A DNA stretch of 64,000 bases from Bryopsis sp. KO-2023 (Eukaryota; Chlorophyta; Ulvophyceae; Bryopsidales; Bryopsidaceae), in the NCBI GenBank assembly GCA_030272585.1, contig BSYQ01000002.1, forward strand, positions 3,658,001 through 3,722,000, given 5' to 3'. Shown here in pieces: positions 1 to 64,000 of the stretch. The stretch's first letter is position 1, and every line of letters starts with the position of its first letter. Both the position numbers and the translations under genes were made by a program. The notes below the pieces were generated by a model. It was not told the DNA's origin. It did no database searches and was given only the letters and a program-made list of their open reading frames with translations.

Positions 1-2598
1 CTGGAAACCACCTGTGGCGGCAGCTGGGATTCTTCTTCGTTGACTGTTGTGTTCAGGAAAGAATAATCCTTGGTGACATCGATCTGGGAAAAAAACTTTA
101 CAGACGTGACATTCACAATCGCCTCCAGCATGAAGGAAGGCCTTTCTTCATCCTGAAAAAAAAACACAACAAGATTAAAAAACTTACTGGAGGCCTTTCT
201 TCTTCCTGACAAAAAAAAAATAAAATAAAAAACTTACTGCTTTTCATTGCTAAAACCAAAAATAAACAAGATGTAAGAAACTTACTGCTTCTCATCATTA
301 AAACCAAAAATAATTTTTTCAAAAAAATCCAAAAACTCTGCACAAAATGATGTCTGTCCGCACAAAAATACAAGATATATATTGGAACGTTTTCCTGTGA
401 GGAGTAATAAAAATCTGAGTGCAGCCTTTCTTTGATTTGCTGATTTGCCACCCTGCTCATTCATGATGAACAGAAAAAAAAAATAGTAATGAAAATATAT
501 AAAATAAAAAAGCTCCTGAACAAAAAAAAATAGTAATGGAAACAAAAAAAATAGAAAAGCTCCAGAACAAAAAAAAAAGTAATGGAAACCTATAAAATAA
601 AAAAGCTCACCTCCTCTTCATCACCGAAATCCAGCCCGGGCTCAGGACTTAATGCACCGGCTTTTTCAGAAAATTCGATTTTCACTTTGAAATGAGCTCC
701 TTGGATATACCGATGACCAGGCAAGATGTCGATGCGGAAATTTTCACAGTCTGTCGTTTTCCACAGCAAACCCCAACTATTATTATTAACATTATTATTA
801 TTATTATTGTTTTTTTAGAGTGAAAATTCAGGGAAAGAATTAATAAGAAAATAAATTGCAGGTTTGCTTACTACCTGTGAGAGTTGAGGTCATGCACATG
901 GATTTGTAAAGCAGATGTGGAGGTTTGTCTTGGAAATCGCCTCCATCAAACCAGTACTCGAGCTCCACGTCAGTCAGATTGATCGGCTTGTTACCAACAT
1001 TTTTTAACCTTCATTAATAAAACAAGCATACAAATGTCACTCGAACAGCAAGACAGAAAGAAAAAACAACTTCGAATGCTGCCTTTTAGACTTTTTTTTT
1101 GCATAACTGTGATAGAAAATTTCAGTGAAGGTGGTTTTACCTTGGCCATAGGCCGTCCAGGGAACACAAACAGACTTTTTTTTAATGATTTTTTTTTTTT
1201 AAATAAAAAAAGCAAGCTTCCAGACCTCGATGTTTACCTGAAGGCAAAGATAGCAAATTTCGACGCGAACTCGTTGTAATAAAAACGCATGTTGGTGAAT
1301 TCGATCGGAAGGTACTCCAACTCCAACACTTTTTTCCTCGGCTTGACAACATCATTATATTCCACCCCAACATCCTGAGGCAGACGGACATCAGGGGCTC
1401 TGTTGCATGTCAGACCATTGAACTTAAATTCCGAAGGCAGCCCCACCTTATAGACAGGCTCCGAAGGCGCCGATGAGTTGCTGAGTCCCTTGTATGCATT
1501 GAAGCCAATTTCCACGTTGGTGGTGTTGTCTAAGACCCCCCCCCCAAAAAAAAACAATCAGGACACGGTTTGGAGCTCCGAATTGTGAAAAATGTGGTCC
1601 AATCAAAGGCAGGGAAAAAAAACAAATCCTGAGCCACTGGTATCACTAGTTACTCTATTTACAAAGAGTAATTCGGGCTATTTTTGATTTTTTCTTTTTT
1701 TTTCTTTTTCTTTTCCCCTGATGTTTTTCTTTCAAGATGTTTCAGGGAAAAAACACCTCCCACAAAAAAAATAAAAATCATCAAACCCAAAGACTTTCGG
1801 AAGTAACCCCAACCCCTGCAAAAATGTTTCCTTTTTTTGTTGTTTTGTTTTTGTTTTTGCCTGTAGGATAGCAGCAAACCTGAATAAAACTGAAGCTCCA
1901 CCGTTTGCATATTATCACTGGTTGTGGTGGAGAATTCGACGCCCCTTTCCTGGGTTATCTGCGACGGTCCAGGGGCTCTGAAAACATCGGCGCCACCCCT
2001 TATAGCTTCACCCTCAGAAAAAGTCCATTGGAGGTTTACATCCCCACTGGAATGCTGGGGACGAACAATTGAAAAAAAAACACATTCTCATTATCACAAG
2101 ACTACAAAACGAAACCACGCTACGAAAAAATCCTGATCAAAATTTCGACCCTTTTTGGAAGATTCATCGCACAAAAACCCGGCTCAGGGTTTACCTCCAG
2201 GTTGTTTTGACACCCCAAACCCCAACGATTCGACCGCTCCGCCCCTCCCCAAAAAAAGCAGCGCGAACAAGAAAGAAAAACACGCGAGGAAGGGGTGGTG
2301 GTGAAGGCAGTGATTTCTTTCCACGACAGACAGCGCACATGAATTTTTGGCGTGCGGCGCTCACCTCGCTGGTAACTATGAATCCCCGGAAAATCGCTGA
2401 CTTGTTTGCTTTTACGGGGTCACCCGTCACGGCCGAGTATTCTATGACCGCCTCGCAACCGCCTATGTCTGGCGAGGTTCCGTTCAATTGCCCTGTCTGA
2501 GGCTCCGACAACGCGCTGTCCGTCGCACCGAACAGCAAACACGCGATCATCCCCACACCCACATGAATCCTCCATGCCACTATGCCGCATGCTGGCAT
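1..2598 (-). CDS. Secreted protein with CBM3-like carbohydrate-binding module (multi-exon, 3' end cut by window edge)
   Basis: Exons read on the minus strand are 2598-2365, 2054-1880, 1529-1238, 1174-1141, 1008-875, 776-611 and 152 to the window edge. Junction phases agree for the first four exons and for the last two. The 1174-1141/1008-875 and 875/776 joins do not keep frame as I read them, so a small exon or different splice sites are missing there. The ATG at 2598 opens a signal-peptide-like stretch (hydrophobic GMIACLLFGA). A first beta-rich module follows (CEAVIEYSAV, VNLQWTFSEGE, VELQFYSDNTTN), loosely like COBRA or CBM2/3 folds. The exon at 1008-875 starts LKNVGNKPINLTDVELEYWF and the last exon holds DVTKDYSF; these match the usual start and end of CBM3 modules. 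NVT, NTT and NSS sequons fit a secreted glycoprotein. It probably binds cell-wall polysaccharide; no catalytic domain is visible. Confidence 0.6.
188..205 (-). other. Candidate 18-nt micro-exon inside an intron of the CBM3-like gene
   Basis: The 18 bases are preceded by a polypyrimidine-TCAG acceptor and followed by a GTAAGTTTT donor. They would add EEERPP in phase 0. They are a near-duplicate of the first six codons of the next exon (DEERPS at 152). A second GTAAGTTT-flanked segment at 238-249 and a third with a damaged acceptor near 275-300 show that the splice-site unit was tandemly duplicated. Whether it is spliced in is unknown. Confidence 0.3.
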
Positions 2599-3216
2599 AC
2601 TTTTCCTTCTCAGAATTCCCCGGAAAAACCAAGCTAGCACCACCTCACTCTCCGACTGTGTTTTCCTTCTTTCTATATTTTTTTTGTTTTTGGTTTCCCC
2701 CTTCGCCGTTTTATCGTGTTTTTTTTTCTTCGAGTGTCTTTACCACACGCACGTACAAAAAAAAAGTATGAAATCACAAAGCGGAAAAACAGCACGAAAG
2801 CTGGAACTGAAACACTTGCGCTATCTTTCCGAACCCCCGAATGCAACCTGATTGAAAAATGGAGCGACGCGCTGTTACGCTGAAACGCAACTGGGAGGTC
2901 TTGGCAAGAGGGCCTTCGGGCAAATGGATCTGCCTCCGAGTCACCTCCTAGCAGTCAGTGTCCGAGTGATTGGCAGTCATGCGAGTAGGATATTAGACGT
3001 GGAACGAGGTAATAATTAGTGGATTAGGATTGCTGTCATAATGTATTAGTCATGTGAATGCTGAAGGATCATTGGTTCAGGGAAGAGTACCTTCACAAGT
3101 TCCACAGCCTTGGGAATTATACTTAGGTTAGGTTGAGTACAAGAGGGGAATGAACAATCATGTAAGCACTCTGATCTTGGCACACAACTAAGGCTCAGAC
3201 ACACACACACATGTGT
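2599..3216. other. Intergenic, probable upstream region of the CBM3-like gene
   Basis: Long T and A runs are present (around 2675-2740 and 2757-2768). I see no coding signal, RNA gene or TATA element that I can support. Confidence 0.4.
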
Positions 3217-4986
3217 CACAAGTAGAAAGGGGTCCTCCCACGACACCGTCGTCACGACAGTGTCGTGGTGTTGGGCGTCGTGACGATGTCACCACTTGCA
3301 CCACGACGTCGTCACGACGCCCATCCGCTCAGGGACGTTGCGAAATCGAGTGACGAGTGACGTGGCCATAAAGGTCCTGGAAAAGGTCCTCGCTCGTGCT
3401 GAGAAGGCACACTGCGCAAGCCAAGTGTTAGTAAACTGGGTGGGATGATATCTAAATCGTGCAGAATTCGTCTAAAACCTGAGAAAATCTTGCAAAAATC
3501 TGACGCATGTTCGCTCATCTCGCAACGAGTTGGGTTTACTGGCTCAACTAACCCTCCAACTCGCCATGCGCTTAACCCATTTGGTTGTTCGAACTTCCAC
3601 CTCCCGTGTTTCAGGACGGCGGGATACTGGGAAACGCAGCAGGGACAGAAAATTGGCCTCAGCCGACTCGTGGTCCTGGAGTGAGGGCTATGGGGGTAGA
3701 AAAGTTTCGTGCATTGATACTTTTCTTTGTTCAGGGTCTATGGAGGACGGCCTGATTTCGTGACGAGAAAGCTCTTTGCCGACGGGGCGTTCGAAAAGGT
3801 GGTAGGGTAAAGTGTTTTCAGAAAACCTTGGCAAGAAATTGTTTTTCGACGGAAACATTATTTACGAAAACTGTCTGGGAGAAAGCGTATTTCATATAGT
3901 GTTCGGTTTGTGCCGCGCAGGACAAGACGACCGCTTGTCTGGCGAGAAAGGTCAAGAGGAGCACCCTCTACCCCTGAGGTTGGTTCGTTACCAAAACAAG
4001 GAAATGGGAAACAACATTCTCAAACCCTTCCTGTTCTTTGTTCGATTGTTTCACTGGTCGTTTATTCAACCGACTCTGTGTCCCTGGTTAGGTGACTTTA
4101 ACAAGGGTTCATACATTGAGATCTGGGAGCCTTTAGAATCAAGAAGGAGCCATTGCCCGCTCAGCCATACAGCCTGTATGATACAGGACTTGGAAAAGAG
4201 GTTGGGAAATGGTATCCAAATCGAACAAACACTGACCAGAGAAACACCAGAGACGGTGAACAGATGTGCTGCAGTTACCCCAGAATGCTTTTTGATCAAC
4301 TTTATGAGCTCAAAAGCACAAGAGAAACAGTCAGATGGAATGTGGAGAATCAGAGACAGGGCTAATAGTCTGTTCTGTAATAGGTCTGTTCTTGGTTTCC
4401 TGGAAGGGGTGCCGATAATAGCGGAGACAGGTGCTGGATGTTTTTTTAGGGCCTGAGGTTGGCCTGAAAAGAGAGAGAAGAAGAAACATAGAGTGGGGTT
4501 TTGTATTGGTTTTTGCATGTGTGAGAGGGGAGAAGCTATGAAAGGGAGAATTCTGATGGATCTCTTTGTAATTTTGATCGATTTGTAATTATGATTATTG
4601 TGTGTGCTCCCAAACTGTCAATTGTTTCAATCTAATTCAATGAGAAATTAGAAAATGTGATGAATCAGAGAGAAATGGCAAGCACTAATGATGATTCAAC
4701 TGGTAAAATCGAACAAATAATTGCGGTCAATCTTCTGTTACGTAACAATTATAAAAGATACGTATCCAGAGCACGTGAAAGACCTTTCGTCCACGTCACC
4801 AGCGAGGGCCCATCCCACCCACGACTAGTCGTGACGACGCCAAAAATCGACGAAATTTGTCGTGGGAGGCGTCGTGGTAGCGCCACGACACTCCTATCGC
4901 AGTGTCGTCACGACGCTCCACGATGCCTACCACGACCCTCACAAGCGAACCACGACTAGTCGTGGGGACACCCCTTTCTACTTGTG
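3217..4986. mobile_element. Segment bounded by inverted repeats rich in CGTCGTGACGAC palindromes
   Basis: CACAAGTAGAAAGGGGT at 3217-3233 has its exact 17-bp reverse complement at 4970-4986, and CA-rich sequence lies outside both copies. Just inside each copy is a block of about 100-160 bp made of overlapping CACGAC/GTCGTG motifs (3239-3322 and 4815-4965); the right block carries the palindrome CCACGACTAGTCGTGG. This could be one terminal-inverted-repeat element of about 1.8 kb, or two opposite copies of a small MITE-like repeat. I found no convincing target duplication. Confidence 0.45.
3440..4004 (+). other. Possible small multi-exon gene, not resolved
   Basis: Short coding-looking blocks are separated by splice-like signals. 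One near 3566-3690 reads MRLTHLVVRTSTSRVSG, then SADSWSWSEGYG before a GTAGAA donor. A block after TTTGTTCAG near 3735 reads YGGRPDFVTRKLFADGAFEK before GTGGTA. A third near 3815 reads ENLGKKLFFDGNIIYENCLG. A last one after GCCGCGCAG near 3920 reads DKTTACLARKVKRSTLYP and stops. The basic N-terminus could be a mitochondrial presequence. The phases do not join cleanly and I recognise no family. It lies within the inverted-repeat-bounded segment, so it may be a captured gene fragment. Confidence 0.2.
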
Positions 4987-5375
4987 TGTGTGAGTTCAGC
5001 GTATTTTTCTGTGAACTCACGAACAAATGATGAATGAAAAACACACAACAACAATCTCACAAGCACTCTGGCCATCATCAATGTCAACACACTCAGCAGG
5101 AATTAAAAAGTAAAAGAAAACATTGTGCCAGCTTGAGCCCATCGAGCCTCTCCCTGAGGCAGTCCTAGTGACCATCCCCTGCACTTCAAAAAAAAAAGAG
5201 ATCTCTAGAACCTTCCTCTCATTTTTCAGAGAGAAGGGAATAACCCCAGCAACGAAAAAAACTATCGCCCAAGTCTCCTTAGTCGCAACGGCGGCGCCTC
5301 GACCTTTTGGGTTCTTCCTTGATCGAGGTCGCTATTGTGTGGGAGCGCGTGTGCTCGTAATGCTGTTTCCCGGCA
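4987..5375. other. Intergenic
   Basis: I see no gene or RNA here. The minus-strand coiled-coil gene ends at 5376. Confidence 0.35.
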
Positions 5376-6304
5376 TTACGTCTTGTGTTTTTTTTTGTTG
5401 GGGTCTTTCTGCCGACGCTCTTCAGCCTCCGTAACGCCAACACGCCCCTTCCCCTTTCCCCATGAACGTCTGTGATGCCTTTCATTCTTGGACTCCCTAT
5501 TTCTCTTCCTTTGAGATTTTGCGGAACGACTGCAGTTAGTCGATGGAGAACCAGGCACACTTTGACGGTTCTTTGCCTCCAAGGCGGGAGACTGATCTAG
5601 ACAAGCAGGTGGCGTGCATTTCGCTGTGGCTGGCGTCCTGGCCACACCACGGCTTGTAAGTTTTCCATTCTTAGTCACCAGTGATTTTTTCGCCTTATCT
5701 CGCTCCTTTTTCTCCATCTCCTGTTCATTCAGGTCCGCCTCGCTCATTTTGCTCTCCGCGATGGACAAGGGTGACATGATTTCGTCTTCTGTCGGAGACC
5801 ATCTCAAGGGGGAGTTGGGCGCCTCTGGAAAAAGGTGTCCGTCGGAAGGAGATAACCGGATCTTGATGACGAGAGGTTGACGGTCGGGCGCCCATCGGTC
5901 TGAAAAGAGGATCGTGTCGTCCCTGCACACGACGCCACGAATGTTTCGTGAACTAATAAGCTTGATAGAATCTGTGACGCACGTCCATAATATCTGAAGG
6001 GGGAGGAAGGGGGACGTTCAGTCGTGTGGCAATTTCTGCAGTGGGGAATGCGGTACCTGGAGCAATGAGAGCAAATGGACTTCTCCTCCTCCGACGGCGC
6101 ATTGATTTCTCCGCTCAGTTTGAGCTTCAATTCGCGGAGTTCCTCCTCATGCGCCGCCTTGACGACTTCCAGCTTTCGTTCCGCGTCATGCCTTCTTTTC
6201 TCCTCGGCCTCAAGCTGGTCCCTGGAAGTCCTCAGCTGGACTTGACTGTCGGCCAGTCTGCAGACTTGGAGATCGAGAACTTTGGCCTGCAAAGGGACAT
6301 CCAC
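5376..6304 (-). CDS. Two-exon coiled-coil protein with basic, low-complexity C-terminus
   Basis: Exon 6304-6057 joins exon 5922-5376 in frame (phase 2) across a GTACCG...GTGCAG intron, giving 264 residues if the ATG at 6304 is the start. That ATG lies just before a possible acceptor (CTTTGCAG), so one or more 5' exons may be missing; MKKPRHKDQRYVDEDKKRAL near 6750 is a candidate. Residues 8-75 form a charged heptad coiled coil (LEAEEKRRHDAERKLEVVKA) ending in a CxxC (ICSHCS). Exon 2 has an acidic, proline/serine-rich part, then EQEMEKKERDKAKK and an Arg/Lys/Ser-rich tail. The family is not recognised. A nuclear or scaffolding role would be a guess. Confidence 0.5.
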
Positions 6305-7260
6305 ACCCAGCCCACATCAAGAAATACAGTTTCACAGAGATTGTAGAGAAAATTAATATATAGTTTTAACTATCAATTGTAACGGTGTAGTGTGCATGAA
6401 ATGATGAACAGCGGAAGCAGCAGCAGTGCTGCTGCAGCACTTACTCATTTATTTTGTAAACGAACCCCAATCGGAATAAGCTCGGAGGAGATCAAATGGG
6501 AACAGCCCGAAGGCGCACTCGCAGTCTAAACGGCGCTTCACTCGGAAATTCTCTCCTCACCTCGAAGAGAAATAGCGAATGCTTTCCTTTAAAAAAAAAG
6601 AAAGAACCTCGAGAGGGGTAACCTCGCGAGAACAAGGATGCTGTGGGCTGTACTGTTCAAGGTACATTCTGACAAATTAAGATACGCACGGAGCGCTCTC
6701 TTTTTATCCTCGTCAACATATCGTTGATCCTTGTGTCGTGGCTTCTTCATGATCCTGTTCCTGGGAATGCGACAATTTGGAGCAGCGCCGCCACCTTGGG
6801 GTAGGCAGTGCGCAAAAGTCTTCCTTCCCACCTTTCAACGACCTGATTGCTTGGATGACTGGTTAGATTGTTGCGTAACCAAACTAATTAGTTGTAACTA
6901 CTTTGGGATATTTCGAAAACCATCCAAAATACCACAGCAACACAACCTTAGAGTGATCTTTCTGCACTGATTTCAATTATTTAGTATTTGAGATAAGAAG
7001 TTTCCAGCTTGTTGTGAAACCGGTGGGACAAATGATATTAAATATAATATATAGAAATGAATGCATTTTTATTGGACCAAAGTAGGAGGAACTCTGGCTT
7101 GTGGTATTTGAAGGGACTTTGGTTGGAACAGGGCTCGAAATTTTTACAGTAAAAACTGTGAATTCAATGTAACACAAAAAGTAAACCAGCCCATTCAACC
7201 AATGATTGGTTTTCTTTTTCACCAAGAGTGTATGGTGGTTCAAATATGAATTCCAGCCAA
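6305..7260. other. Intergenic, possible upstream exon of the coiled-coil gene
   Basis: A minus-strand block ending near 6620 at a GCGAG/GTTACC donor-like site could be a first exon, but its phase does not fit the exon at 6304. A GCAGCAGCAGTGCTGCTGC near-palindrome lies near 6415-6440. Nothing else is supported. Confidence 0.3.
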
Positions 7261-8839
7261 CACCTCCACATGTATTTTTTAAACTAATGTTCTTCGTTCA
7301 GGTTGGGGCCAATTTCGGTTCGTTTTCGACTACGTTCGAGTCGGATCGTTTTCCAGTTCAGGTGAAGATTTATCCGACGCAAAAAGACTGTTACGGCCAT
7401 CCCTCTGCAGCAAAGACTCATATTTCCCTCCAGGGAAAAATGTACTTGAACAGGACAATGCTCCAGAGCTTTCGTTCCTTCTAAGAAACGAATGGAACGA
7501 ATAGATAATTATCTATTATGTCCACCGCTTTCTTTTTTTCGATCGGCGCTCAGTTGTCCGCAGATAATGTATGTGCGAAAACAGGTCCGCCGCCATCCAT
7601 GGTGCTGACAGAAGACAAGAAGAAACGGTCCCCCGGTCAAAACCGGTCCACGCCGGTCGACTCCACCCCTTGGAGCGGGAACGAACGTGGCGGCGGAAAA
7701 GACCGAGAAGCTCCCACCAGAAAGAGTAAAAAAAACCCCTTGTGTGTCGAGGTTGGTTGTTTTTTTGTTTTTCCATTCGTACACATCCCGCGCATGCAAA
7801 AAAACTCCAGTCAGTTTTTCCACCACTCTTTCGCAAAAATTCACTTTTTTTTTCCGGAACCTTGAAATAGCTCCGTTACGTGAGCGCACGTGGCCATTGA
7901 ACCAACCCCCCCCCTGCCTCTCTTCGATTTTTCTGGCACCGTCTCTTGTTTTCGTTTTTTTTTTTTTTTTTCTGCCGCTAAGGCTGTTGTTGACCGGCGA
8001 AACGAAAACCGCCCCCTCACCCCTCTTCTATTTTCAGAGGTCATGATTGTGCCGGCGAGCTAAAGAATTTCAGTCGGAAAAAGCGAGCGCAGCAGCGAGA
8101 AAGGATGCAGGAAAAAAGGGCAACAGGTGCAGGGCGGTCGAAAATAAAAAAGATTCGACGGAACGAAAGCGGATCTTCGCGTCTGTCTTTTTTCTTTTTT
8201 CCCTTTCTTTCTCTTCTTGTTTTATTTATTGATTGCTCCGTTCGTTTTTTTTTTTCAGAAGAGGTCAGGGAGAAAACAAATTCGACTTCGTGGACGACAG
8301 GGTACCGATTTTTTTCCAGGTTTTTCTTGAAGGGAAACAACTCTTGTTTTCACTATTTTTGGGCTTTTCTTTTTGCAGAAGGCAACAGGAGCAGAGAAAA
8401 AAAACCCCAATAAATCAACCCACGAGTAAAACAATTCAATAAAAATGAATTTATATGGATGTACATAAATATGTTTATTTTTTCTGTGTGATTTCTTAAA
8501 GGTGTTTTATTTTTCCCAGAAAAAGAAAAGGATGGCTTTGAGAGCAGAACTGAGGTAATATTACTCACCTGTTTGTTTTGTTATTATTTTTTCAATCTAT
8601 CAACTTCTCAGGGTTTTTATTGTTCCCTTACAATAGGAAAGCTTTTTAATTTTTCGCTTTTTATGTTTTCTTTTTTCTCCCCCCCCCCAAAAAAAAAAAA
8701 GAAAACAAAACAAAAACCTTGTCACCGCAGAATTTCCCCCTCCTTACTTTTTCTTTACTCTGCAGAAGAAAGGGTGCGAAAATATCAAGAAAAATTTCTT
8801 CCGAAATTGTCGTTTATTCGAACTCCTAGAAGAAAATAA
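7261..8839 (+). CDS. Candidate multi-exon gene for a Lys/Arg-rich protein (boundaries unresolved)
   Basis: Several strong acceptor-like sites (pyrimidine run plus CAG) each precede short basic coding blocks: near 8038, near 8100 (RKKRAQQRERMQEKRATGAG), near 8262 (KRSGRKQIRLRG), near 8379, near 8519 (KKKRMALRAEL, ending at a GAG/GTAATA donor near 8552) and near 8765 (EERVRKYQEKFLPKLSF then TAA). An earlier open block at 7518-7730 reads LTEDKKKRSPGQNRS. I could not make all phases agree. No family is recognised. The style, with very T-rich introns and tiny exons, matches the minus-strand gene at the window start. Confidence 0.3.
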
Positions 8840-9683
8840 AAGAACATATCTTGTTTTCATAAAAGAAAAACTCCTGTGGTTCTTATGTAAAAAAAGTTTA
8901 TTTTTTTTTGTTTCCTTTTTTCGCTGATCTTCTTTCCCCAGCCAATTATTTATTCCCTGTTAAAAGTAAAGAAGAAAAAAATTGATAACATTGATTCATA
9001 AAAAAAAATGCACCTGCCTCAGGTCAGGGATCACTAAGAAATTCTGGAGCTCTTTTTTTTCCCATATACAAAATAGGGGAAGAAAAGCCTTCTCTTGTTG
9101 GAACAGAATTCTGAGCATTCTCAGAATTTAAAATGGAAAATGATGATTGTTTTTTCTTTACAATTTTCATCAAAAAAAAGGAAAATAGAATTTGATCCTA
9201 GAAAATATTATCTATTTGAAGAAAGACAAACAATAAAAAAAAAGGAAAAAAAATTACTTCGATAATTCTCTCAATAGAATATGATATGTTATGTTACTGA
9301 AGTTTTTTTACCCTTGTTTTTAGTTTCAAGGTCAGATGGAGAGAAGTCTTTTAACCGTGTTTTAATATGTAAGGAGCTCCCATTGCCCGACGGAGTTGCA
9401 TGAGGTAATATCTTGAAATGTGAAATCATTTTTGAATTGAAAATTGAATCAAATCTTAATTTTGTACAAATCAGAAACGGAAGCATTTTTTAAAGTATCG
9501 TTCATTAACAATCATTAAAAAAGATAGAGTACTGAAAAAAAAAAAAAATTTCGTGTGCACGTCCAAAACCCCCCCCCCCCCCCCCCTCTCAAAAAGGAGC
9601 AAAACAAACGAAAACAGTTCGTGTACATATCCAAATCCCGTAAAACAAAACTTTTCGTCCGGGCTTTTGTCCATGGGTCTGGG
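8840..9683. other. AT-rich spacer with a poly-C run
   Basis: A/T-rich sequence without coding signal. It holds a poly-A run near 9536-9548 and 18 consecutive C at 9569-9586. Confidence 0.5.
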
Positions 9684-10050
9684 TACAAGTACTCTCCGTA
9701 CAAGTACTCTCCGTACAAGTACTCTCTCTCTCCAAGTACTCTCTCTCTCTCTCTCTCTCTCTATAAGTACTCTCTCTTTACAAGTACTCTCTCTCTCTCT
9801 ACAAGTACTCTCTCTCTACAAGTAGTCTCTCTCTACAAGTAGTCTCTCTCTCTACAAGTACTCTCTCTCTCTCTCTACAAGTACTCTCTCTCTACAAGTA
9901 GTCTCTCTCTACAAGTAGTCTCTCTCTCTACAAGTACTCTCTCTCTCTCTACAAGTACTCTCTCTCTCTACAAGTACTGTCACTCTCTACAAGTACTCTC
10001 TCTCTACAAGTACTCTCTCTCTACAAGTACTCTCTCTCTACAAGTACTCT
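9684..10050 (+). repeat. CTCT/ACAAGTA minisatellite
   Basis: The motif ACAAGTA(C/G)T followed by a CTCTCT run of variable length is repeated about 20 times. The first units use ACTCTCCGT. The array lies at the boundary between the genic segment and the transposon-rich segment. Confidence 0.9.
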
Positions 10051-12319
10051 CAACTGAAGTACTTTATGTATTGTACACTTTATACACCCACACCTCTTTG
10101 GCAAGTTGTGACGAAATCGTCACCTCCTTGGTGTCTGAAAGGAAATCTTAGGAAATCTTAGGATTATGTGTACACTTGAGAAGGCCACTGGGGCTGTACA
10201 CCTGGACCCTATTTCGAGTGTCTATCAATGAATTGTTCGTGCACACTATTATCCTCGATATAATTATGTTATTATCAATTATTCTGTGCCTTCAAGGGTG
10301 TATTACAATATTTGACTTCGTCAAATTGACTGTCGCCTTCCTCGTAAAAGACTGAGAAAAAGGTTCTCGAAAAACAATAGTAATTGAGGTTGCAAATAAC
10401 GTGAGAGAAAAAAATTACCTAATATGTAGATTGACCTGCCTTTGAGTCCTTAGAGATCTTACCTTCAAATAATTAAATGCATCCTTAATTTCTATGTGTT
10501 CAATATTGGTGATTGATCAAGTGACTACAATGAACGTTAATATATGTGTAAAACATTAGTTGGTACCCTAGATATATTTTAAGTGCTTTCGATAGATCTT
10601 TAGTATGAGTCGAATAATTTAGATATTTCAATTGCTTTCTGATTTGGGGAGAGATCTAAAAGGAAGCGAACCATAATTAACATTCAAGATGCGTTGGGTC
10701 TCTCTTACTATACCATAGCCTTATGTTGTTTGCCCCTACCAAATGTGTATTCTTTCTATAATATAAATTATATATCTATCAATTTATATTAGGCGTTGTT
10801 CTTACGTTGCAAGCTCCTCATTTTGCGTTGCAACAGTTTAGTGATGTGTAAGAAGTTCACACTATCGGGTGACTAAATAAATTATCAATCAATTAGGCCG
10901 CCTTATACTGAGGTATGGCTTCACACTGCCTTAATAGCTTGAATGGCGGTTTTTTCAACCCTAATTTTAACTTAGAAAAAAAGTTTTATGGGTTTCATAT
11001 TCCCTTGTCACGGAGGGAACCGTAAGTTGAACATTAAATATGCTTCACCCAGAGCGGATAAGACGTTAATACTCACAATCAAGTCGTAACAAAACGAAAA
11101 CGATATACGAGGGTAGGAAACGATGGCTCCTTCTTGAAGTTAATCGCACAGACCTTAGCGTGTCCGAAGGTCTTCCGGGGATCACGAACGCTTCCAAAAA
11201 ATATCCATAAGGCCCTCTTTCTTCATTGTCCAAAAATGTATGCATGAATATGTATATTAGCCCCACGAGGAAAGCCTTCTCAAAGAATGAGATTGCATAG
11301 GGAGGTCGCCTATACTTCAACCATCTAAACCACGCTCTAATTATGAGATTGGTGATATTCTCAACCTCGCTTTATTATCGAACACAATGCACGTACCCAC
11401 TTCCTTCCCACTTTAATCTCTTGTTGATGCGTGCCAAATCCTTCATTACTAACTCGACCTCTTCCCATCGAAAATCATTGTGTTCCCATAGCTCTATAGG
11501 GTACATCACTTCCTCTTCTATAAAAGAAAAACAAAACAGAGAGGTATATAGAGTGAGAACCGAGAGTTGAGATCCGTGGCAAAAATCCTTTTAATTTGGA
11601 TAAGATGAAGTAATAAGAATGAAAGACAAATACGTATCGTTGCAACGGGTTGACCTACCAAAAGTTTGATAAATTTGAAAATCCCTTGCTTGGATGTATA
11701 CTTGTACGATTCTTTTAGTTGATTATGTTGGCCTGGTTCCCCAAGTATAGGTGCGCCACGCCGCCCCTCACCCCTGTAACTGCACCACATTTTCGCCAGC
11801 CTGCAAAAAGCGACAAAGAGAAGGACTATCGCTTTTAGACAAGGAAGGAAGCAAAGTTCTTTCTCAAGTTGAGAGGGTTCCTATTCTTTATGTAATAATT
11901 AGAGTTTTACAACACCTTTTGAGAGCATAAGCGTCGAAGTGATCCGGCTAATAATATCCTAGAACATTAATGTTATATGATGATCATAGCTCGTCATGGG
12001 TCGTTAACTTTCGATATCGGTCATCTAGTTAATTCATAATTTGTACTACATTGTTGGGTCTCGGTCTGCTACTCATGTTCGCTTGCTAAATGCACTAACG
12101 TGTTGCCAATCAGTATAACCTCCACGAGTTTCATGACTCACGCTAACAAGCTTTGCATCCAGCTTGCGCGATTCCGTCAATAGTTTCAAATAATGAGGCG
12201 GCGGCTCAAAAGCGAGTCGAGCGACAAGTTTTTCTGCTGGTTTTATTTTTTGAAGAAACTGATCAAGTGCATCAGCAACCCTATTTGTAATGGTTGGCTG
12301 CAAGTGCTTGGCTAGGTTT
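10051..12319. other. AT-rich, gene-poor spacer
   Basis: No gene supported. Minus-strand open stretches at 11066-11320 and 12073-12303 (the latter reads DQFLQKIKPAEKLVARLAFE) are too short and unlike any family I know. The second abuts the hAT insertion and may be an old relic. Confidence 0.4.
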
Positions 12320-12470
12320 GCCCAAGTCTAGGTTGTTCCCTGCGGCTGCGTGACTGCGGCTGCGGCTGCGTGACTGCGAGAAGTTACAAATGATTCACAA
12401 GTAAATGCGCGTAACTGCGCGAGCTTTTTTTTTGAAACTGATTAAAAGAGACAGTCTTCCACATTAACCC

Positions 12471-14445
12471 CTATTCATCATCAATCACTTCATCAGGAGC
12501 CCACTCCACCATTGTTTCTTCATACCCAGCCTCCCATATCTTATCTTCAACACAAATAGACCCATGCACATGAACGAGCTTGTTTGCTCTCGAGGGAGTA
12601 AGGCGGTTTCTCAACTTGCTATGAAGCCAAGAATGATCTTTCCAGTTTCTTTCGGCTGCCCCAACACTCGAAACTTGCGATAAGACCTTGATAGCCAAAT
12701 CTCGGAGCTTTGGCACTCCCACACCATACAATGACCACCACTTATACGCCAACATCGTCTTGGAATTTGCAACTGTCGATGGCCTCCCAAAAACACCCTC
12801 TCGAGATTGATACTTTGCAAGCTCTTGTTCAATATGCCCCGACTCCTCCGATTCATACCACCCGTCCAACACAAGAAAGAAATCATTCATCACCTCAGCA
12901 TTTGATGCTTGGTCGCATTCAACATACTCCGGGTCAAGAACAAATCCAATCGAATGAAGCGGATTGTGCCCCATCTCCCAACGCTTCATGAACAGGTGAT
13001 GTATCTCCAACGGGTCCACATGTGCAGGGGCCCCAAACTTCAATATCTTCTCCGCGATATTGTTCATTCCTGCCCAAACTTTTCCAACTGTTGGAGTATC
13101 TCCATCAACCAAACGAAGAAAACTGATTGTATCACCCATCAAATTCGTGTACATCTCCAAAACCTCCCAAAAGTCTTGATCCAACACTGATGCAACCGCC
13201 GTTTTGTTCCTTTCTTGTTTCTTTGCTGTCTTGAGAAATTCATCAAATTCATCCGAAACCACCACTTGCTTGATCTGATTCTTTAATTCAAAAAGTCTTT
13301 TCATCATCAAGTAATGTGAAGCAAATCTGGTCTCAACGGGAAATAAAAGAGATTTCTCTGTTTTCTCCCTCAACAAAGCCAAGGGCCGCTCATGGTGCAA
13401 AAAAAGTTTCACCACGTCTTTTGCACTCTGAACAGCATCCCGGCACCACGACAATTTAGCAACGTCTTCAAGAAAAAGATCGAGGCAATGCGAAAGACAA
13501 GCACCCACAATAATTTTAGGATATTCTGCTTGCAAAAGTTCCCGGGCCAATCGGCAATTGCTTGCACTATCCGTAAGCACCAACACCACCTGATTTCCAC
13601 TCTCTTCAAGAAGCTCCACCTTCTCAGCTAAGACTTCTTTCACAAACTCAGCAGTTTTTGTCTTTCCGCTTGTGTCGAGCGAACCAAGGAAAAGGGGACC
13701 CGATGGTGTAACAGCCAACGTGTTGATCAACGGCCGTTTTTGAACGTTTTTCCACCCATCACTCACCAAGGTCACACCACATCCCTTCTTCTTGTTCTGC
13801 TCCAACATGTCCTTTTGGGTGTCTTCTGATTCCTTGTAAGCCTTGTCCAAAAGCTGATTTCGAAGAGCATCAAAAGATGGCAAAGTGCCAACGCTCCCCA
13901 CCTCCTTCAACTTTTCACACATAGCACGAAAGTGCTTATTGCGTATCAGATTGAAGCTCAACCCATTTGCATAAAAACAACGAGAAACTGCCCGGTGAAG
14001 CTCATCTTGGGATGCCTTCTTGAAAGATTCCACAATTCCTGGTTGCCTTCGCTTTTGACGACGAAGTTCAGCCTCCTCATGACCAGCCATGGCTTCAAGT
14101 GCCCTTTTTTCCTTCCCTTTTTGCCTCCTTTCTTTTACCTTCTCTTCGATTTCTATCATTTCAGCTTTGACAACTGAAATATCTTCTGCGGTGCAACGTG
14201 CAACTCCACACCCGTGACCACCTGAAAATTCAAAAATCGATAAATAATATACAACTCCAACTTCACAACAGAGAAAACAATTCTGTTACTTTTCCAAACT
14301 TACCAATAAAGTGCAGTCTGATACGGCCAGAACCTGCCACCATCACTTGGCCACACTTGTTGCATTTTACTCTGGGATCCGATTTCAGCTCTTCGACGAC
14401 TGTGACGTACTTGAACTCAGGTCCACGCTCCCCTTTTTTACCCAT
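12471..14445 (-). CDS. hAT transposase (BED zinc finger plus DUF659 and C-terminal dimerisation region)
   Basis: Exon 1 (14445-14304) and exon 2 (14221-12471) join across a GTAAGT...TTTTCAG intron with frame preserved, giving 630 residues and ending in TAG. The splice completes a BED-type finger: CNKCGQ, then RLHFIG, then GHGCGVARC, with the intron inside the finger. A Lys/Glu-rich helix and the DUF659-type RNase-H-like core follow: TLVSDGWKNVQ holds the first catalytic Asp and LVLTDSASNC the second. The C-terminal block SVGAAERNWKDHSWLHSKLR, followed by NRL and LVHVHG, is the conserved hAT dimerisation and catalytic-Glu region. It would cut and paste its own element in the nucleus by binding the terminal and subterminal repeats. 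I see no frameshift or internal stop, so it may be active. Confidence 0.92.
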
Positions 14446-14642
14446 TGCACTCTACCGCAGAGACAAGCGCCTACAGCCACAAGCCTCCACGCGTTTAACC
14501 GCCCAAGAAACCACGTTGCTTTTCACGGCCTCTGATCTGGAGTGACATGACTTTGCACCCAAAAAAGAACAGAGAGAAAAAAGAAATAGCCTGAAAAACC
14601 GGCTACGGCCACAGCTTCAAGAACGAGCGAACACAGCGAACA

Positions 14643-14717
14643 CCTCAGCGAGGCGACCTCAGCGAGGCGACCTCAGCGAGGCGACCTCAGCGAGGCGACC
14701 TCAGCGAGGCGACCTCA
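14643..14717 (+). repeat. 14-bp tandem repeat in the hAT 5' subterminal region
   Basis: CCTCAGCGAGGCGA is repeated five times with a partial sixth copy. It lies between the transposase start and the right end of the element, so it is a candidate transposase-binding array. Confidence 0.85.
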
Positions 14718-14988
14718 CCCAACAGTGCACCCAACAGTGCGCGTCCCTTCTCTGAAAAATACAACTGCTCCCTTTTCTTGGCCATACCTCACTTGCTGGT
14801 GTTCAAAACGTCGCGCCACACAGTATCTCCATGCAGTTCACGAGTGTGACGAAAAAAAAACTTCAAAGAATTTCCATGCCTTCGATAATCCTCGCGCATT
14901 TACGCGAAGCCACGATTATGACGCGATTTCGCGCATTTACGCGCATTTACGCGCGCAAAGTGACGCATTCAACAACCCAGGCCCAAGT

Positions 14989-17900
14989 GAAAGAGGATTG
15001 TGAAAGAGGATTGCAACGGTTCTTTTTATGAAATCACCCTGGAAGAGAAGAAAAGAAACTTTGAGGTTATCAGGTAAAGGAGTATATGTATACCATTTTC
15101 CTCCCCTTTAATATCCCTCGTGATGGCCGCCTTCGTGATGGTTCTTGCCAAGAACCTTCAGGTGTCACATATATAGATCATTTGATAGACGCTCTGTAAA
15201 ACAAATTCGTAAGGACGACTAATTTTGTTAATTTAATCAAGACCTATAATTTTTAATTTATATATATATTAATTCATCAACGGATTAGGTCTCCTTAAAC
15301 CTAGGTGTGGCCTAACAATGCCTCTACTACGTCGATTGCATTTTTCTCAACTACCCGATTACAGCTCGGAAAAGACTCAAACCGATGTTCCTTTCGGATT
15401 GCGACGAAGGATCTGCTTTGGTAGCGAAATATGCAAGCTCTCAATCGATATATAACTTATATTTTTTTTCCTATTTATCGCAAGAAATTGCCACCCACAA
15501 CATAAATCCTTCACTTCCACTCATGTGCGAATATAATCGAACAACTCCATAAGGGGTCTATTGTTTCCTCCCTCGTTATGATTAAATCCTAGGCGTTGAC
15601 AATCATTTTATATGGGTTGCACACACAATTTTTCTGATTTTCTTTCTAAACAAAAGCTTGTCCTCCTTCGAAATGTTGATTAAATATGATGGAATCCACA
15701 ATACCTTTGATCACGATGGTCCCACATCTAAAATCTTTTACCTTTTTCCTTAGCTAAGAAATGTCTACGAGAAACTTTGAATAGATCAAAATCATCGGAA
15801 AACCAAAACTCTCTTTCTGATTATATCAATTAGACCTCCTTCCTTCGGCATCTGGAAAGACACTTGCTCATCATCTTACCATGCCATCGTATAATCTTTT
15901 GTATGTTTCTAACATATAAAGGCAAAAATATTCACGAATAAAGCTTACTTCTTTTAGCTACAATTGTTGTAGCTCTTGCAAAACCCAAGTATGTCTGAAA
16001 CTAACCCCCCTTTCCTAATGGTGTTACCAATCCTTCCGATTGTAGAATATCAATCTGCCATTCGCCGAGCTCGGAAAACAATGCTGCATACGCGTCTAAA
16101 TCGGCCTTCAAAATCTAGAAATTTTATCACATACCACCCCACTTCGCAAACCGGATTTTAATTATCCCCTTCTCTCCCCTTTTCGGAACATTTTAGCCTT
16201 GAATCCTACATTTGTTGATGGCAGCCGACTTAACAGCCGACTTCAATCAGCCTCACGAAGGAAGCCTTCTTAAGATAGGATCGAGTACTTGTTTTCTTTA
16301 GGGATCTCTTGTCTTTCTTAAGCTTCTTAAAAGGTGTCCCCTTTCTCGTTCCAGCAATCAGCGCCCCAAATTGGCGAAAACGTGAACAAAACCAAGCCGA
16401 TTCGTTCAAGACGATCAAAGCTTCAACCGAAAAAGAGCATAAAAAGCTAAAGAAACAAACAACATATTGTGTTCATGGAGGATTTTATCAATGTGTTGGT
16501 TTGACTCAACAGATAGCGTTCCCTTTCTAAACTGTTGCGATGATGGACTGTGGCGAGTCGCAGTATACTACAATTTATGTATTGAGCAGCAATTTAGCAA
16601 CCCCCCCCGGGAATCCCTTCTAGGTATGAACTGTAACTGAAAACTCCACCACCTTCAATGTAGAATTTCCGATCAATGTAGGTTCTTAGATCAACCCAGG
16701 CTTTCTTCCAACATGCATCTTGAGCATACAAACAATGCCTATTACACTCCCAAATTCGGACGGGTGTGTTCTTGCGGGAACACAACGTACAACCCAAATT
16801 AAACATAGGTAGCTAAAACTACTCCTCTTTCAGTAGGTCTACATGTGTGTCCGCTTCCTAGCCTACCTACCTCTTGGTCTGTCTAATGCAACTGTTACAC
16901 TTCAATTTTTTGGACTCCTTAAAAAAAATTAGAAATGGTAAGTGCAAAATCGCGAGTTCGGTATCTGGATTTCTTGAAATTCACAATCTTTTACGTATTT
17001 GTCAGGATCTAATCGTATTCGAACAATAGTTCGTACTTATCGCTCAGACAATCATAAAGAATATTTTTTTGCCAATGAAAAAGATAGACCTTAACCGTTC
17101 GCCTACAAGCAACTCTATAAATGAAATACTAATGAATGCAAAATATTTTACCGCGGGAGTAGTCTGCACATTGGTAATTAGTCGGGCCCTATCAACCCAT
17201 CACGCCTTCTAGGTAACCTCGTTTTATGTGTTTTGTTCGGTTTGCCCAAGTATTTGGTAAAAGTAAAATACAACATAGCAATATGGAACACCTTTCCACT
17301 ACCTCCCCCGGGCTCTTAATTCAATTTGAAGACCGCGTGCATCTTGACTTTCAACATTTCCACCGACTTATGTCCGCACAACGGTTTGATCGTCGGCGAT
17401 TTGGTCGTTTTGTGCCAGATCAGGAGAAGGAGGTTGGGCTTAGGGCTCTCGCGCTTGATTCCCCACAAGAGTAAACGGCTGCTATGGACGGTCTTGTTGG
17501 TTTGAAACATTATCCGATATAATCTACAGCAAAAGGAGTCTTGCTAACTTCGATAAAAATGGGTAGGCGTGGGGAACCTCTCTTCGACTTTCCTGGTGAA
17601 GTCTTCTCTAGGTACGAGCTCTAGCTCGAAGCTTCTTCAACGTGTTATGAGGGGGGGTTCAACAGGGTTCACAACCGCGACCGCAAAAAATTATACCCTC
17701 CTTAATAAGGAGTCCTTATGGTATAAAAACATTTCCGGAATTGAACAAGCTTTTGGAAAAAAACATCCAAAATACACGAAACTCCTTCGGCGTTCTTTAT
17801 ACTTTTCAAGTATGCTAAGCAATATGAAGCGAAAGGTCGAAGAGTTTTTGTGAATTTGCCCTAGTTTTTTCTTTTGTGATTCAGCGTTCTGAGCCCCTTC

Positions 17901-18983
17901 CCCGACCCTGTCGCGTCGGGTCTTTCGCAGTCTTCAACAACGTCGTAAATTGATCTTGATATAAAATATCTATACTAATGCTAGTAAGTTCCACTTCTTT
18001 AAGGGAAAAACATGCCGTTTTGTGTTTGGCTTGGTGACCCACCAATGGTGGGTAACCAAAGCCAATATTATAAAACCCCTTTTGTATTCCTTTTACTAAT
18101 TCCAACTTGATTAACAAACGAGTACCTAAAGTGTCGGCGAAAGCAAAAGATGTTCGAGAAAAGTGGATTTTAAAAGAGAGGGGGGGGAAACAGGTACATA
18201 AGAGTTGCTACGACCAATTTAGCCTTGGAGACACAAAACTATTGCTTTTTTAATCAAACCTATAGGACCACAAGCACCACATCTCTCGGTTGCCAACGAA
18301 AAAATTAGCCGGTTCCGTATCGGGGTTTGTATAAGTTTCTTGCCATTGGTTCTCTTCCTCCTTGTCTACCATATATATTCTGGACTTCTAGCAAGTTCGT
18401 TACATCTGCCAACTTCAGACACCCGTTAACCAAGTGTTCTTTCTTTCCAAAAAAAAAAACACGTTATCTTTGTAAAAGGAATATGCATGCCGTTAAAGAT
18501 TCCTATTTTCAAGAAATACATCCCCTCTAGGTTCCGATAGCCCATCAATCCATTTAATATTTTTGTCGACTTTCACTGAAACACGATAGTAAGTCCCTTC
18601 GAACGAAAGTCGACGTCCTAAATCAGCAAAATTATTGGATACAAAATTCTTGACGTTCCTTTTTCAACTCATCGATGCAAATGCAACCCAATTTACAAGA
18701 TACGAAGCAAAACTTTTTCAAATTTCTCTCCCTTATCATCGGCCCTTTAAAGATAAGGTAGCCTTTAGCTTATGCATTCTTCTACCATGATGAAAACGTA
18801 GTAGTTACATCCCCGCATTTTTTCAATCCGCTTTTTTATGTGTATCTTGTACTTTTAAACCTGTATCCTAGAACCACTCCCTTCGTCATAGAATGCAGTA
18901 CGTGCGTCGATGTCGTGTTTGTCGCCACTTGCGTTTTCAAGATGTCTTCGTGCATAATTAACAAACAAACAACAGGGTATGAG
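14989..18983. other. Gene-poor, AT-rich tract
   Basis: I found no gene I can support. Open stretches (16594-16806 minus, 17226-17474 plus, 17569-17853 plus) are short and match nothing I know. The texture resembles the decayed coding relics further on. Confidence 0.35.
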
Positions 18984-20017
18984 TTAAGGTTTCGATGCAA
19001 ATTCCAAAGTCCGCGGTAGTGGTGTGCCGGCAGGGTCGCAGGTTGCAACTGGCTTCATGATCCTTGATTTGGTTTTCTGAGTCGGCTCGAGTTCTGGCAC
19101 CTTCAAGTAAATTCCGCTCCACATCGCCATTTGGTCCTTGAGCTTTCCCGGCCATTCCTGCTTCCCGATCCTTTCTTTTGCACATTGAGGGCAGGCCGGG
19201 AGTTCGTCCGTGAAGCTTGGAATGGGCCGGATCCTTTGGGTGGCATCATCAATCCCACTATGCAAGCACCTGCTCCCGAATCTTCTTGTGGAATCGATAA
19301 CAAACCAACCGTCTTGGGACAATTGTTACTCCTTACCAGAGTTGTGCCCCGTTTTAACGGCGCACACCTCTGGTGTGGGTGGTTTGGGCGTGGGGTTGTG
19401 TTTTTGACTCTGATTGCTGAAGTAAAAAGATAAATTTCCGAAGATTTCTAAAGTCGTTTTTTTGAAGATTCCTGAAGTCGTTTTTGCTACCACGATAACA
19501 GCCGTTAACCGTTAACGGCCGTTAACGTTGTCGCAAAAACGACTTCGGCACAACTCTGCTCCTTACCAATATTGTCTCTCGGCTGTCCGCTCGGTGGCTA
19601 AAAAAGACAGTTCTCTTTGGAACGAGGATTCGCTGGGGGAGAGATTACCCTCTGTAGAAAGAAACGAACGAACAAGAAGATGAATGATAAGGACGGGTCA
19701 GTTTGGGGTGGACAAACGAACTTCTTTGAAAACTTTAGGGATTGCCTCTCTCAACCTCGAACGGCCACGCCTGACAAGACCCGACCACCTCGAATCTTCG
19801 ATGCCTAAAAAGTCGTAACGTTTTGATACCCTGTCCACAAATCCTCTTTTGAAAACATCAACCCATTTTCTTGGCGAAGTACTAACATAACGACCAATGT
19901 TCCTTTCTTTTGGCGGAAACTCATCCACACCACCGCCTCAAGGAATACGAGTGGAAAATTCCGCCCCTCCATTGAACCAAGTACACAACTCAAAGTCTCC
20001 TTCTCCCGAAACGCCAT
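18984..20017 (-). pseudogene. Unidentified decayed coding region split by a MITE
   Basis: Two coding-like blocks on the minus strand flank the MITE at 19337-19558. The upstream block (20017 to 19698) has MAFREKETLSCVLGSMEG and then, after a frame change near 19925, DEFPPKERNIGRYVSTSPRK. The downstream block (19322-18984) has ACPQCAKERIGKQEWPGKL. A TAA lies six bases before the second block in the same frame. I recognise no family. It is listed because amino-acid composition and length look non-random. Confidence 0.25.
19337..19558. mobile_element. hAT-type MITE, family C (CAGAGTTGTGCC ends)
   Basis: A 222-bp element with inverted ends CAGAGTTGTGCC / GGCACAACTCTG and an exact 8-bp target duplication CTCCTTAC (19329-19336 and 19559-19566). 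The interior contains the palindromic run GTTAACGGCCGTTAAC near 19503-19524 and no coding capacity. An 8-bp duplication and a CAG start indicate mobilisation by a hAT transposase, though its ends differ from the autonomous hAT in this window. Confidence 0.93.
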
Positions 20018-20238
20018 GCATTCGTAAAAACTTAGCCATAGTATCGCAAGTCCAATAAATTTTTTGTGGCGAGACTCATTTGTAACAAAAATTAAGAATC
20101 CAAAGGTTATTGAAATTTCTGGGCTTTACGATGACGCAAGGGAGATATGGGTTGGAATAGTACATTGCCAAGCTAAAACATCTCCTACAAATGATCATAA
20201 TTAGACTAACGTTACAATGCAAAGCGGGGTCAATGAAT

Positions 20239-20730
20239 CTACTCAAGAAGTTCGTCCCGTATTGTTCCACGTTTCAAGCTTTCGTCATCTAACAAAAGAC
20301 ATATGTCGAGGGCTACCTTCCTGATGCCACAGTCGGAAGATTCTGTCGTATTGTTTGCTGCGCATCCAAGATAGTAGGGCCTCTCCAAGAGAAAGCTTGG
20401 TATGGATGTGGGCTTGACTTTGAAACCGTGAATATCCAATCGATGTAGAGTATGGTTTAGTCATCAGTCATGGTCCCTCTTCAATTCACCACTAGTGAGT
20501 ATGTCATCCACGAAATGTGGGGCCGAGAATGGTCGTAAAACCCTCTCTATGATATCATGAAAAAGGCGAGCACATAGATGCTACCCCTGGGGGAGTGAGG
20601 TTATCGGGAACCATAGGTCTTGGAACTAGAAGCAAAACATTCGATGTAACGCCCCTTCGATAGGCAAATTCTGGAATCTTTTTGTTGGGTCAATGATGTG
20701 AAACATTTCCATAAACATGGATTATTTGAC
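20239..20730 (-). pseudogene. Decayed reverse-transcriptase fragment of an LTR-type retroelement
   Basis: One minus-strand frame reads HIIDPTKRFQNLPIEGALHR, then TSLPQG, then LFHDIIERVLRP, then HFVDDILTSGELKRDH, then FKVKPTS and YYLGC. These are reverse-transcriptase motifs in the expected order: the palm helix, the LPQG turn, the YxDD-type catalytic pair as FVDD, and the LGC block. The frame is kept for about 120 codons but broken by TAG, TAG and TGA-TGA. Each is one transition away from CAG, TGG or CGA; the TAG after LPQG sits where Trp is usual. The element type beyond LTR-type is uncertain. Confidence 0.65.
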
Positions 20731-21393
20731 AAGGTGTTATTCGTTGGGGGCAAAGCGCACCACAGTAAGTTTTGATATACGTTCACGATTCTCGGATCCA
20801 TTGCCAAGTGCACCTTATCGAAGGCTTTCTAAGAAACGCTTTAGAGAACAACCTACACTCCTATGGCTTCATTCGACGTAGAATGCCTATAATGACTATT
20901 GATGGGTGTGTGAGACCAAAATTGTGGCTCTAACATGATTGTCACCCTTGGACAAAGTAGCTACATGATCGACCCTAAGCTATCAACGTTCCACCCGCAT
21001 CGTCTGGCATCGTGCCACCAACTTTTCCCGAAACTTTATGGTAAAGAGGAGTAAACACGATGATGAACAAATACTATAAAGTATATCACATACCACCAAG
21101 CGAGCTCGATTGGAAACTATCTTGTTTTGGGACCCAAAGTCCACCCAAACCCAACCCCCTCTCATCCCGCCCAGACCCAACCCAAGCCCCATCGGCGATG
21201 GGCCATCGCCCCCCCCCAACTCCCCCCAACCTCAACACCCACCTCGCTCCACCTCACTTAATTTGTCATCGAGGGGGGCTGCGTTGATGCCCCACAGGCC
21301 TAGAATGGCTCAAATTTCCGTCTTTACAAAAAAAAAGGTTCCCCTCTTATTTTTTTCAGTGCCGTCGAGCAACATAATACGGTACTTCTTGTA

Positions 21394-21484
21394 AACCCCC
21401 CCCCCCGAATACAGTCCCCCGGGGGACTATAGATTTGCAGTTGTGTGGCAGTTTTAAGGGGGGACTCTATTTGGGGGGGGGGTT
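21394..21484. mobile_element. Pogo-type MITE, 91-bp short form
   Basis: The ends match the pogo element at 25895-28454: AA plus a C run, then GAATACAGTCCCC on the left, and a GGGACTCTATTT-G run-TT on the right, with TA on both sides (21392-21393, 21485-21486). There is almost no interior. The right repeat has diverged (CTCTATTT for CTGTATTC). Confidence 0.85.
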
Positions 21485-21689
21485 TACTTCAAAAAGTAGG
21501 CCTACGAGCATACCCCCGAATATGTTCACGGTATTGACCTGCAAAGGAACTTCTTATCCATACCTTGACATTGGCCATCGATCCAAGCGAACCAACTTGA
21601 ATAGGTAAGGGCGAATCCCTTAGGCACTCGCTTCACATCTGTAGCGCTTGCACCGTAACAACATCCCACGTCTACCCCTATTTGTATGA

Positions 21690-22012
21690 GAGTTTAACCC
21701 CCGCACTGGCGGTAGTCATTTTAGCCTCGTTTATGTCCGTAAAAATGTTGCACACATTCTCAATATAGTCTTGAAAGATTACAAACCATGGCATTCCCAA
21801 GTCATCAACAAAGTTGCGCAACATTTCCAACATACTCCTTGAGGATCTTTTTCAATTCTTTTTTGGAATGTGGAGGAGGCATTCGTTAGTCCTTGGCACA
21901 TCACCGCGTTTTGCTTCATCCCCTTTGGCATCGTAATTCCTGTTTTCATCTTGCTCTCTTCCGCTATTGGTACTTGAAAGCATACGAATAGTAGGTTCAA
22001 ATACCATATCAA
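21690..22012 (-). pseudogene. Decayed Ty3/gypsy-like reverse-transcriptase fragment
   Basis: FQVPIAEESKMKTGITMPKG, QNAVMCQGLTNASSTFQKRI and, after a frame change near 21845, FVDDLGMPW correspond to the gypsy reverse-transcriptase stretch around QIPI...KTAF, VMPFGLTNAPSTFQ and the YxDD motif. Stops follow further downstream in the same orientation. It lies about 1 kb from the other reverse-transcriptase relic, so several old retroelements are superimposed here. Confidence 0.6.
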
Positions 22013-25000
22013 AAAACATCAAACCTTGCTTGGAATTGAAGCAGATCATTACAATTCGGAAGCGGAAAGCTTTCCTTATGACGTGGGGCCCACCAGTAGC
22101 GTCATTAACCGATCGCATGACACCCACCATATAATATTTGTTAGTCTTTTAGCGCTATACGAGGTAGTTTGGGATAGAGCCGAGGGTGGCTGACGCATGT
22201 GGGTTCGCGAGTAAGACAGATTAGACCCAGAGTTTGGGGCATGCGTCAGCGTACTACACTTAGGGGTACTTAAGAGGCCCACTCGTTGTTTTGACATCTT
22301 CTTTACTTTGTAAGAAACTCGGGATTCGTGGGATTGGTGTGTTCCCGCTTGTGTGTGTGTTTGTGTGTGTGTGTGTCTAAGTGTTTGCCTGACGCAATCA
22401 CTTATCCAACCAAGTGCTCTAGTAGCGTTCACAACCGCGCTAGCTAGAGAGTTGTCTAAAGCAACAAACCCCACAAGTATACTTGCGTTAGCCAGCAAGT
22501 TATCACGAATCCAACCAACACAGCCGACCACTATTGCGTCACCCACAAGCTTCACTATCAATATTAACTAGCACTATTTCGAACTTTCGAGGATCCTCTC
22601 AAACCTTGCGAGCCGTCGAACCCTGTGACTCACAAGCTGTGAGTGCTAAAGGGGCCGAGATCCGCTCAATGTTAATGCAACTTCCTACATATTAACGCCT
22701 TTTACAATATGATCTAATCCCATTTTCTGTATTCTTTCGTCTTTTGCTACTGAGAGACTCTTATTGAGAGTGAATCGTCCTATCGTCATATCGTCACTCG
22801 ACCGGATAACTTGGTTGCAGTCATCAACCATTGAAGAGCATTGTGGTCGGTATGAGGGTCAAAAATAGCTCCAAATAAAAATAGTTTCTTCTTTTTCTTT
22901 GTCAAAGTGATCGACTTTGGGTTCGAGACCAAGTCCCTTGCGACTTAAGTCAACTTTCAGCGTGATCCTCGAAATAATCTCATCCAAGCTACGTGGAGTG
23001 GACGAAGCGACACTCGTGAATATCAAACATACCTACACACTACGCATATATTACAAGAAATTCTGGCGGAAAATAGCAAATCAAAGGGAATGATAACCTC
23101 AAAAGTGAAAGGCGGCTTCGTTTGGCCAAGGTCGGCCCTTCTTTGGCCGAGACAGTACCTCATCAACAATTCTTATCCCGTGCGTCAAAGTTGGTTTTTG
23201 TAGACACTACAGAGTCGTTCTAAAAAGAACCCCCAAATCTTTCCGTTGAAATCACGTTGAAGAAAAGTTTTTTGTGCATCGTAGTTAAAGGTTGAAAATG
23301 ATCCTCGAGTCAAACGATTACCTATATTGGCACTACCCCTACGTAAGATGAGGAATGTTATGAAGGCCAAACTCAACATTCAACATTGAAATTATGCATT
23401 ATTGAAGAGAGGATTCGGCGTAGGTTGAGCGACGAGGAGGACTGATATCAACAATCCCATAATCGCCCCCACTCAATCGCGACAAGAAGTTAAGGATCGT
23501 ATAGGAAGTTTCAACCCCTAATACAAACCTTCTCGACCTGAGTGTCAATGCAATACTACACTTGTGAAACCCGGTATACCTACTGACATTAGTTCCGTCT
23601 CTATGAGTAACGGCACCGTACAATGAAGATCAAGAATCCGGAAAAAGCCAAATGGGAAATGAACGTTACTTTTGAAAACTTATCAACCCCTCTCTCGCTC
23701 TTATCAATTATTTCCTTGGTTAATAAACTTAAAGAATTCATCTAGCAAAAAAATAGAACCCACCAAAAAAAAATCACTAGAGATTCTACCACCCATAGAA
23801 ACTGCATCGCGCACCAAATAGCTACCAAAAAAACATAAAATAGTGGTGCTCTTTGACCGTCCGATTTATCGTACTTGTATAGGAGCCTCGTAGTGACAAA
23901 ATGTCTTATCTATTCTTGAAAAACCACTTGATGGACCAATTGCACATATGACCAACAATATACGTAGAAAAACATCGAAGTGGCCAATCATGTCTTTAGG
24001 GTTTAAATTGCGGATTCTTAACAACCCTCTCAAAAGAAGGATATTACTCACTAGCATAGAAGCTTCCAGGATCGTTTTGGGTGGATGATGCGCAAACCGT
24101 CCCCCTTCGGGGTATCAAACCATCCACGATTGAACGTCTTATAATTAACAACACCAACTTTGTAATGTGCGTCAAGAAGGGTCAAACTTTTACTATAATT
24201 AGTATGATCTAAACCTCGTGTCCTATTTCTAACGTGTTCCATGTTCATACTCGAGGTGCTGACTGGAAGGTGCGTACACTGCGACTGTGTTTGCTACTTC
24301 CTTTGGGTCAATCATTCAGCCTCCCAATCTCCATACATGTACTCTGCGTACGGTGCTCTCCGCCACACATCTTTCATAAGGAACCTCCTTCATGCTCGGT
24401 AAAATGTCGAGTAACTTTCCCTTGCGGCCATGATGACAGTCATAATATGTGATGAAAAATTGGGCTTTTTAAAGGGCCGAAACATATAGTGACAACATGA
24501 TATAAGCAATCATTTCAGGCAGTGGCCGAGCTACTTCTCTTGTAATCGTCATTCTGATTGGACTTTCATGAGCCACCATGTGTGCATCAGACGGAAGGTG
24601 CCTAGATGCGTTTCTTGATAAATACAAAAAGCAAGCTGGCTTAGTCCATCTTGATCATGATCCTCATTGTTGTCGTAACTTTAACGATGGTTTTGTCAAG
24701 ATTGTATGCCGTTGCGTGATGTCCCCTTTTTAGGAAGCATATTACCATCTATGCGTGGAGCACATAATATAATGTGATATAGGATATATCTGACAAGAAG
24801 GATTGATAGGTGTAAACGTCCATCTATTGTACTTGGGCTGGTGCCCATATTCGATGATTGTATTATTCGATCCTATTTGAGCTATATGCCTAGCATTGCC
24901 TTTCACAACGTTTATTAGAAGTCCGACATACCTTTAAGAAACCGTGCGGGAATGCAAGGATAGTAAAGAAGTTCAAGTCACTTAATATGGACTTTGGGAA

Positions 25001-25856
25001 TAAAACCCATGGCAACTTAAGCTTTCTTTCAATCTCCACAGCGTCCACAAAAAACAAGTAGAATATCCAAAAGTGCCAAACCCAAATCCATGTCAAACAA
25101 AAATTTTTAACCGAACAGCCTCCCAAACTGCAGACTGCAACAAAAAATCCACCCATTTGCATACGGAAAAGTCACCCAACTGTAGACAAAAAATTCACCC
25201 AATCCACCCAACCTCTTTCCATGCAACATTTTTACCATACCAACCATATGCCTAATAAAAACATAACCATGCAAATCCACATAATCACCGACGTCCGCAC
25301 ATCGACACCAAAACTGGCCGGGGATTGTCTTCGCGGACTCGCAATTGAGTCGGAATCCATGTCACAACTCAAAATCACGTCGCGCAACCTCACGCGTTGG
25401 ATTCTAACGTCCCTACGACGTCCGCCAATTCGTAGGATTCTGTCTCAAGTGGAATGGCCTCGTCCGATGCCTCTCCCTCCTCGCAGGCCTAACGCCATCC
25501 CGCGACTCCGTGTCGTGGATGCTGGTCGCGCCGTCGCTAGCGTCGGGAGTCCACTCGCAGTCTGGTACCTTATGTCGTTTCAAGTGTATTCATGCAAATA
25601 TATAGGGATTGAGATGAGTTCATCCACTTGGATTTAGAATCTTATTTCAAAAAGTTGAACAACGTAAAGGTCCCACTCTTCGTTCTTTCTTTCTAAAACA
25701 CAAAAATAATAGAATTATTCTTTACCCGTTCAACCTGACCGAAACAATTCACCTTTGACCAAAGGATCCCCACAGAGTCACCTACAGGTATGGGTTGCAT
25801 GAAGTGGCTTGTTTTCTTCTTTTTTTTTTGGGGGGGGAGGGGCCCAACACACGAAA
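22013..25856. other. Gene-poor tract with small repeats
   Basis: It holds an 11-bp perfect inverted repeat GCTGACGCATG (22189-22199) / CATGCGTCAGC (22240-22250) and a GT microsatellite at about 22350-22377. A plus-strand open stretch at 25221-25637 has no recognisable domain. Nothing else is supported. Confidence 0.4.
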
Positions 25857-25894
25857 GAACCTAACGAGATTCAAACTCGCGACCTCTAAGACTA
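25857..25894 (-). other. 3' half of a tRNA-like sequence interrupted by the pogo element
   Basis: On the minus strand this flank reads like a T-arm, GCGAGTTTGAATCTCGT, with a perfect 5-bp stem around TTTGAAT. The flank on the other side of the insertion (28457-28500, minus strand) reads TGGTGTGGTAGTTTAGAGTG then ACTCATGGT, like a D-arm and an anticodon arm. Joined at the duplicated TA they give an A-box/B-box layout of about tRNA length. The acceptor stem pairs poorly, so this is probably a tRNA-derived repeat or pseudo-tRNA. Confidence 0.4.
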
Positions 25895-28454
25895 AACCCC
25901 CCCCCCGAATACAGTACCCCCCCCGAATATAGTACCCCCCCCAAATATAGTACCCCCCGCCGCCCCTGGAAGCAAACGCGGAATAGTGTACCCCCCGAAA
26001 AGTGCACCCCCCCTTGCCTACCACCCAAAACTCGAAATAGTGTACCCCTCAGGTCGCTCTCTAGTCGGACGAACGGTTACTTTTGGGACGACGTTCGAAT
26101 TTCTAGGCGCCGCCTTCCTCCTCCAGCATCACTCATATTCTGGTTCCACTACAGCCATTCACTGTCGCCACAAACACCGCACCACCAATAGTTGCACATA
26201 TCCATTTCCATGGTTAAACTCATGACCATTGTAAAAGCGACCATGATGACCTTTATGTAAGTCCTTGCGTCGCACACTCCTTGCTTCAAATTCCACCACT
26301 TCGTGTCAGTGTTGCGCTTGTCTGTGGCTTCCTCTCTCCTGTCTCGTCACCTCGTCTGTGGAGCGCTTTCTTGTGTCTCGTCACCTCGTTTGATTAATCA
26401 CAAATGTCGTCCTCGAACGAGGGCTTCTCCGAAGATCAAAGCGATGGGGTGGAGTGGTGGAGCCACGAGCAAGACGAGGTCGATGACAGCAGGGTGGAAG
26501 ACGAGGTGGACTGGCTCCATCAGTCCGACTGGCAGAGCCAGGAGGAAGGCGAAGACGATGGTACAGACCAGGTGGAGGCGGACTGGGAGAGCCAGGAGGA
26601 AGCCGAAGGGGATGATGGGACAGGTCAGGTGGAGGTGGACTGGCTGCACCAGTCCAATTGGGACAGCCAGGGGGAAGGGGATGATGGGACAGGTCAGGTG
26701 GAGGTGGACTGGCTGCACCAGTCCAATTGGGACAGCCAGGAGGAAGTTGATATGGGGTGGTGTAGTCAAGAGGACAATGAGGAAACCGCGGCAAGTGAGG
26801 GTCAGGGTGCTCCAAGCCAAGATGAGGGGATAGATTTTCCCGCCATTTCAAAGAAAAGTAGGAGATCAATTCCTATTGTCAACAAGCTTGCCATAGTGAA
26901 AGAGGTGAAAAGAGGGATGGGAATTAAGGCAGCGGCAAGGAGGCATGGCTTGCAGCCTGTCCAAGTAAGGAGGTACCTCAAAGAGGAAGAGAAACTCTTG
27001 GAATTAAAAAATGTTTGCAGAAAAAGAAGGCGTGTGTCCGGTGGGGGCAGAAAACCAGTGCATATGAAAGTGGAAGAGGAGCTGGTGAAAGAACTTCGTG
27101 AGTGTTTGAGGAAAAAAAAAAAGGTCACGAAGGTGACTATTTTTAATCTTGCAAAGAAAGTTGCAAAAACTATTGGTGATGATTTTGAGGTTACAGAAAA
27201 ATGGTTGGATGGCTTTCGACGACGTAACAATTTTGAGAAGCATAGCGTCAAGAGATACCTCAGCGTCAGCGTGACGGAAGCTTCTTCGAAAATTCGGAAG
27301 TTTCATAAATATGTACGGAAAGTGCATAGGGAAGGGCTTTTCCCTCTCTTGGCGAAAAACGTGGGAAATATGGATGAATGCCCACTTTCTTTCGATTCTT
27401 CGGGACACTTTTCTTTCAATGAAAAGTGTACGCCAAATGAAGTGGTCGGGTCAACCGTCGACACAAAACGATTTTGCACCGTGATACCGACGGTGTTCCC
27501 TCGGGAGGAGCAGCCTGTGAAAACCTTGATCATCTTCAAGGGCTTGGGGAAAAAAATCTCCGCCCATGAAAGAGCAAAATACGACAAAAGAGTTGTCGTA
27601 TGTTTTCAGAAATGCGGTGTGATGGATGAAAACCTTTTCGTCAATCAGTATGTGCCTCTTTGGAGGAAAGTACGGGGTAGTCGTGAAGAACGACAACTCC
27701 TAATCCTTGACTCGGCTCGAGCTCATACTACCGAACACGCAAAGCAAGCCATGAGGAACAATAGCATTTTGCATGCTACTATTCCTGGTGGTTGTACTTT
27801 GCATGTTCAGTACCTTGACTTGAATTTTTTCGGCCGGTTCAAAAAAGAGTATTCTTGCATTAGTGAGGAGTTTTTGTTCGAGAGACGTGGGTCGAAAATA
27901 TCGGTTGCAGAAAAAAGGGTGAAAGTCACGGAATGGGTTGCTGATGCTGTGGAAAGAGCGTTAGCGGGTCAAAATATTCTGGAATCTTTCAAAAAACTAG
28001 GATATATTTGGAATGACACTTGGGGTGATGGATCCAATCAAGTTTCCTTGCGATCATTGCCCAATTACAAGTATTCTCCGGATGTAGATGATTTGGAAAT
28101 TGAGGAGGAAGAAGATCAGCCACGTCAAGCTCCCTCTAGGGGACCCTCCAAAGGTCTTAAGCAAAGATCAATCGCAGACTTTTTCAAAAGGCAGTAAGAC
28201 TGGGTTCTTTTTTGTAACAATTTTTTCATGGATTGATATGAAGCAAGATCTTCCCTTGAGTATAATAGGTTTTATGCAATGTTAAAAATCTTCTTACTCA
28301 TTAGCCCCCTTCCTGCCTCCCGAATACAATACCCCTGTAGGATCCAACCCCCTCTTTAAAAATAGAACACCCCCCCAAATAGTGTACCCCCTTAAATTTT
28401 TTTGCCAAAGTTATAATTATTGTACCCCGGGGTACTGTATTCGGGGGGGGGGTT
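25895..28454 (+). mobile_element. Pogo-type (Tc1/mariner superfamily) DNA transposon, apparently complete
   Basis: A 2,560-bp element with perfect 26-bp terminal inverted repeats at 25895-25920 and 28429-28454. The repeats begin AA, ten C, GAATACAG. They are flanked by the TA target duplication at 25893-25894 and 28455-28456. The left subterminal region has further CCCC-GAATATAGTA and AAATATAGTA copies (25920-25960), likely extra transposase sites. It encodes one intact transposase. Two deletion derivatives sit in the same window. Confidence 0.94.
26404..28197 (+). CDS. Pogo/Tigger-type transposase with CENP-B-like DNA-binding region, DDD core and C-terminal PIP-box
   Basis: A single-exon frame of 597 residues. 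Residues 1-145 are acidic and hold Trp/Asp/Gln-rich tandem units (two near-identical 22-residue copies, about 70-113, plus diverged ones). Residues about 158-193 form a first helix-turn-helix (NKLAIVKEVKRGMGIKAAAR), and about 222-285 a CENP-B-type second one (EKWLDGFRRRNNF). The catalytic triad reads D324 (GNMDECPLSF), D436 (LLILDSARAH) and D472 (VQYLDLNFFGRF), the DDxD layout of pogo. The C-terminus has a clustered acidic stretch and ends KQRSIADFFKRQ, a canonical PCNA-interacting QxxIxxFF at 587-594. Pogo-group transposases with PCNA-binding motifs are known, so transposition may be coupled to replication or repair sites. No damage is seen; it is likely functional. Confidence 0.93.
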   Translation: MSSSNEGFSEDQSDGVEWWSHEQDEVDDSRVEDEVDWLHQSDWQSQEEGEDDGTDQVEADWESQEEAEGDDGTGQVEVDWLHQSNWDSQGEGDDGTGQVEVDWLHQSNWDSQEEVDMGWCSQEDNEETAASEGQGAPSQDEGIDFPAISKKSRRSIPIVNKLAIVKEVKRGMGIKAAARRHGLQPVQVRRYLKEEEKLLELKNVCRKRRRVSGGGRKPVHMKVEEELVKELRECLRKKKKVTKVTIFNLAKKVAKTIGDDFEVTEKWLDGFRRRNNFEKHSVKRYLSVSVTEASSKIRKFHKYVRKVHREGLFPLLAKNVGNMDECPLSFDSSGHFSFNEKCTPNEVVGSTVDTKRFCTVIPTVFPREEQPVKTLIIFKGLGKKISAHERAKYDKRVVVCFQKCGVMDENLFVNQYVPLWRKVRGSREERQLLILDSARAHTTEHAKQAMRNNSILHATIPGGCTLHVQYLDLNFFGRFKKEYSCISEEFLFERRGSKISVAEKRVKVTEWVADAVERALAGQNILESFKKLGYIWNDTWGDGSNQVSLRSLPNYKYSPDVDDLEIEEEEDQPRQAPSRGPSKGLKQRSIADFFKRQ

Positions 28455-28534
28455 TATAACCATGAGTTCTAACACTCTAAACTACCACACCACGATGGTT
28501 TAGGGGCTTCCGTACCTATACTCTAGTAAACCGT

Positions 28535-28718
28535 AGTAAACCGTGGTAAACCGACAGCGGGTTGGAACCGCTCGTTCTAACCTGTTCCCGTGCCACAACG
28601 GTTTCCATCGGGAACGACCGCAACGGGCCGTTGTAATTTTACAACGGGTACCCGTTGCGGTCGTTCCCGTTCTAAAACCCGTACCCGTTTTGGGTTTTTG
28701 GGCTGGCGCACAACTCTA
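28535..28718. repeat. Long perfect hairpin in a partial family-C-like MITE
   Basis: Arms 28609-28627 and 28651-28669 are perfect 19-bp inverted repeats beginning CGGGAACGACC. A second palindrome (GTTGTAATTTTACAAC) lies between them. At 28706-28718 the sequence GCGCACAACTCTA resembles the family C end. The opposite end and target duplication are not found, so this is a truncated or diverged copy. Confidence 0.6.
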
Positions 28719-28846
28719 CTTGGTTAATCCTACTATTGAGAGGTGATTTTTAGTGGGTGATTCAATTGACACTTCTTCCAAGGACACTAAAAAAAATGAA
28801 ATGTAACGCCTGGATATACATAAGAGAAGTCGAGTTTATATTCATG

Positions 28847-29765
28847 TTAGCTTTCTCCGGATATATTATCTTGTGGAATATACTTGATTGTGGCGACCTT
28901 GTTACTCTCTACTAGAGCGTACTCCTTATGAATGTTAAGTTTTAAGCGGGATGTGAACTCCCTCTTAAGCTTCCACCACTTTTCGCTTTCGATTGACTTT
29001 GCCACCTCGCTGATGAAATTCTCGTTCAATATCTGTGGCGGATGTAACACTATCTCTAAGCGGAGATCATCAGGCGGGGGGGGGGGGGGGGGGGGGTTGG
29101 GGTCCCATCGATGGGTGTTGAGTGGGGCTGAACAGTTTAATGAGAGTGATAAGAGTGTCTAAACCCAAGCCTAGTGAGGATAGGCTTCGCTCATATGTTA
29201 ACAATTTAACAAGAAATTTAAATCATCTAAGTGTCATCTAAGTGTCATCTAAGTGTCTTTCAAGTCTTAGAAGAGTATCGCGCAATCATAGTTTGCTAGC
29301 AATATCGCATATTATATATCAAGTTCAATATACTTGCAAACACTACAACCTTGTTATGGCTGTGGCTATCAGTGTAACAAGCCAACTCCTCCACCCAAGT
29401 GAAAAAGAAGAGTCAAAAAGTCTTCCTTCTAACTTCAGTGTTAATCGCTCTTGGGGAGGTCCTCGATCGGGATGAATCTTAACTTTTGCTTCTCAATGAT
29501 TACGAGGTTATTGTTTTCTATACATGTCGCTTCATCTTTTTAGCCACCAATTTTATTCTCATGATACACATGGAACATAATCGTTTTCCCTTTCGCCATG
29601 TCTAATTTTTCTTGATATTGATTGGTGAAGCGCCATTCGTTGCTGATGAAAGGCCCATCCAATCGGCCATCTTTGTTTTTCAGGGACCCATCGCAGGATC
29701 GCCTGACTTTCTTTTTGTAACATCACGGGCAAACTTTGAAACCGTTCAGGTTTATAAATGGTTCC
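28847..29765 (-). pseudogene. Unidentified decayed coding region (two blocks)
   Basis: Block 29765-29440 reads KNKDGRLDGPFISNEWRFTN, KLDMAKGKTIMFHVYHENKI and, after an in-frame TAA, NNNLVIIEKQKLRFIPIEDL. Block 29050-28847 reads LHPPQILNENFISEVAKSIE and EKWWKLKREFTSRLKLNI. Both have protein-like composition and the same strand. Stops inside them are TGA and TAA, each one transition from CGA/TGG or CAA. I recognise no family; it could be a retroelement or host-gene relic. Confidence 0.35.
29076..29096 (+). repeat. Homopolymer of 21 G
   Basis: An uninterrupted run of 21 G follows CAGGC and lies between the two blocks of the decayed minus-strand region. A similar C run of 14 occurs at 38866-38879. 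Confidence 0.95.
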
Positions 29766-29829
29766 GCGCCATAACCTATCGCTTTTTTCTTTCTCCTAGG
29801 ATGTCATGGACAACCAATGCAACGTAGGG

Positions 29830-32800
29830 TGTGTCAAAAACGAAACTAGGTGATCATTGAACATTGAAAGCAATTGTGCGTTTTTGATTGATAGAAGCGT
29901 TGCTGGCTAAAAGTTGGACTAGCTAGAGGTCTTTTTCTTTATTTATGTTTTATACATATGCTCGATTGCAGTGATTGTCTCCTTCGAGCTTAGGTTCCAA
30001 ACCCGCTTCACGAGGCCGTTGCTCTCTCAGCAAAAAGCTAATAAAATTGTTCGTGACTTATGCGAGTGCTTCAGAATTATTTGGCTAGTAATAAAGGTGA
30101 TTGGCTTTCTTTTGCACATATGGCGACGTTAGTTATCTCTTTTCCAATCATTGTTCGCTTTTAATTTTCTTTGTATTTTTATTTTTCTGTTGCCGCCACG
30201 AGCGCGTACCAGAGTCTCTGGACACAGACGTCCCTGCAGCATATCCTGTGCTTCCCACATGGAAGCTCTTGGACTGGTGCCCCAAGAGATCGCGCCGTCC
30301 TGAAGCAAAGTGGCTGCAGAGTCGCAGCCGTTGCAAGGAAGCATAAGGTACAACCTTCAATCCTTGGTAAAAGCTTTTTTTTTGCAGGCATCAAGCTTTG
30401 ATGGATGGTTATCTCAAAGAGTAAGAAAATATGGCGAGAACCCGTGCATTCACTATTTCTTTGGATCTCAATTCATTGTTTGGATCAGGATTCTACATTG
30501 TAGAAGTGCGCCCCTTCCAATCCGTTACGATAAGCCGTGCAAGAAAATGAAAGAATCTTTAATCTTTTTTAGAGTCACCCTTAACGACACCACGCCAACT
30601 GAATTATCAAACTATAAGCGTTCGTCGACACGATAATGATCCAATAAAACGGTTTCATCGAATGTGTGAGAATATCTTCTTTAACGAGCACTAAGTTTAT
30701 CGGGAGAAAGAATTACAAAAAAAAACTCCAACCTTCACACTTCAAGTTCTTCAAAAGAATGATAACTACAACCTTCAACTGTAACTCGAAATTGCCCTTC
30801 TTGCTTTGACTCCTGGAATCTGTTCTGAAAAATTCCTCTTGGTGTAGGAAAATAATGTTCAATTAGCAAGGACTTTGTCCGGCCTTCCTCTTCTAAGAGG
30901 AGAAACGCCCAACCACCATCTTCGCTATTCATCTCCGATTCTAGTTAAACCAACACCATCATTTTTTATAGCTGAGTCACTTGGTCATCGTAATTTTTGT
31001 TGTTGTTGAAAACTTCGTTTGTACGTAATAGTCATGATTCTTATGAGTGTATCTCGCTCTATCGACCCATTTTACCCAAGAAATGGAATACTCTTCTCAC
31101 GCAGTCGTTTTCCTTCAAGGTCTTCAAAAATCAAGCGGTTTAAGAAAAAATCGACCATAAAAATCTCTATCGGTTCCAGTGTTGCTCGATTAAACCCCAA
31201 AATAATCGCCCTAGGCCCAACTATTAGTAATCCATCTCGAACAGGTAATTAAAAAACCCACTTGTCATCAACAAAAGTATCAAGGTCATAAAACATTGTT
31301 GTATCAATTGGTTGGATCCCGAGTCACCGGAATCTTTTTTCCTTGAATCGATATTCGCATTAAGTTTATCTGGTGATAAGGATTGTTACTAAATAGTCTT
31401 AAAAAATATTGGTTCTTTTTCTCTGCCTCGCTCTCTTGCACTAGGATCCGAAAAGAATTATATATTATTTTTTCTTTTACCGGGTCAAACTATGTACCCA
31501 CGGGTCGATTTGGGGGGCGTAATTTAACTTTTAGAAATAATATAATATGTATGGACGGAGAGAGGTCAATGAGAGTTGAACTCATTTTTTCCTTTTCAAC
31601 TCAGCGTTTAATATTGTCCTTAGCTCATGTGTAGAATTGAAAGTTTATATATACCATCAATCAAGCGGTGCAATTTAGTTTGCATGACTCCAAGAAAGTG
31701 TCCCCTAGGTCTCTTGTACGCTTTTTAAGCTATCAGAAAATAAATATTCTCTTTCACCCCAAATTTCCCTTCTTCGAGGGACATGCTGGTGTCCCCCCCC
31801 CCCAAACAAGCCAAGGCACACTTTCAGGGTGCTAAATAGTCAGTAATTTTTTTTTGTCATTAGTTTCCCTTATCTGTTGAGAAAAAAAAGGAACAAGCCA
31901 TAAGTCGTGGAAGCTTCCTTCTTTCTTGTTATGAGTATGTTTGCACTTTGATCTTTGAAACGTCCTCGATGCTCTATCCCTAGTAAAAAGAATTACCTTT
32001 TTCGTATATCTTTTATGATATATCATTTCTTTTGATTAACTTTTTTGATGTTGTAAATATGACTCAATGCCTTCTCGATTTTCTTCCACTACAACATGTC
32101 GTTAGGGCATCGGAGTGTTGGTGTACGTAATCCAGATTATCAACTTTTTGCAAACCTATTTCATTCGACAAGTCACCCGTGGATCTTTTTAACCGAGTGG
32201 TATCGGGTCATCCATAACTCGTCCATCCTTTCACAAGCCAATTGGAAGTCCTGGCTTTTGTTGCGATCAGTAAAGTATAACATTTAAAGGTCCATGAACC
32301 CTCTGATAAGCAACTGAAGTCCCTGCTTATTCAATCAAGCGTTGAGTGTATCTCGCGGTGTTCCCCGGCGATTCTCGAAGAATGTGAGTTCTTCTATGTT
32401 GTGGCTTAACCTGTTAACTTGTTGACAACAAGTTCTTAGCTTAGATGATATTTCAACCGCTTACCTTTCTATTCCTTCTAGGAGCGCTTCCGTCTCGTCG
32501 TCACTCCATTCTCGTCGATTGAATTTCAAAAAAATAATAATATTAATAAATCGGTTTAAGTACCAACCCAAACTATTGCCTCAATTGCATATATTAAGCT
32601 CACAAACATAAGGACTCTTATGAAGATGTTTCAATTTCTTCTTGTTGAGCATGCATATCTATTCTCGGTCAATAGCTCCTCGACTCAAAAAGACATGCTT
32701 GGATATTCGGACATCTGCATGTAGGCATAATAAATTTTCAGACTTTTCATTAGTAACCCCTACCGTTACGTTTGCTGTCGCGAAGCACACCCCCACGTTA

Positions 32801-35800
32801 CACCCACATCGGTATGTACGGATCACGAATTTTTTGTAGCTGTTTTTTGCCCTTCAAGTCGGTGGAATACAAACAATATTATGTATATTTTTTTCTTGCA
32901 TGACGCCTTTTTTTTCATACTTATACATGAATACTTACATTGATTAGTTGTTGGTGGTGTTGTTGCGTTTATATGGAGTCGGTTGGTCTACGTTGCAAAT
33001 AACATCACCGATTAACACCACCGGGCCTCTTTTGCGTAGTCTCCGCAATATTTTCCATTTCCGGTGCTCAACCCCCCCCAAAAAATCCTCTCATTTCTTC
33101 GTGACTATGAGCGACAATAGACCTGAAAAAATTTGCGATTTGAAGGACGACCCATCCATGAACCCTCCATGTATCATCCCTAAATAAAAATGAATGAATC
33201 ATTACATGAAATCGAGTAGTGGCTATCGCTTTTTGGCTCGTCAATTGAAAAATATAAAATCAATTGAACTCAACTAAAAGGTATCAACAGAGCATACAAT
33301 AGAAAAACAATATGTACATAATCGGTGCTTCATAAGACTAACCACATAGTCCGCATTTGCATGATAATCTCCTAGCTCGACTAAGAGCAAAGTGATTTCT
33401 GGGGGTGCACGCCTAGTTGTAGACAAATTGTTACCCTTCCGCCTCAACCTAGCTAATCTCCGTCTTTTAAGGGTCTCGATAGGAATCCTGCAAACGCGTT
33501 TCGTTGTAAAGAGTGAGCACACGAGGAAGATCGAAACATGCAACAAAAGGGGGCGTTTACTAGGGAAAAACACAACGAGAAACCATGGGGAGAGCATGTT
33601 CGATTCTGACGACTTTGGATGATTTAAATTGACCAGAAAATTACTTTGATAGCGGAAAAGCTTCGCTCGATAAACTACACACACAAACGTCGGGGATTGT
33701 GTCTGTTCAGCCTTGTTTGTTTGCGCTTAAATAATTGGACTTAAAGCGATGGTGCGAGTTGATCGAGGCTAGCTATACCAAGAAGATAAGGTAAATCGCA
33801 TAAGCCCCTCCAATCGACATAAAAAGAAACAAAATCGTAGACAACACGAGATTTCTGCATCGGTCAATCAATATGAGCTAATGGTGGGTTCATCAATACA
33901 AACCAGCTCATTTTCAGCGTCCACGCCCTAATATGGTACCACCGGTGCTTTGTGACCCCGGAGAGAACGCTAGGACAACGTCTTTTCGATGGTTCTTCAT
34001 CATTCATGGTTTTTTTTAGATGTTCGTGGATTCGACCCGTCCCTGCAATCGCGCCGAAACAAACCTCAGCCGCCGCCCAAACTCCCTTGAGACTCTTATT
34101 AACGCCGTGTCTGCTTTCTTGAATCCTTCAGCTCGCATCATGTCACACGCTTCTGTGACATCCAGCCGGCTACTTTTTTCGCTTCAACTTTGGGTACTTA
34201 TATACACAAGAAATAGAACACAAGTTGTGTTACACAACACTCCATATGCTATGGAGATTCTTTCTCAACTTTTGTCTAATAGGGCAGCCCTTCCCTCAAC
34301 TCCCTCGGATGATGCGGTTTTATGGTTCAAACTTTTCTCATCATGCCGCCATGACAACTAGTGCTCTTGCTACCACCCTTTTTGTGTGTTTTTTGCTTTT
34401 TATATAGCCTTATAGACTCATTGCTCAACGTGACAGGTGAAGCCCCCCCCTTAATTTAACTACCCCCCAAAAAGTCGTGTCAACAATTAAAACCTCGGTG
34501 TTCATCTCTTCCTTGGAACGAACGGCGAATGCATCATCAAATAGTCCTAAGTTGTTTAGGAATCTAATTTGGTATTCCATGGGTGAACTATTGTTTATCT
34601 CGGGCTTACGCAATCATGTGGGCGGATGCTCGTCAATATACTTGCGCAACTTGTCTAGAGAATTTTCCAAGAGCAGCTCTCCACTCGCAATCCGGACTTT
34701 TTTTTGTTCACTTTGTGTTGGACCAAGGTTCTGATATAAACCATTAAAAGTGGATGCCTAACAATGCTAGTTATTATTCAAGCACAAGGGGACTGCTGGA
34801 ATCGATCGAGTGGGGCCCCATCATCAAAAAGAGGTTGGGCTGATGATGTTTTTCTGGCAGAAATCAGCATTTGTATTCTTCGTATGGTGTTTCGAGGTTT
34901 TTAAATGCTTGAGCGGTGTTGGGCAACATGATATTTGATCGGCGATATTAAGCACCTATTGTTCTTAGCCAAATAGAATGTCGTTGCTAGGCTCTTATCT
35001 GGTGCAACAGCTTGGCTACCTTAAAGCTCTTTTCAAATTTAAAGAGTTTACTTCTTGGGCAACGAGATCCGTTGGGGAGGAATGGGCTTTGCTAACGAGG
35101 TTTGAGCGCGGTATTGAGTCAGATGGAGCTCTAACAAGATAGTGTTTCGTTTCTTTTCTTGAAAAAACAAAACAAAAAACAATGAATTATCCCCTATCAA
35201 TAAATGTGTACCTTTTTACATATCATGCAACTCTTTTTAAAAGACAACAAACTTAACTTATCGCAGAAGAATTTTTTTTCAACATTTTTGTCGATCTTGA
35301 TAGTAATCCTTCCTCTTTCAAAAAGGTTTCCAAGTGAAAGAAAAAGTTTTAATTTATAGCTTTTCTGTGAAGCATTCGATTTTTAGAGCATCCTCTTCTA
35401 GCGCATTATATTCGCTCATGACACCCCTATGGTCCATTCGTTGATCGGTATTAAAGAGCTTCGTCAATACAAATGCACAGACATAAAGAGTTATTTTGAT
35501 CGAAACGGAAGTTTTGCTTTCAACGACAATGAATACATTAAACTATAGTAGTCGTAACGAGAGCAGCTTCCTCTTCTTAAAAGTGAAAATCTTCTTTCCG
35601 ATAGTTTCCTCTTATCAATAGGTGATGATCATTCTAACTCGTAAATTTGAAGCCTGCATCAATCCGCCATGGCACGAGATATACAACAAATCTTGGCAAA
35701 AATCGAGAGAGATAAAGGTAGAAGTTAAGAGCTACTATACGGATTGCACGAAAAATTGTAAGCTGGATTCGAGAACTGCTACGCTAGAGCTTTTGTAACC

Positions 35801-37989
35801 GGAGAAAATGAAAGGAAATTATGCGTCAATTACCAATCGATAATCAGCAAATTGTACATGCCCTTATTCCAGTTGGTTTTGTTCAACCCATCCGTATAAA
35901 CCATGATGGCTCGAAAGGAATCGTGTTGCTAGTGTACTCTCTTCATTTTATCTTAAATGTTTGTACGTCGCTTCACTTCTCTTGCAATAGGGACCTTCTT
36001 TAGGCCTTTGCGACGTCGATCACGAAAGAAAAACGCCATTCTTGCAATTTGGAGCGAATCAACTCCCTCGCATTTTGTATTTAGGGCTGATGTTCATCAG
36101 TCCTAACAAACATTTTAAGCGGGGAAAAGTCAATTATACGTTTAGGTCTTTTGCGTCTTGTGCACTAATTGGTTTGAGCAGGATTTTTACAAACTTCATC
36201 GGGGAAATTATTTTGCTTTAGTGGCTCTATGAAACCTAGTGTCTTTTGCTCTTCCAACCATTGTTGAAGTTGTGGTTCCGTTGGTGTGAGATCTTGTGCG
36301 CTTATCTATGGCATCTTGGTTCGAGGTATTCTTTCTTGATAATCTCACTCTTCTAGCTCTACTTTCAACTCTATCATCTTTGTTTCTTGAGGAGGTTTTA
36401 TTGGTTCAAATACCTTTGGCGCTCTTTTCGTTATTTCCGCGACTCCTTTCCTTAATTCTTCGTTTGAAATGCGTCATTTCCTTCCCCACTCGATCCGGCT
36501 CCTCCGTCCTTCCTCGACGGTGAATCTTCTTAATGATTTTCCCTTGAAGGTCACTTCTCCGGAGTGGTTGAACGTGGCCCTCTGTAGTTCAAAGGAAGTT
36601 GTATGATTAGGTATTGCCATGCACTTAAGAAGATGTTGCCCTATGTAGTTAAGTACCACCGAGATAGTAGTGCGTATCGCTCTCAAAATTAACAGACTCC
36701 ATGTAACCACTTTTGATGCGTTAATGAGAATCCAACGTCGAGAGGGAGATCAAGGTACATGGCGCTTCAATAATGTAATCAATGGTTCGTATGGAGGCGT
36801 ATGCTGCAAGGGTATAAAAACTAATATTGCTAGTGTCCCAACAATAGCATATTTTTTCGTTTTCGCGTTCAGTGCATAGTCTTGTTTCTAACACTTCGAG
36901 TAACTAACATGATTTTCTCTTACGGTCGACTTCATCTAAGCGAACCAGAACTCAGTATGTGTGCTTCGATGGTGATGCCGCACATTCTGCGCTTTTGAGT
37001 TTTTACTTTGGCTTCGTTGTGACGTAAATATGACACAATGTTGAAGCAGCTTAGCCAAATGATTTACTTTGCTTCCCTGATACATCGCGTCGTGCGACAA
37101 TTCGCTTCCATACGTCCAAACAAAAAAATAAAAAACATGGAAGTGTTCACTCTATCTCGAGCAATTTTTAGGAATCCGAGAAGATTTTTTGATGGTGGTC
37201 ACTATTGATCACTTTGTAAGGATTATATACAAGTGATGAGCCGCTTTAACACTTATATTCTAGACCTGATTATCAATGGTGCGAATGCCTTTGTATCAAA
37301 TTTTGTAGGAAAAAGAAAAATAAAAACGGAAAAATAAAAAAAGTGGTAGTGAAGAATGAAAAATAAGAAAACTGACATATATATAAGAAAATGTTATCTT
37401 ATTGTCGTCAATTTCAAGGTAATCGTCATAGTTGGGTCTACTTCACGAGCATCGGTTGCGATCGTATGTTCTTCTTCTGAGTTCCCTCTCTTAAACGGTG
37501 TAGCAAGAATTCTTTCACCAAAAATCCAAAAAAAAGCATTGAAATTAGGTATCAGACGTCTTTACCTCCGTTAAGAAACGTTAGGGAGTTGAACTGTAAT
37601 TTAGCACCGCCCTCAAAACGTCTCCGTCCTACTATCCGTTAACTATGAGATTTTTCATTCTAGATTCTCGATACCTTGTACAAATTCGATTTTCAAGGAG
37701 CATATAATAATGACATTTATTTGTTTTGTGCCATCTTGTTCGGTATTCCTTTGGGTCTGCGCTCTCTCCACAATTATACGTGCACACGTTCCAAGGGAAA
37801 TTGTCCCCTCATCACCATCGAGGAAACGTGTCAATCCGATATATAATATACCCACTCGCGCTCTCCGCCGCACGACTCGAAGTAACGGAGACCATCATAG
37901 TCGAACTCAACCAATAGAAGGACCACGGCAACCTCCATTTCGAGAATTCAGCCCGCCCAAGCTTCAATCCATCCCTTAACCGTCTATCC
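29830..37989. other. Gene-poor tract with scattered relics
   Basis: Besides the relic at 30738-30960 I can support no gene. A minus-strand stretch at 36474-36710 (NYIGQHLLKCMAIPNHTTSF, FNHSGEVTFKG) is weakly like a retropepsin flank but lacks the DSG/DTG motif. Short poly-C stretches near 31794 and 34443 resemble isolated pogo-type ends. Confidence 0.35.
30738..30960 (-). pseudogene. Unidentified decayed coding fragment
   Basis: The frame reads LESEMNSEDGGWAFLLLEEE, RTKSLLIEHYFPTPRGIFQN and FRVTVEGCSYHSFEELEV, with a TAA just upstream in the same frame. The composition looks like coding sequence. No family is recognised. Confidence 0.3.
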
Positions 37990-38737
37990 AACCCCTGCCT
38001 CCGGCACATCGAAAAAAACGAGTTTATTACCATTCAACCTTTCTTGCGCCTTGAGGACGAACAGAGTATTATTCCCCAAACGCTCATCAGCCCGCTTAAA
38101 ACGATTATCCAACGTCTCGAGCTGCATATCCACATCCCCCTACACGGCTGACAACTGGTCCATCGCGTCTTTCATCTCTCTCAACTCCTCTTCTTATTTC
38201 TCGATACTACCGTCGAAAGAATCCACGCCACCCTCTATCACCCCCATCCTGAGTTCCTAACCCGCCATACGCTCATAGCGAATCCACCTTTTCATTCAAA
38301 GCGTCGAGTTTCGTATTTAACATTTTACCTTGTTGCTCGAGACGCTCACCAACCCGTTCAAATCCTTTTTTTATTTCACCATATAGCGTCTCGATAGTAA
38401 ATCCACTCTGAGGAGTAGAAGGACTTTCACGAGACGGAGGTTGATCAATCAGAGTAGCCATCGGAGAAGAGATGCTCGGGCCCTCACCCTGATTCTAGGA
38501 GCGACGCTCCTTATCCAACCATCCACTACGATTCTTCTCAAATCGCCGCCGGTTCCGCTCCTCTTCATCTTTAGCTTTACGCTCCCGGAGGTCATCAGTC
38601 ACTGAACCTTGGCCTGGCCTCGTCTCCGACGCCTGTCTCTGCTCCATAACCTCGTGCACCCTTTGATCCTCGCGCCTCTTTGCTCTAGCCTCGCGATCAC
38701 TCTTACCACTTGAGACTCTACCCAACCACCCTTTCAT
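37990..38737 (-). pseudogene. Decayed basic/coiled-coil (gag-like) reading frame
   Basis: From 38737 one frame runs about 155 codons to 38273, broken only by one TAG (38495-38497). It reads ARAKRREDQRVHEVMEQRQA, then LYGEIKKGFERVGERLEQQG and LDALNEKVDSL. After a frame change near 38260 the coiled-coil theme goes on (EEELREMKDAMDQLSAV, DVDMQLETLDNRFKRADERL) with TAA and TAG at positions flanked by coil-like residues. Charged coiled coils of this kind occur in retroelement gag proteins, but no diagnostic motif such as a zinc knuckle is seen. Confidence 0.45.
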
Positions 38738-38740
38738 ATC

Positions 38741-41372
38741 TGAAGCGCGGAAAAAACTGGTCCATTCCCAAGTCTTATCATTGTATTAGTTAGAGAATGT
38801 GAAGAAGAAGATTAGAGGGTCAATTGACGCTGCTAGGTGACCTTATCTCCAAAATGACGGAGGATCCCCCCCCCCCCCCGGCCCAAATATTCTAGCGTCA
38901 AGCATATTTGAAGGTCTAGTTGTGGTTTTTGACAACATGCTAAAGCATTCTTGGTGCACTTTTGTTTTGACATCAATCATCTGACACTCACAAAAGCCCG
39001 ATACACATTCAAGAGATACCACAAGAGGCGGTACTCGCGTTGAATATCGACATCACCGAGCAACAAGTCGAAAAGTGGCCCAACATTGCTTGGTTAATCG
39101 TTTGCAAAAGTGCCTCCAACTCTTGGTCATTGTTGCACCATCATTCTAACAGCACGAAACTCCAATCAGGAATGTGTAGCTTTCTTTCTTATTCAAAAAA
39201 AGCAAAAATGAAAGGTGCTTTCGTTTCCCCTCAAGACCTTTCATTTTTGCTTTTTTTTTCCGTAAGTAACTTGGTTGATAGTGATAGTCTGGAATGCGAT
39301 TCAGTTTTTTCTCGGAATGTTGAGGGGTCTATTGCAACCAACTTTCTCAAACCACTAAATGTTTGTTTACCGATCCTCCTGAAGCGCTCAAGTGTAGAAA
39401 AAAAAAGGCATCATGAAATATTGAAGAAAAGGTATCTCTATGACTTCCAGGACTCTTAACACAAGTTAATAGCCCTAGTTTCTCAAACAAGGGTGATATT
39501 AGTAACCTTGAGAAAACAAGGGTGATATTAGTAACCTTGAGATTCAAGATAAAACTCTTTTTGCTTACACTTTAGGTATTACCCAACCCACTTTAACCGA
39601 TTATTTTTTATCTCTTCATACTCTTCCGTTTTTTTCCCTAGTAAAAAGAAACAAAGTATACAAAGCGATCCCCCATCAATATACGTACCCCAGGTTGGGG
39701 TTAAGTCTCGGGCGTTCCCCTTTTGGAGGCCGATCCTCCCAACAACTCCTTAAAAAAACTTGTGAATTTGGGCTATGATGTGAAACGTTTCAGGTTTTTT
39801 TTTGTTATCTTGGGATCACGAAGATCACCTTTTCAAGAAGTCGTCTCATGCACTTGCTAAAAATAGCTTCAAGAAATCGTGCTTTCAAATCGATCGTTTT
39901 TACGGGGAAGCGACTTTAATATAGCAACAACGAGAAATTGCTCTTTCAAGTCAAACCTGGTTACAAGGAAGCGACCCATATATAGCAACAAAGTATTTAT
40001 CGAAAATTGCAGGAGTGGTGCCGTTGCATACATTACCCAGTCCTTTGTTGCCCACGTGTCGTGTGTTCGCATTCATTTATTTCAAATATAACCGAATGTG
40101 ATGTTTGATCTTTGAGTGTACAAGAGGAGTTATGTTTATTGAAGCGAAGTTACAGATAAATATCAGAAAAGACTATTGTTATGTCGCTTAGTTTTTTTGT
40201 GATTGCGCTGAAAACCCAAGTCCTTTTGGGTATGAGTGGTTGATAAGAAAAGTGTTGTCAATGCGATATTCATATCTAGAAAAAAACAAGGTCATTTGTA
40301 CTATAATATGTTTGTGCGAGTGGGCGGCTCGAGTTCCCACCACTCCACCTCCTCTGGCCCATCGCACACTTATTCTCGCTCCATGCTTCCTATCCCTTAC
40401 TCCCCTCACCGGACTTTTCATTGCCCCCTCGGACGTTGCCTCGTTAGTGGCCTGCGAACAAACCAACACTCTGTTGCCGTTCGCGTCCACCCATACCCCA
40501 ACAGCCTGGGGAACAAATACCCCGAACAGATGCAAGCCAAACTTATCTCGTTGGCGCTCTCTCCACGCGTGACCACCTTCTCAAAAATATTTATTGCCGT
40601 GAGTCCAAACGTAACGCAGATCGCGTTCACTCTTTATAATTTAGCTCCTTTCGTATCGAATGCTTAAAAAAAATGGGCAGCGGCGGGGGGAGATATATAT
40701 ATCCTTCTTGGCACACGTTTTTTTTTTAACTTCATCATGCTAGCGAGATAAATGACGAGTGGGTTCCTATAATTCTTTTGATAAGAAAATAGAATGAAGC
40801 TTAGTTGGAAAATTATGTTCTACGAGGGAACATTCACACAAAAAATCTCGAGCAAAGACGTAACCGCATCCCTGGAAAAAGGTTGCGGAGGTCACCGACG
40901 GCCTCGCCGAGTACATCACTAATTCTCGTAAAATGTCGCGATGGTTTAGCGTTAGCAACAAGGGGCTTTGGTTGGGCCATGCAAATAAGTCTGAGGCGAA
41001 TGAGGAGTGGAGGAAAGATGGGTCGCGTCCTTAAAACAGAAGGAATGAAGCCAAAAGGCACATACTTCAACTATAATAGTTGCAACCTCCACCGTGGTGG
41101 TGTAATATCATATTTGATGATGTTGTTAAGAGCATCAAGGCTGTTATTTGGGCTAGGGGCTCCAGGAACAAAACCTTCATAGAAACCTTCAAAGCTCAGT
41201 GTTTAGAACCTCTCTTCACGACCTTGTCGCCAAAAGAAGCCCCTTGGACAGCCCCTTGAAGTCCTTTTACCCTCCAACCCCATGGGTCCCATCAACCACT
41301 TGGAGGAACCTAGCAAGCTAGGCGGACACCCTGTCTTGTCACATCACCCATCGGGGGGTGTGACCTTGACCA
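38741..41372. other. Gene-poor tract
   Basis: It contains a 14-C run at 38866-38879 and a direct duplication of AACAAGGGTGATATTAGTAA at about 39485-39540. A minus-strand stretch near 40535-40190 (PQAVGVWVDANGNRVLVCSQ) looks protein-like but is short and unrecognised. Confidence 0.35.
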
Positions 41373-41380
41373 CCCACTAC

Positions 41381-42267
41381 CAGACCTGGGCGCTGGCAAG
41401 TCTTAAAGGACCGGACCGGACCGGAACACCTTTCTTAGACCGGATTTGACCTTTCTAGACCGGTCCGACCTGTCTAGACAGGTTGCCGCCTGTCTAGTAC
41501 CGGTCGTACTGGTGTGACCTGTTTTAGATCGGTGTGACCCTGTTTTAGATGGGTGTGACACCTAGTGTGACCTGTTTAAGACCGACCTGGCACCTGTCTA
41601 GAACAAACGGGTACTTAAAGGTAACGGCCCCCATTTGAGCGTCCTTGTGGTGGGGTCCGCCATTGGTTTGGTGCTCTCAACTCGGACTTAGCCAACCCGA
41701 GTTCGAATCTCTCTTGAGTCGACCGACTCCCTCTAGTCGGTGGCTGGTGAGCTTGGCTCACGTCAATCATACACTAAAAATATAAAAAACAATATTACTT
41801 TGTTCTTTAATCAATTAACTCACTTCCCGATCGATTGATACACAAATAGCACGTAATATGTGCTTAATTGTATGACCTGTTCTAGACAGGTGCCAGGTCG
41901 GTCCGGACAGGCAGCCCACCTGTCCATACCGACCTGGCGCCGGTCTAAAACAGGAGAATAACCTTGTCAAGACAGGGTCGTTCCGGTTTTAGACAGGTCA
42001 CATCGCTTGTCTAATAAAGGCGAAATGTGAGGTGTGACCTGTCTAAAACCGGAAAACCTGTCAGAAAACCGGTCCTAATTTCTGAAGATTTCCGAGGCTG
42101 AATGGATCGGACCGGACCGGACCGGACCGGTGGTGACCTGTTCAATTTTGAAAGGACCGGCCTTTTTTCTTTGGACCGGACAGGGCCGGACAAGTCCGCC
42201 GGTCCATAGACAGGTTGGACCGGACCGGACCGGTTTTTCGCTGCCGGTCTGGTCCAACTCAGGTCTG
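41381..42267. mobile_element. hAT-type MITE, family B (CAGACCTG ends, GGACC/CCTGTCTAGACAGG-rich)
   Basis: An 887-bp element with ends CAGACCTGGG and the reverse complement of CAGACCTGAG, and an exact 8-bp target duplication CCCACTAC (41373-41380 and 42268-42275). Near both ends are tandem GGACC units, (GGACCGGACCGG)n. The interior has many palindromic ACCTGTCTAGACAGGT-like units. There is no coding capacity. A tRNA-like insert lies in the middle. Confidence 0.92.
41650..41725 (+). other. tRNA-like B-box sequence inside the family B MITE
   Basis: CCGAGTTCGAATCTC (41698-41712) matches a tRNA T-arm or polymerase III B box, with an A-box-like GGTTTGGTGCTCTCAACTCG about 35 bases upstream. Stems beyond the T-arm are not convincing. 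It is probably a tRNA-derived repeat. Confidence 0.3.
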
Positions 42268-42275
42268 CCCACTAC

Positions 42276-43583
42276 ACCACGCCACCCACATGGCTAGTGG
42301 AGGCGGCACACTCAGGCAAGGAGGGCATAACACTCAGTGATGCCGACAACAATTGCAAGCACCGTGGCACAGATTCCGAGCTGCCTAAACCAAAAAACAC
42401 AGTGAAGATAGAAACGTAAAAGTGCATGAGCACGAACGTAGAACCTTGAGGAGATAACCATGGAAACGCATGAAATATATTTCAAAACCGCAAAAATGCA
42501 AGGATATCAAAAACAAGGAAAAGTAGCAGCGTGCCACTATTTCACAATAAAAATGCACGCAACACAAGCGGAACGGCAAACATAATCCGAAATCATGAGA
42601 ACTAAAATAAGTAGAGCTACAATCAGTCGAGATTTGAATAAGAAAGATTTCAATGCTACCTTGGTCTTCTCCCCGTCATCTCACTCTACAAATGCATGTA
42701 CCCATCCACGAATATGTCGCAAACGTACGTGTGATAACGTCCACCATAACGGGAACTTTGTTATGATCTACACAACATCGAATATATATTAGACATATGT
42801 ATATAAAATATATGTTCGGCCTTAACATTTCAATTTGTTATATTGGAGGAAAGGAATTTCAAAACAAGAGAAGAGGAATACATAACGGCTAAAGCAAGGG
42901 TAATCTTTGATAATTTATCCTTGTCTCTTCCAACTAGCATTCCTCCCTAGGAGAGTTTATTATCTCGATAACCTCATGTGCCTCTTTTGCAACTCACCAA
43001 CCCTTGGGCTAAGACTCTTAGCCTAAGAGTGCACCCTGCAACCGCATTTCGCGCACAAGGTTCTCCACTTCTTCTCTGCTTAGCACTGTTATCATCCTAC
43101 ATAAGTTCCCCAACCCAACGATGAGACAGGTTTTAGTCACCACCGGTGGTTGAAAGGATATTAATGGGGAAGCATTGCAAGAGTGTAAAAAAGACCTACA
43201 ATAAACTTGACTCAACCCTTAACCCTTTAGCACTATGTCGTAGGCCGTACCAGCGGTGAAGTCCTCTGCAATTATCAAAACCAAGTGGAGATAACGATAC
43301 AAATTTGTCACACGTGCGCACATGCATTCTCGCTTCCTCAAAAAAGCCTTATCTGCATTGCAGGATCGTAGATAACGAAGAGTACCGGTCTAGGATCGTT
43401 TTTATTGGAGCGCTTTCAACGATTATACATTGTGCAATACTTCGAGCGTGCCTATGAGGTCGCCGCGAAACGTATAGTGGAATTGGATAAACAAAAAATC
43501 GAAGAATCTCTAGCTCTAGGGTATTTTTCTCAACATCAGGGTGTTTGTACTACTGAGCGAGTGAAACGACGGTGACGGCTGTA
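42276..43583. other. Gene-poor tract
   Basis: No coding signal, repeat or RNA gene that I can support. Confidence 0.35.
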
Positions 43584-44457
43584 CGAGGGTTGTTCCATAA
43601 GTTTGTAACATTCCACATATTTTTTTTTACTTTTGATATGAAACTTTGTACACACTATCTTTCATAAGATTTATTCAGACCCTGAAAATTTGGCGTAATT
43701 TGACTCGTCAGTGTCATCGTTACAAACAAAAAGAGATAGTCGACTCTACAGTTCAGTCAGAAATAGCGTTGCAGAGCTCCAAGGGGCATCGTTTTCCAAA
43801 GGAGCTAAACGCGACGAAAACCCACAAAAATGTGCACACCACTTTGAAAGAGTGTAAATATTGTTACTACAAAGTACGGAAGTGATATAAAAGTGGAGAA
43901 AGCACAAAAAATGCCCCAAGGTCTGACAGACTTTCAGATTTTTGAGAATGTGATCAAATCCTTGCCTTAGTCATAGAATATAAACAAAAAATGTTGGAGA
44001 CATAGAAAAAAGGCTAAATGAAGGTTTGGATTTGATCCATGCATTTTTACATGATAAATGAGGCCTCAGCAGAGTCTCTTCAAAATGCAAAATGGGTCCC
44101 ACAATGCACCAATCCAGATTTCTCTAGTCGGAATGGGAACGGTGGCCTCTTGTAGCTTTGAATTGGTTTCCCAACCCCCCAAATCGCTGAACTTGGCCAC
44201 TAGTGACTTTTTCTTGCTCCGTAAGTTAAAGAGGAGTCTAGAGGTAGCTGTTTTTTAAATTATGTTACGCTTTTATCCGTTTTCTTTCGGATTTTAGATA
44301 AATTTTCCTGGACGCTTGTAACGGTGCCACTAATAGGTCAAATTACACCAAATTTTGATGGCCTCGCTAAAACTTATAGAAAATTACATGTAAAAAATTC
44401 CATATCAAAACCCGAAAAAAAAGTGTCGAATGTTACAAACTCATGGAACAACCCTCG
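43584..44457 (+). mobile_element. Mariner-type element relic, internally shortened
   Basis: Terminal inverted repeats of 30 bp starting CGAGGGTTGTTCCAT (43584-43613 and 44428-44457) match at 29 of 30 positions. They are flanked by TA (43582-43583 and 44458-44459). The 874-bp length is below the usual mariner size of about 1.3 kb. The 3' part still encodes a mariner signature. The CGAGGG...GTTCCATAAGTTT end is typical of animal-type mariners. Confidence 0.9.
44058..44258 (+). pseudogene. Mariner transposase, C-terminal fragment
   Basis: QPPKSLNLATSDFFLLRKLK corresponds to the mariner motif around the third catalytic Asp (YSPDLAPSDFFLFPKLK in family terms). Here the Asp of TSDFF is kept and the SPDLAP part has drifted. 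The frame stops soon after, and upstream parts are out of frame or missing, so it cannot make transposase. Confidence 0.75.
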
Positions 44458-44935
44458 TAACAGCGAGCTGCTGTGCATGTTTGTTATGTTTTGTTCTTGC
44501 GTGATTGCTCCAACATGTACTTGGGTGTTGCGTGTGTGCTATGTTTTGTTGTGGTGTAGCAAATTCAACTCAATTCACCCTCCTTAAAAACACCTTATTG
44601 TTTTTGTGTTTCTAGCTTCACCGATATTAATGTTGCCCCGTCAAAAACTTCCAACGACAAACAACGAAAATGTAGGGAAAAATAATCGTTGGAATCAATT
44701 CCATTTACATGCCGTGTGCAACAAATGCTTTTCAAGAAATTGAACGCCACGCTCCGCTTGATTCATTGTCTGTTGGTGTAGGTTTATCTAACATTTTTGC
44801 GTATGAGCACGCGCTGATGGTTAAATGGTCTACCCATTCATCGACTTTCGTGAGTTCTTGGACTGCGAGATCGTGGGACGTTACCGTCAATCCTTTGATG
44901 TAGTGTAAGTCCACGTTGATGTTGCGGATACGTCC

Positions 44936-45715
44936 TTAGCAAATTTGTTCTAAATTATTACGCGCAATCTGCAACCTGTTTTTAATTAAGCCTTGGCCAA
45001 ACATGATAAGATCATGCGGCAACTTCTCCATAGATTTTTTTAAACGCTCGTTTTCGACTCGGAAGGCAACTACTTCCGTCATTAAGATCTTCGCCTCCAG
45101 CAGTACATTCCCGTTTCCGTTATTTTTCTTCTGCTTATCCTTTTGTGTGGAAAGTTCTCGCTCTATCTGCTTCATCCGTTTGAAATGTGCTTCACCGTTT
45201 TGTTGTAGCTTTTTGTTTTCTTTAGTACAATAATCTCGTTCCCGTATGAGGGTTTCAACTTGACCCTTGACGGCTTGATAATGAGTGGTAGCGGTTTGAA
45301 GGTAGCCGCGGATTCCAGTCAATTCCGCCTTCGCAGCTTTGATTTCCGCCTTGGCTACTTGAAGGTTTAACGTTTCTCCTCTTTCCCGTACGACGGCTTT
45401 ATTACACTCATGTTGGAGCTTCCGATATTGTTGTCGATGCGCTTCTGCTACGTCCTCTAGTTCCTTCTTCCTCTTCTTTTCCGCTTCTTTTAACTTCGCC
45501 TCCAACTCTGCTATTTTCTCCGCCATCTCATTTAGATCCGTAACCCCCTTTCGTGCATCAGCCTACACCTCCTCAAGCCTCGCTGCTAGTAGAGCGAGAG
45601 CCTCTTTTCCGGTCTCCAATGCCGTTTCTGCTTGCTCCTTCCATTGATCGCGCTCCTTTTTGAGCCTTGCGATCTGACCCTCTGAGCTCTCTCTCTTGTC
45701 ACCTCTGACAGACAT
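44936..45715 (-). pseudogene. Coiled-coil reading frame with one in-frame TAG
   Basis: From ATG 45715 a 259-codon frame runs to 44936 without a frameshift. It has a single TAG (45563-45565) after 50 codons, in LARLEEV-stop-ADARKG context where CAG would fit. Nearly the whole length is a charged heptad coil (MAEKIAELEAKLKEAEKKRK, NKAVVRERGETLNLQVAKAE, LEAKILMTEVVAFRVENERL). The downstream ORF from 45526 alone could encode 196 residues. No family is recognised; it may be a retroelement gag or a host coiled-coil gene. It lies just 3' of a chromodomain relic on the same strand. Confidence 0.5.
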
Positions 45716-45841
45716 GATCGACTTAAATACAAACAAGGGTGGCGGCTTCTAGATCAATGTACCGGATCTATGTGCGCACTCAAAAGCTTTCGGAATAATA
45801 GGTTGAAGGGTTGGAGCGTGGGTAGTATAAACCAATGGTAG

Positions 45842-46431
45842 AGTCAACCACTCATCACCAACATAAGACTTCCTCTATTGAGGGTCTTTTCAGTCAGGGT
45901 TCTAACCCGCTTTGATATTACCCTCGATGTCTTGACTAAGCTCTTATTAGCTCGCTCCTTCAGATGAGCTTGCTTATGGGTGAACGGATACCATCCTCTC
46001 ACCATTGTTCCCATCTCCACATCACTCTGTAGCAACTAGATAGCTAACTTTCGCCGCCTTGTCCGCCTCTATTCCCGCTCTGAGCGGATTTCTTCCTTGG
46101 TGGGCAGGCGAGTAGGGTTTCTCATATACTCTACCAAAAGATTGTTGGCATTGGCCAGGTAGGCTTGTAGCTCCCAGGTGGCTTCCATCAAAAAAAAGCC
46201 CTTCCACAAGACCAAGTACTCCTTGCGGTTGGAAGATCCTCGATCCCGGAGAATACGCTCGACCTCGTATTCAATGGTGCCATCCACCAACTCCCCTTCG
46301 GGAGGTTCCCGCGCAATACTTTTGCACAAGCAGCTGTAGAACCCTCCACATATGAACCTTAGGGGTTTTTTGCCAAACGTTTTTGTTGTACATTTGAAGA
46401 ATATAAATGACCTCATGGATTCCGTTGACAA
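45842..46431 (-). pseudogene. Chromodomain relic, probably 3' end of a chromovirus pol
   Basis: The frame reads ELVDGTIEYEVERILRDRGS, then KEYLVLWKGF, then ATWELQAYLANANNLLVEYM. This is a canonical chromodomain order (VERIL, YLVKWKGY, TWEP, N-ll-eY). It continues about 80 further codons past two TAG codons in the same frame. Upstream the frame degrades. It differs clearly from the chromodomain of the intact element at 58784-63972, so it comes from another, older chromovirus lineage. Confidence 0.7.
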
Positions 46432-47039
46432 ACGCCATTAACAAAACAAATTCTTGTTTTGATACCAACATCCAACCAAAAAAAAAAAGAAAGCACAACA
46501 CTTTTCTTCCTTTTTTCTTCCTTCTGAGTTGTTTGCATCCTGGATACTCAATTTCTAACATTGTTATAATTATTTATTAAAGACCCCCGCTGCTGTTGGG
46601 AATATCAAAAAGAGGAACGGTAGTCGGGAGTTCACTAAAAGATGGGGGCATCACACCTCCACCTATTAACTGATATATTGCCCCATGTAAAGCTATTTCC
46701 TCTTGAGGACACCCGGGATCGGTGTGGTTGGTTTCTTGGGAGGGAGAATTTCAATTTTAATTGGTTTACTTGAAAAAAAAAATGAAGCCCCACTTTATTA
46801 TCAAACAAGGAAAATTTTAATTTAGGATAAGCATATTGTGACTAAATACTTCGGGGCAATAGGGAACTTCGATTTTCAATTGCGTTATTGATTAAGACTT
46901 AAGACTATTGTCAATGATTCGTCTACAATTTGGCACTGGAGTCGAACCAGTGGAACGTCCAACCCAAACATTTTGTGCAACACATTGGAGAAAATGGAAC
47001 CTAATCAGAAGCGAAATCGTTACATAAATTGGAGACTTT
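46432..47039. other. Gene-poor tract
   Basis: No supported feature. It is presumably the decayed upstream part of the chromovirus relic. Confidence 0.3.
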
Positions 47040-47550
47040 TGGATGATGCTGGCCTGACCGCACCGATAGCCGGAAACCGATCCGGTCCAACCTGTCTGGG
47101 AAAAAGCGGCCTAGTCCATCTGAAAATTGGTTGTTTTTGTGAACACTAGACAGAGAACAACCAATTCGGTCAAATGAAACTAAAAAACCTTACAGAAATA
47201 TGGAATTGTTTGCGACAAGCTTTTCTGGTCTTAGACCAGCAAAGTAACCTGTTCTAGACAGGTCTCCACCGGTAAGACTCTAGTTCAATAAAGGTAAAAA
47301 TCTGTCCAACAAGCGGCTTGGGCGTCGACTTGTTTGAACAGGCCGGACAAGGGGTAATTATTGAGGAAAAAAAGACAAAACCGGTTTAGACACAAAGTTG
47401 TGCGCAACTCCAAAAAGCGACAACGACAATCAACGGCCCCGTTGTTGTCGTACCGTTGTAACACAACAATTTCACGGCTAACAACGATGTTTTAACGGCC
47501 GTTGTGGACTGTTAATAACGGTGACCAACGGCCACCGTTAATGGTACTTT
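47040..47550. mobile_element. Decayed relatives of MITE families B and C, side by side
   Basis: 47040-47390 shares ACCTGTTCTAGACAGGT (47247-47263) and CCGGTCCAACCTGTCT-type units with the family B MITE. Next to it, CAAAGTTGTGCGC (47393) and ACGGCCGTT-rich palindromic sequence to about 47545 resemble family C. Target duplications are not readable. Confidence 0.45.
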
Positions 47551-50500
47551 AGATAAACACATGCGTGCGTACACAAACACATACTCTGTTACGACTAGCT
47601 AACACTCTCACACGCGCGCACACAATCATACTTATTGTTATTAGAGTTTCTTTAGGTCAAATTGTTGCCAAAGATGTCAACGTTTCGCAAACGTTCCGTT
47701 AAGAAAACCCTCTGTCACGGTTGGCAAAAGGGTGCAACGAATGGAACATCGAATTTTTTTTTTATTAGAAATAATTATCCGTGATTAGTTATAAGCCTGA
47801 CAAGGAGGAGTTGCAAGTGAGACAAAGTTTTGATAGCAGAACCACCACCAACGCAGGTGGACTTCCAGGAGTTTCTTGCGCGGTGGTCATAGATAGGTGA
47901 TGCGTCAGATTTCATGAATATGAGAATGAAAAGTAAAGGCAAGGTACTGTGGAAACGTTTGGGTTCGAATCCCAAGTGCCTTCCACATTTCTCTTACATT
48001 TGTACTTTGTGTGAGGTTATTGTGGTGAGCATGAAAACGTTAGGACACAAAGCCTCCCCTTCGACTCGAATTTCTTCCCGAAATTTCATGGAACACTTCA
48101 ACAAATTATATGACTTGTATGTGCGGGGTAATCTCGGTCGTCCAACGATGGCTAGAAGGTTTGGGGAGTGTAGTAGTCGAAGTTCTTGAAAACTAAGCTT
48201 TTTATATTGAGTTGACTAAGCCACATAATGTATTGCTTCTTAAATCATAAAATGATAGACTGACTTGTCCAAGAAATAAAACTTATGAATGGATGAGACG
48301 AACCGGAACGTTGAGATATATCACTTGGCATACATATCGGCGAAAGATTTTTTTGTCCGCCCTTTTTTTGGTCTTGCTTTGTTGCTCGTTTTTCGCGAAC
48401 ACCACGAGAAAAAGATAGCTTCACATGTGCTTGGCGAGCGAGGGGAATGTATGGCGTACACGTGTTTGATAACAAAGATGCAAAATAGGTTCCTATCGGC
48501 CGTTCTATTGATGAACCTATTGCCTTATTTAAAGATGAATAATATTGTTGCCAATGACGCAGGACTCCACTGAGTCTTCACCGTACTATATTGTGTGTGA
48601 GACTTACACAGAACAAAAGGTTATACATGCTCATCTTCTTCTCTCTTGTAATAGTGGGATCGTTAGCTTGTGAACCGAAATATGAAAGGCTTAATCAAGC
48701 GAACAGAAAGAATAGAACAACAGATAAAAACGATTGGACTCATACTCAATCGGCGTTACGGATGCAGCAACAAACATTACAAGCGACCACGTTTTTGTAG
48801 TGATCGCCCATGTTTGGAAAAAGGCTATACCGTGAACCAGATGAGCAAGAACTAGGCGAACGACTCCGGGGAGGCTAAGATGTTGAATTCAATGCATGAG
48901 TTGCATTTGCAAGGAGGTACCACGATGTTCGAGTTTTTGTTGAATAGGCACGCGTTGTATCTTCCTCTTTTTTTGCTCGTTGAAACTTTAAACCTCGATA
49001 CGTTGCAAATTTGGATTCGGGAAACCAAAATCCGCTGGACAAGAGCTTTGCTGGAAATCAAACATGTGGTGTTAACCTGATTAGGAGGAGTTAGAGAGGT
49101 TGCGGCAAGTAGTCCATCGCCACAAGAAACAGGAGTCAGAAATAGTGGAAATGCAAAAACAGCTGTATGATTCCGAGCAGCTGGAGGCTACGCACAGGAC
49201 TCTGGTGGTTGAACAACACAGACGCTTGCTGCGCAAATTATTGTATCAGAATTCGATGGACTTTGCCACTGGGAAGATGAACAAGGTCGATGTGTTGTTC
49301 TTCCCCCAACTTGTCAAGATACAATATTGGGGCCGAGTCAACCTTGGCAATAGGATGCTTCCGTTCTACCAGGTAATTGATTGATTTTTTTTCCCCTCAA
49401 GCACTAATCTTTTGGTAAATGTGGAAATAACTCGCTTGTGGTCAGCTCATAGGCTTGAGCCCTGCATAGAATTTGTTCGAGATTCATTGGTGATACCGCC
49501 AAGGTTGGCGCTCCAGGACACGAACAGGGTTGATTCGGATAACGTTTTCGCCTAGCAAAATAAATATAACCATTTTCGTTTTTCCTCTATTTGGCTTAGG
49601 GATCCACCAAAGAAAGCTATCTATTAGATGTAACCGGGCTAAAGAAATTGTAGCACGGTGTGTTGGACCCTCGAAACATAAACCTACATAAGCCGTGTTA
49701 AAAGAAAGACCGGCTTGGGCTTCAATAAACATCCCCCATGACAAATCAGTGAACCTGGAGAACCGAGAGAGAAGAACCTAACATGTTGAGCAATTTACAT
49801 GGTGACAAATACGTCGTTTCCACCACCAAAAAAAAAAAATCTTTTGAAAGGATAAAAAGTGAACGAAGTTGATCATAACACGATAGAGAAGACTTTCAAA
49901 ATGCCTTATCATTAAAAGAAAGAAGGGTATAGTGGAATAGACAATGTGCTCACTTCCCTTGTCTAACTTTGTACGACAAGAATAGCCATTTTCTTTGATT
50001 AAAAAAAGTCTTGGTATGTCAGGACCACACATACATTGATCATATAAATTATTGTGGGGTGATCCTAGGCTGGGAAAGTCGTAGACTGGCCGATGCATTA
50101 GTCTACGCCGCATAGGAAGCAAAAAACCCTACGCAGGGAGGATAAACCCGAGCCAGTCGTACCACCAAAGAAGAAGAGATGTCACGCAAGCATATACAGG
50201 GGAGGATTTATGTCGCAAAAGCGAAAATTGCAGCGGAGGAAATAGAGAAGTCGAAAAAATCAAGGGAGGACCCCGAGTCTAGAAGATATGCATCTCTACA
50301 AATACGATATTGGTGTAGTTCGTTTAGATGGCAATAAAAAATTCTTTCGAGGAACTTTTCAAGGAGGGGAAAAGAGCGCGTTGGGAAATATCAACAATTA
50401 CTTCAAATTGTCGACTTGTTGAGAACACATTGGAACGTTTAAGTTTTGAATTGGTGGTCTCCAACACCCTGACCCTTGAAGGAAAGCAGGCGATGGGAGA

Positions 50501-50682
50501 GTTGAGGCTACTATATCTTGAGCTGGAGAAGGTTAAAAACAGGGTGCCCAAACAGCGATTGAAGGGTCAAGTGGTGCCCACACTAGTATGAGCATTCCCT
50601 CCTTTCCCCAAGTACAAGTCAACAGTGAGGGGCTTGATGTTGCCCCCCCATTGGAGGGAAAAAAAATGCATATAATCTATTA
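47551..50682 (+). other. Tract with decayed coiled-coil frames
   Basis: Plus-strand coding-like stretches lie at 48670-49080 (ATG at 48670, one in-frame TAG near 48853), 49085-49384 (EELERLRQVVHRHKKQESEI, IVEMQKQLYDSEQLEATHRT) and about 50180-50590 (ARWEISTITSNCRLVENTLE). They are charged and helix-rich like the relics at 38 and 45 kb. A perfect T-arm-like TTGGGTTCGAATCCCAA lies at 47958-47974, without a full tRNA fold. No intact gene. Confidence 0.4.
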
Positions 50683-51001
50683 ACCCCCCCCCCCAAATAC
50701 AGTACCCCCCCCAATATAGTACCCCCCGCCGCCCCTGGAAGCAAACGCGGAATAGTGTACCCCCCAAAAAGTGACCCCTCCCCCCGGGCCTACCACCCCA
50801 AACCTGGTTTTTATGCAATGTTAAGAATCTTCTTATAGTGATGGATGGAGCATTAGCCCCCTCCCTACCTCCCAAATACCCCCCGGAGGATCCAACCCCC
50901 TCTCTAAAAATAGAACACCCCCAAATAGTGTACCCCCTTGAATTTTTTTTCCAAAGTTAAAATTATTGTACCCCGGGGTACTGTATTCGGGGGGGGGGGT
51001 T
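50683..51001. mobile_element. Pogo-type MITE, internal deletion derivative of the 25895 element
   Basis: About 319 bp. The left roughly 135 bp matches 25895-26033 (including GAAGCAAACGCGGAATAGTG) and the right roughly 185 bp matches 28266-28454 (including GCAATGTTAA and ATCTTCTTA). The whole transposase is removed between. TA follows the right end (51002-51003) and precedes the left end (50681-50682). It shows directly that the MITE arose from the autonomous element by one internal deletion. Confidence 0.92.
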
Positions 51002-51143
51002 TAGAAGAGATGCTTTTGATATGTCGTGTGTTCGAACATGGCAATTGTAGTACGGGGTAGTATAGGTTCTAGGGTTCAGTTCAGAGAGAACACCTTTAAA
51101 TTTTTTCTCTGGCACTTGTGGCTTCGTTTCACCATGTGCTCGA

Positions 51144-51166
51144 GTGTGTGTGTGTGTGTGTGTGTG
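51144..51166 (+). repeat. GT microsatellite
   Basis: A GT run of about 23 bases following CTCGA. Confidence 0.9.
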
Positions 51167-51294
51167 AATGTGTGTAAACCTAGCAAGGACCTAAAAACTA
51201 TGTTTTGATCCCGTCAAGAAAATCAACGTAAAAAGCCTTGTTAGAACCAATTTAAAAAATCAACCGCTCGACTTTCTTATATGTATTTTGAAAC

Positions 51295-51660
51295 CAGTCA
51301 TGGGCTGCACAGGACAGACCCCTGTCCTGTGCGGGTTCTGTGCACCCTGTGCTGTCCTGTCCTGTTTTTCGAAATTCCACAGGCTAGAACAGAACAGACT
51401 GTCTGTTCTGTGCACAGGTCGGACCTGTACTGCACAGGTGCACAGACTGCACAGCATAGCACAGAACTGCACAGAATCTGCACAGAATCTGCACAGACTG
51501 TGCACAGACTGTGCACAGAGGCTGCACAGACTTTGCACAGACCCTGTCTGTGCTGTGCTGTACAGGTCTGTGCACCTGTGCAGCACAGGTCCGACCCTGT
51601 GCACAGAACAGACAGTCTGTTCTGTCCTGTCCTGTGCACAGGGGTCTCAGCCCATGTCTG
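51295..51660. mobile_element. hAT-type MITE, family A, copy 1 (CAGWCATGGGCTG ends)
   Basis: A 366-bp element with ends CAGTCATGGGCTG and the reverse complement of CAGACATGGGCTG. It has an exact 8-bp target duplication TTTGAAAC (51287-51294 and 51661-51668). The interior is built of CTGTGCACAG-like and GCACAGACT units in both orientations, so it folds on itself. This makes spurious open frames in almost every reading frame (His-Arg-Leu-Cys-Thr repeats). Confidence 0.95.
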
Positions 51661-52399
51661 TTTGAAACGTGTTCTCGGAGATTAAAAAAAAACGAATCAA
51701 GGTGTACCTTCTTGCCCAAACGCTGACAAGGGAGAATTCATCACATGATATGAGCTGAACATGATATCTAGAGAGGATGATATGTTTCCCTCCAGATGAT
51801 TGAAAAGTGACCGAAACGGCTCGGATTATTATGTTTGGATAGCTGGAAGAGTTTTTTGGTAAGCATGTTGCAGTCGCCAATAATCATCGTTACTAATGAC
51901 AGGATTTGTTAAAAAGGTATTGCTGTTGATTTTGTAGTCCGTGTTTTTCTTGCTCTTTTGAAAAGAGGAAGGTGTTTGTGTTCCGGTTCAGGAGATATAT
52001 AAACAAAAAGAAAGTAAAACTAAGGAATATGTCATTGCAAGCATATGTTAGTCATCAATCAAATCAATCAACACGTAGCCACAAATAAAAAGGATGAGGT
52101 CCCTTATCGTTTACAAACCATAGGAGGGATAATCAGACTCTAACCATCAGGGGAAAGCAGACCAGATGGCGATGAATCTTTATTTAATCAAATCTTGGTT
52201 AAATGGTATCAAACTAAGCTCGAATCTTCATTCGGTTGCACAAAAGTATTAGACGACATGATTAGATGGCTTTATACCGAAGAGCATGTCACTTCTAGTT
52301 GTAGAACGAAATAAGTCTTGTTTTTTCTTTCTTTTTTTATCGGAACCATTGAAATTGTTACGGCTGCCAAGTAACACCCCCCTCTTCAAAACGCAAACC

Positions 52400-53337
52400 A
52401 ATGATCGATCACAGCAGAATCAACGTTTCTAGTTCTTCGCTTTTTCTAGCTCGAGCTTGGGAAGAAAGGGCGAATCGTGACTTCGATGGAAGCGGAAAGT
52501 CTTGGTGGACGAGGAGTATAAAAGTTTGAAGTTGGTACAAAAGTTCCTTCAGTGGTTTGACCTAGAGTGATGTGGGGGTAAGGTGAATATCTCTAGTATT
52601 TTTGATCCCAATAAAAGTTATCTAGAATGAGCTATTCAACGAATAGATGTGGCTTCGGCTGACAAAAACCTTGTTTTCCAAGTTACGCTTGAGAAACTAA
52701 CCAAATGTATTCACGTTGCCACCAATCGAATCGGTGACATAGGGGCATTTGACCTTGATAGTATGAAGTTCATAATGATGTGTTCCCGATAGCTGATGTA
52801 AGAGACCTCTGTGCGCTAATGTATGGGTAAAGAGAAGAACGAGCTTCCACCGGTTAAATGGTATGTTGAGATCAAAGAGGGCAAGAAAAAGGCAAGATAC
52901 CTAAAGATCGTCTGTGACACTAGGGGCAAGACAAAATAATTGATGGTGTTCCTTGACAATAGAAACCTGAAAACTCATGACAAAAGTGACGAATTGAAGA
53001 ATCGTGACTCAACAAATAACAAGACAATCTTGTGATTAGAACAAATGTTTGGAGCCTGGTTGGGGTTGGGGCACCATTCTTCGACGATATTTTCTTTACA
53101 ACATCGATGGATGAAGAAAAAGATCATTATCGTTATTTTGAATCCAGTTGGTACTTACTAGATGCCAAGCCACACGTTATGAACCTCTTTGCAAGCGAGT
53201 ATCTTTATACTAGCAACACAAGCACAACATTTGTTGAAAGCGACAATAATCCGAAGGTGATGAAGTGTGGTATTCTGAATAGCGAACGTTATACGATTTT
53301 TGTCAGATGTTGTACACATTCGAAGACGCACCAATGA
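52400..53337 (+). pseudogene. Decayed retroelement-like or unknown coding frame
   Basis: One frame is kept from about 52400 to 53030 and reads SIFDPNKSYLE, ASADKNLVFQVTLEKLTKCI, ELPPVKWYVEIKEGKKKARY and LMVFLDNRNLKTHDKSDELK. It is broken only by TGA, TAG and TAA codons, each one transition from CGA, CAG/TGG or CAA. After one indel near 53030 another frame goes to 53337 (SSWYLLDAKPHVMN, STTFVESDNNPKVMKCGILN). That part weakly recalls a copia-type protease region (SWYLDSG-RHMT, then a G-N-G-K stretch) with the active site lost. The family is uncertain. Confidence 0.4.
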
Positions 53338-55963
53338 GCATGGATTGGATTATCAATATTTGAACGCTAGTTAATTCACAAATATGAGCAACAAATTCGC
53401 GAAAGGAATTGCAGGCCACTGAGCTTTTGGATTCATTGCAAGACACTAGCTATACAAGAACGTAGATGAGTGCGCACTTAATCTTTATTTGGCAATGAAG
53501 TCCTAGTTTGATGAAATCCTATTGAATTGTACATTTTGCGATCTTAGGCAACAATATCAGCAGCTCATGGGACATTAATCCACTGTTCCGACCTCAGAAA
53601 TTCGCATATTCATAAAGTATTAGAACATGATTAGATAGAAGTTTGTGTTTTATAGGCGCCGAAAAGTAACATAAGAGAAAAATACCCCCCAAAAAAGGCG
53701 ACATATGGTATTGAGATGCGGAAAAACCGACAAAAAACTTTGATGAGCCTTGTGCACGCAACAATAAGAGATCAACATATTTTTCGAATTCAAGTCAATA
53801 ATGCTCGGATGCAAAAGCTCTTGTTGTGGACTGGTTGATACTTGCCTATGGTGTGTGCTTGATGCGAACGAAACGAAAATTTTTACAAGATCTATATTTA
53901 CGTTAAAAAAGCGCAGCAAAAGTCGGAGTCCTAGTTGCACACTTCCCCAAAAAAGGCTTATTATGTTAGATGTTTTCCGGATTTTTCCACGAAAATGCTG
54001 ATTTGTTAGTCGTGTTGTCTTATACGGTCGCTTTTTCTATAGTCTTTTCAACAACCTATTTTATACATATATATTCGGGCTGAGGGTGCATGGCGCCCAC
54101 ATCTATCTTCAAGCCTTTATTTAAATATCCGGTGTTGGTACTAGAACTTCCATTTTTCGAGAAAAAATAGATATAACCCAGGAAGTGGAAATTCCATGCA
54201 AGCTCCCCAATCCCACTTCGATACTACGTCTAGTACTAAATTTTATGGCTCGTTAGCAGTAAAAGAAAGATCATCTCTTTTTAGTTATTTCTTTCGCAGG
54301 GTTTGGCTCTTTGGCTCTTCCGGAGACTTAAAGGCACCGATCAATGGGTCGATTTGCTAAGATGTTTTGCTCGTTATTTTCCGCCTTCCCCTGGTCACGG
54401 TGAGCTATCACCGAAGCGAGGCAGCATCGTGACCTCAAATGCAATAGGAAGCACTTCTTCGAGCTTTCTTGAAGTCGGGATAACCGTGTTTCAGGTTAAG
54501 AGTTCCAAGTCTATCCGGTCATTGTTCCCAGCTGAAATAAGGAGTAGGGGGACGGTTAGAACCCTCGTTGTGTGCCGAATCGGCACTGCCGACTTCTGCC
54601 AAGATAGCCCACCCAAAACTAAAACTTCCTTAACCATGCGAAAATGAGCGAATACCCACGATAGGAAATAGGGAGGACGACCCTAATGCCAAAGTTGCTC
54701 CGTGAACCTAGTGCATCACCGATTGTCTCGTGGATGTTTCTGCATTGACATAGTAGACATTGTGTAGCGATCTGCAAGTTTTATTACTATATTGTATTTC
54801 CTGGATGATCATATGAAGAAAAATGTCGAACTCATATCGAAGCAGCCAATGCAAACTCTTTTTGAAAGTTTTGGAATGTAGACGGAAGGCGGATAGGTGG
54901 GCCGCATATTTTCAGTCGCGCCTTGTCTATGAGTTGAGCTAAAAATTTTGTTATGAGCGTTTCAATCGAGAACTTTCGACCCCAAAATGTAATATGTATG
55001 ATCGCCGAAAAGTGATGTCGTGAAAAACAGAGTAACAACCCCCACCAAAAAATGACCCAAAAACATATAGAGTCTTCTTTTTCGAGGAGAAAGCGTTTCT
55101 CATCATTGCGGCTCAATCCTTACATTTATCTATTGCTGTATTAATTTTAGAAGGAATCGAACTTTAATGCAACTCTGTTGCGGATCCGTCGATTGTACAT
55201 GCAAAAATGGAGTTGACTAAATATTTTCATGATGTTGTGTGTCTAGTGCAAAATCGAGGGTTTGTGATATAGAAGCGTGAATTTCAACGAGAGGTCTGAT
55301 TACGTTCATCAGCGGTTTCATTGATATGGTGCTAGATGTTTTTTTTTTGCAGCTAGGTTTTGAGGAAAATGGAAATTCAAGTGGGTAAATTTTTATTTTT
55401 TCTAGGAGTTATGGAAAAAGATTAAAGAACGAAAAGGCAAACGTTGAAGTTGGCACAACATATCATGACACATATATATATCGAGAGAGAGAGAGAGAGA
55501 GAGAGTCCTCGTTTGGGTTGTCAAGTTTTCGTTTTCGAGAAGCTGGAATCAAGATGAGGAATCCACTCATCGTGGTCGACGAAAAAAGGGTCCCCATTAG
55601 GGACTCCTCAAGGGGTGCCCAACAGGGCACCCGTTTTCAAAGGTCCCCTACAGCACGGCACGACTTTCCCAAGTCCCCCCACAGCAAGGTATCTACTCTC
55701 AGCTTCCCGTTTTTGTTTTTGACGGGACGTTTTTTCTCCTCCTCCCCGCCGTGGGATTGGAGTCTCACCGTCTTTCCTCACACGTGTCCGGCTCTCGCTG
55801 TTTCCCTCTTGACGGACACCTACTGTTTCCGTGGGCTGAAGTAGGCCGCGGGGTCTTTAGCCTCTCCCGCCGCTTGCTTAACTCACTTCTATTTCCTTCC
55901 TGCGCCTCCGTTCTTGTTGCCTTTCAGTCGTTTTTGTTGTTTTCTGTGGCTTTTGTTTTCTCA
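53338..55963. other. Gene-poor tract, then probable leader of a gag-like relic
   Basis: An unrecognised plus-strand stretch lies at 54303-54647. A GA microsatellite runs at 55482-55505. From about 55550 the sequence becomes more GC-rich and reads like the 5' leader or LTR of the relic that starts at 55964. No matching LTR pair was found. Confidence 0.35.
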
Positions 55964-56692
55964 ATGGGTGACTCTCCCACTGCCTCTTCTGCCCTTGCTG
56001 AGGCCCCGATCACCGCCGAGCAGCTTAACGCGCTTATGTGACATCTATAGACCCTCGTTTCCAACTAAAGTGCTATGCAAGACGCCCAAAAGGATCTTAG
56101 GGATGAGATCGAGTCCTTATCGGCGGCCACTGCTGTCGATGTCCTCTCCCTGCTGACGTCGTCCGTCTATGCTGGGCCCGCAACGGCCTTATGCTTTGCT
56201 TTTGACAAGGCGTTGGCTCAAAAGGGTGACTCGGGAATCGATGTGGACACTGCGACCCGGGGTACGTCTAGGCTCGCGAAAGCGATCCTCCTCGTAAGCT
56301 TTTTGTGAGGTAGATGATGTCAAGTGAAAAACAACGACGGGGGGTGTTTCTTTGCGCTGCTGTCTATAGTAGGGATTTGAGATTTGGGTTTCGGGCACTT
56401 TCAACTATTTGTCTTGTTTAAAAAATCGGCTTGGGGCGAGGTTAGGACCGCAATTGCCACTGTGGCGGGCGTGTTCATGGACCCAGTTGAGGATGAAGAA
56501 GCAGATTTTCTTGATGCGGGAAAAGAATATCCGGGATTAGAGCTATACGTATGTGGCATCACAATACCTGCTAAGGCTTCTTCTGTGCAATTGCATTTCA
56601 TTAATAGAGCAACAATCATTTCCGGATTATTCACACCATGGGGGATAAAAAGATTCGAGAAATTAGTTGAGCCCGCTCCGACAAAGATATAA
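55964..56692 (+). pseudogene. Gag-like reading frame with six in-frame stops and no frameshift
   Basis: From ATG 55964 (MGDSPTASSALAEAPITAEQ, typical of a gag start) one frame runs 242 codons to a TAA at 56690. It is interrupted by TGA, TAG and TAA near codons 26-36 and three TGA codons between 56306 and 56372. It includes MQDAQKDLRDEIESLSAATA and, at the end, GEVRTAIATVAGVFMDPVED and ELYVCGITIPAKASSVQLHF. Every stop is one C-to-T or G-to-A change from CGA, CAG, CAA or TGG. No indel is needed over 729 bases. Family is inferred from layout only. Confidence 0.5.
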
Positions 56693-57176
56693 GGAGAGAA
56701 GAGGTACGTTCACCAAAAAATGATCTCGTTGCAAACATCCCTCTAATTGTTCCTCAATGTGTCCACCCCGGAACAAGTCACACTTAACAAGGGCGTTCTC
56801 TTCCCACCCATCTTGATAGACGACTCGTTCGTGCTCATTTTTGTTGACCCTACAATCGATGATGCCACTATTTAGAGGGCGCTCCACAAGAGACCTCTAA
56901 TTACGATTAACTCTCGTGTACAGATGTTTCGGATATATGCACCATTGCAGATCACAGATCCCGTGCCGTTGTTGTCAATATCGCTACAAGTTTAGCGATG
57001 AAAGCTCTCCCCATCGGCTAGTTTCCTGTCGGCTTTGTCATGTGCCTGACCCGACGTGATTGAAAGAATAGATTGAAGTGTGACATGTGGTATCGCACGG
57101 GGCATATGGTAGGAGAATGTTCCTTAAAAGAGTGTTCGCGGCTGAACACAAACATGCTTAAGATAGGGTGGTAGGC

Positions 57177-57586
57177 AGACATGGGCTGAGACCCCTGTGC
57201 ACAGGACAGGACAGAACAGACTGTCTGTTCTGTGCACAGGGTCGGACCTGTGCTGCACAGGTGCACAGACCTGTACAGCACAGCACAGATAGGGTCTGTG
57301 CAAAGTCTGTGCAGGTCTGTGCAAAGTCTGTGCAGTTTCTGTGCAGACTCTGTGCACAGTCTGTGCAGATTCTGTGCAGATTCTGTGCAGTTCTGTGCTG
57401 TGCTGTGCAGTCTGTGCACCTGTGCAGCACAGGTCCGACCTGTGCACAGAACAGACAGTCTGTTCTGTTCTAGCCTGTGGAATTTCGAAAAACAGGACAG
57501 GACAGCACAGGGTGCACAGAACCCGCACAGAACCCTGTCCTGTGCATCGCACAGGACAGGGGTCTGTCCTGTGCAGCCCATGACTG
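57177..57586. mobile_element. hAT-type MITE, family A, copy 2 (opposite orientation)
   Basis: A 410-bp copy in reverse orientation to that at 51295-51660, with the same CAGWCATGGGCTG ends and an exact 8-bp target duplication GTGGTAGG (57169-57176 and 57587-57594). It differs from copy 1 mainly in the number of GTCTGTGCA-type interior units and in an extra block near its right end. Confidence 0.95.
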
Positions 57587-58170
57587 GTGGTAGGGTTGGG
57601 TTTATGTGAAGAAAGGGGGGTACTTGATCACGTAAGAACTGGAAATCTTGCAATCATGAAGAGTAGTTTCAAGGTGATTGAGATAACGAAAATTGTTCGA
57701 ATTTTCTCCTTCGCGCTGCTATCAACAACTTGCGAGATTTATCGCTTTAACAAAAAGAAACAACCGTCCGAATCTCAATCTTGGGGTATAATTCTCGATC
57801 AGGATGGAGAACGAGCAATTTAGGATCAACTTGTTAATATTTTGTTTTCAAAACGCGCACTTTTATGTTCCAGCATTTTAATGATGATTAAAGAATAAAG
57901 TATTTTTTGAGAGAGGCGAGGATCAACTAAATGGAAGGGATGGAATACAATGATCAATTGGATGGAAAAGATACAGTTTGATGAGGTTGTTATGAGTGTT
58001 GGAAAGTCTCATCCTCTGAGTATAGGAGAGAATTGTTGAATGCATTCATCATTGAGCGTTGTAACAGTCACAAGGGGAAAACACTTCGACACACGAAACA
58101 AAACGAAACCTTACACGAACACCAACAACAAGACAACCGCCGCCGACTCCTTAAACCCCAAGCAAGCCTA

Positions 58171-58240
58171 ATCCGCGGCCCTGACGTAGTGCCTAGGACT
58201 CCAGCCGCGGATGTCCCTGGTTCAAATCCCACTAACTACT
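58171..58240 (+). other. tRNA-like sequence (A/B-box-like)
   Basis: CCTGGTTCAAATCCCAC carries a B-box (GGTTCAAATCC, 58219-58229). An A-box-like CCCTGACGTAGTGCCTAGG lies about 35 bases upstream. The T-stem is only partly paired, so it is not a clear tRNA gene. Seen antisense to the chromovirus. Confidence 0.3.
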
Positions 58241-58440
58241 GCCCCATTCTACACCTCCTGTACCCCTCCCTCGACTCCACTCTAACCTCACACTCACGTC
58301 ACACTAGTCACCCCGCGGGTCACATCGTGAGTCAATTCAATCCCCTCCCATTACTCCCGAATCTCCCGAGAGCGACACCTATTACCTAATCCGGTATATA
58401 GGCGCCCTCTCCCCCAAGTTAAAATAAGAAGCGAACTCAG

Positions 58441-58515
58441 GACACCCGGCTCAGAGTAGATTACATCTATTCTGGCCCAGGTGACCTGAGTTCGAATCTC
58501 AGCCACTACCACCAC
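58441..58515 (+). other. tRNA-like sequence with a perfect T-arm
   Basis: CTGAG-TTCGAAT-CTCAG (58487-58503) is a perfect 5-bp T-stem with a canonical loop, followed by CCACTACCACCA. GGCTCAGAGTAGATTAC upstream resembles an A box. No matching acceptor 5' strand (GTAGTGG) is found, so it is a tRNA-derived repeat or pseudo-tRNA. On the retroelement strand it reads TGGTGGTAGTGGC, which looks like a primer-binding site. Confidence 0.35.
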
Positions 58516-58783
58516 TAATCCCACACCTAAAGAACTGCTACAAACTCCCCCTGACCTGAAGTAACTGCCCTAGGGCTGCAGGTCACTAACAAAGCAGTTC
58601 AAAACAACAAACCTTGAAAGCAAGAAAAACAAAAACAACAACTGGCCCTAGAGGAGGCCCAACTCCCAGCCACAACACAAAATCCCCTGGTGTTCCCTCA
58701 GCCCCTCTTACCTAGTAGCTCGAAGCGAAACCAGCCCTCATCTGAATCTGCAAAATCCTTGACTAACACTTCCCAGTTCTCCT

Positions 58784-61700
58784 CTAAGTCCACCCCCAGA
58801 CCTGCTTCTCTAAATCTGTGGGCACCAACTGGTGCTGCTGGAAATACTCTGCTGCCACCTCCCCACAGTTCTCTAAATTCTTGACAGGCTCCCAACTGTC
58901 ATGGGCCCTGTCATATCCTAACCATCTGATCAGAAATTCTCTTTTAGCCCTCCCTCTGCCTCTAGAAACATTTCTGTGAGAGAGAAATTCCTGAACCTGG
59001 AATTCTTCCTCCCCTTCCACCAAATCAGGTGGAGGAGGAACCTCTTCTCTCTCACCAAACTGATCATCCACAAAATACCTTCTGAGCTTTGAAATATGGA
59101 ATATTGGATGGATTTTCCAGTGAAGAGGTAAATCAATTTTGTAAGCAACCTGACCCACAGTTTCTAAGACTGGAAATGGCCCTATAAATCTGGGCATCAG
59201 TTTCCTAACCCCTCCACCAGCTAGCTCTAGATCCTTAGTGCTCAACAGCACTTGATCCCCAACTGCAAATGAATCCACTCTTCTATTCTGATCAGCATTT
59301 GTTTTCTGTCTCACCTGGGCTCTTTTGATGTGGCATTTGGCATCTTCCAAATCCACCTTGAGATTCCTTAACAGCTCTTCAGCCCCCACCACTGGGGACT
59401 GGATTTGCTTCCTTCCTAAAAGTGCAACTGGCACCAGAGGTTCTTCCCCTGTATTCAAAAAGAAAGGACTATAACCAGTAGAGGACTGCTTCCCCTGGTT
59501 ATAGGCAAATTCTGCAGCAACTAATTTTAAGTCCCACTCCTTCTGCCTATGATCCACATAGGCCCTTAAACTCTCCTCTAACACCCTATTGAGCCTCTCT
59601 GTTTGCCCATCAGTTTGTGGGTGCCTGGAACTGGACATATGTAATTCAGTTCCAGCCAGGCTCATCAAAGATTTCCACAGGGCAGAAATAAATCTCCCAT
59701 CCCTGTCTGACACTAGATTTTGGGGCATCCCATGATACCTCCAGACCTGACTAAAGAAAAGTTCTGCAATGCCCTGAGCCCCTATAGTTCCTTGAGTAGC
59801 GCAGAAATGAGCCATCTTGCTCATTCTGTCCACAAACACTACTATAGCATCATTTCCCCTAGCTGTCCTGGGCAGGCCTGTAATTAGATCTAAACTGACA
59901 CTACTCCACCTCCTCTCTGGAATAGGAAGAGGCTGGAGATCCCCTGCTACCTGCTGAGTAGAACTTTTTACCCTCTGGCAAATGGGACAAGTTCTACAGT
60001 ACTGCCCCACATCCTGACTGATGCCTTTCCACCAAAAATACTGACTGACTGTGCTAAGGGTTCTTTCTTTGCCCTTATGACTCCCTAGAGGATTGTCATG
60101 GCATTCTTTTAACACTGTCTGCCTCAAAACCTTTGGCAGATCAATCCTGTTTTCAGCAGTCTGTAAAACTCCATCACACACTTTATAAACTGCTTGTGTC
60201 TGGGTGTCAGTGACTAACCTGTCCAGTATAGCCTTGCACTTTTCATCCTCCTGTTGATGTTTGATCATTGCCTCAGCACCCCACTGAGACACAGGCTGAA
60301 GAGTAGAAGACTCTAAGCTGTTGATCTGTGATTTCCCTTGTCCTGTATTCCCCTGAATACCTTCTCTTTCTGTCTTGACATCCCCTGATGTCATCAATCC
60401 TGTTTTCCCTCCAGTCTGATTCCCAGAACCCAACACCAACCTGGAGCCCAATGGTTTATAGAGGGTATCCCCAAAATTCAGCTCCTCATTTGGGTCATCA
60501 CCCCAAGCCCCAAAACCTTGGTATTTCTGAACTGCAGCCTGCTGGTCCCCATCCAGCTGGCTAGAAAGAGGTTCCTTTGATTCTGTAGAACAGCCTGATG
60601 CCTGTCCCACACCTCCCCCTCCACTGCCTTGAGAATCAGGAGAGGCATGTGGACATCTGGACAGTGCATCAGCTACAACATTGTCCTTATCAGGCACATG
60701 GACTGTTGTGAATCTATATGGAGCTAAGAATTCTACCCACCTGGCCTGCCTTCTACTGAGATGCTGCTGACTATCTAACCAGACTAAAGACTGATTATCA
60801 GTTCTGAGAATAAATTCCCTCCCCTCTAAATAGGCCCTCCACTTCCTAAGACAGTGGACTATTGCTAGCAGTTCAATCTCATGAACTGGGTACCTAGTTT
60901 CTGCATCAGAAAGTTTGTGGCTTTCAAAAGCCACAGGATGCAACCCATCTGGATGCTCCTGCATCAGTACTCCCCCTACCCCAGTAAGACTTCCATCTGT
61001 TGCTACTACCCAAGGCAAACCTTCCTGTGGATGTGCTAAAACTGGAGCAGAAATAAGAGCCTGTTTTAGAGCAGCAAAACTCTTCTGTTCTGCCTCCCCC
61101 CAAATCCAATCCTGCTGAGCTCTAGTAAGGTTAGTTAAGGCTGCTGCCTTCCCACTGAACTGTGGAACAAACCTTCTGTAAAAAGAACAAAGTCCCAGGA
61201 AGGACCTAATGTCATGTACATTCCTGGGTACAGGCCAATCCCTGATTGCTGTTTGCTTGTCAGCCATGGGCTGAACTCCTGCTGGGGAGATCCAATTCCC
61301 CAGAAAATCTACTTCTTTTACCCCTACTGCTGACTTCACTAATTTTGCATACAACCTGTATTTTCTCAGGGCTGCCAATACTAACCTCATGTGCTCTGCA
61401 TGCTGCTGTGGGGTCTCTGAATAAATCAGAATATCATCTAAAAACACCTGCACAAACTTATCTATATAAGGGGCCAGCACCTCATTCATCATGTGCATAA
61501 AATGGCCAGGTGCCCCACTTAATCCCATGGGCATCACTAAGAATTCAAACTGCCCATATTTAGTCCTAAATGATGTTTTTTCTACATCCTCTGGAGCTAC
61601 CCTTAGCTGCCAGAACCCAGCCCTTAAGTCTACCTTACTGAAAAATCTAGCAGAGGACATCCTGTCCAGCATTTCATCCATCCTAGGGATGGGAAACTGA

Positions 61701-63421
61701 GTAACCTTGGTGGCCTTATTAAGGGCCCTAAAATCAACACAAAATCTAAGTGCCCCCCCAGGTTTTGGGACAAAAAGAACAGGTGACCCAAAAGGACTAT
61801 GACTGGGTCTAATCATGTTTTTCTCTAATAAATAGTCTAACTGCTGCCTAAGAGCATCTAATTCTTTTGGGCTCTGCTTATATAAAGGTCCAAAAATGGG
61901 TCTACTACCCTCCTTCAAAGGTATCTTCATATCAAAGTCCCTATGGGGTGGCAGGGTGCTAGGTAAATCAGCTGGAAATACATCCTTGTATTCCAGCAGC
62001 ACTTCCCTCAAATCTGCCAGCTCACTATCCAGGCCATCCACCATTTCCTGCAACTTAGAATCAACACCATCCTCAGTGGCATCTACAGGAGTGGATTCCC
62101 CTGGATTCCTAGCTGGACTGGTATGAGAAACACCTGAAACTGTAGCCAGATCTGCCTGATTTCCTAATCCCAAACTTTGCTCTTTTCCCCCTGAATTTAC
62201 CTGCTCTTTTCCATCAGTTCTGACCTTCCTAACCAAGACTAGAAAAGCCTGAGACCTCTGCACAGGATCAGCTAAACAATCCTTAGCCTGATTTGCTGTC
62301 AGCAGATTTAATTCCACCCCAGCAGACTCAGCTGCTAGAGCAGAAGACTGAGCTACAAAACCTTGCAGCCTCAGCACTGGTCTCCCTTCTCTTTTCACAG
62401 AAACTACATGTGACCTCCAGTCAATCTGGGGGTTATAATCCACAAGCCAGGGCTTCCCAAAAATCACCCTGTGCTTGAGGTCTGGCATCATCCAGAATTT
62501 TCTTTTTATCACCCAGTCCCCCAGCCTAATCCTAACCAAAGCTTGTTTCTTTAAGGTCAATTCTGACCCATCTGCTAATTCAACTGCAATAGGTGAGACT
62601 GAGAAAATCTTGGCTGAATTCTGGTGAGCTAATTCAGCATCTATGAAATCTGCTGTAGCCCCACTGTCTATAAGACATTGAACTGATGTCTGGGGCAGCT
62701 TACCTCTGATGTACAGGAGTGTGTTCCTGATACTCAAACTTCCTACTGACCCCAACTTCAGTGTTCCCCCTATTTCCTGATCTTCTACACCCTTCAGGTT
62801 TTCTTTCTGTTCTGATTTTTCTGTACTTGATTCTTTTTCCCCTGTAGTCTGTAATTTTTCTTGTGGATCCCCTATCCTGTCTGAAAAATACACCCTCCCA
62901 GGAACCTGAACAGAAGCTTCAGACTGACTTCCAGTCTGGACAGTACCTAGCTGCTGGGGCTGTGTTACTGAAGGTGTAGAACATGAGTTTGGATGATCCA
63001 GATCAGGTCTGATTTTCACCCACTGCCCAGTGCTGTCCCTTGTAGCTACTAAGGGTCTGGTCACAGCACCCTGACTCAAAGATCCTCCCCCAAACTTCTC
63101 TAAAACTTCCTCTAGCTTATTCAAAACTTCCCCGGTACAGTAACGACTCTTTTGACTAAGGTCCCCCGAAACTGTCTCTGCCTTGGTCGTCTCTGACTGC
63201 TTCGACAGCTCTGACGGCTTGGTCTGCTCTGACGGCTTGGACTGCTTGGACTGCTCTGACGTCTCTGCCTGTACTCGCTCGTTCTGCTCTGCATCCGGGT
63301 TAGTATCTTCGTCACTAGGCCCCCGAACCAGGCCTAGTTCTTCCCGTTTCCCTGCTGCTTTCCTTTTCCGTCCTTCTGTTTCTTCCTGCACTGTGCAGCC
63401 CAGTGTCCCACCTTGCCACAA
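58784..63421 (-). CDS. pol: Chromovirus Pol: protease, reverse transcriptase, RNase H, integrase, chromodomain
   Basis: The frame is open from 63421; after -1 frameshifting, Pol is entered near 63345. Numbering from 63421 gives 1,545 residues. A Ser/Lys/Gln-rich linker spans 45-90. The protease has CLIDSGATADFI (DSGA 252-255). The reverse transcriptase runs about 500-710 with VFLDDILIYS (catalytic Asp 662-663). RNase H runs about 795-925 with ATDGS, HEIELL, RTDNQS and ADALSR. The integrase has an HHCC finger (ECHDNPLGSH, YCRTCPICQR; about 1108-1148) and DDE residues D1178 (SLDLITG), D1239 (VSDRDGRF) and E1275 (GQTERLNR). The chromodomain lies at about 1474-1528 (REFLIRWLGY, DSWEPVKNLE). It copies element RNA and integrates the DNA; the chromodomain may target marked chromatin. 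Only one CpG occurs in 58728-63132. Confidence 0.95.
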   Translation of the reverse strand: MWQGGTLGCTVQEETEGRKRKAAGKREELGLVRGPSDEDTNPDAEQNERVQAETSEQSKQSKPSEQTKPSELSKQSETTKAETVSGDLSQKSRYCTGEVLNKLEEVLEKFGGGSLSQGAVTRPLVATRDSTGQWVKIRPDLDHPNSCSTPSVTQPQQLGTVQTGSQSEASVQVPGRVYFSDRIGDPQEKLQTTGEKESSTEKSEQKENLKGVEDQEIGGTLKLGSVGSLSIRNTLLYIRGKLPQTSVQCLIDSGATADFIDAELAHQNSAKIFSVSPIAVELADGSELTLKKQALVRIRLGDWVIKRKFWMMPDLKHRVIFGKPWLVDYNPQIDWRSHVVSVKREGRPVLRLQGFVAQSSALAAESAGVELNLLTANQAKDCLADPVQRSQAFLVLVRKVRTDGKEQVNSGGKEQSLGLGNQADLATVSGVSHTSPARNPGESTPVDATEDGVDSKLQEMVDGLDSELADLREVLLEYKDVFPADLPSTLPPHRDFDMKIPLKEGSRPIFGPLYKQSPKELDALRQQLDYLLEKNMIRPSHSPFGSPVLFVPKPGGALRFCVDFRALNKATKVTQFPIPRMDEMLDRMSSARFFSKVDLRAGFWQLRVAPEDVEKTSFRTKYGQFEFLVMPMGLSGAPGHFMHMMNEVLAPYIDKFVQVFLDDILIYSETPQQHAEHMRLVLAALRKYRLYAKLVKSAVGVKEVDFLGNWISPAGVQPMADKQTAIRDWPVPRNVHDIRSFLGLCSFYRRFVPQFSGKAAALTNLTRAQQDWIWGEAEQKSFAALKQALISAPVLAHPQEGLPWVVATDGSLTGVGGVLMQEHPDGLHPVAFESHKLSDAETRYPVHEIELLAIVHCLRKWRAYLEGREFILRTDNQSLVWLDSQQHLSRRQARWVEFLAPYRFTTVHVPDKDNVVADALSRCPHASPDSQGSGGGGVGQASGCSTESKEPLSSQLDGDQQAAVQKYQGFGAWGDDPNEELNFGDTLYKPLGSRLVLGSGNQTGGKTGLMTSGDVKTEREGIQGNTGQGKSQINSLESSTLQPVSQWGAEAMIKHQQEDEKCKAILDRLVTDTQTQAVYKVCDGVLQTAENRIDLPKVLRQTVLKECHDNPLGSHKGKERTLSTVSQYFWWKGISQDVGQYCRTCPICQRVKSSTQQVAGDLQPLPIPERRWSSVSLDLITGLPRTARGNDAIVVFVDRMSKMAHFCATQGTIGAQGIAELFFSQVWRYHGMPQNLVSDRDGRFISALWKSLMSLAGTELHMSSSRHPQTDGQTERLNRVLEESLRAYVDHRQKEWDLKLVAAEFAYNQGKQSSTGYSPFFLNTGEEPLVPVALLGRKQIQSPVVGAEELLRNLKVDLEDAKCHIKRAQVRQKTNADQNRRVDSFAVGDQVLLSTKDLELAGGGVRKLMPRFIGPFPVLETVGQVAYKIDLPLHWKIHPIFHISKLRRYFVDDQFGEREEVPPPPDLVEGEEEFQVQEFLSHRNVSRGRGRAKREFLIRWLGYDRAHDSWEPVKNLENCGEVAAEYFQQHQLVPTDLEKQVWGWT
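63314..63352 (-). promoter_or_regulatory. Programmed -1 ribosomal frameshift signal at the gag-pol junction
   Basis: The slippery heptamer G GGA AAC (63352-63346) is in the correct gag phase. It is followed by a 7-base spacer (63345-63339) and a perfect 8-bp stem ACTAGGCC / GGCCTAGT (63338-63331 and 63321-63314) with a 9-base loop. The gag TAG (63336-63334) lies inside the stem. Slipping back one base leads straight into the pol frame (KREELGLVRG). Confidence 0.85.
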
Positions 63422-64000
63422 TAATTGCAGACATCTTTTTTCCTTTTTTCGTGTTTTTTAGATGCTGCTGCGCCGAGGTCCATTGGGTCTCCCTGCTGCT
63501 GCTGTTGGTTCGGACGATTGTACTCGTTACCTCCTCCACTTCTTCCTGACGCCCGGTCAGCCTGCAACGCGTAGTGCATTGCGTCCTCCAGGTTACGGGG
63601 ATCCTGCAGAAAGACGTGGCTACGTATTTTCCCGGTGAGGCTGTTCACGAATATATGAGTCTGGTCGTCTGAACCCATCGTCGGAACTCTGAGCAGGAGC
63701 TTCTGAAACTGAGCCATGTGGTCTCGTAAACTGCCCTTCTTATGGGAAAGACGATAAATCGCATCCCTGGCACTTTGCGCCTTGTCGAATGGGTCAAAAT
63801 AGGAAACCAGGTCGGCAGTGAAAGTGTTCCAGCAGGTTGCCAAGGTCGGGTTGGATCGCTTTTGCAGGTTAAACCACTCTAACGCACTCTGGCGAAGGAG
63901 CGTTGAGGCGAACAGCACCCTTTTGTCGTCGGTACATCCTGCTGCCTCAAGGTAAGTCGTCAATGCTTCCACCCAGTCCGCCGCACTTTCGCCTGTTTTT
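63334..64000 (-). CDS. gag: Chromovirus Gag, 5' part cut by the window edge
   Basis: The frame is open to the edge of the window. A retrotransposon-gag (capsid-like) domain is visible: ALEWFNLQK, WNTFTADLVSYF, DAIYRLSHKKGSLRDHMAQF, LRVPTMGSDDQTHIFVNSLT and DAMHYALQAD. A Gln-rich linker then leads to a zinc knuckle CNYCGKVGHWAAQC (CX2CX4HX4C), followed by a Lys-rich tail ending GNGKN-TAG. It would form the virus-like particle and bind element RNA through the knuckle. It overlaps the pol frame by 88 bases and is joined to it by the frameshift signal. CpGs are frequent here, unlike in pol. Confidence 0.92.
   Translation of the reverse strand, partial: KTGESAADWVEALTTYLEAAGCTDDKRVLFASTLLRQSALEWFNLQKRSNPTLATCWNTFTADLVSYFDPFDKAQSARDAIYRLSHKKGSLRDHMAQFQKLLLRVPTMGSDDQTHIFVNSLTGKIRSHVFLQDPRNLEDAMHYALQADRASGRSGGGNEYNRPNQQQQQGDPMDLGAAASKKHEKRKKDVCNYCGKVGHWAAQCRKKQKDGKGKQQGNGKN

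Follow-up and report, generated by a model that had tools for sequence, protein, structure and literature searches.

A nearly CpG-free pol region shared by one lineage of Bryopsis chromoviruses and the case for selection against CpG

Results

An intact chromovirus with a CpG void

The window, a 64,000-nucleotide stretch of the genome of Bryopsis sp. KO-2023, contains the pol gene, the 3′ part of gag and the 3′ LTR of a retrotransposon of ~7.43 kb (Table 1). Identical LTRs around gag and pol, a target-site duplication and the order protease, reverse transcriptase, RNase H and integrase (PR-RT-RH-IN) place it in Ty3/gypsy, and the C-terminus of the integrase carries a chromodomain (PF00385, E 6.4e-9, aa 1474-1528). 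Classed by its domains and LTRs, the element is a chromovirus, a young and probably active one of this siphonous green alga. The match to the integrase core (PF00665) falls below its cut-off and the H2C2 match lies well above; by the coordinates, the pol frame is -1 with respect to that of gag. A domain search of pol found no methyltransferase domain, and a tRNA scan of the window, using the bacterial code, returned none.

Table 1. Features of the element in the window and at its border
Feature	Position	Strand	Details
Target-site duplication	58055..58059	+	AGCGT, 5 bp; second copy L039 1988-1992
3′ LTR	58060..58542	-	483 bp; ends set by TG...CA
CpG-null zone	58544..63132	-	pol beyond first 96 codons + 3′ UTR, to 3′ LTR
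pol ORF	58784..63421	-	intact, 1545 aa; TTG = first start; open frame from 63457
SH3_Tf2-1 domain + chromodomain	58838..59260	-	aa 1388-1528; PF24626, PF00385
Integrase, H2C2 zinc finger + core	59618..60136	-	aa 1096-1268; PF17921; PF00665 E 6.8e-4
RNase H	60716..61102	-	aa 774-902; PF17919/PF17917
Reverse transcriptase	61295..61771	-	aa 551-709; PF00078
Aspartic protease domain	62450..62692	-	aa 244-324; PF13650
gag 3′ part (capsid, CCHC zinc knuckle)	63334..64000, runs past window	-	PF19259, PF03732, PF00098
5′ LTR	G000:C2:3723005-3723487, outside window		100% identical to 3′ LTR

An earlier, sequence-only reading of this DNA had described an intact chromovirus pol that holds a single CpG, and both parts of that description are borne out: the frame is unbroken and has the full domain set, and the CpG at 59800 is the only one across 58727-63132, where base composition gives 222.2 (the reading had put the expectation at about 200). 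Two further CpGs, at 58721 and 58726, bring the whole null zone to three. The void has a GC content of 46% and a GpC O/E of 0.92, and the longest CpG gap in the rest of the window is 400 bases. When synonymous codons were drawn from the pooled usage of eight loci of other Ty3 families, the pol sequence held 265 CpGs on average (minimum 235 in 300 draws), and when its own codons were shuffled among identical amino acids it held 59.7 (minimum 42 in 300 draws), compared with the one observed. Since both sets of draws far exceed the observed value, both the choice and the order of codons shun CpG. The void is thus real in a protein that has been kept, in agreement with the proposal that it does not reflect simple decay after insertion.

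Upstream, CpGs resume at 63133 as previously noted, and the 5′ part is indeed spared, with a CpG O/E of 0.84 over 63133-64000 and of 0.99 over the next 1503-bp stretch, from 63501 upstream. Downstream, the earlier statement that CpGs are present in the 3′ non-coding region does not hold: the 240-bp 3′ UTR (58544-58783) has 2 against 12.5 expected, so that the void ends at the LTR.

The void is common to three clades

A protein search of the host genome (91 Mb, 28 contigs) with the reverse transcriptase (RT) recovered 55 relatives at 75% identity or more, the next being at most 54% identical, among 150 scored of 1695 candidates; in the same genome, 107 matches to chlorophyll-binding proteins were found. 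We read the DNA of 40 of the 55, comprising five copies of clade A, to which the window element belongs, 34 of clade B type (26 copies, L006-L030 and L060, and the eight partial copies L064-L071) and one of clade C (L061). The RT piece is 72-74% alike between clades A and B, and the copy closest to L061 resembles it at 76-78%. The four further clade A copies are at least 99.7% alike; one (L001) loses homology within gag, and in another (L003) LTR sequence runs directly into pol.

The pol zone contains no more than 1.5 CpG per kb in 40/40 copies read. There are 27 CpGs in 99,037 bp of pol zone in L001-L028, a nominally full-length set that includes copies cut short within their stretch (L003, L013, L014, L017, L018 and L021), and 11 in 17,981 bp of the partial copies. 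L029, L030 and L060 have 0, 0 and 1, and L061 has 3 in 2401 bases. In clade B, whose copies are 86-100% identical in the RT piece, every copy read is CpG-null. Relatives with a normal pol CpG content would have spoken against a trait of the family, and the 40 copies read, out of 55, include none.

Other Ty3 families of this genome (51-54% RT identity) have a normal CpG O/E, 0.92-1.12, in all ten loci read, and eight stretches of host sequence have 0.65-0.98, which argues against a pattern of the host's own genes. Because these Ty3 loci and host stretches all bear CpGs, the void is neither host-wide nor the usual fate of retrotransposons here. The CpG void is a lineage trait of clades A, B and C.

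Borders of the void and shared history of gag and pol

In clade B the void extends from just past gag to the 3′ LTR. In clade C, where gag and pol form one frame of 1988 aa, it begins after gag, where dense CpGs cease at L080 2807, and reaches to the LTR, broken by five isolated CpGs (L080 3393; L061 1061, 2117 and 2203; L081 1687). The 3′ UTR has 0 CpGs against 13.4 expected in clade B (L050) and 0 against 10.8 in clade C; in L047 the count is 0 against 14.6 over an interval that also takes in roughly 30 bases of LTR. In the clade of the window element the 5′ edge is as sharp as reported; conserved CpGs lie past the edge in clades B (two, L007 467 and 488) and C (one, L080 3393).

Measured from the start of the 5′ LTR, the edge lies at about 2355 nt in clade A, 2110 in B and 1570 in C. 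Distance from the promoter was therefore rejected as its cause: because the lengths from LTR to edge vary among the clades, the edge tracks the gag/pol border. The pol zone was also considered as a possible intron of a gag mRNA; at the host's DNMT1-like locus, the two gaps examined that separate exon matches hold 3 CpGs in 72 bases and 2 in 179, so that these two gaps, at least, are not CpG-free.

A query with the gag of clade A ranked clade B gags highest, mostly at 48-53% identity, and those of clade C next (35%), other lineages reaching at most 33% save for a few short fragments at 44-55%. Since the gags nearest to it sit in clades B and C, gag and pol have moved together, and, because gag is CpG-normal and co-inherited, the element is not a recent recombinant. 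Judged from these comparisons, the three clades have in common that gag is CpG-normal and the adjoining pol CpG-null.

New CpGs arise but scarcely enter lineages

Of the private variants, CpG-creating changes make up 4/30 where the copy has a sibling at least 99% identical, 6/57 in partial copies, 1/39 where there is no close sibling and 3/275 in clade C, represented by L061 and tallied apart. Among shared variants they make up 6/1837 (Fisher, p 1e-5 for the close-sibling group and 5e-7 for the partial copies; each variant was counted once, in alignment columns of at least 12 letters). An enumeration under neutrality gives ~15.5%, with the share of transitions set by the private variants, mostly those of clade C; from this value the close-sibling group (p 1) and the partial copies (p 0.36) do not differ, and all private variants outside clade C (11/126; 6/102 in a smaller set) fall below it. 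A CpG-normal control Ty3 family has no such gap, with 16/143 private and 16/138 shared. From the contrast between private and shared variants we conclude that new CpGs arise and persist in single copies and scarcely enter lineages. Six CpG sites are common to 2-8 sequences; as lineages with one CpG do spread, a lone CpG is not lethal.

Pairwise differences, which are descriptive because pairs share history and are not independent, have the same form. Between copies 85-93% alike, T/C differences affect 0.34% of sites when G follows and 9.4% when another base does; A/G differences affect 0 of 54,972 sites after C versus 7.7% after other bases. At third positions the corresponding values are 0.7% versus 21%, and 0 of 18,022 pair-sites versus 18.5%. 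In pairs above 99% identity the gap is smaller (0.10% versus 0.17% for T/C before G; 0.06% versus 0.17% for A/G after C), and within clade B it is already wide at that level (3/4200 versus 37/15,079, and 0/4286 versus 47/21,836).

Codon replacement also bears on the origin of the void. With NCG codons forbidden, deamination predicts an NCA share of 0.65-0.72 and avoidance one of 0.39-0.53; the observed share is 0.39 in clade A, 0.46-0.49 in four clade B copies and 0.51 in clade C. For the third bases of NCN codons, proportional redistribution is favoured over decay of CpG to CpA by lnL 45 (A), 35 (B, L007) and 9.6 (C), the fit of clade B to avoidance being imperfect (chi2 11-33, versus 83-130 for decay). 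Gly, Val and Leu codons before G favour avoidance in clades A and B, and clade C leans towards decay (lnL -3.3). Arginine is encoded by CGN in 0/90 codons in A, 0/85 in B and 2/44 in C, versus 331/468 in the eight other-family loci.

CpG sites are not hypermutable in the control Ty3 family (ratios 0.85-0.87) or in the LTR-gag part of two clade B copies (5/467 versus 19/1292). Across 260 bp of gag compared among 17 clade B copies, CpG transitions are 1.4-4.6 times the others in pairs below 99% identity, a result that rests on 27 variants at few sites and so is weak evidence against selection. Double changes between TG and CA show no excess, with amino-acid constraint strong and L029, L030 and L060 left out, and the RIP-like hallmark of methylation decay, loss piled on deamination products across copies, was not found. 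CpA O/E reaches 1.5-1.6 in each of the three clades; that of TpG is 1.5 in B and C and is not raised in A.

The host has PF00145 matches at two loci, which from motifs in their translations we take to be DNMT1-like and DNMT2-like, and 13 matches to the SRA domain (PF02182) at about seven places. CpG O/E at the DNMT loci is 0.65-0.67, with TG/CA at 1.2-1.3.

Discussion

Our preferred reading, to which we assign a probability of roughly 0.55, is that in clades A, B and C purifying selection keeps CpG nearly absent between the gag/pol junction and the 3′ LTR. New CpGs would arise in inserted copies at a roughly neutral rate, and the copies that carry them would rarely found descendant lineages, with selection acting on replicating copies and on the transcribed body downstream of gag. 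Such selection would see nucleotides and not codons, since the non-coding 3′ UTR is also void.

We are less sure of the silencing step. If CpG is avoided, the chance that CpGs in the pol body serve as a handle for CpG-directed silencing by the host, through 5mC and SRA readers, seems to us slightly less than even. CpG-poor copies would then escape silencing, and the LTR-gag part would act as an unmethylated promoter-side region in which CpGs are harmless. A CpG-directed host system is perhaps the simplest candidate for the selective agent, and DNA methylation is favoured because the host genes are present and the chlorophytes of one survey have gene-body 5mC (PMC12695648). Because one CpG per copy is tolerated and CpG-normal families thrive, the effect of a CpG is graded or family-specific. 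A pure methylation-escape model has to account both for the CpGs kept in gag and LTR and for the thriving CpG-normal Ty3 families.

The most serious rival, unlikely though we judge it, acts on RNA, a CpG-binding factor resembling vertebrate ZAP that would target the pol part of the genomic RNA. It predicts the same population-genetic pattern, and the void spans coding sequence and 3′ UTR alike. CpGs are nevertheless kept in gag and U3 of the same RNA. Shielding of gag by translating ribosomes, which would also cast the 5′ edge as a ribosome shadow, fails in clade C, where there is one ORF and the edge still follows gag. TpA falls to 0.38-0.40 in clades B and C, against 0.69 in A and 0.62 in other families. 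We know of no CpG sensor in algae. A close parallel is HIV-1, in which extra CpG lowers replication (PMC5679385); CpG-suppressed ZAP targets share with the Bryopsis lineage a nucleotide-level counter-selection of CpG with the protein kept. They differ from it in that the latter is a DNA-integrated algal retrotransposon whose void is near zero and confined to pol and 3′ UTR.

Germ-line methylation of pol, with CpG deaminating to TpG and CpA while protein selection keeps the frame, is a form of one of the causes first proposed for this element, and we consider it improbable. The raised CpA in all clades, the raised TpG in B and C, the host's DNMT and SRA matches, the CpG depletion of the DNMT loci with their TG/CA excess, the 260-bp gag stretch and the Gly/Val/Leu codons of clade C count in its favour. 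Against it weigh the private CpG gains, whose creation in the close-sibling and partial copies is indistinguishable from neutral, codon replacement, in which NCA does not pile up, and CpG sites that are not hypermutable in the main controls, besides the lack of an excess of TG/CA double changes and the TpG of clade A. Methylation decay, moreover, rarely clears active sequence of CpG to this extent.

Selection of a different kind, against CpG-dense pol DNA that draws CXXC-type activators or open chromatin and so starts unwanted internal or antisense transcription, would suit an element with a CpG-normal 5′ side, a CpG-null body and an edge at the gag/pol junction in three clades. It would be expected to act on density and not to drive CpG to near zero, and other Ty3 families do without such a loss, so that we give it little weight. 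Very improbable, in our view, is a deaminase that strips CpGs from RNA or cDNA at each transposition: private CpGs could persist in genomic copies and be absent from lineages, but editing predicts an NCA excess (minus strand) or an excess of T before G (plus strand), neither of which is present in A or B, and gag is spared. Least credible of all is the earlier suggestion of a recombinant or horizontal transfer, in which a CpG-poor host would have supplied a CpG-null pol that became joined to a CpG-rich gag. The sharp boundary in clade A and the lack of any outside protein above 55% identity over RT-RNase H (120 listed of 3672) might speak for it. Against it, the nearest gags in the genome are those of clades B and C, which have null pols too; in all three clades the edge falls on one and the same border between modules; and no foreign host is needed, as clade B ranges over 86-100% RT identity here and every copy read is null.

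Selection against CpG would have shaped an element that is otherwise a conventional chromovirus, with the order PR-RT-RH-IN-chromodomain, LTRs, a 5-bp target-site duplication and a CCHC knuckle in gag, and that differs from the ten other Ty3 loci read in the Bryopsis genome in the near-total loss of CpG from pol. Among the 120 proteins listed of 3672, the nearest named pol proteins are from Lolium, Haematococcus, Closterium and Nannochloris; the best-scoring named ones are 43-50% identical over RT-RNase H, unnamed metagenome proteins reach at most 55%, and many relatives among the matches listed carry PF00385. A search of viral contigs for the RT alignment gave 28 pattern matches and no relative, and the phage collection gave no match.

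CpG is also unevenly placed along the Del chromoviruses of plants, whose CpG-island LTRs have been discussed as a possible escape from host control; in that case the islands lie within the LTRs, and the sections of the report at hand mention no CpG-free pol (PMC4029996). Retrotransposons of dinoflagellates and charophytes that captured DNA methyltransferases reportedly offer another conflict between element and host methylation (PMC5890265), from which the Bryopsis pol differs in that no methyltransferase domain was found. In the literature searched, which covered few subscription papers, we found no report of a CpG-free retrotransposon pol held by selection.

CpG scarcity is usually ascribed to methylation-driven mutation. 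With the copies of one family and a CpG-normal control family, the comparison of private and shared variants separates mutation from selection, and here it favours selection. CpG O/E can therefore be a poor proxy for methylation; the survey cited above reports no substantial effect of 5mC on base composition across the diversity of eukaryotes, in contrast to animals and plants (PMC12695648). These elements offer a natural system for how single CpGs in a transcribed body cut the fitness of a mobile element, and they bear on whether CpG-directed restriction occurs outside vertebrates. We tentatively propose that green algae have a CpG-directed restriction, at the DNA or RNA level, that acts on the pol body of retrotransposons with enough force to have kept one lineage near zero CpG since the split of the three clades. 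If true, this would amount to a CpG arms race outside vertebrates that is legible from sequence.

Sequence features of the window and the three clades

At the CpG edge, where CpGs resume near the gag/pol junction, the word CGTCAGA is present in all three related lineages with a CpG-null pol (clades A, B and C; the window element belongs to clade A), and away from this edge it was absent from their scanned 5' stretches, that of clade A taken without its LTR. This coincidence may be due to chance. Gag and pol are fused in clade C into a single frame of 1988 aa and occupy two frames in clades A and B.

The clade A LTR carries the T-arm-like tRNA words GGTTCAAATCCC and GAGTTCGAATCTC, and the clade B LTR a similar one; ARAGORN (bacterial code) found no tRNA in the 64,000-nt window. 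A repetitive stretch rich in CTGTGCA/CAG lies near the element, and the 1-kb bin starting at 57001 has observed/expected ratios of 0.52 for CpG and about 1.5 for TG/CA. Elsewhere in the window are two long, intact transposase ORFs.

Read by eye, a stem-loop-like inverted repeat directly precedes the polypurine tract and 3' LTR in clades A, B and C, and its arms show matching changes across the three.

Coordinates of the features in the window and in related sequences of clades B and C
Feature	Source	Position	Strand	Detail
pogo/Tc5-like DDE transposase ORF	Window	26404-28197	+	597 aa, intact
hAT/DUF659 transposase ORF	Window	12471-14159	-	562 aa, intact
CTGTGCA/CAG-rich stretch	Window	57160-57580		
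T-arm-like words, LTR	Clade A	58219-58230 and 58488-58500	Antisense to element	
Fused gag-pol	Clade C, L061/L080/L081	G000:C5:4696800-4704900		
Inverted repeat (by eye)	Clade A	58545-58586		TGACCT..AGGTCA
Inverted repeat (by eye)	Clade B, L047	~2015-2060	-	TGACCTTAG..CTAAGGTCA
Inverted repeat (by eye)	Clade C, L081	~200-250	-	TGACCCTT..AAGGGTCA
CGTCAGA	Clade A	63210-63261		3 copies
CGTCAGA	Clade B, L012	~250		1 copy
CGTCAGA	Clade C, L080	~2807		1 copy
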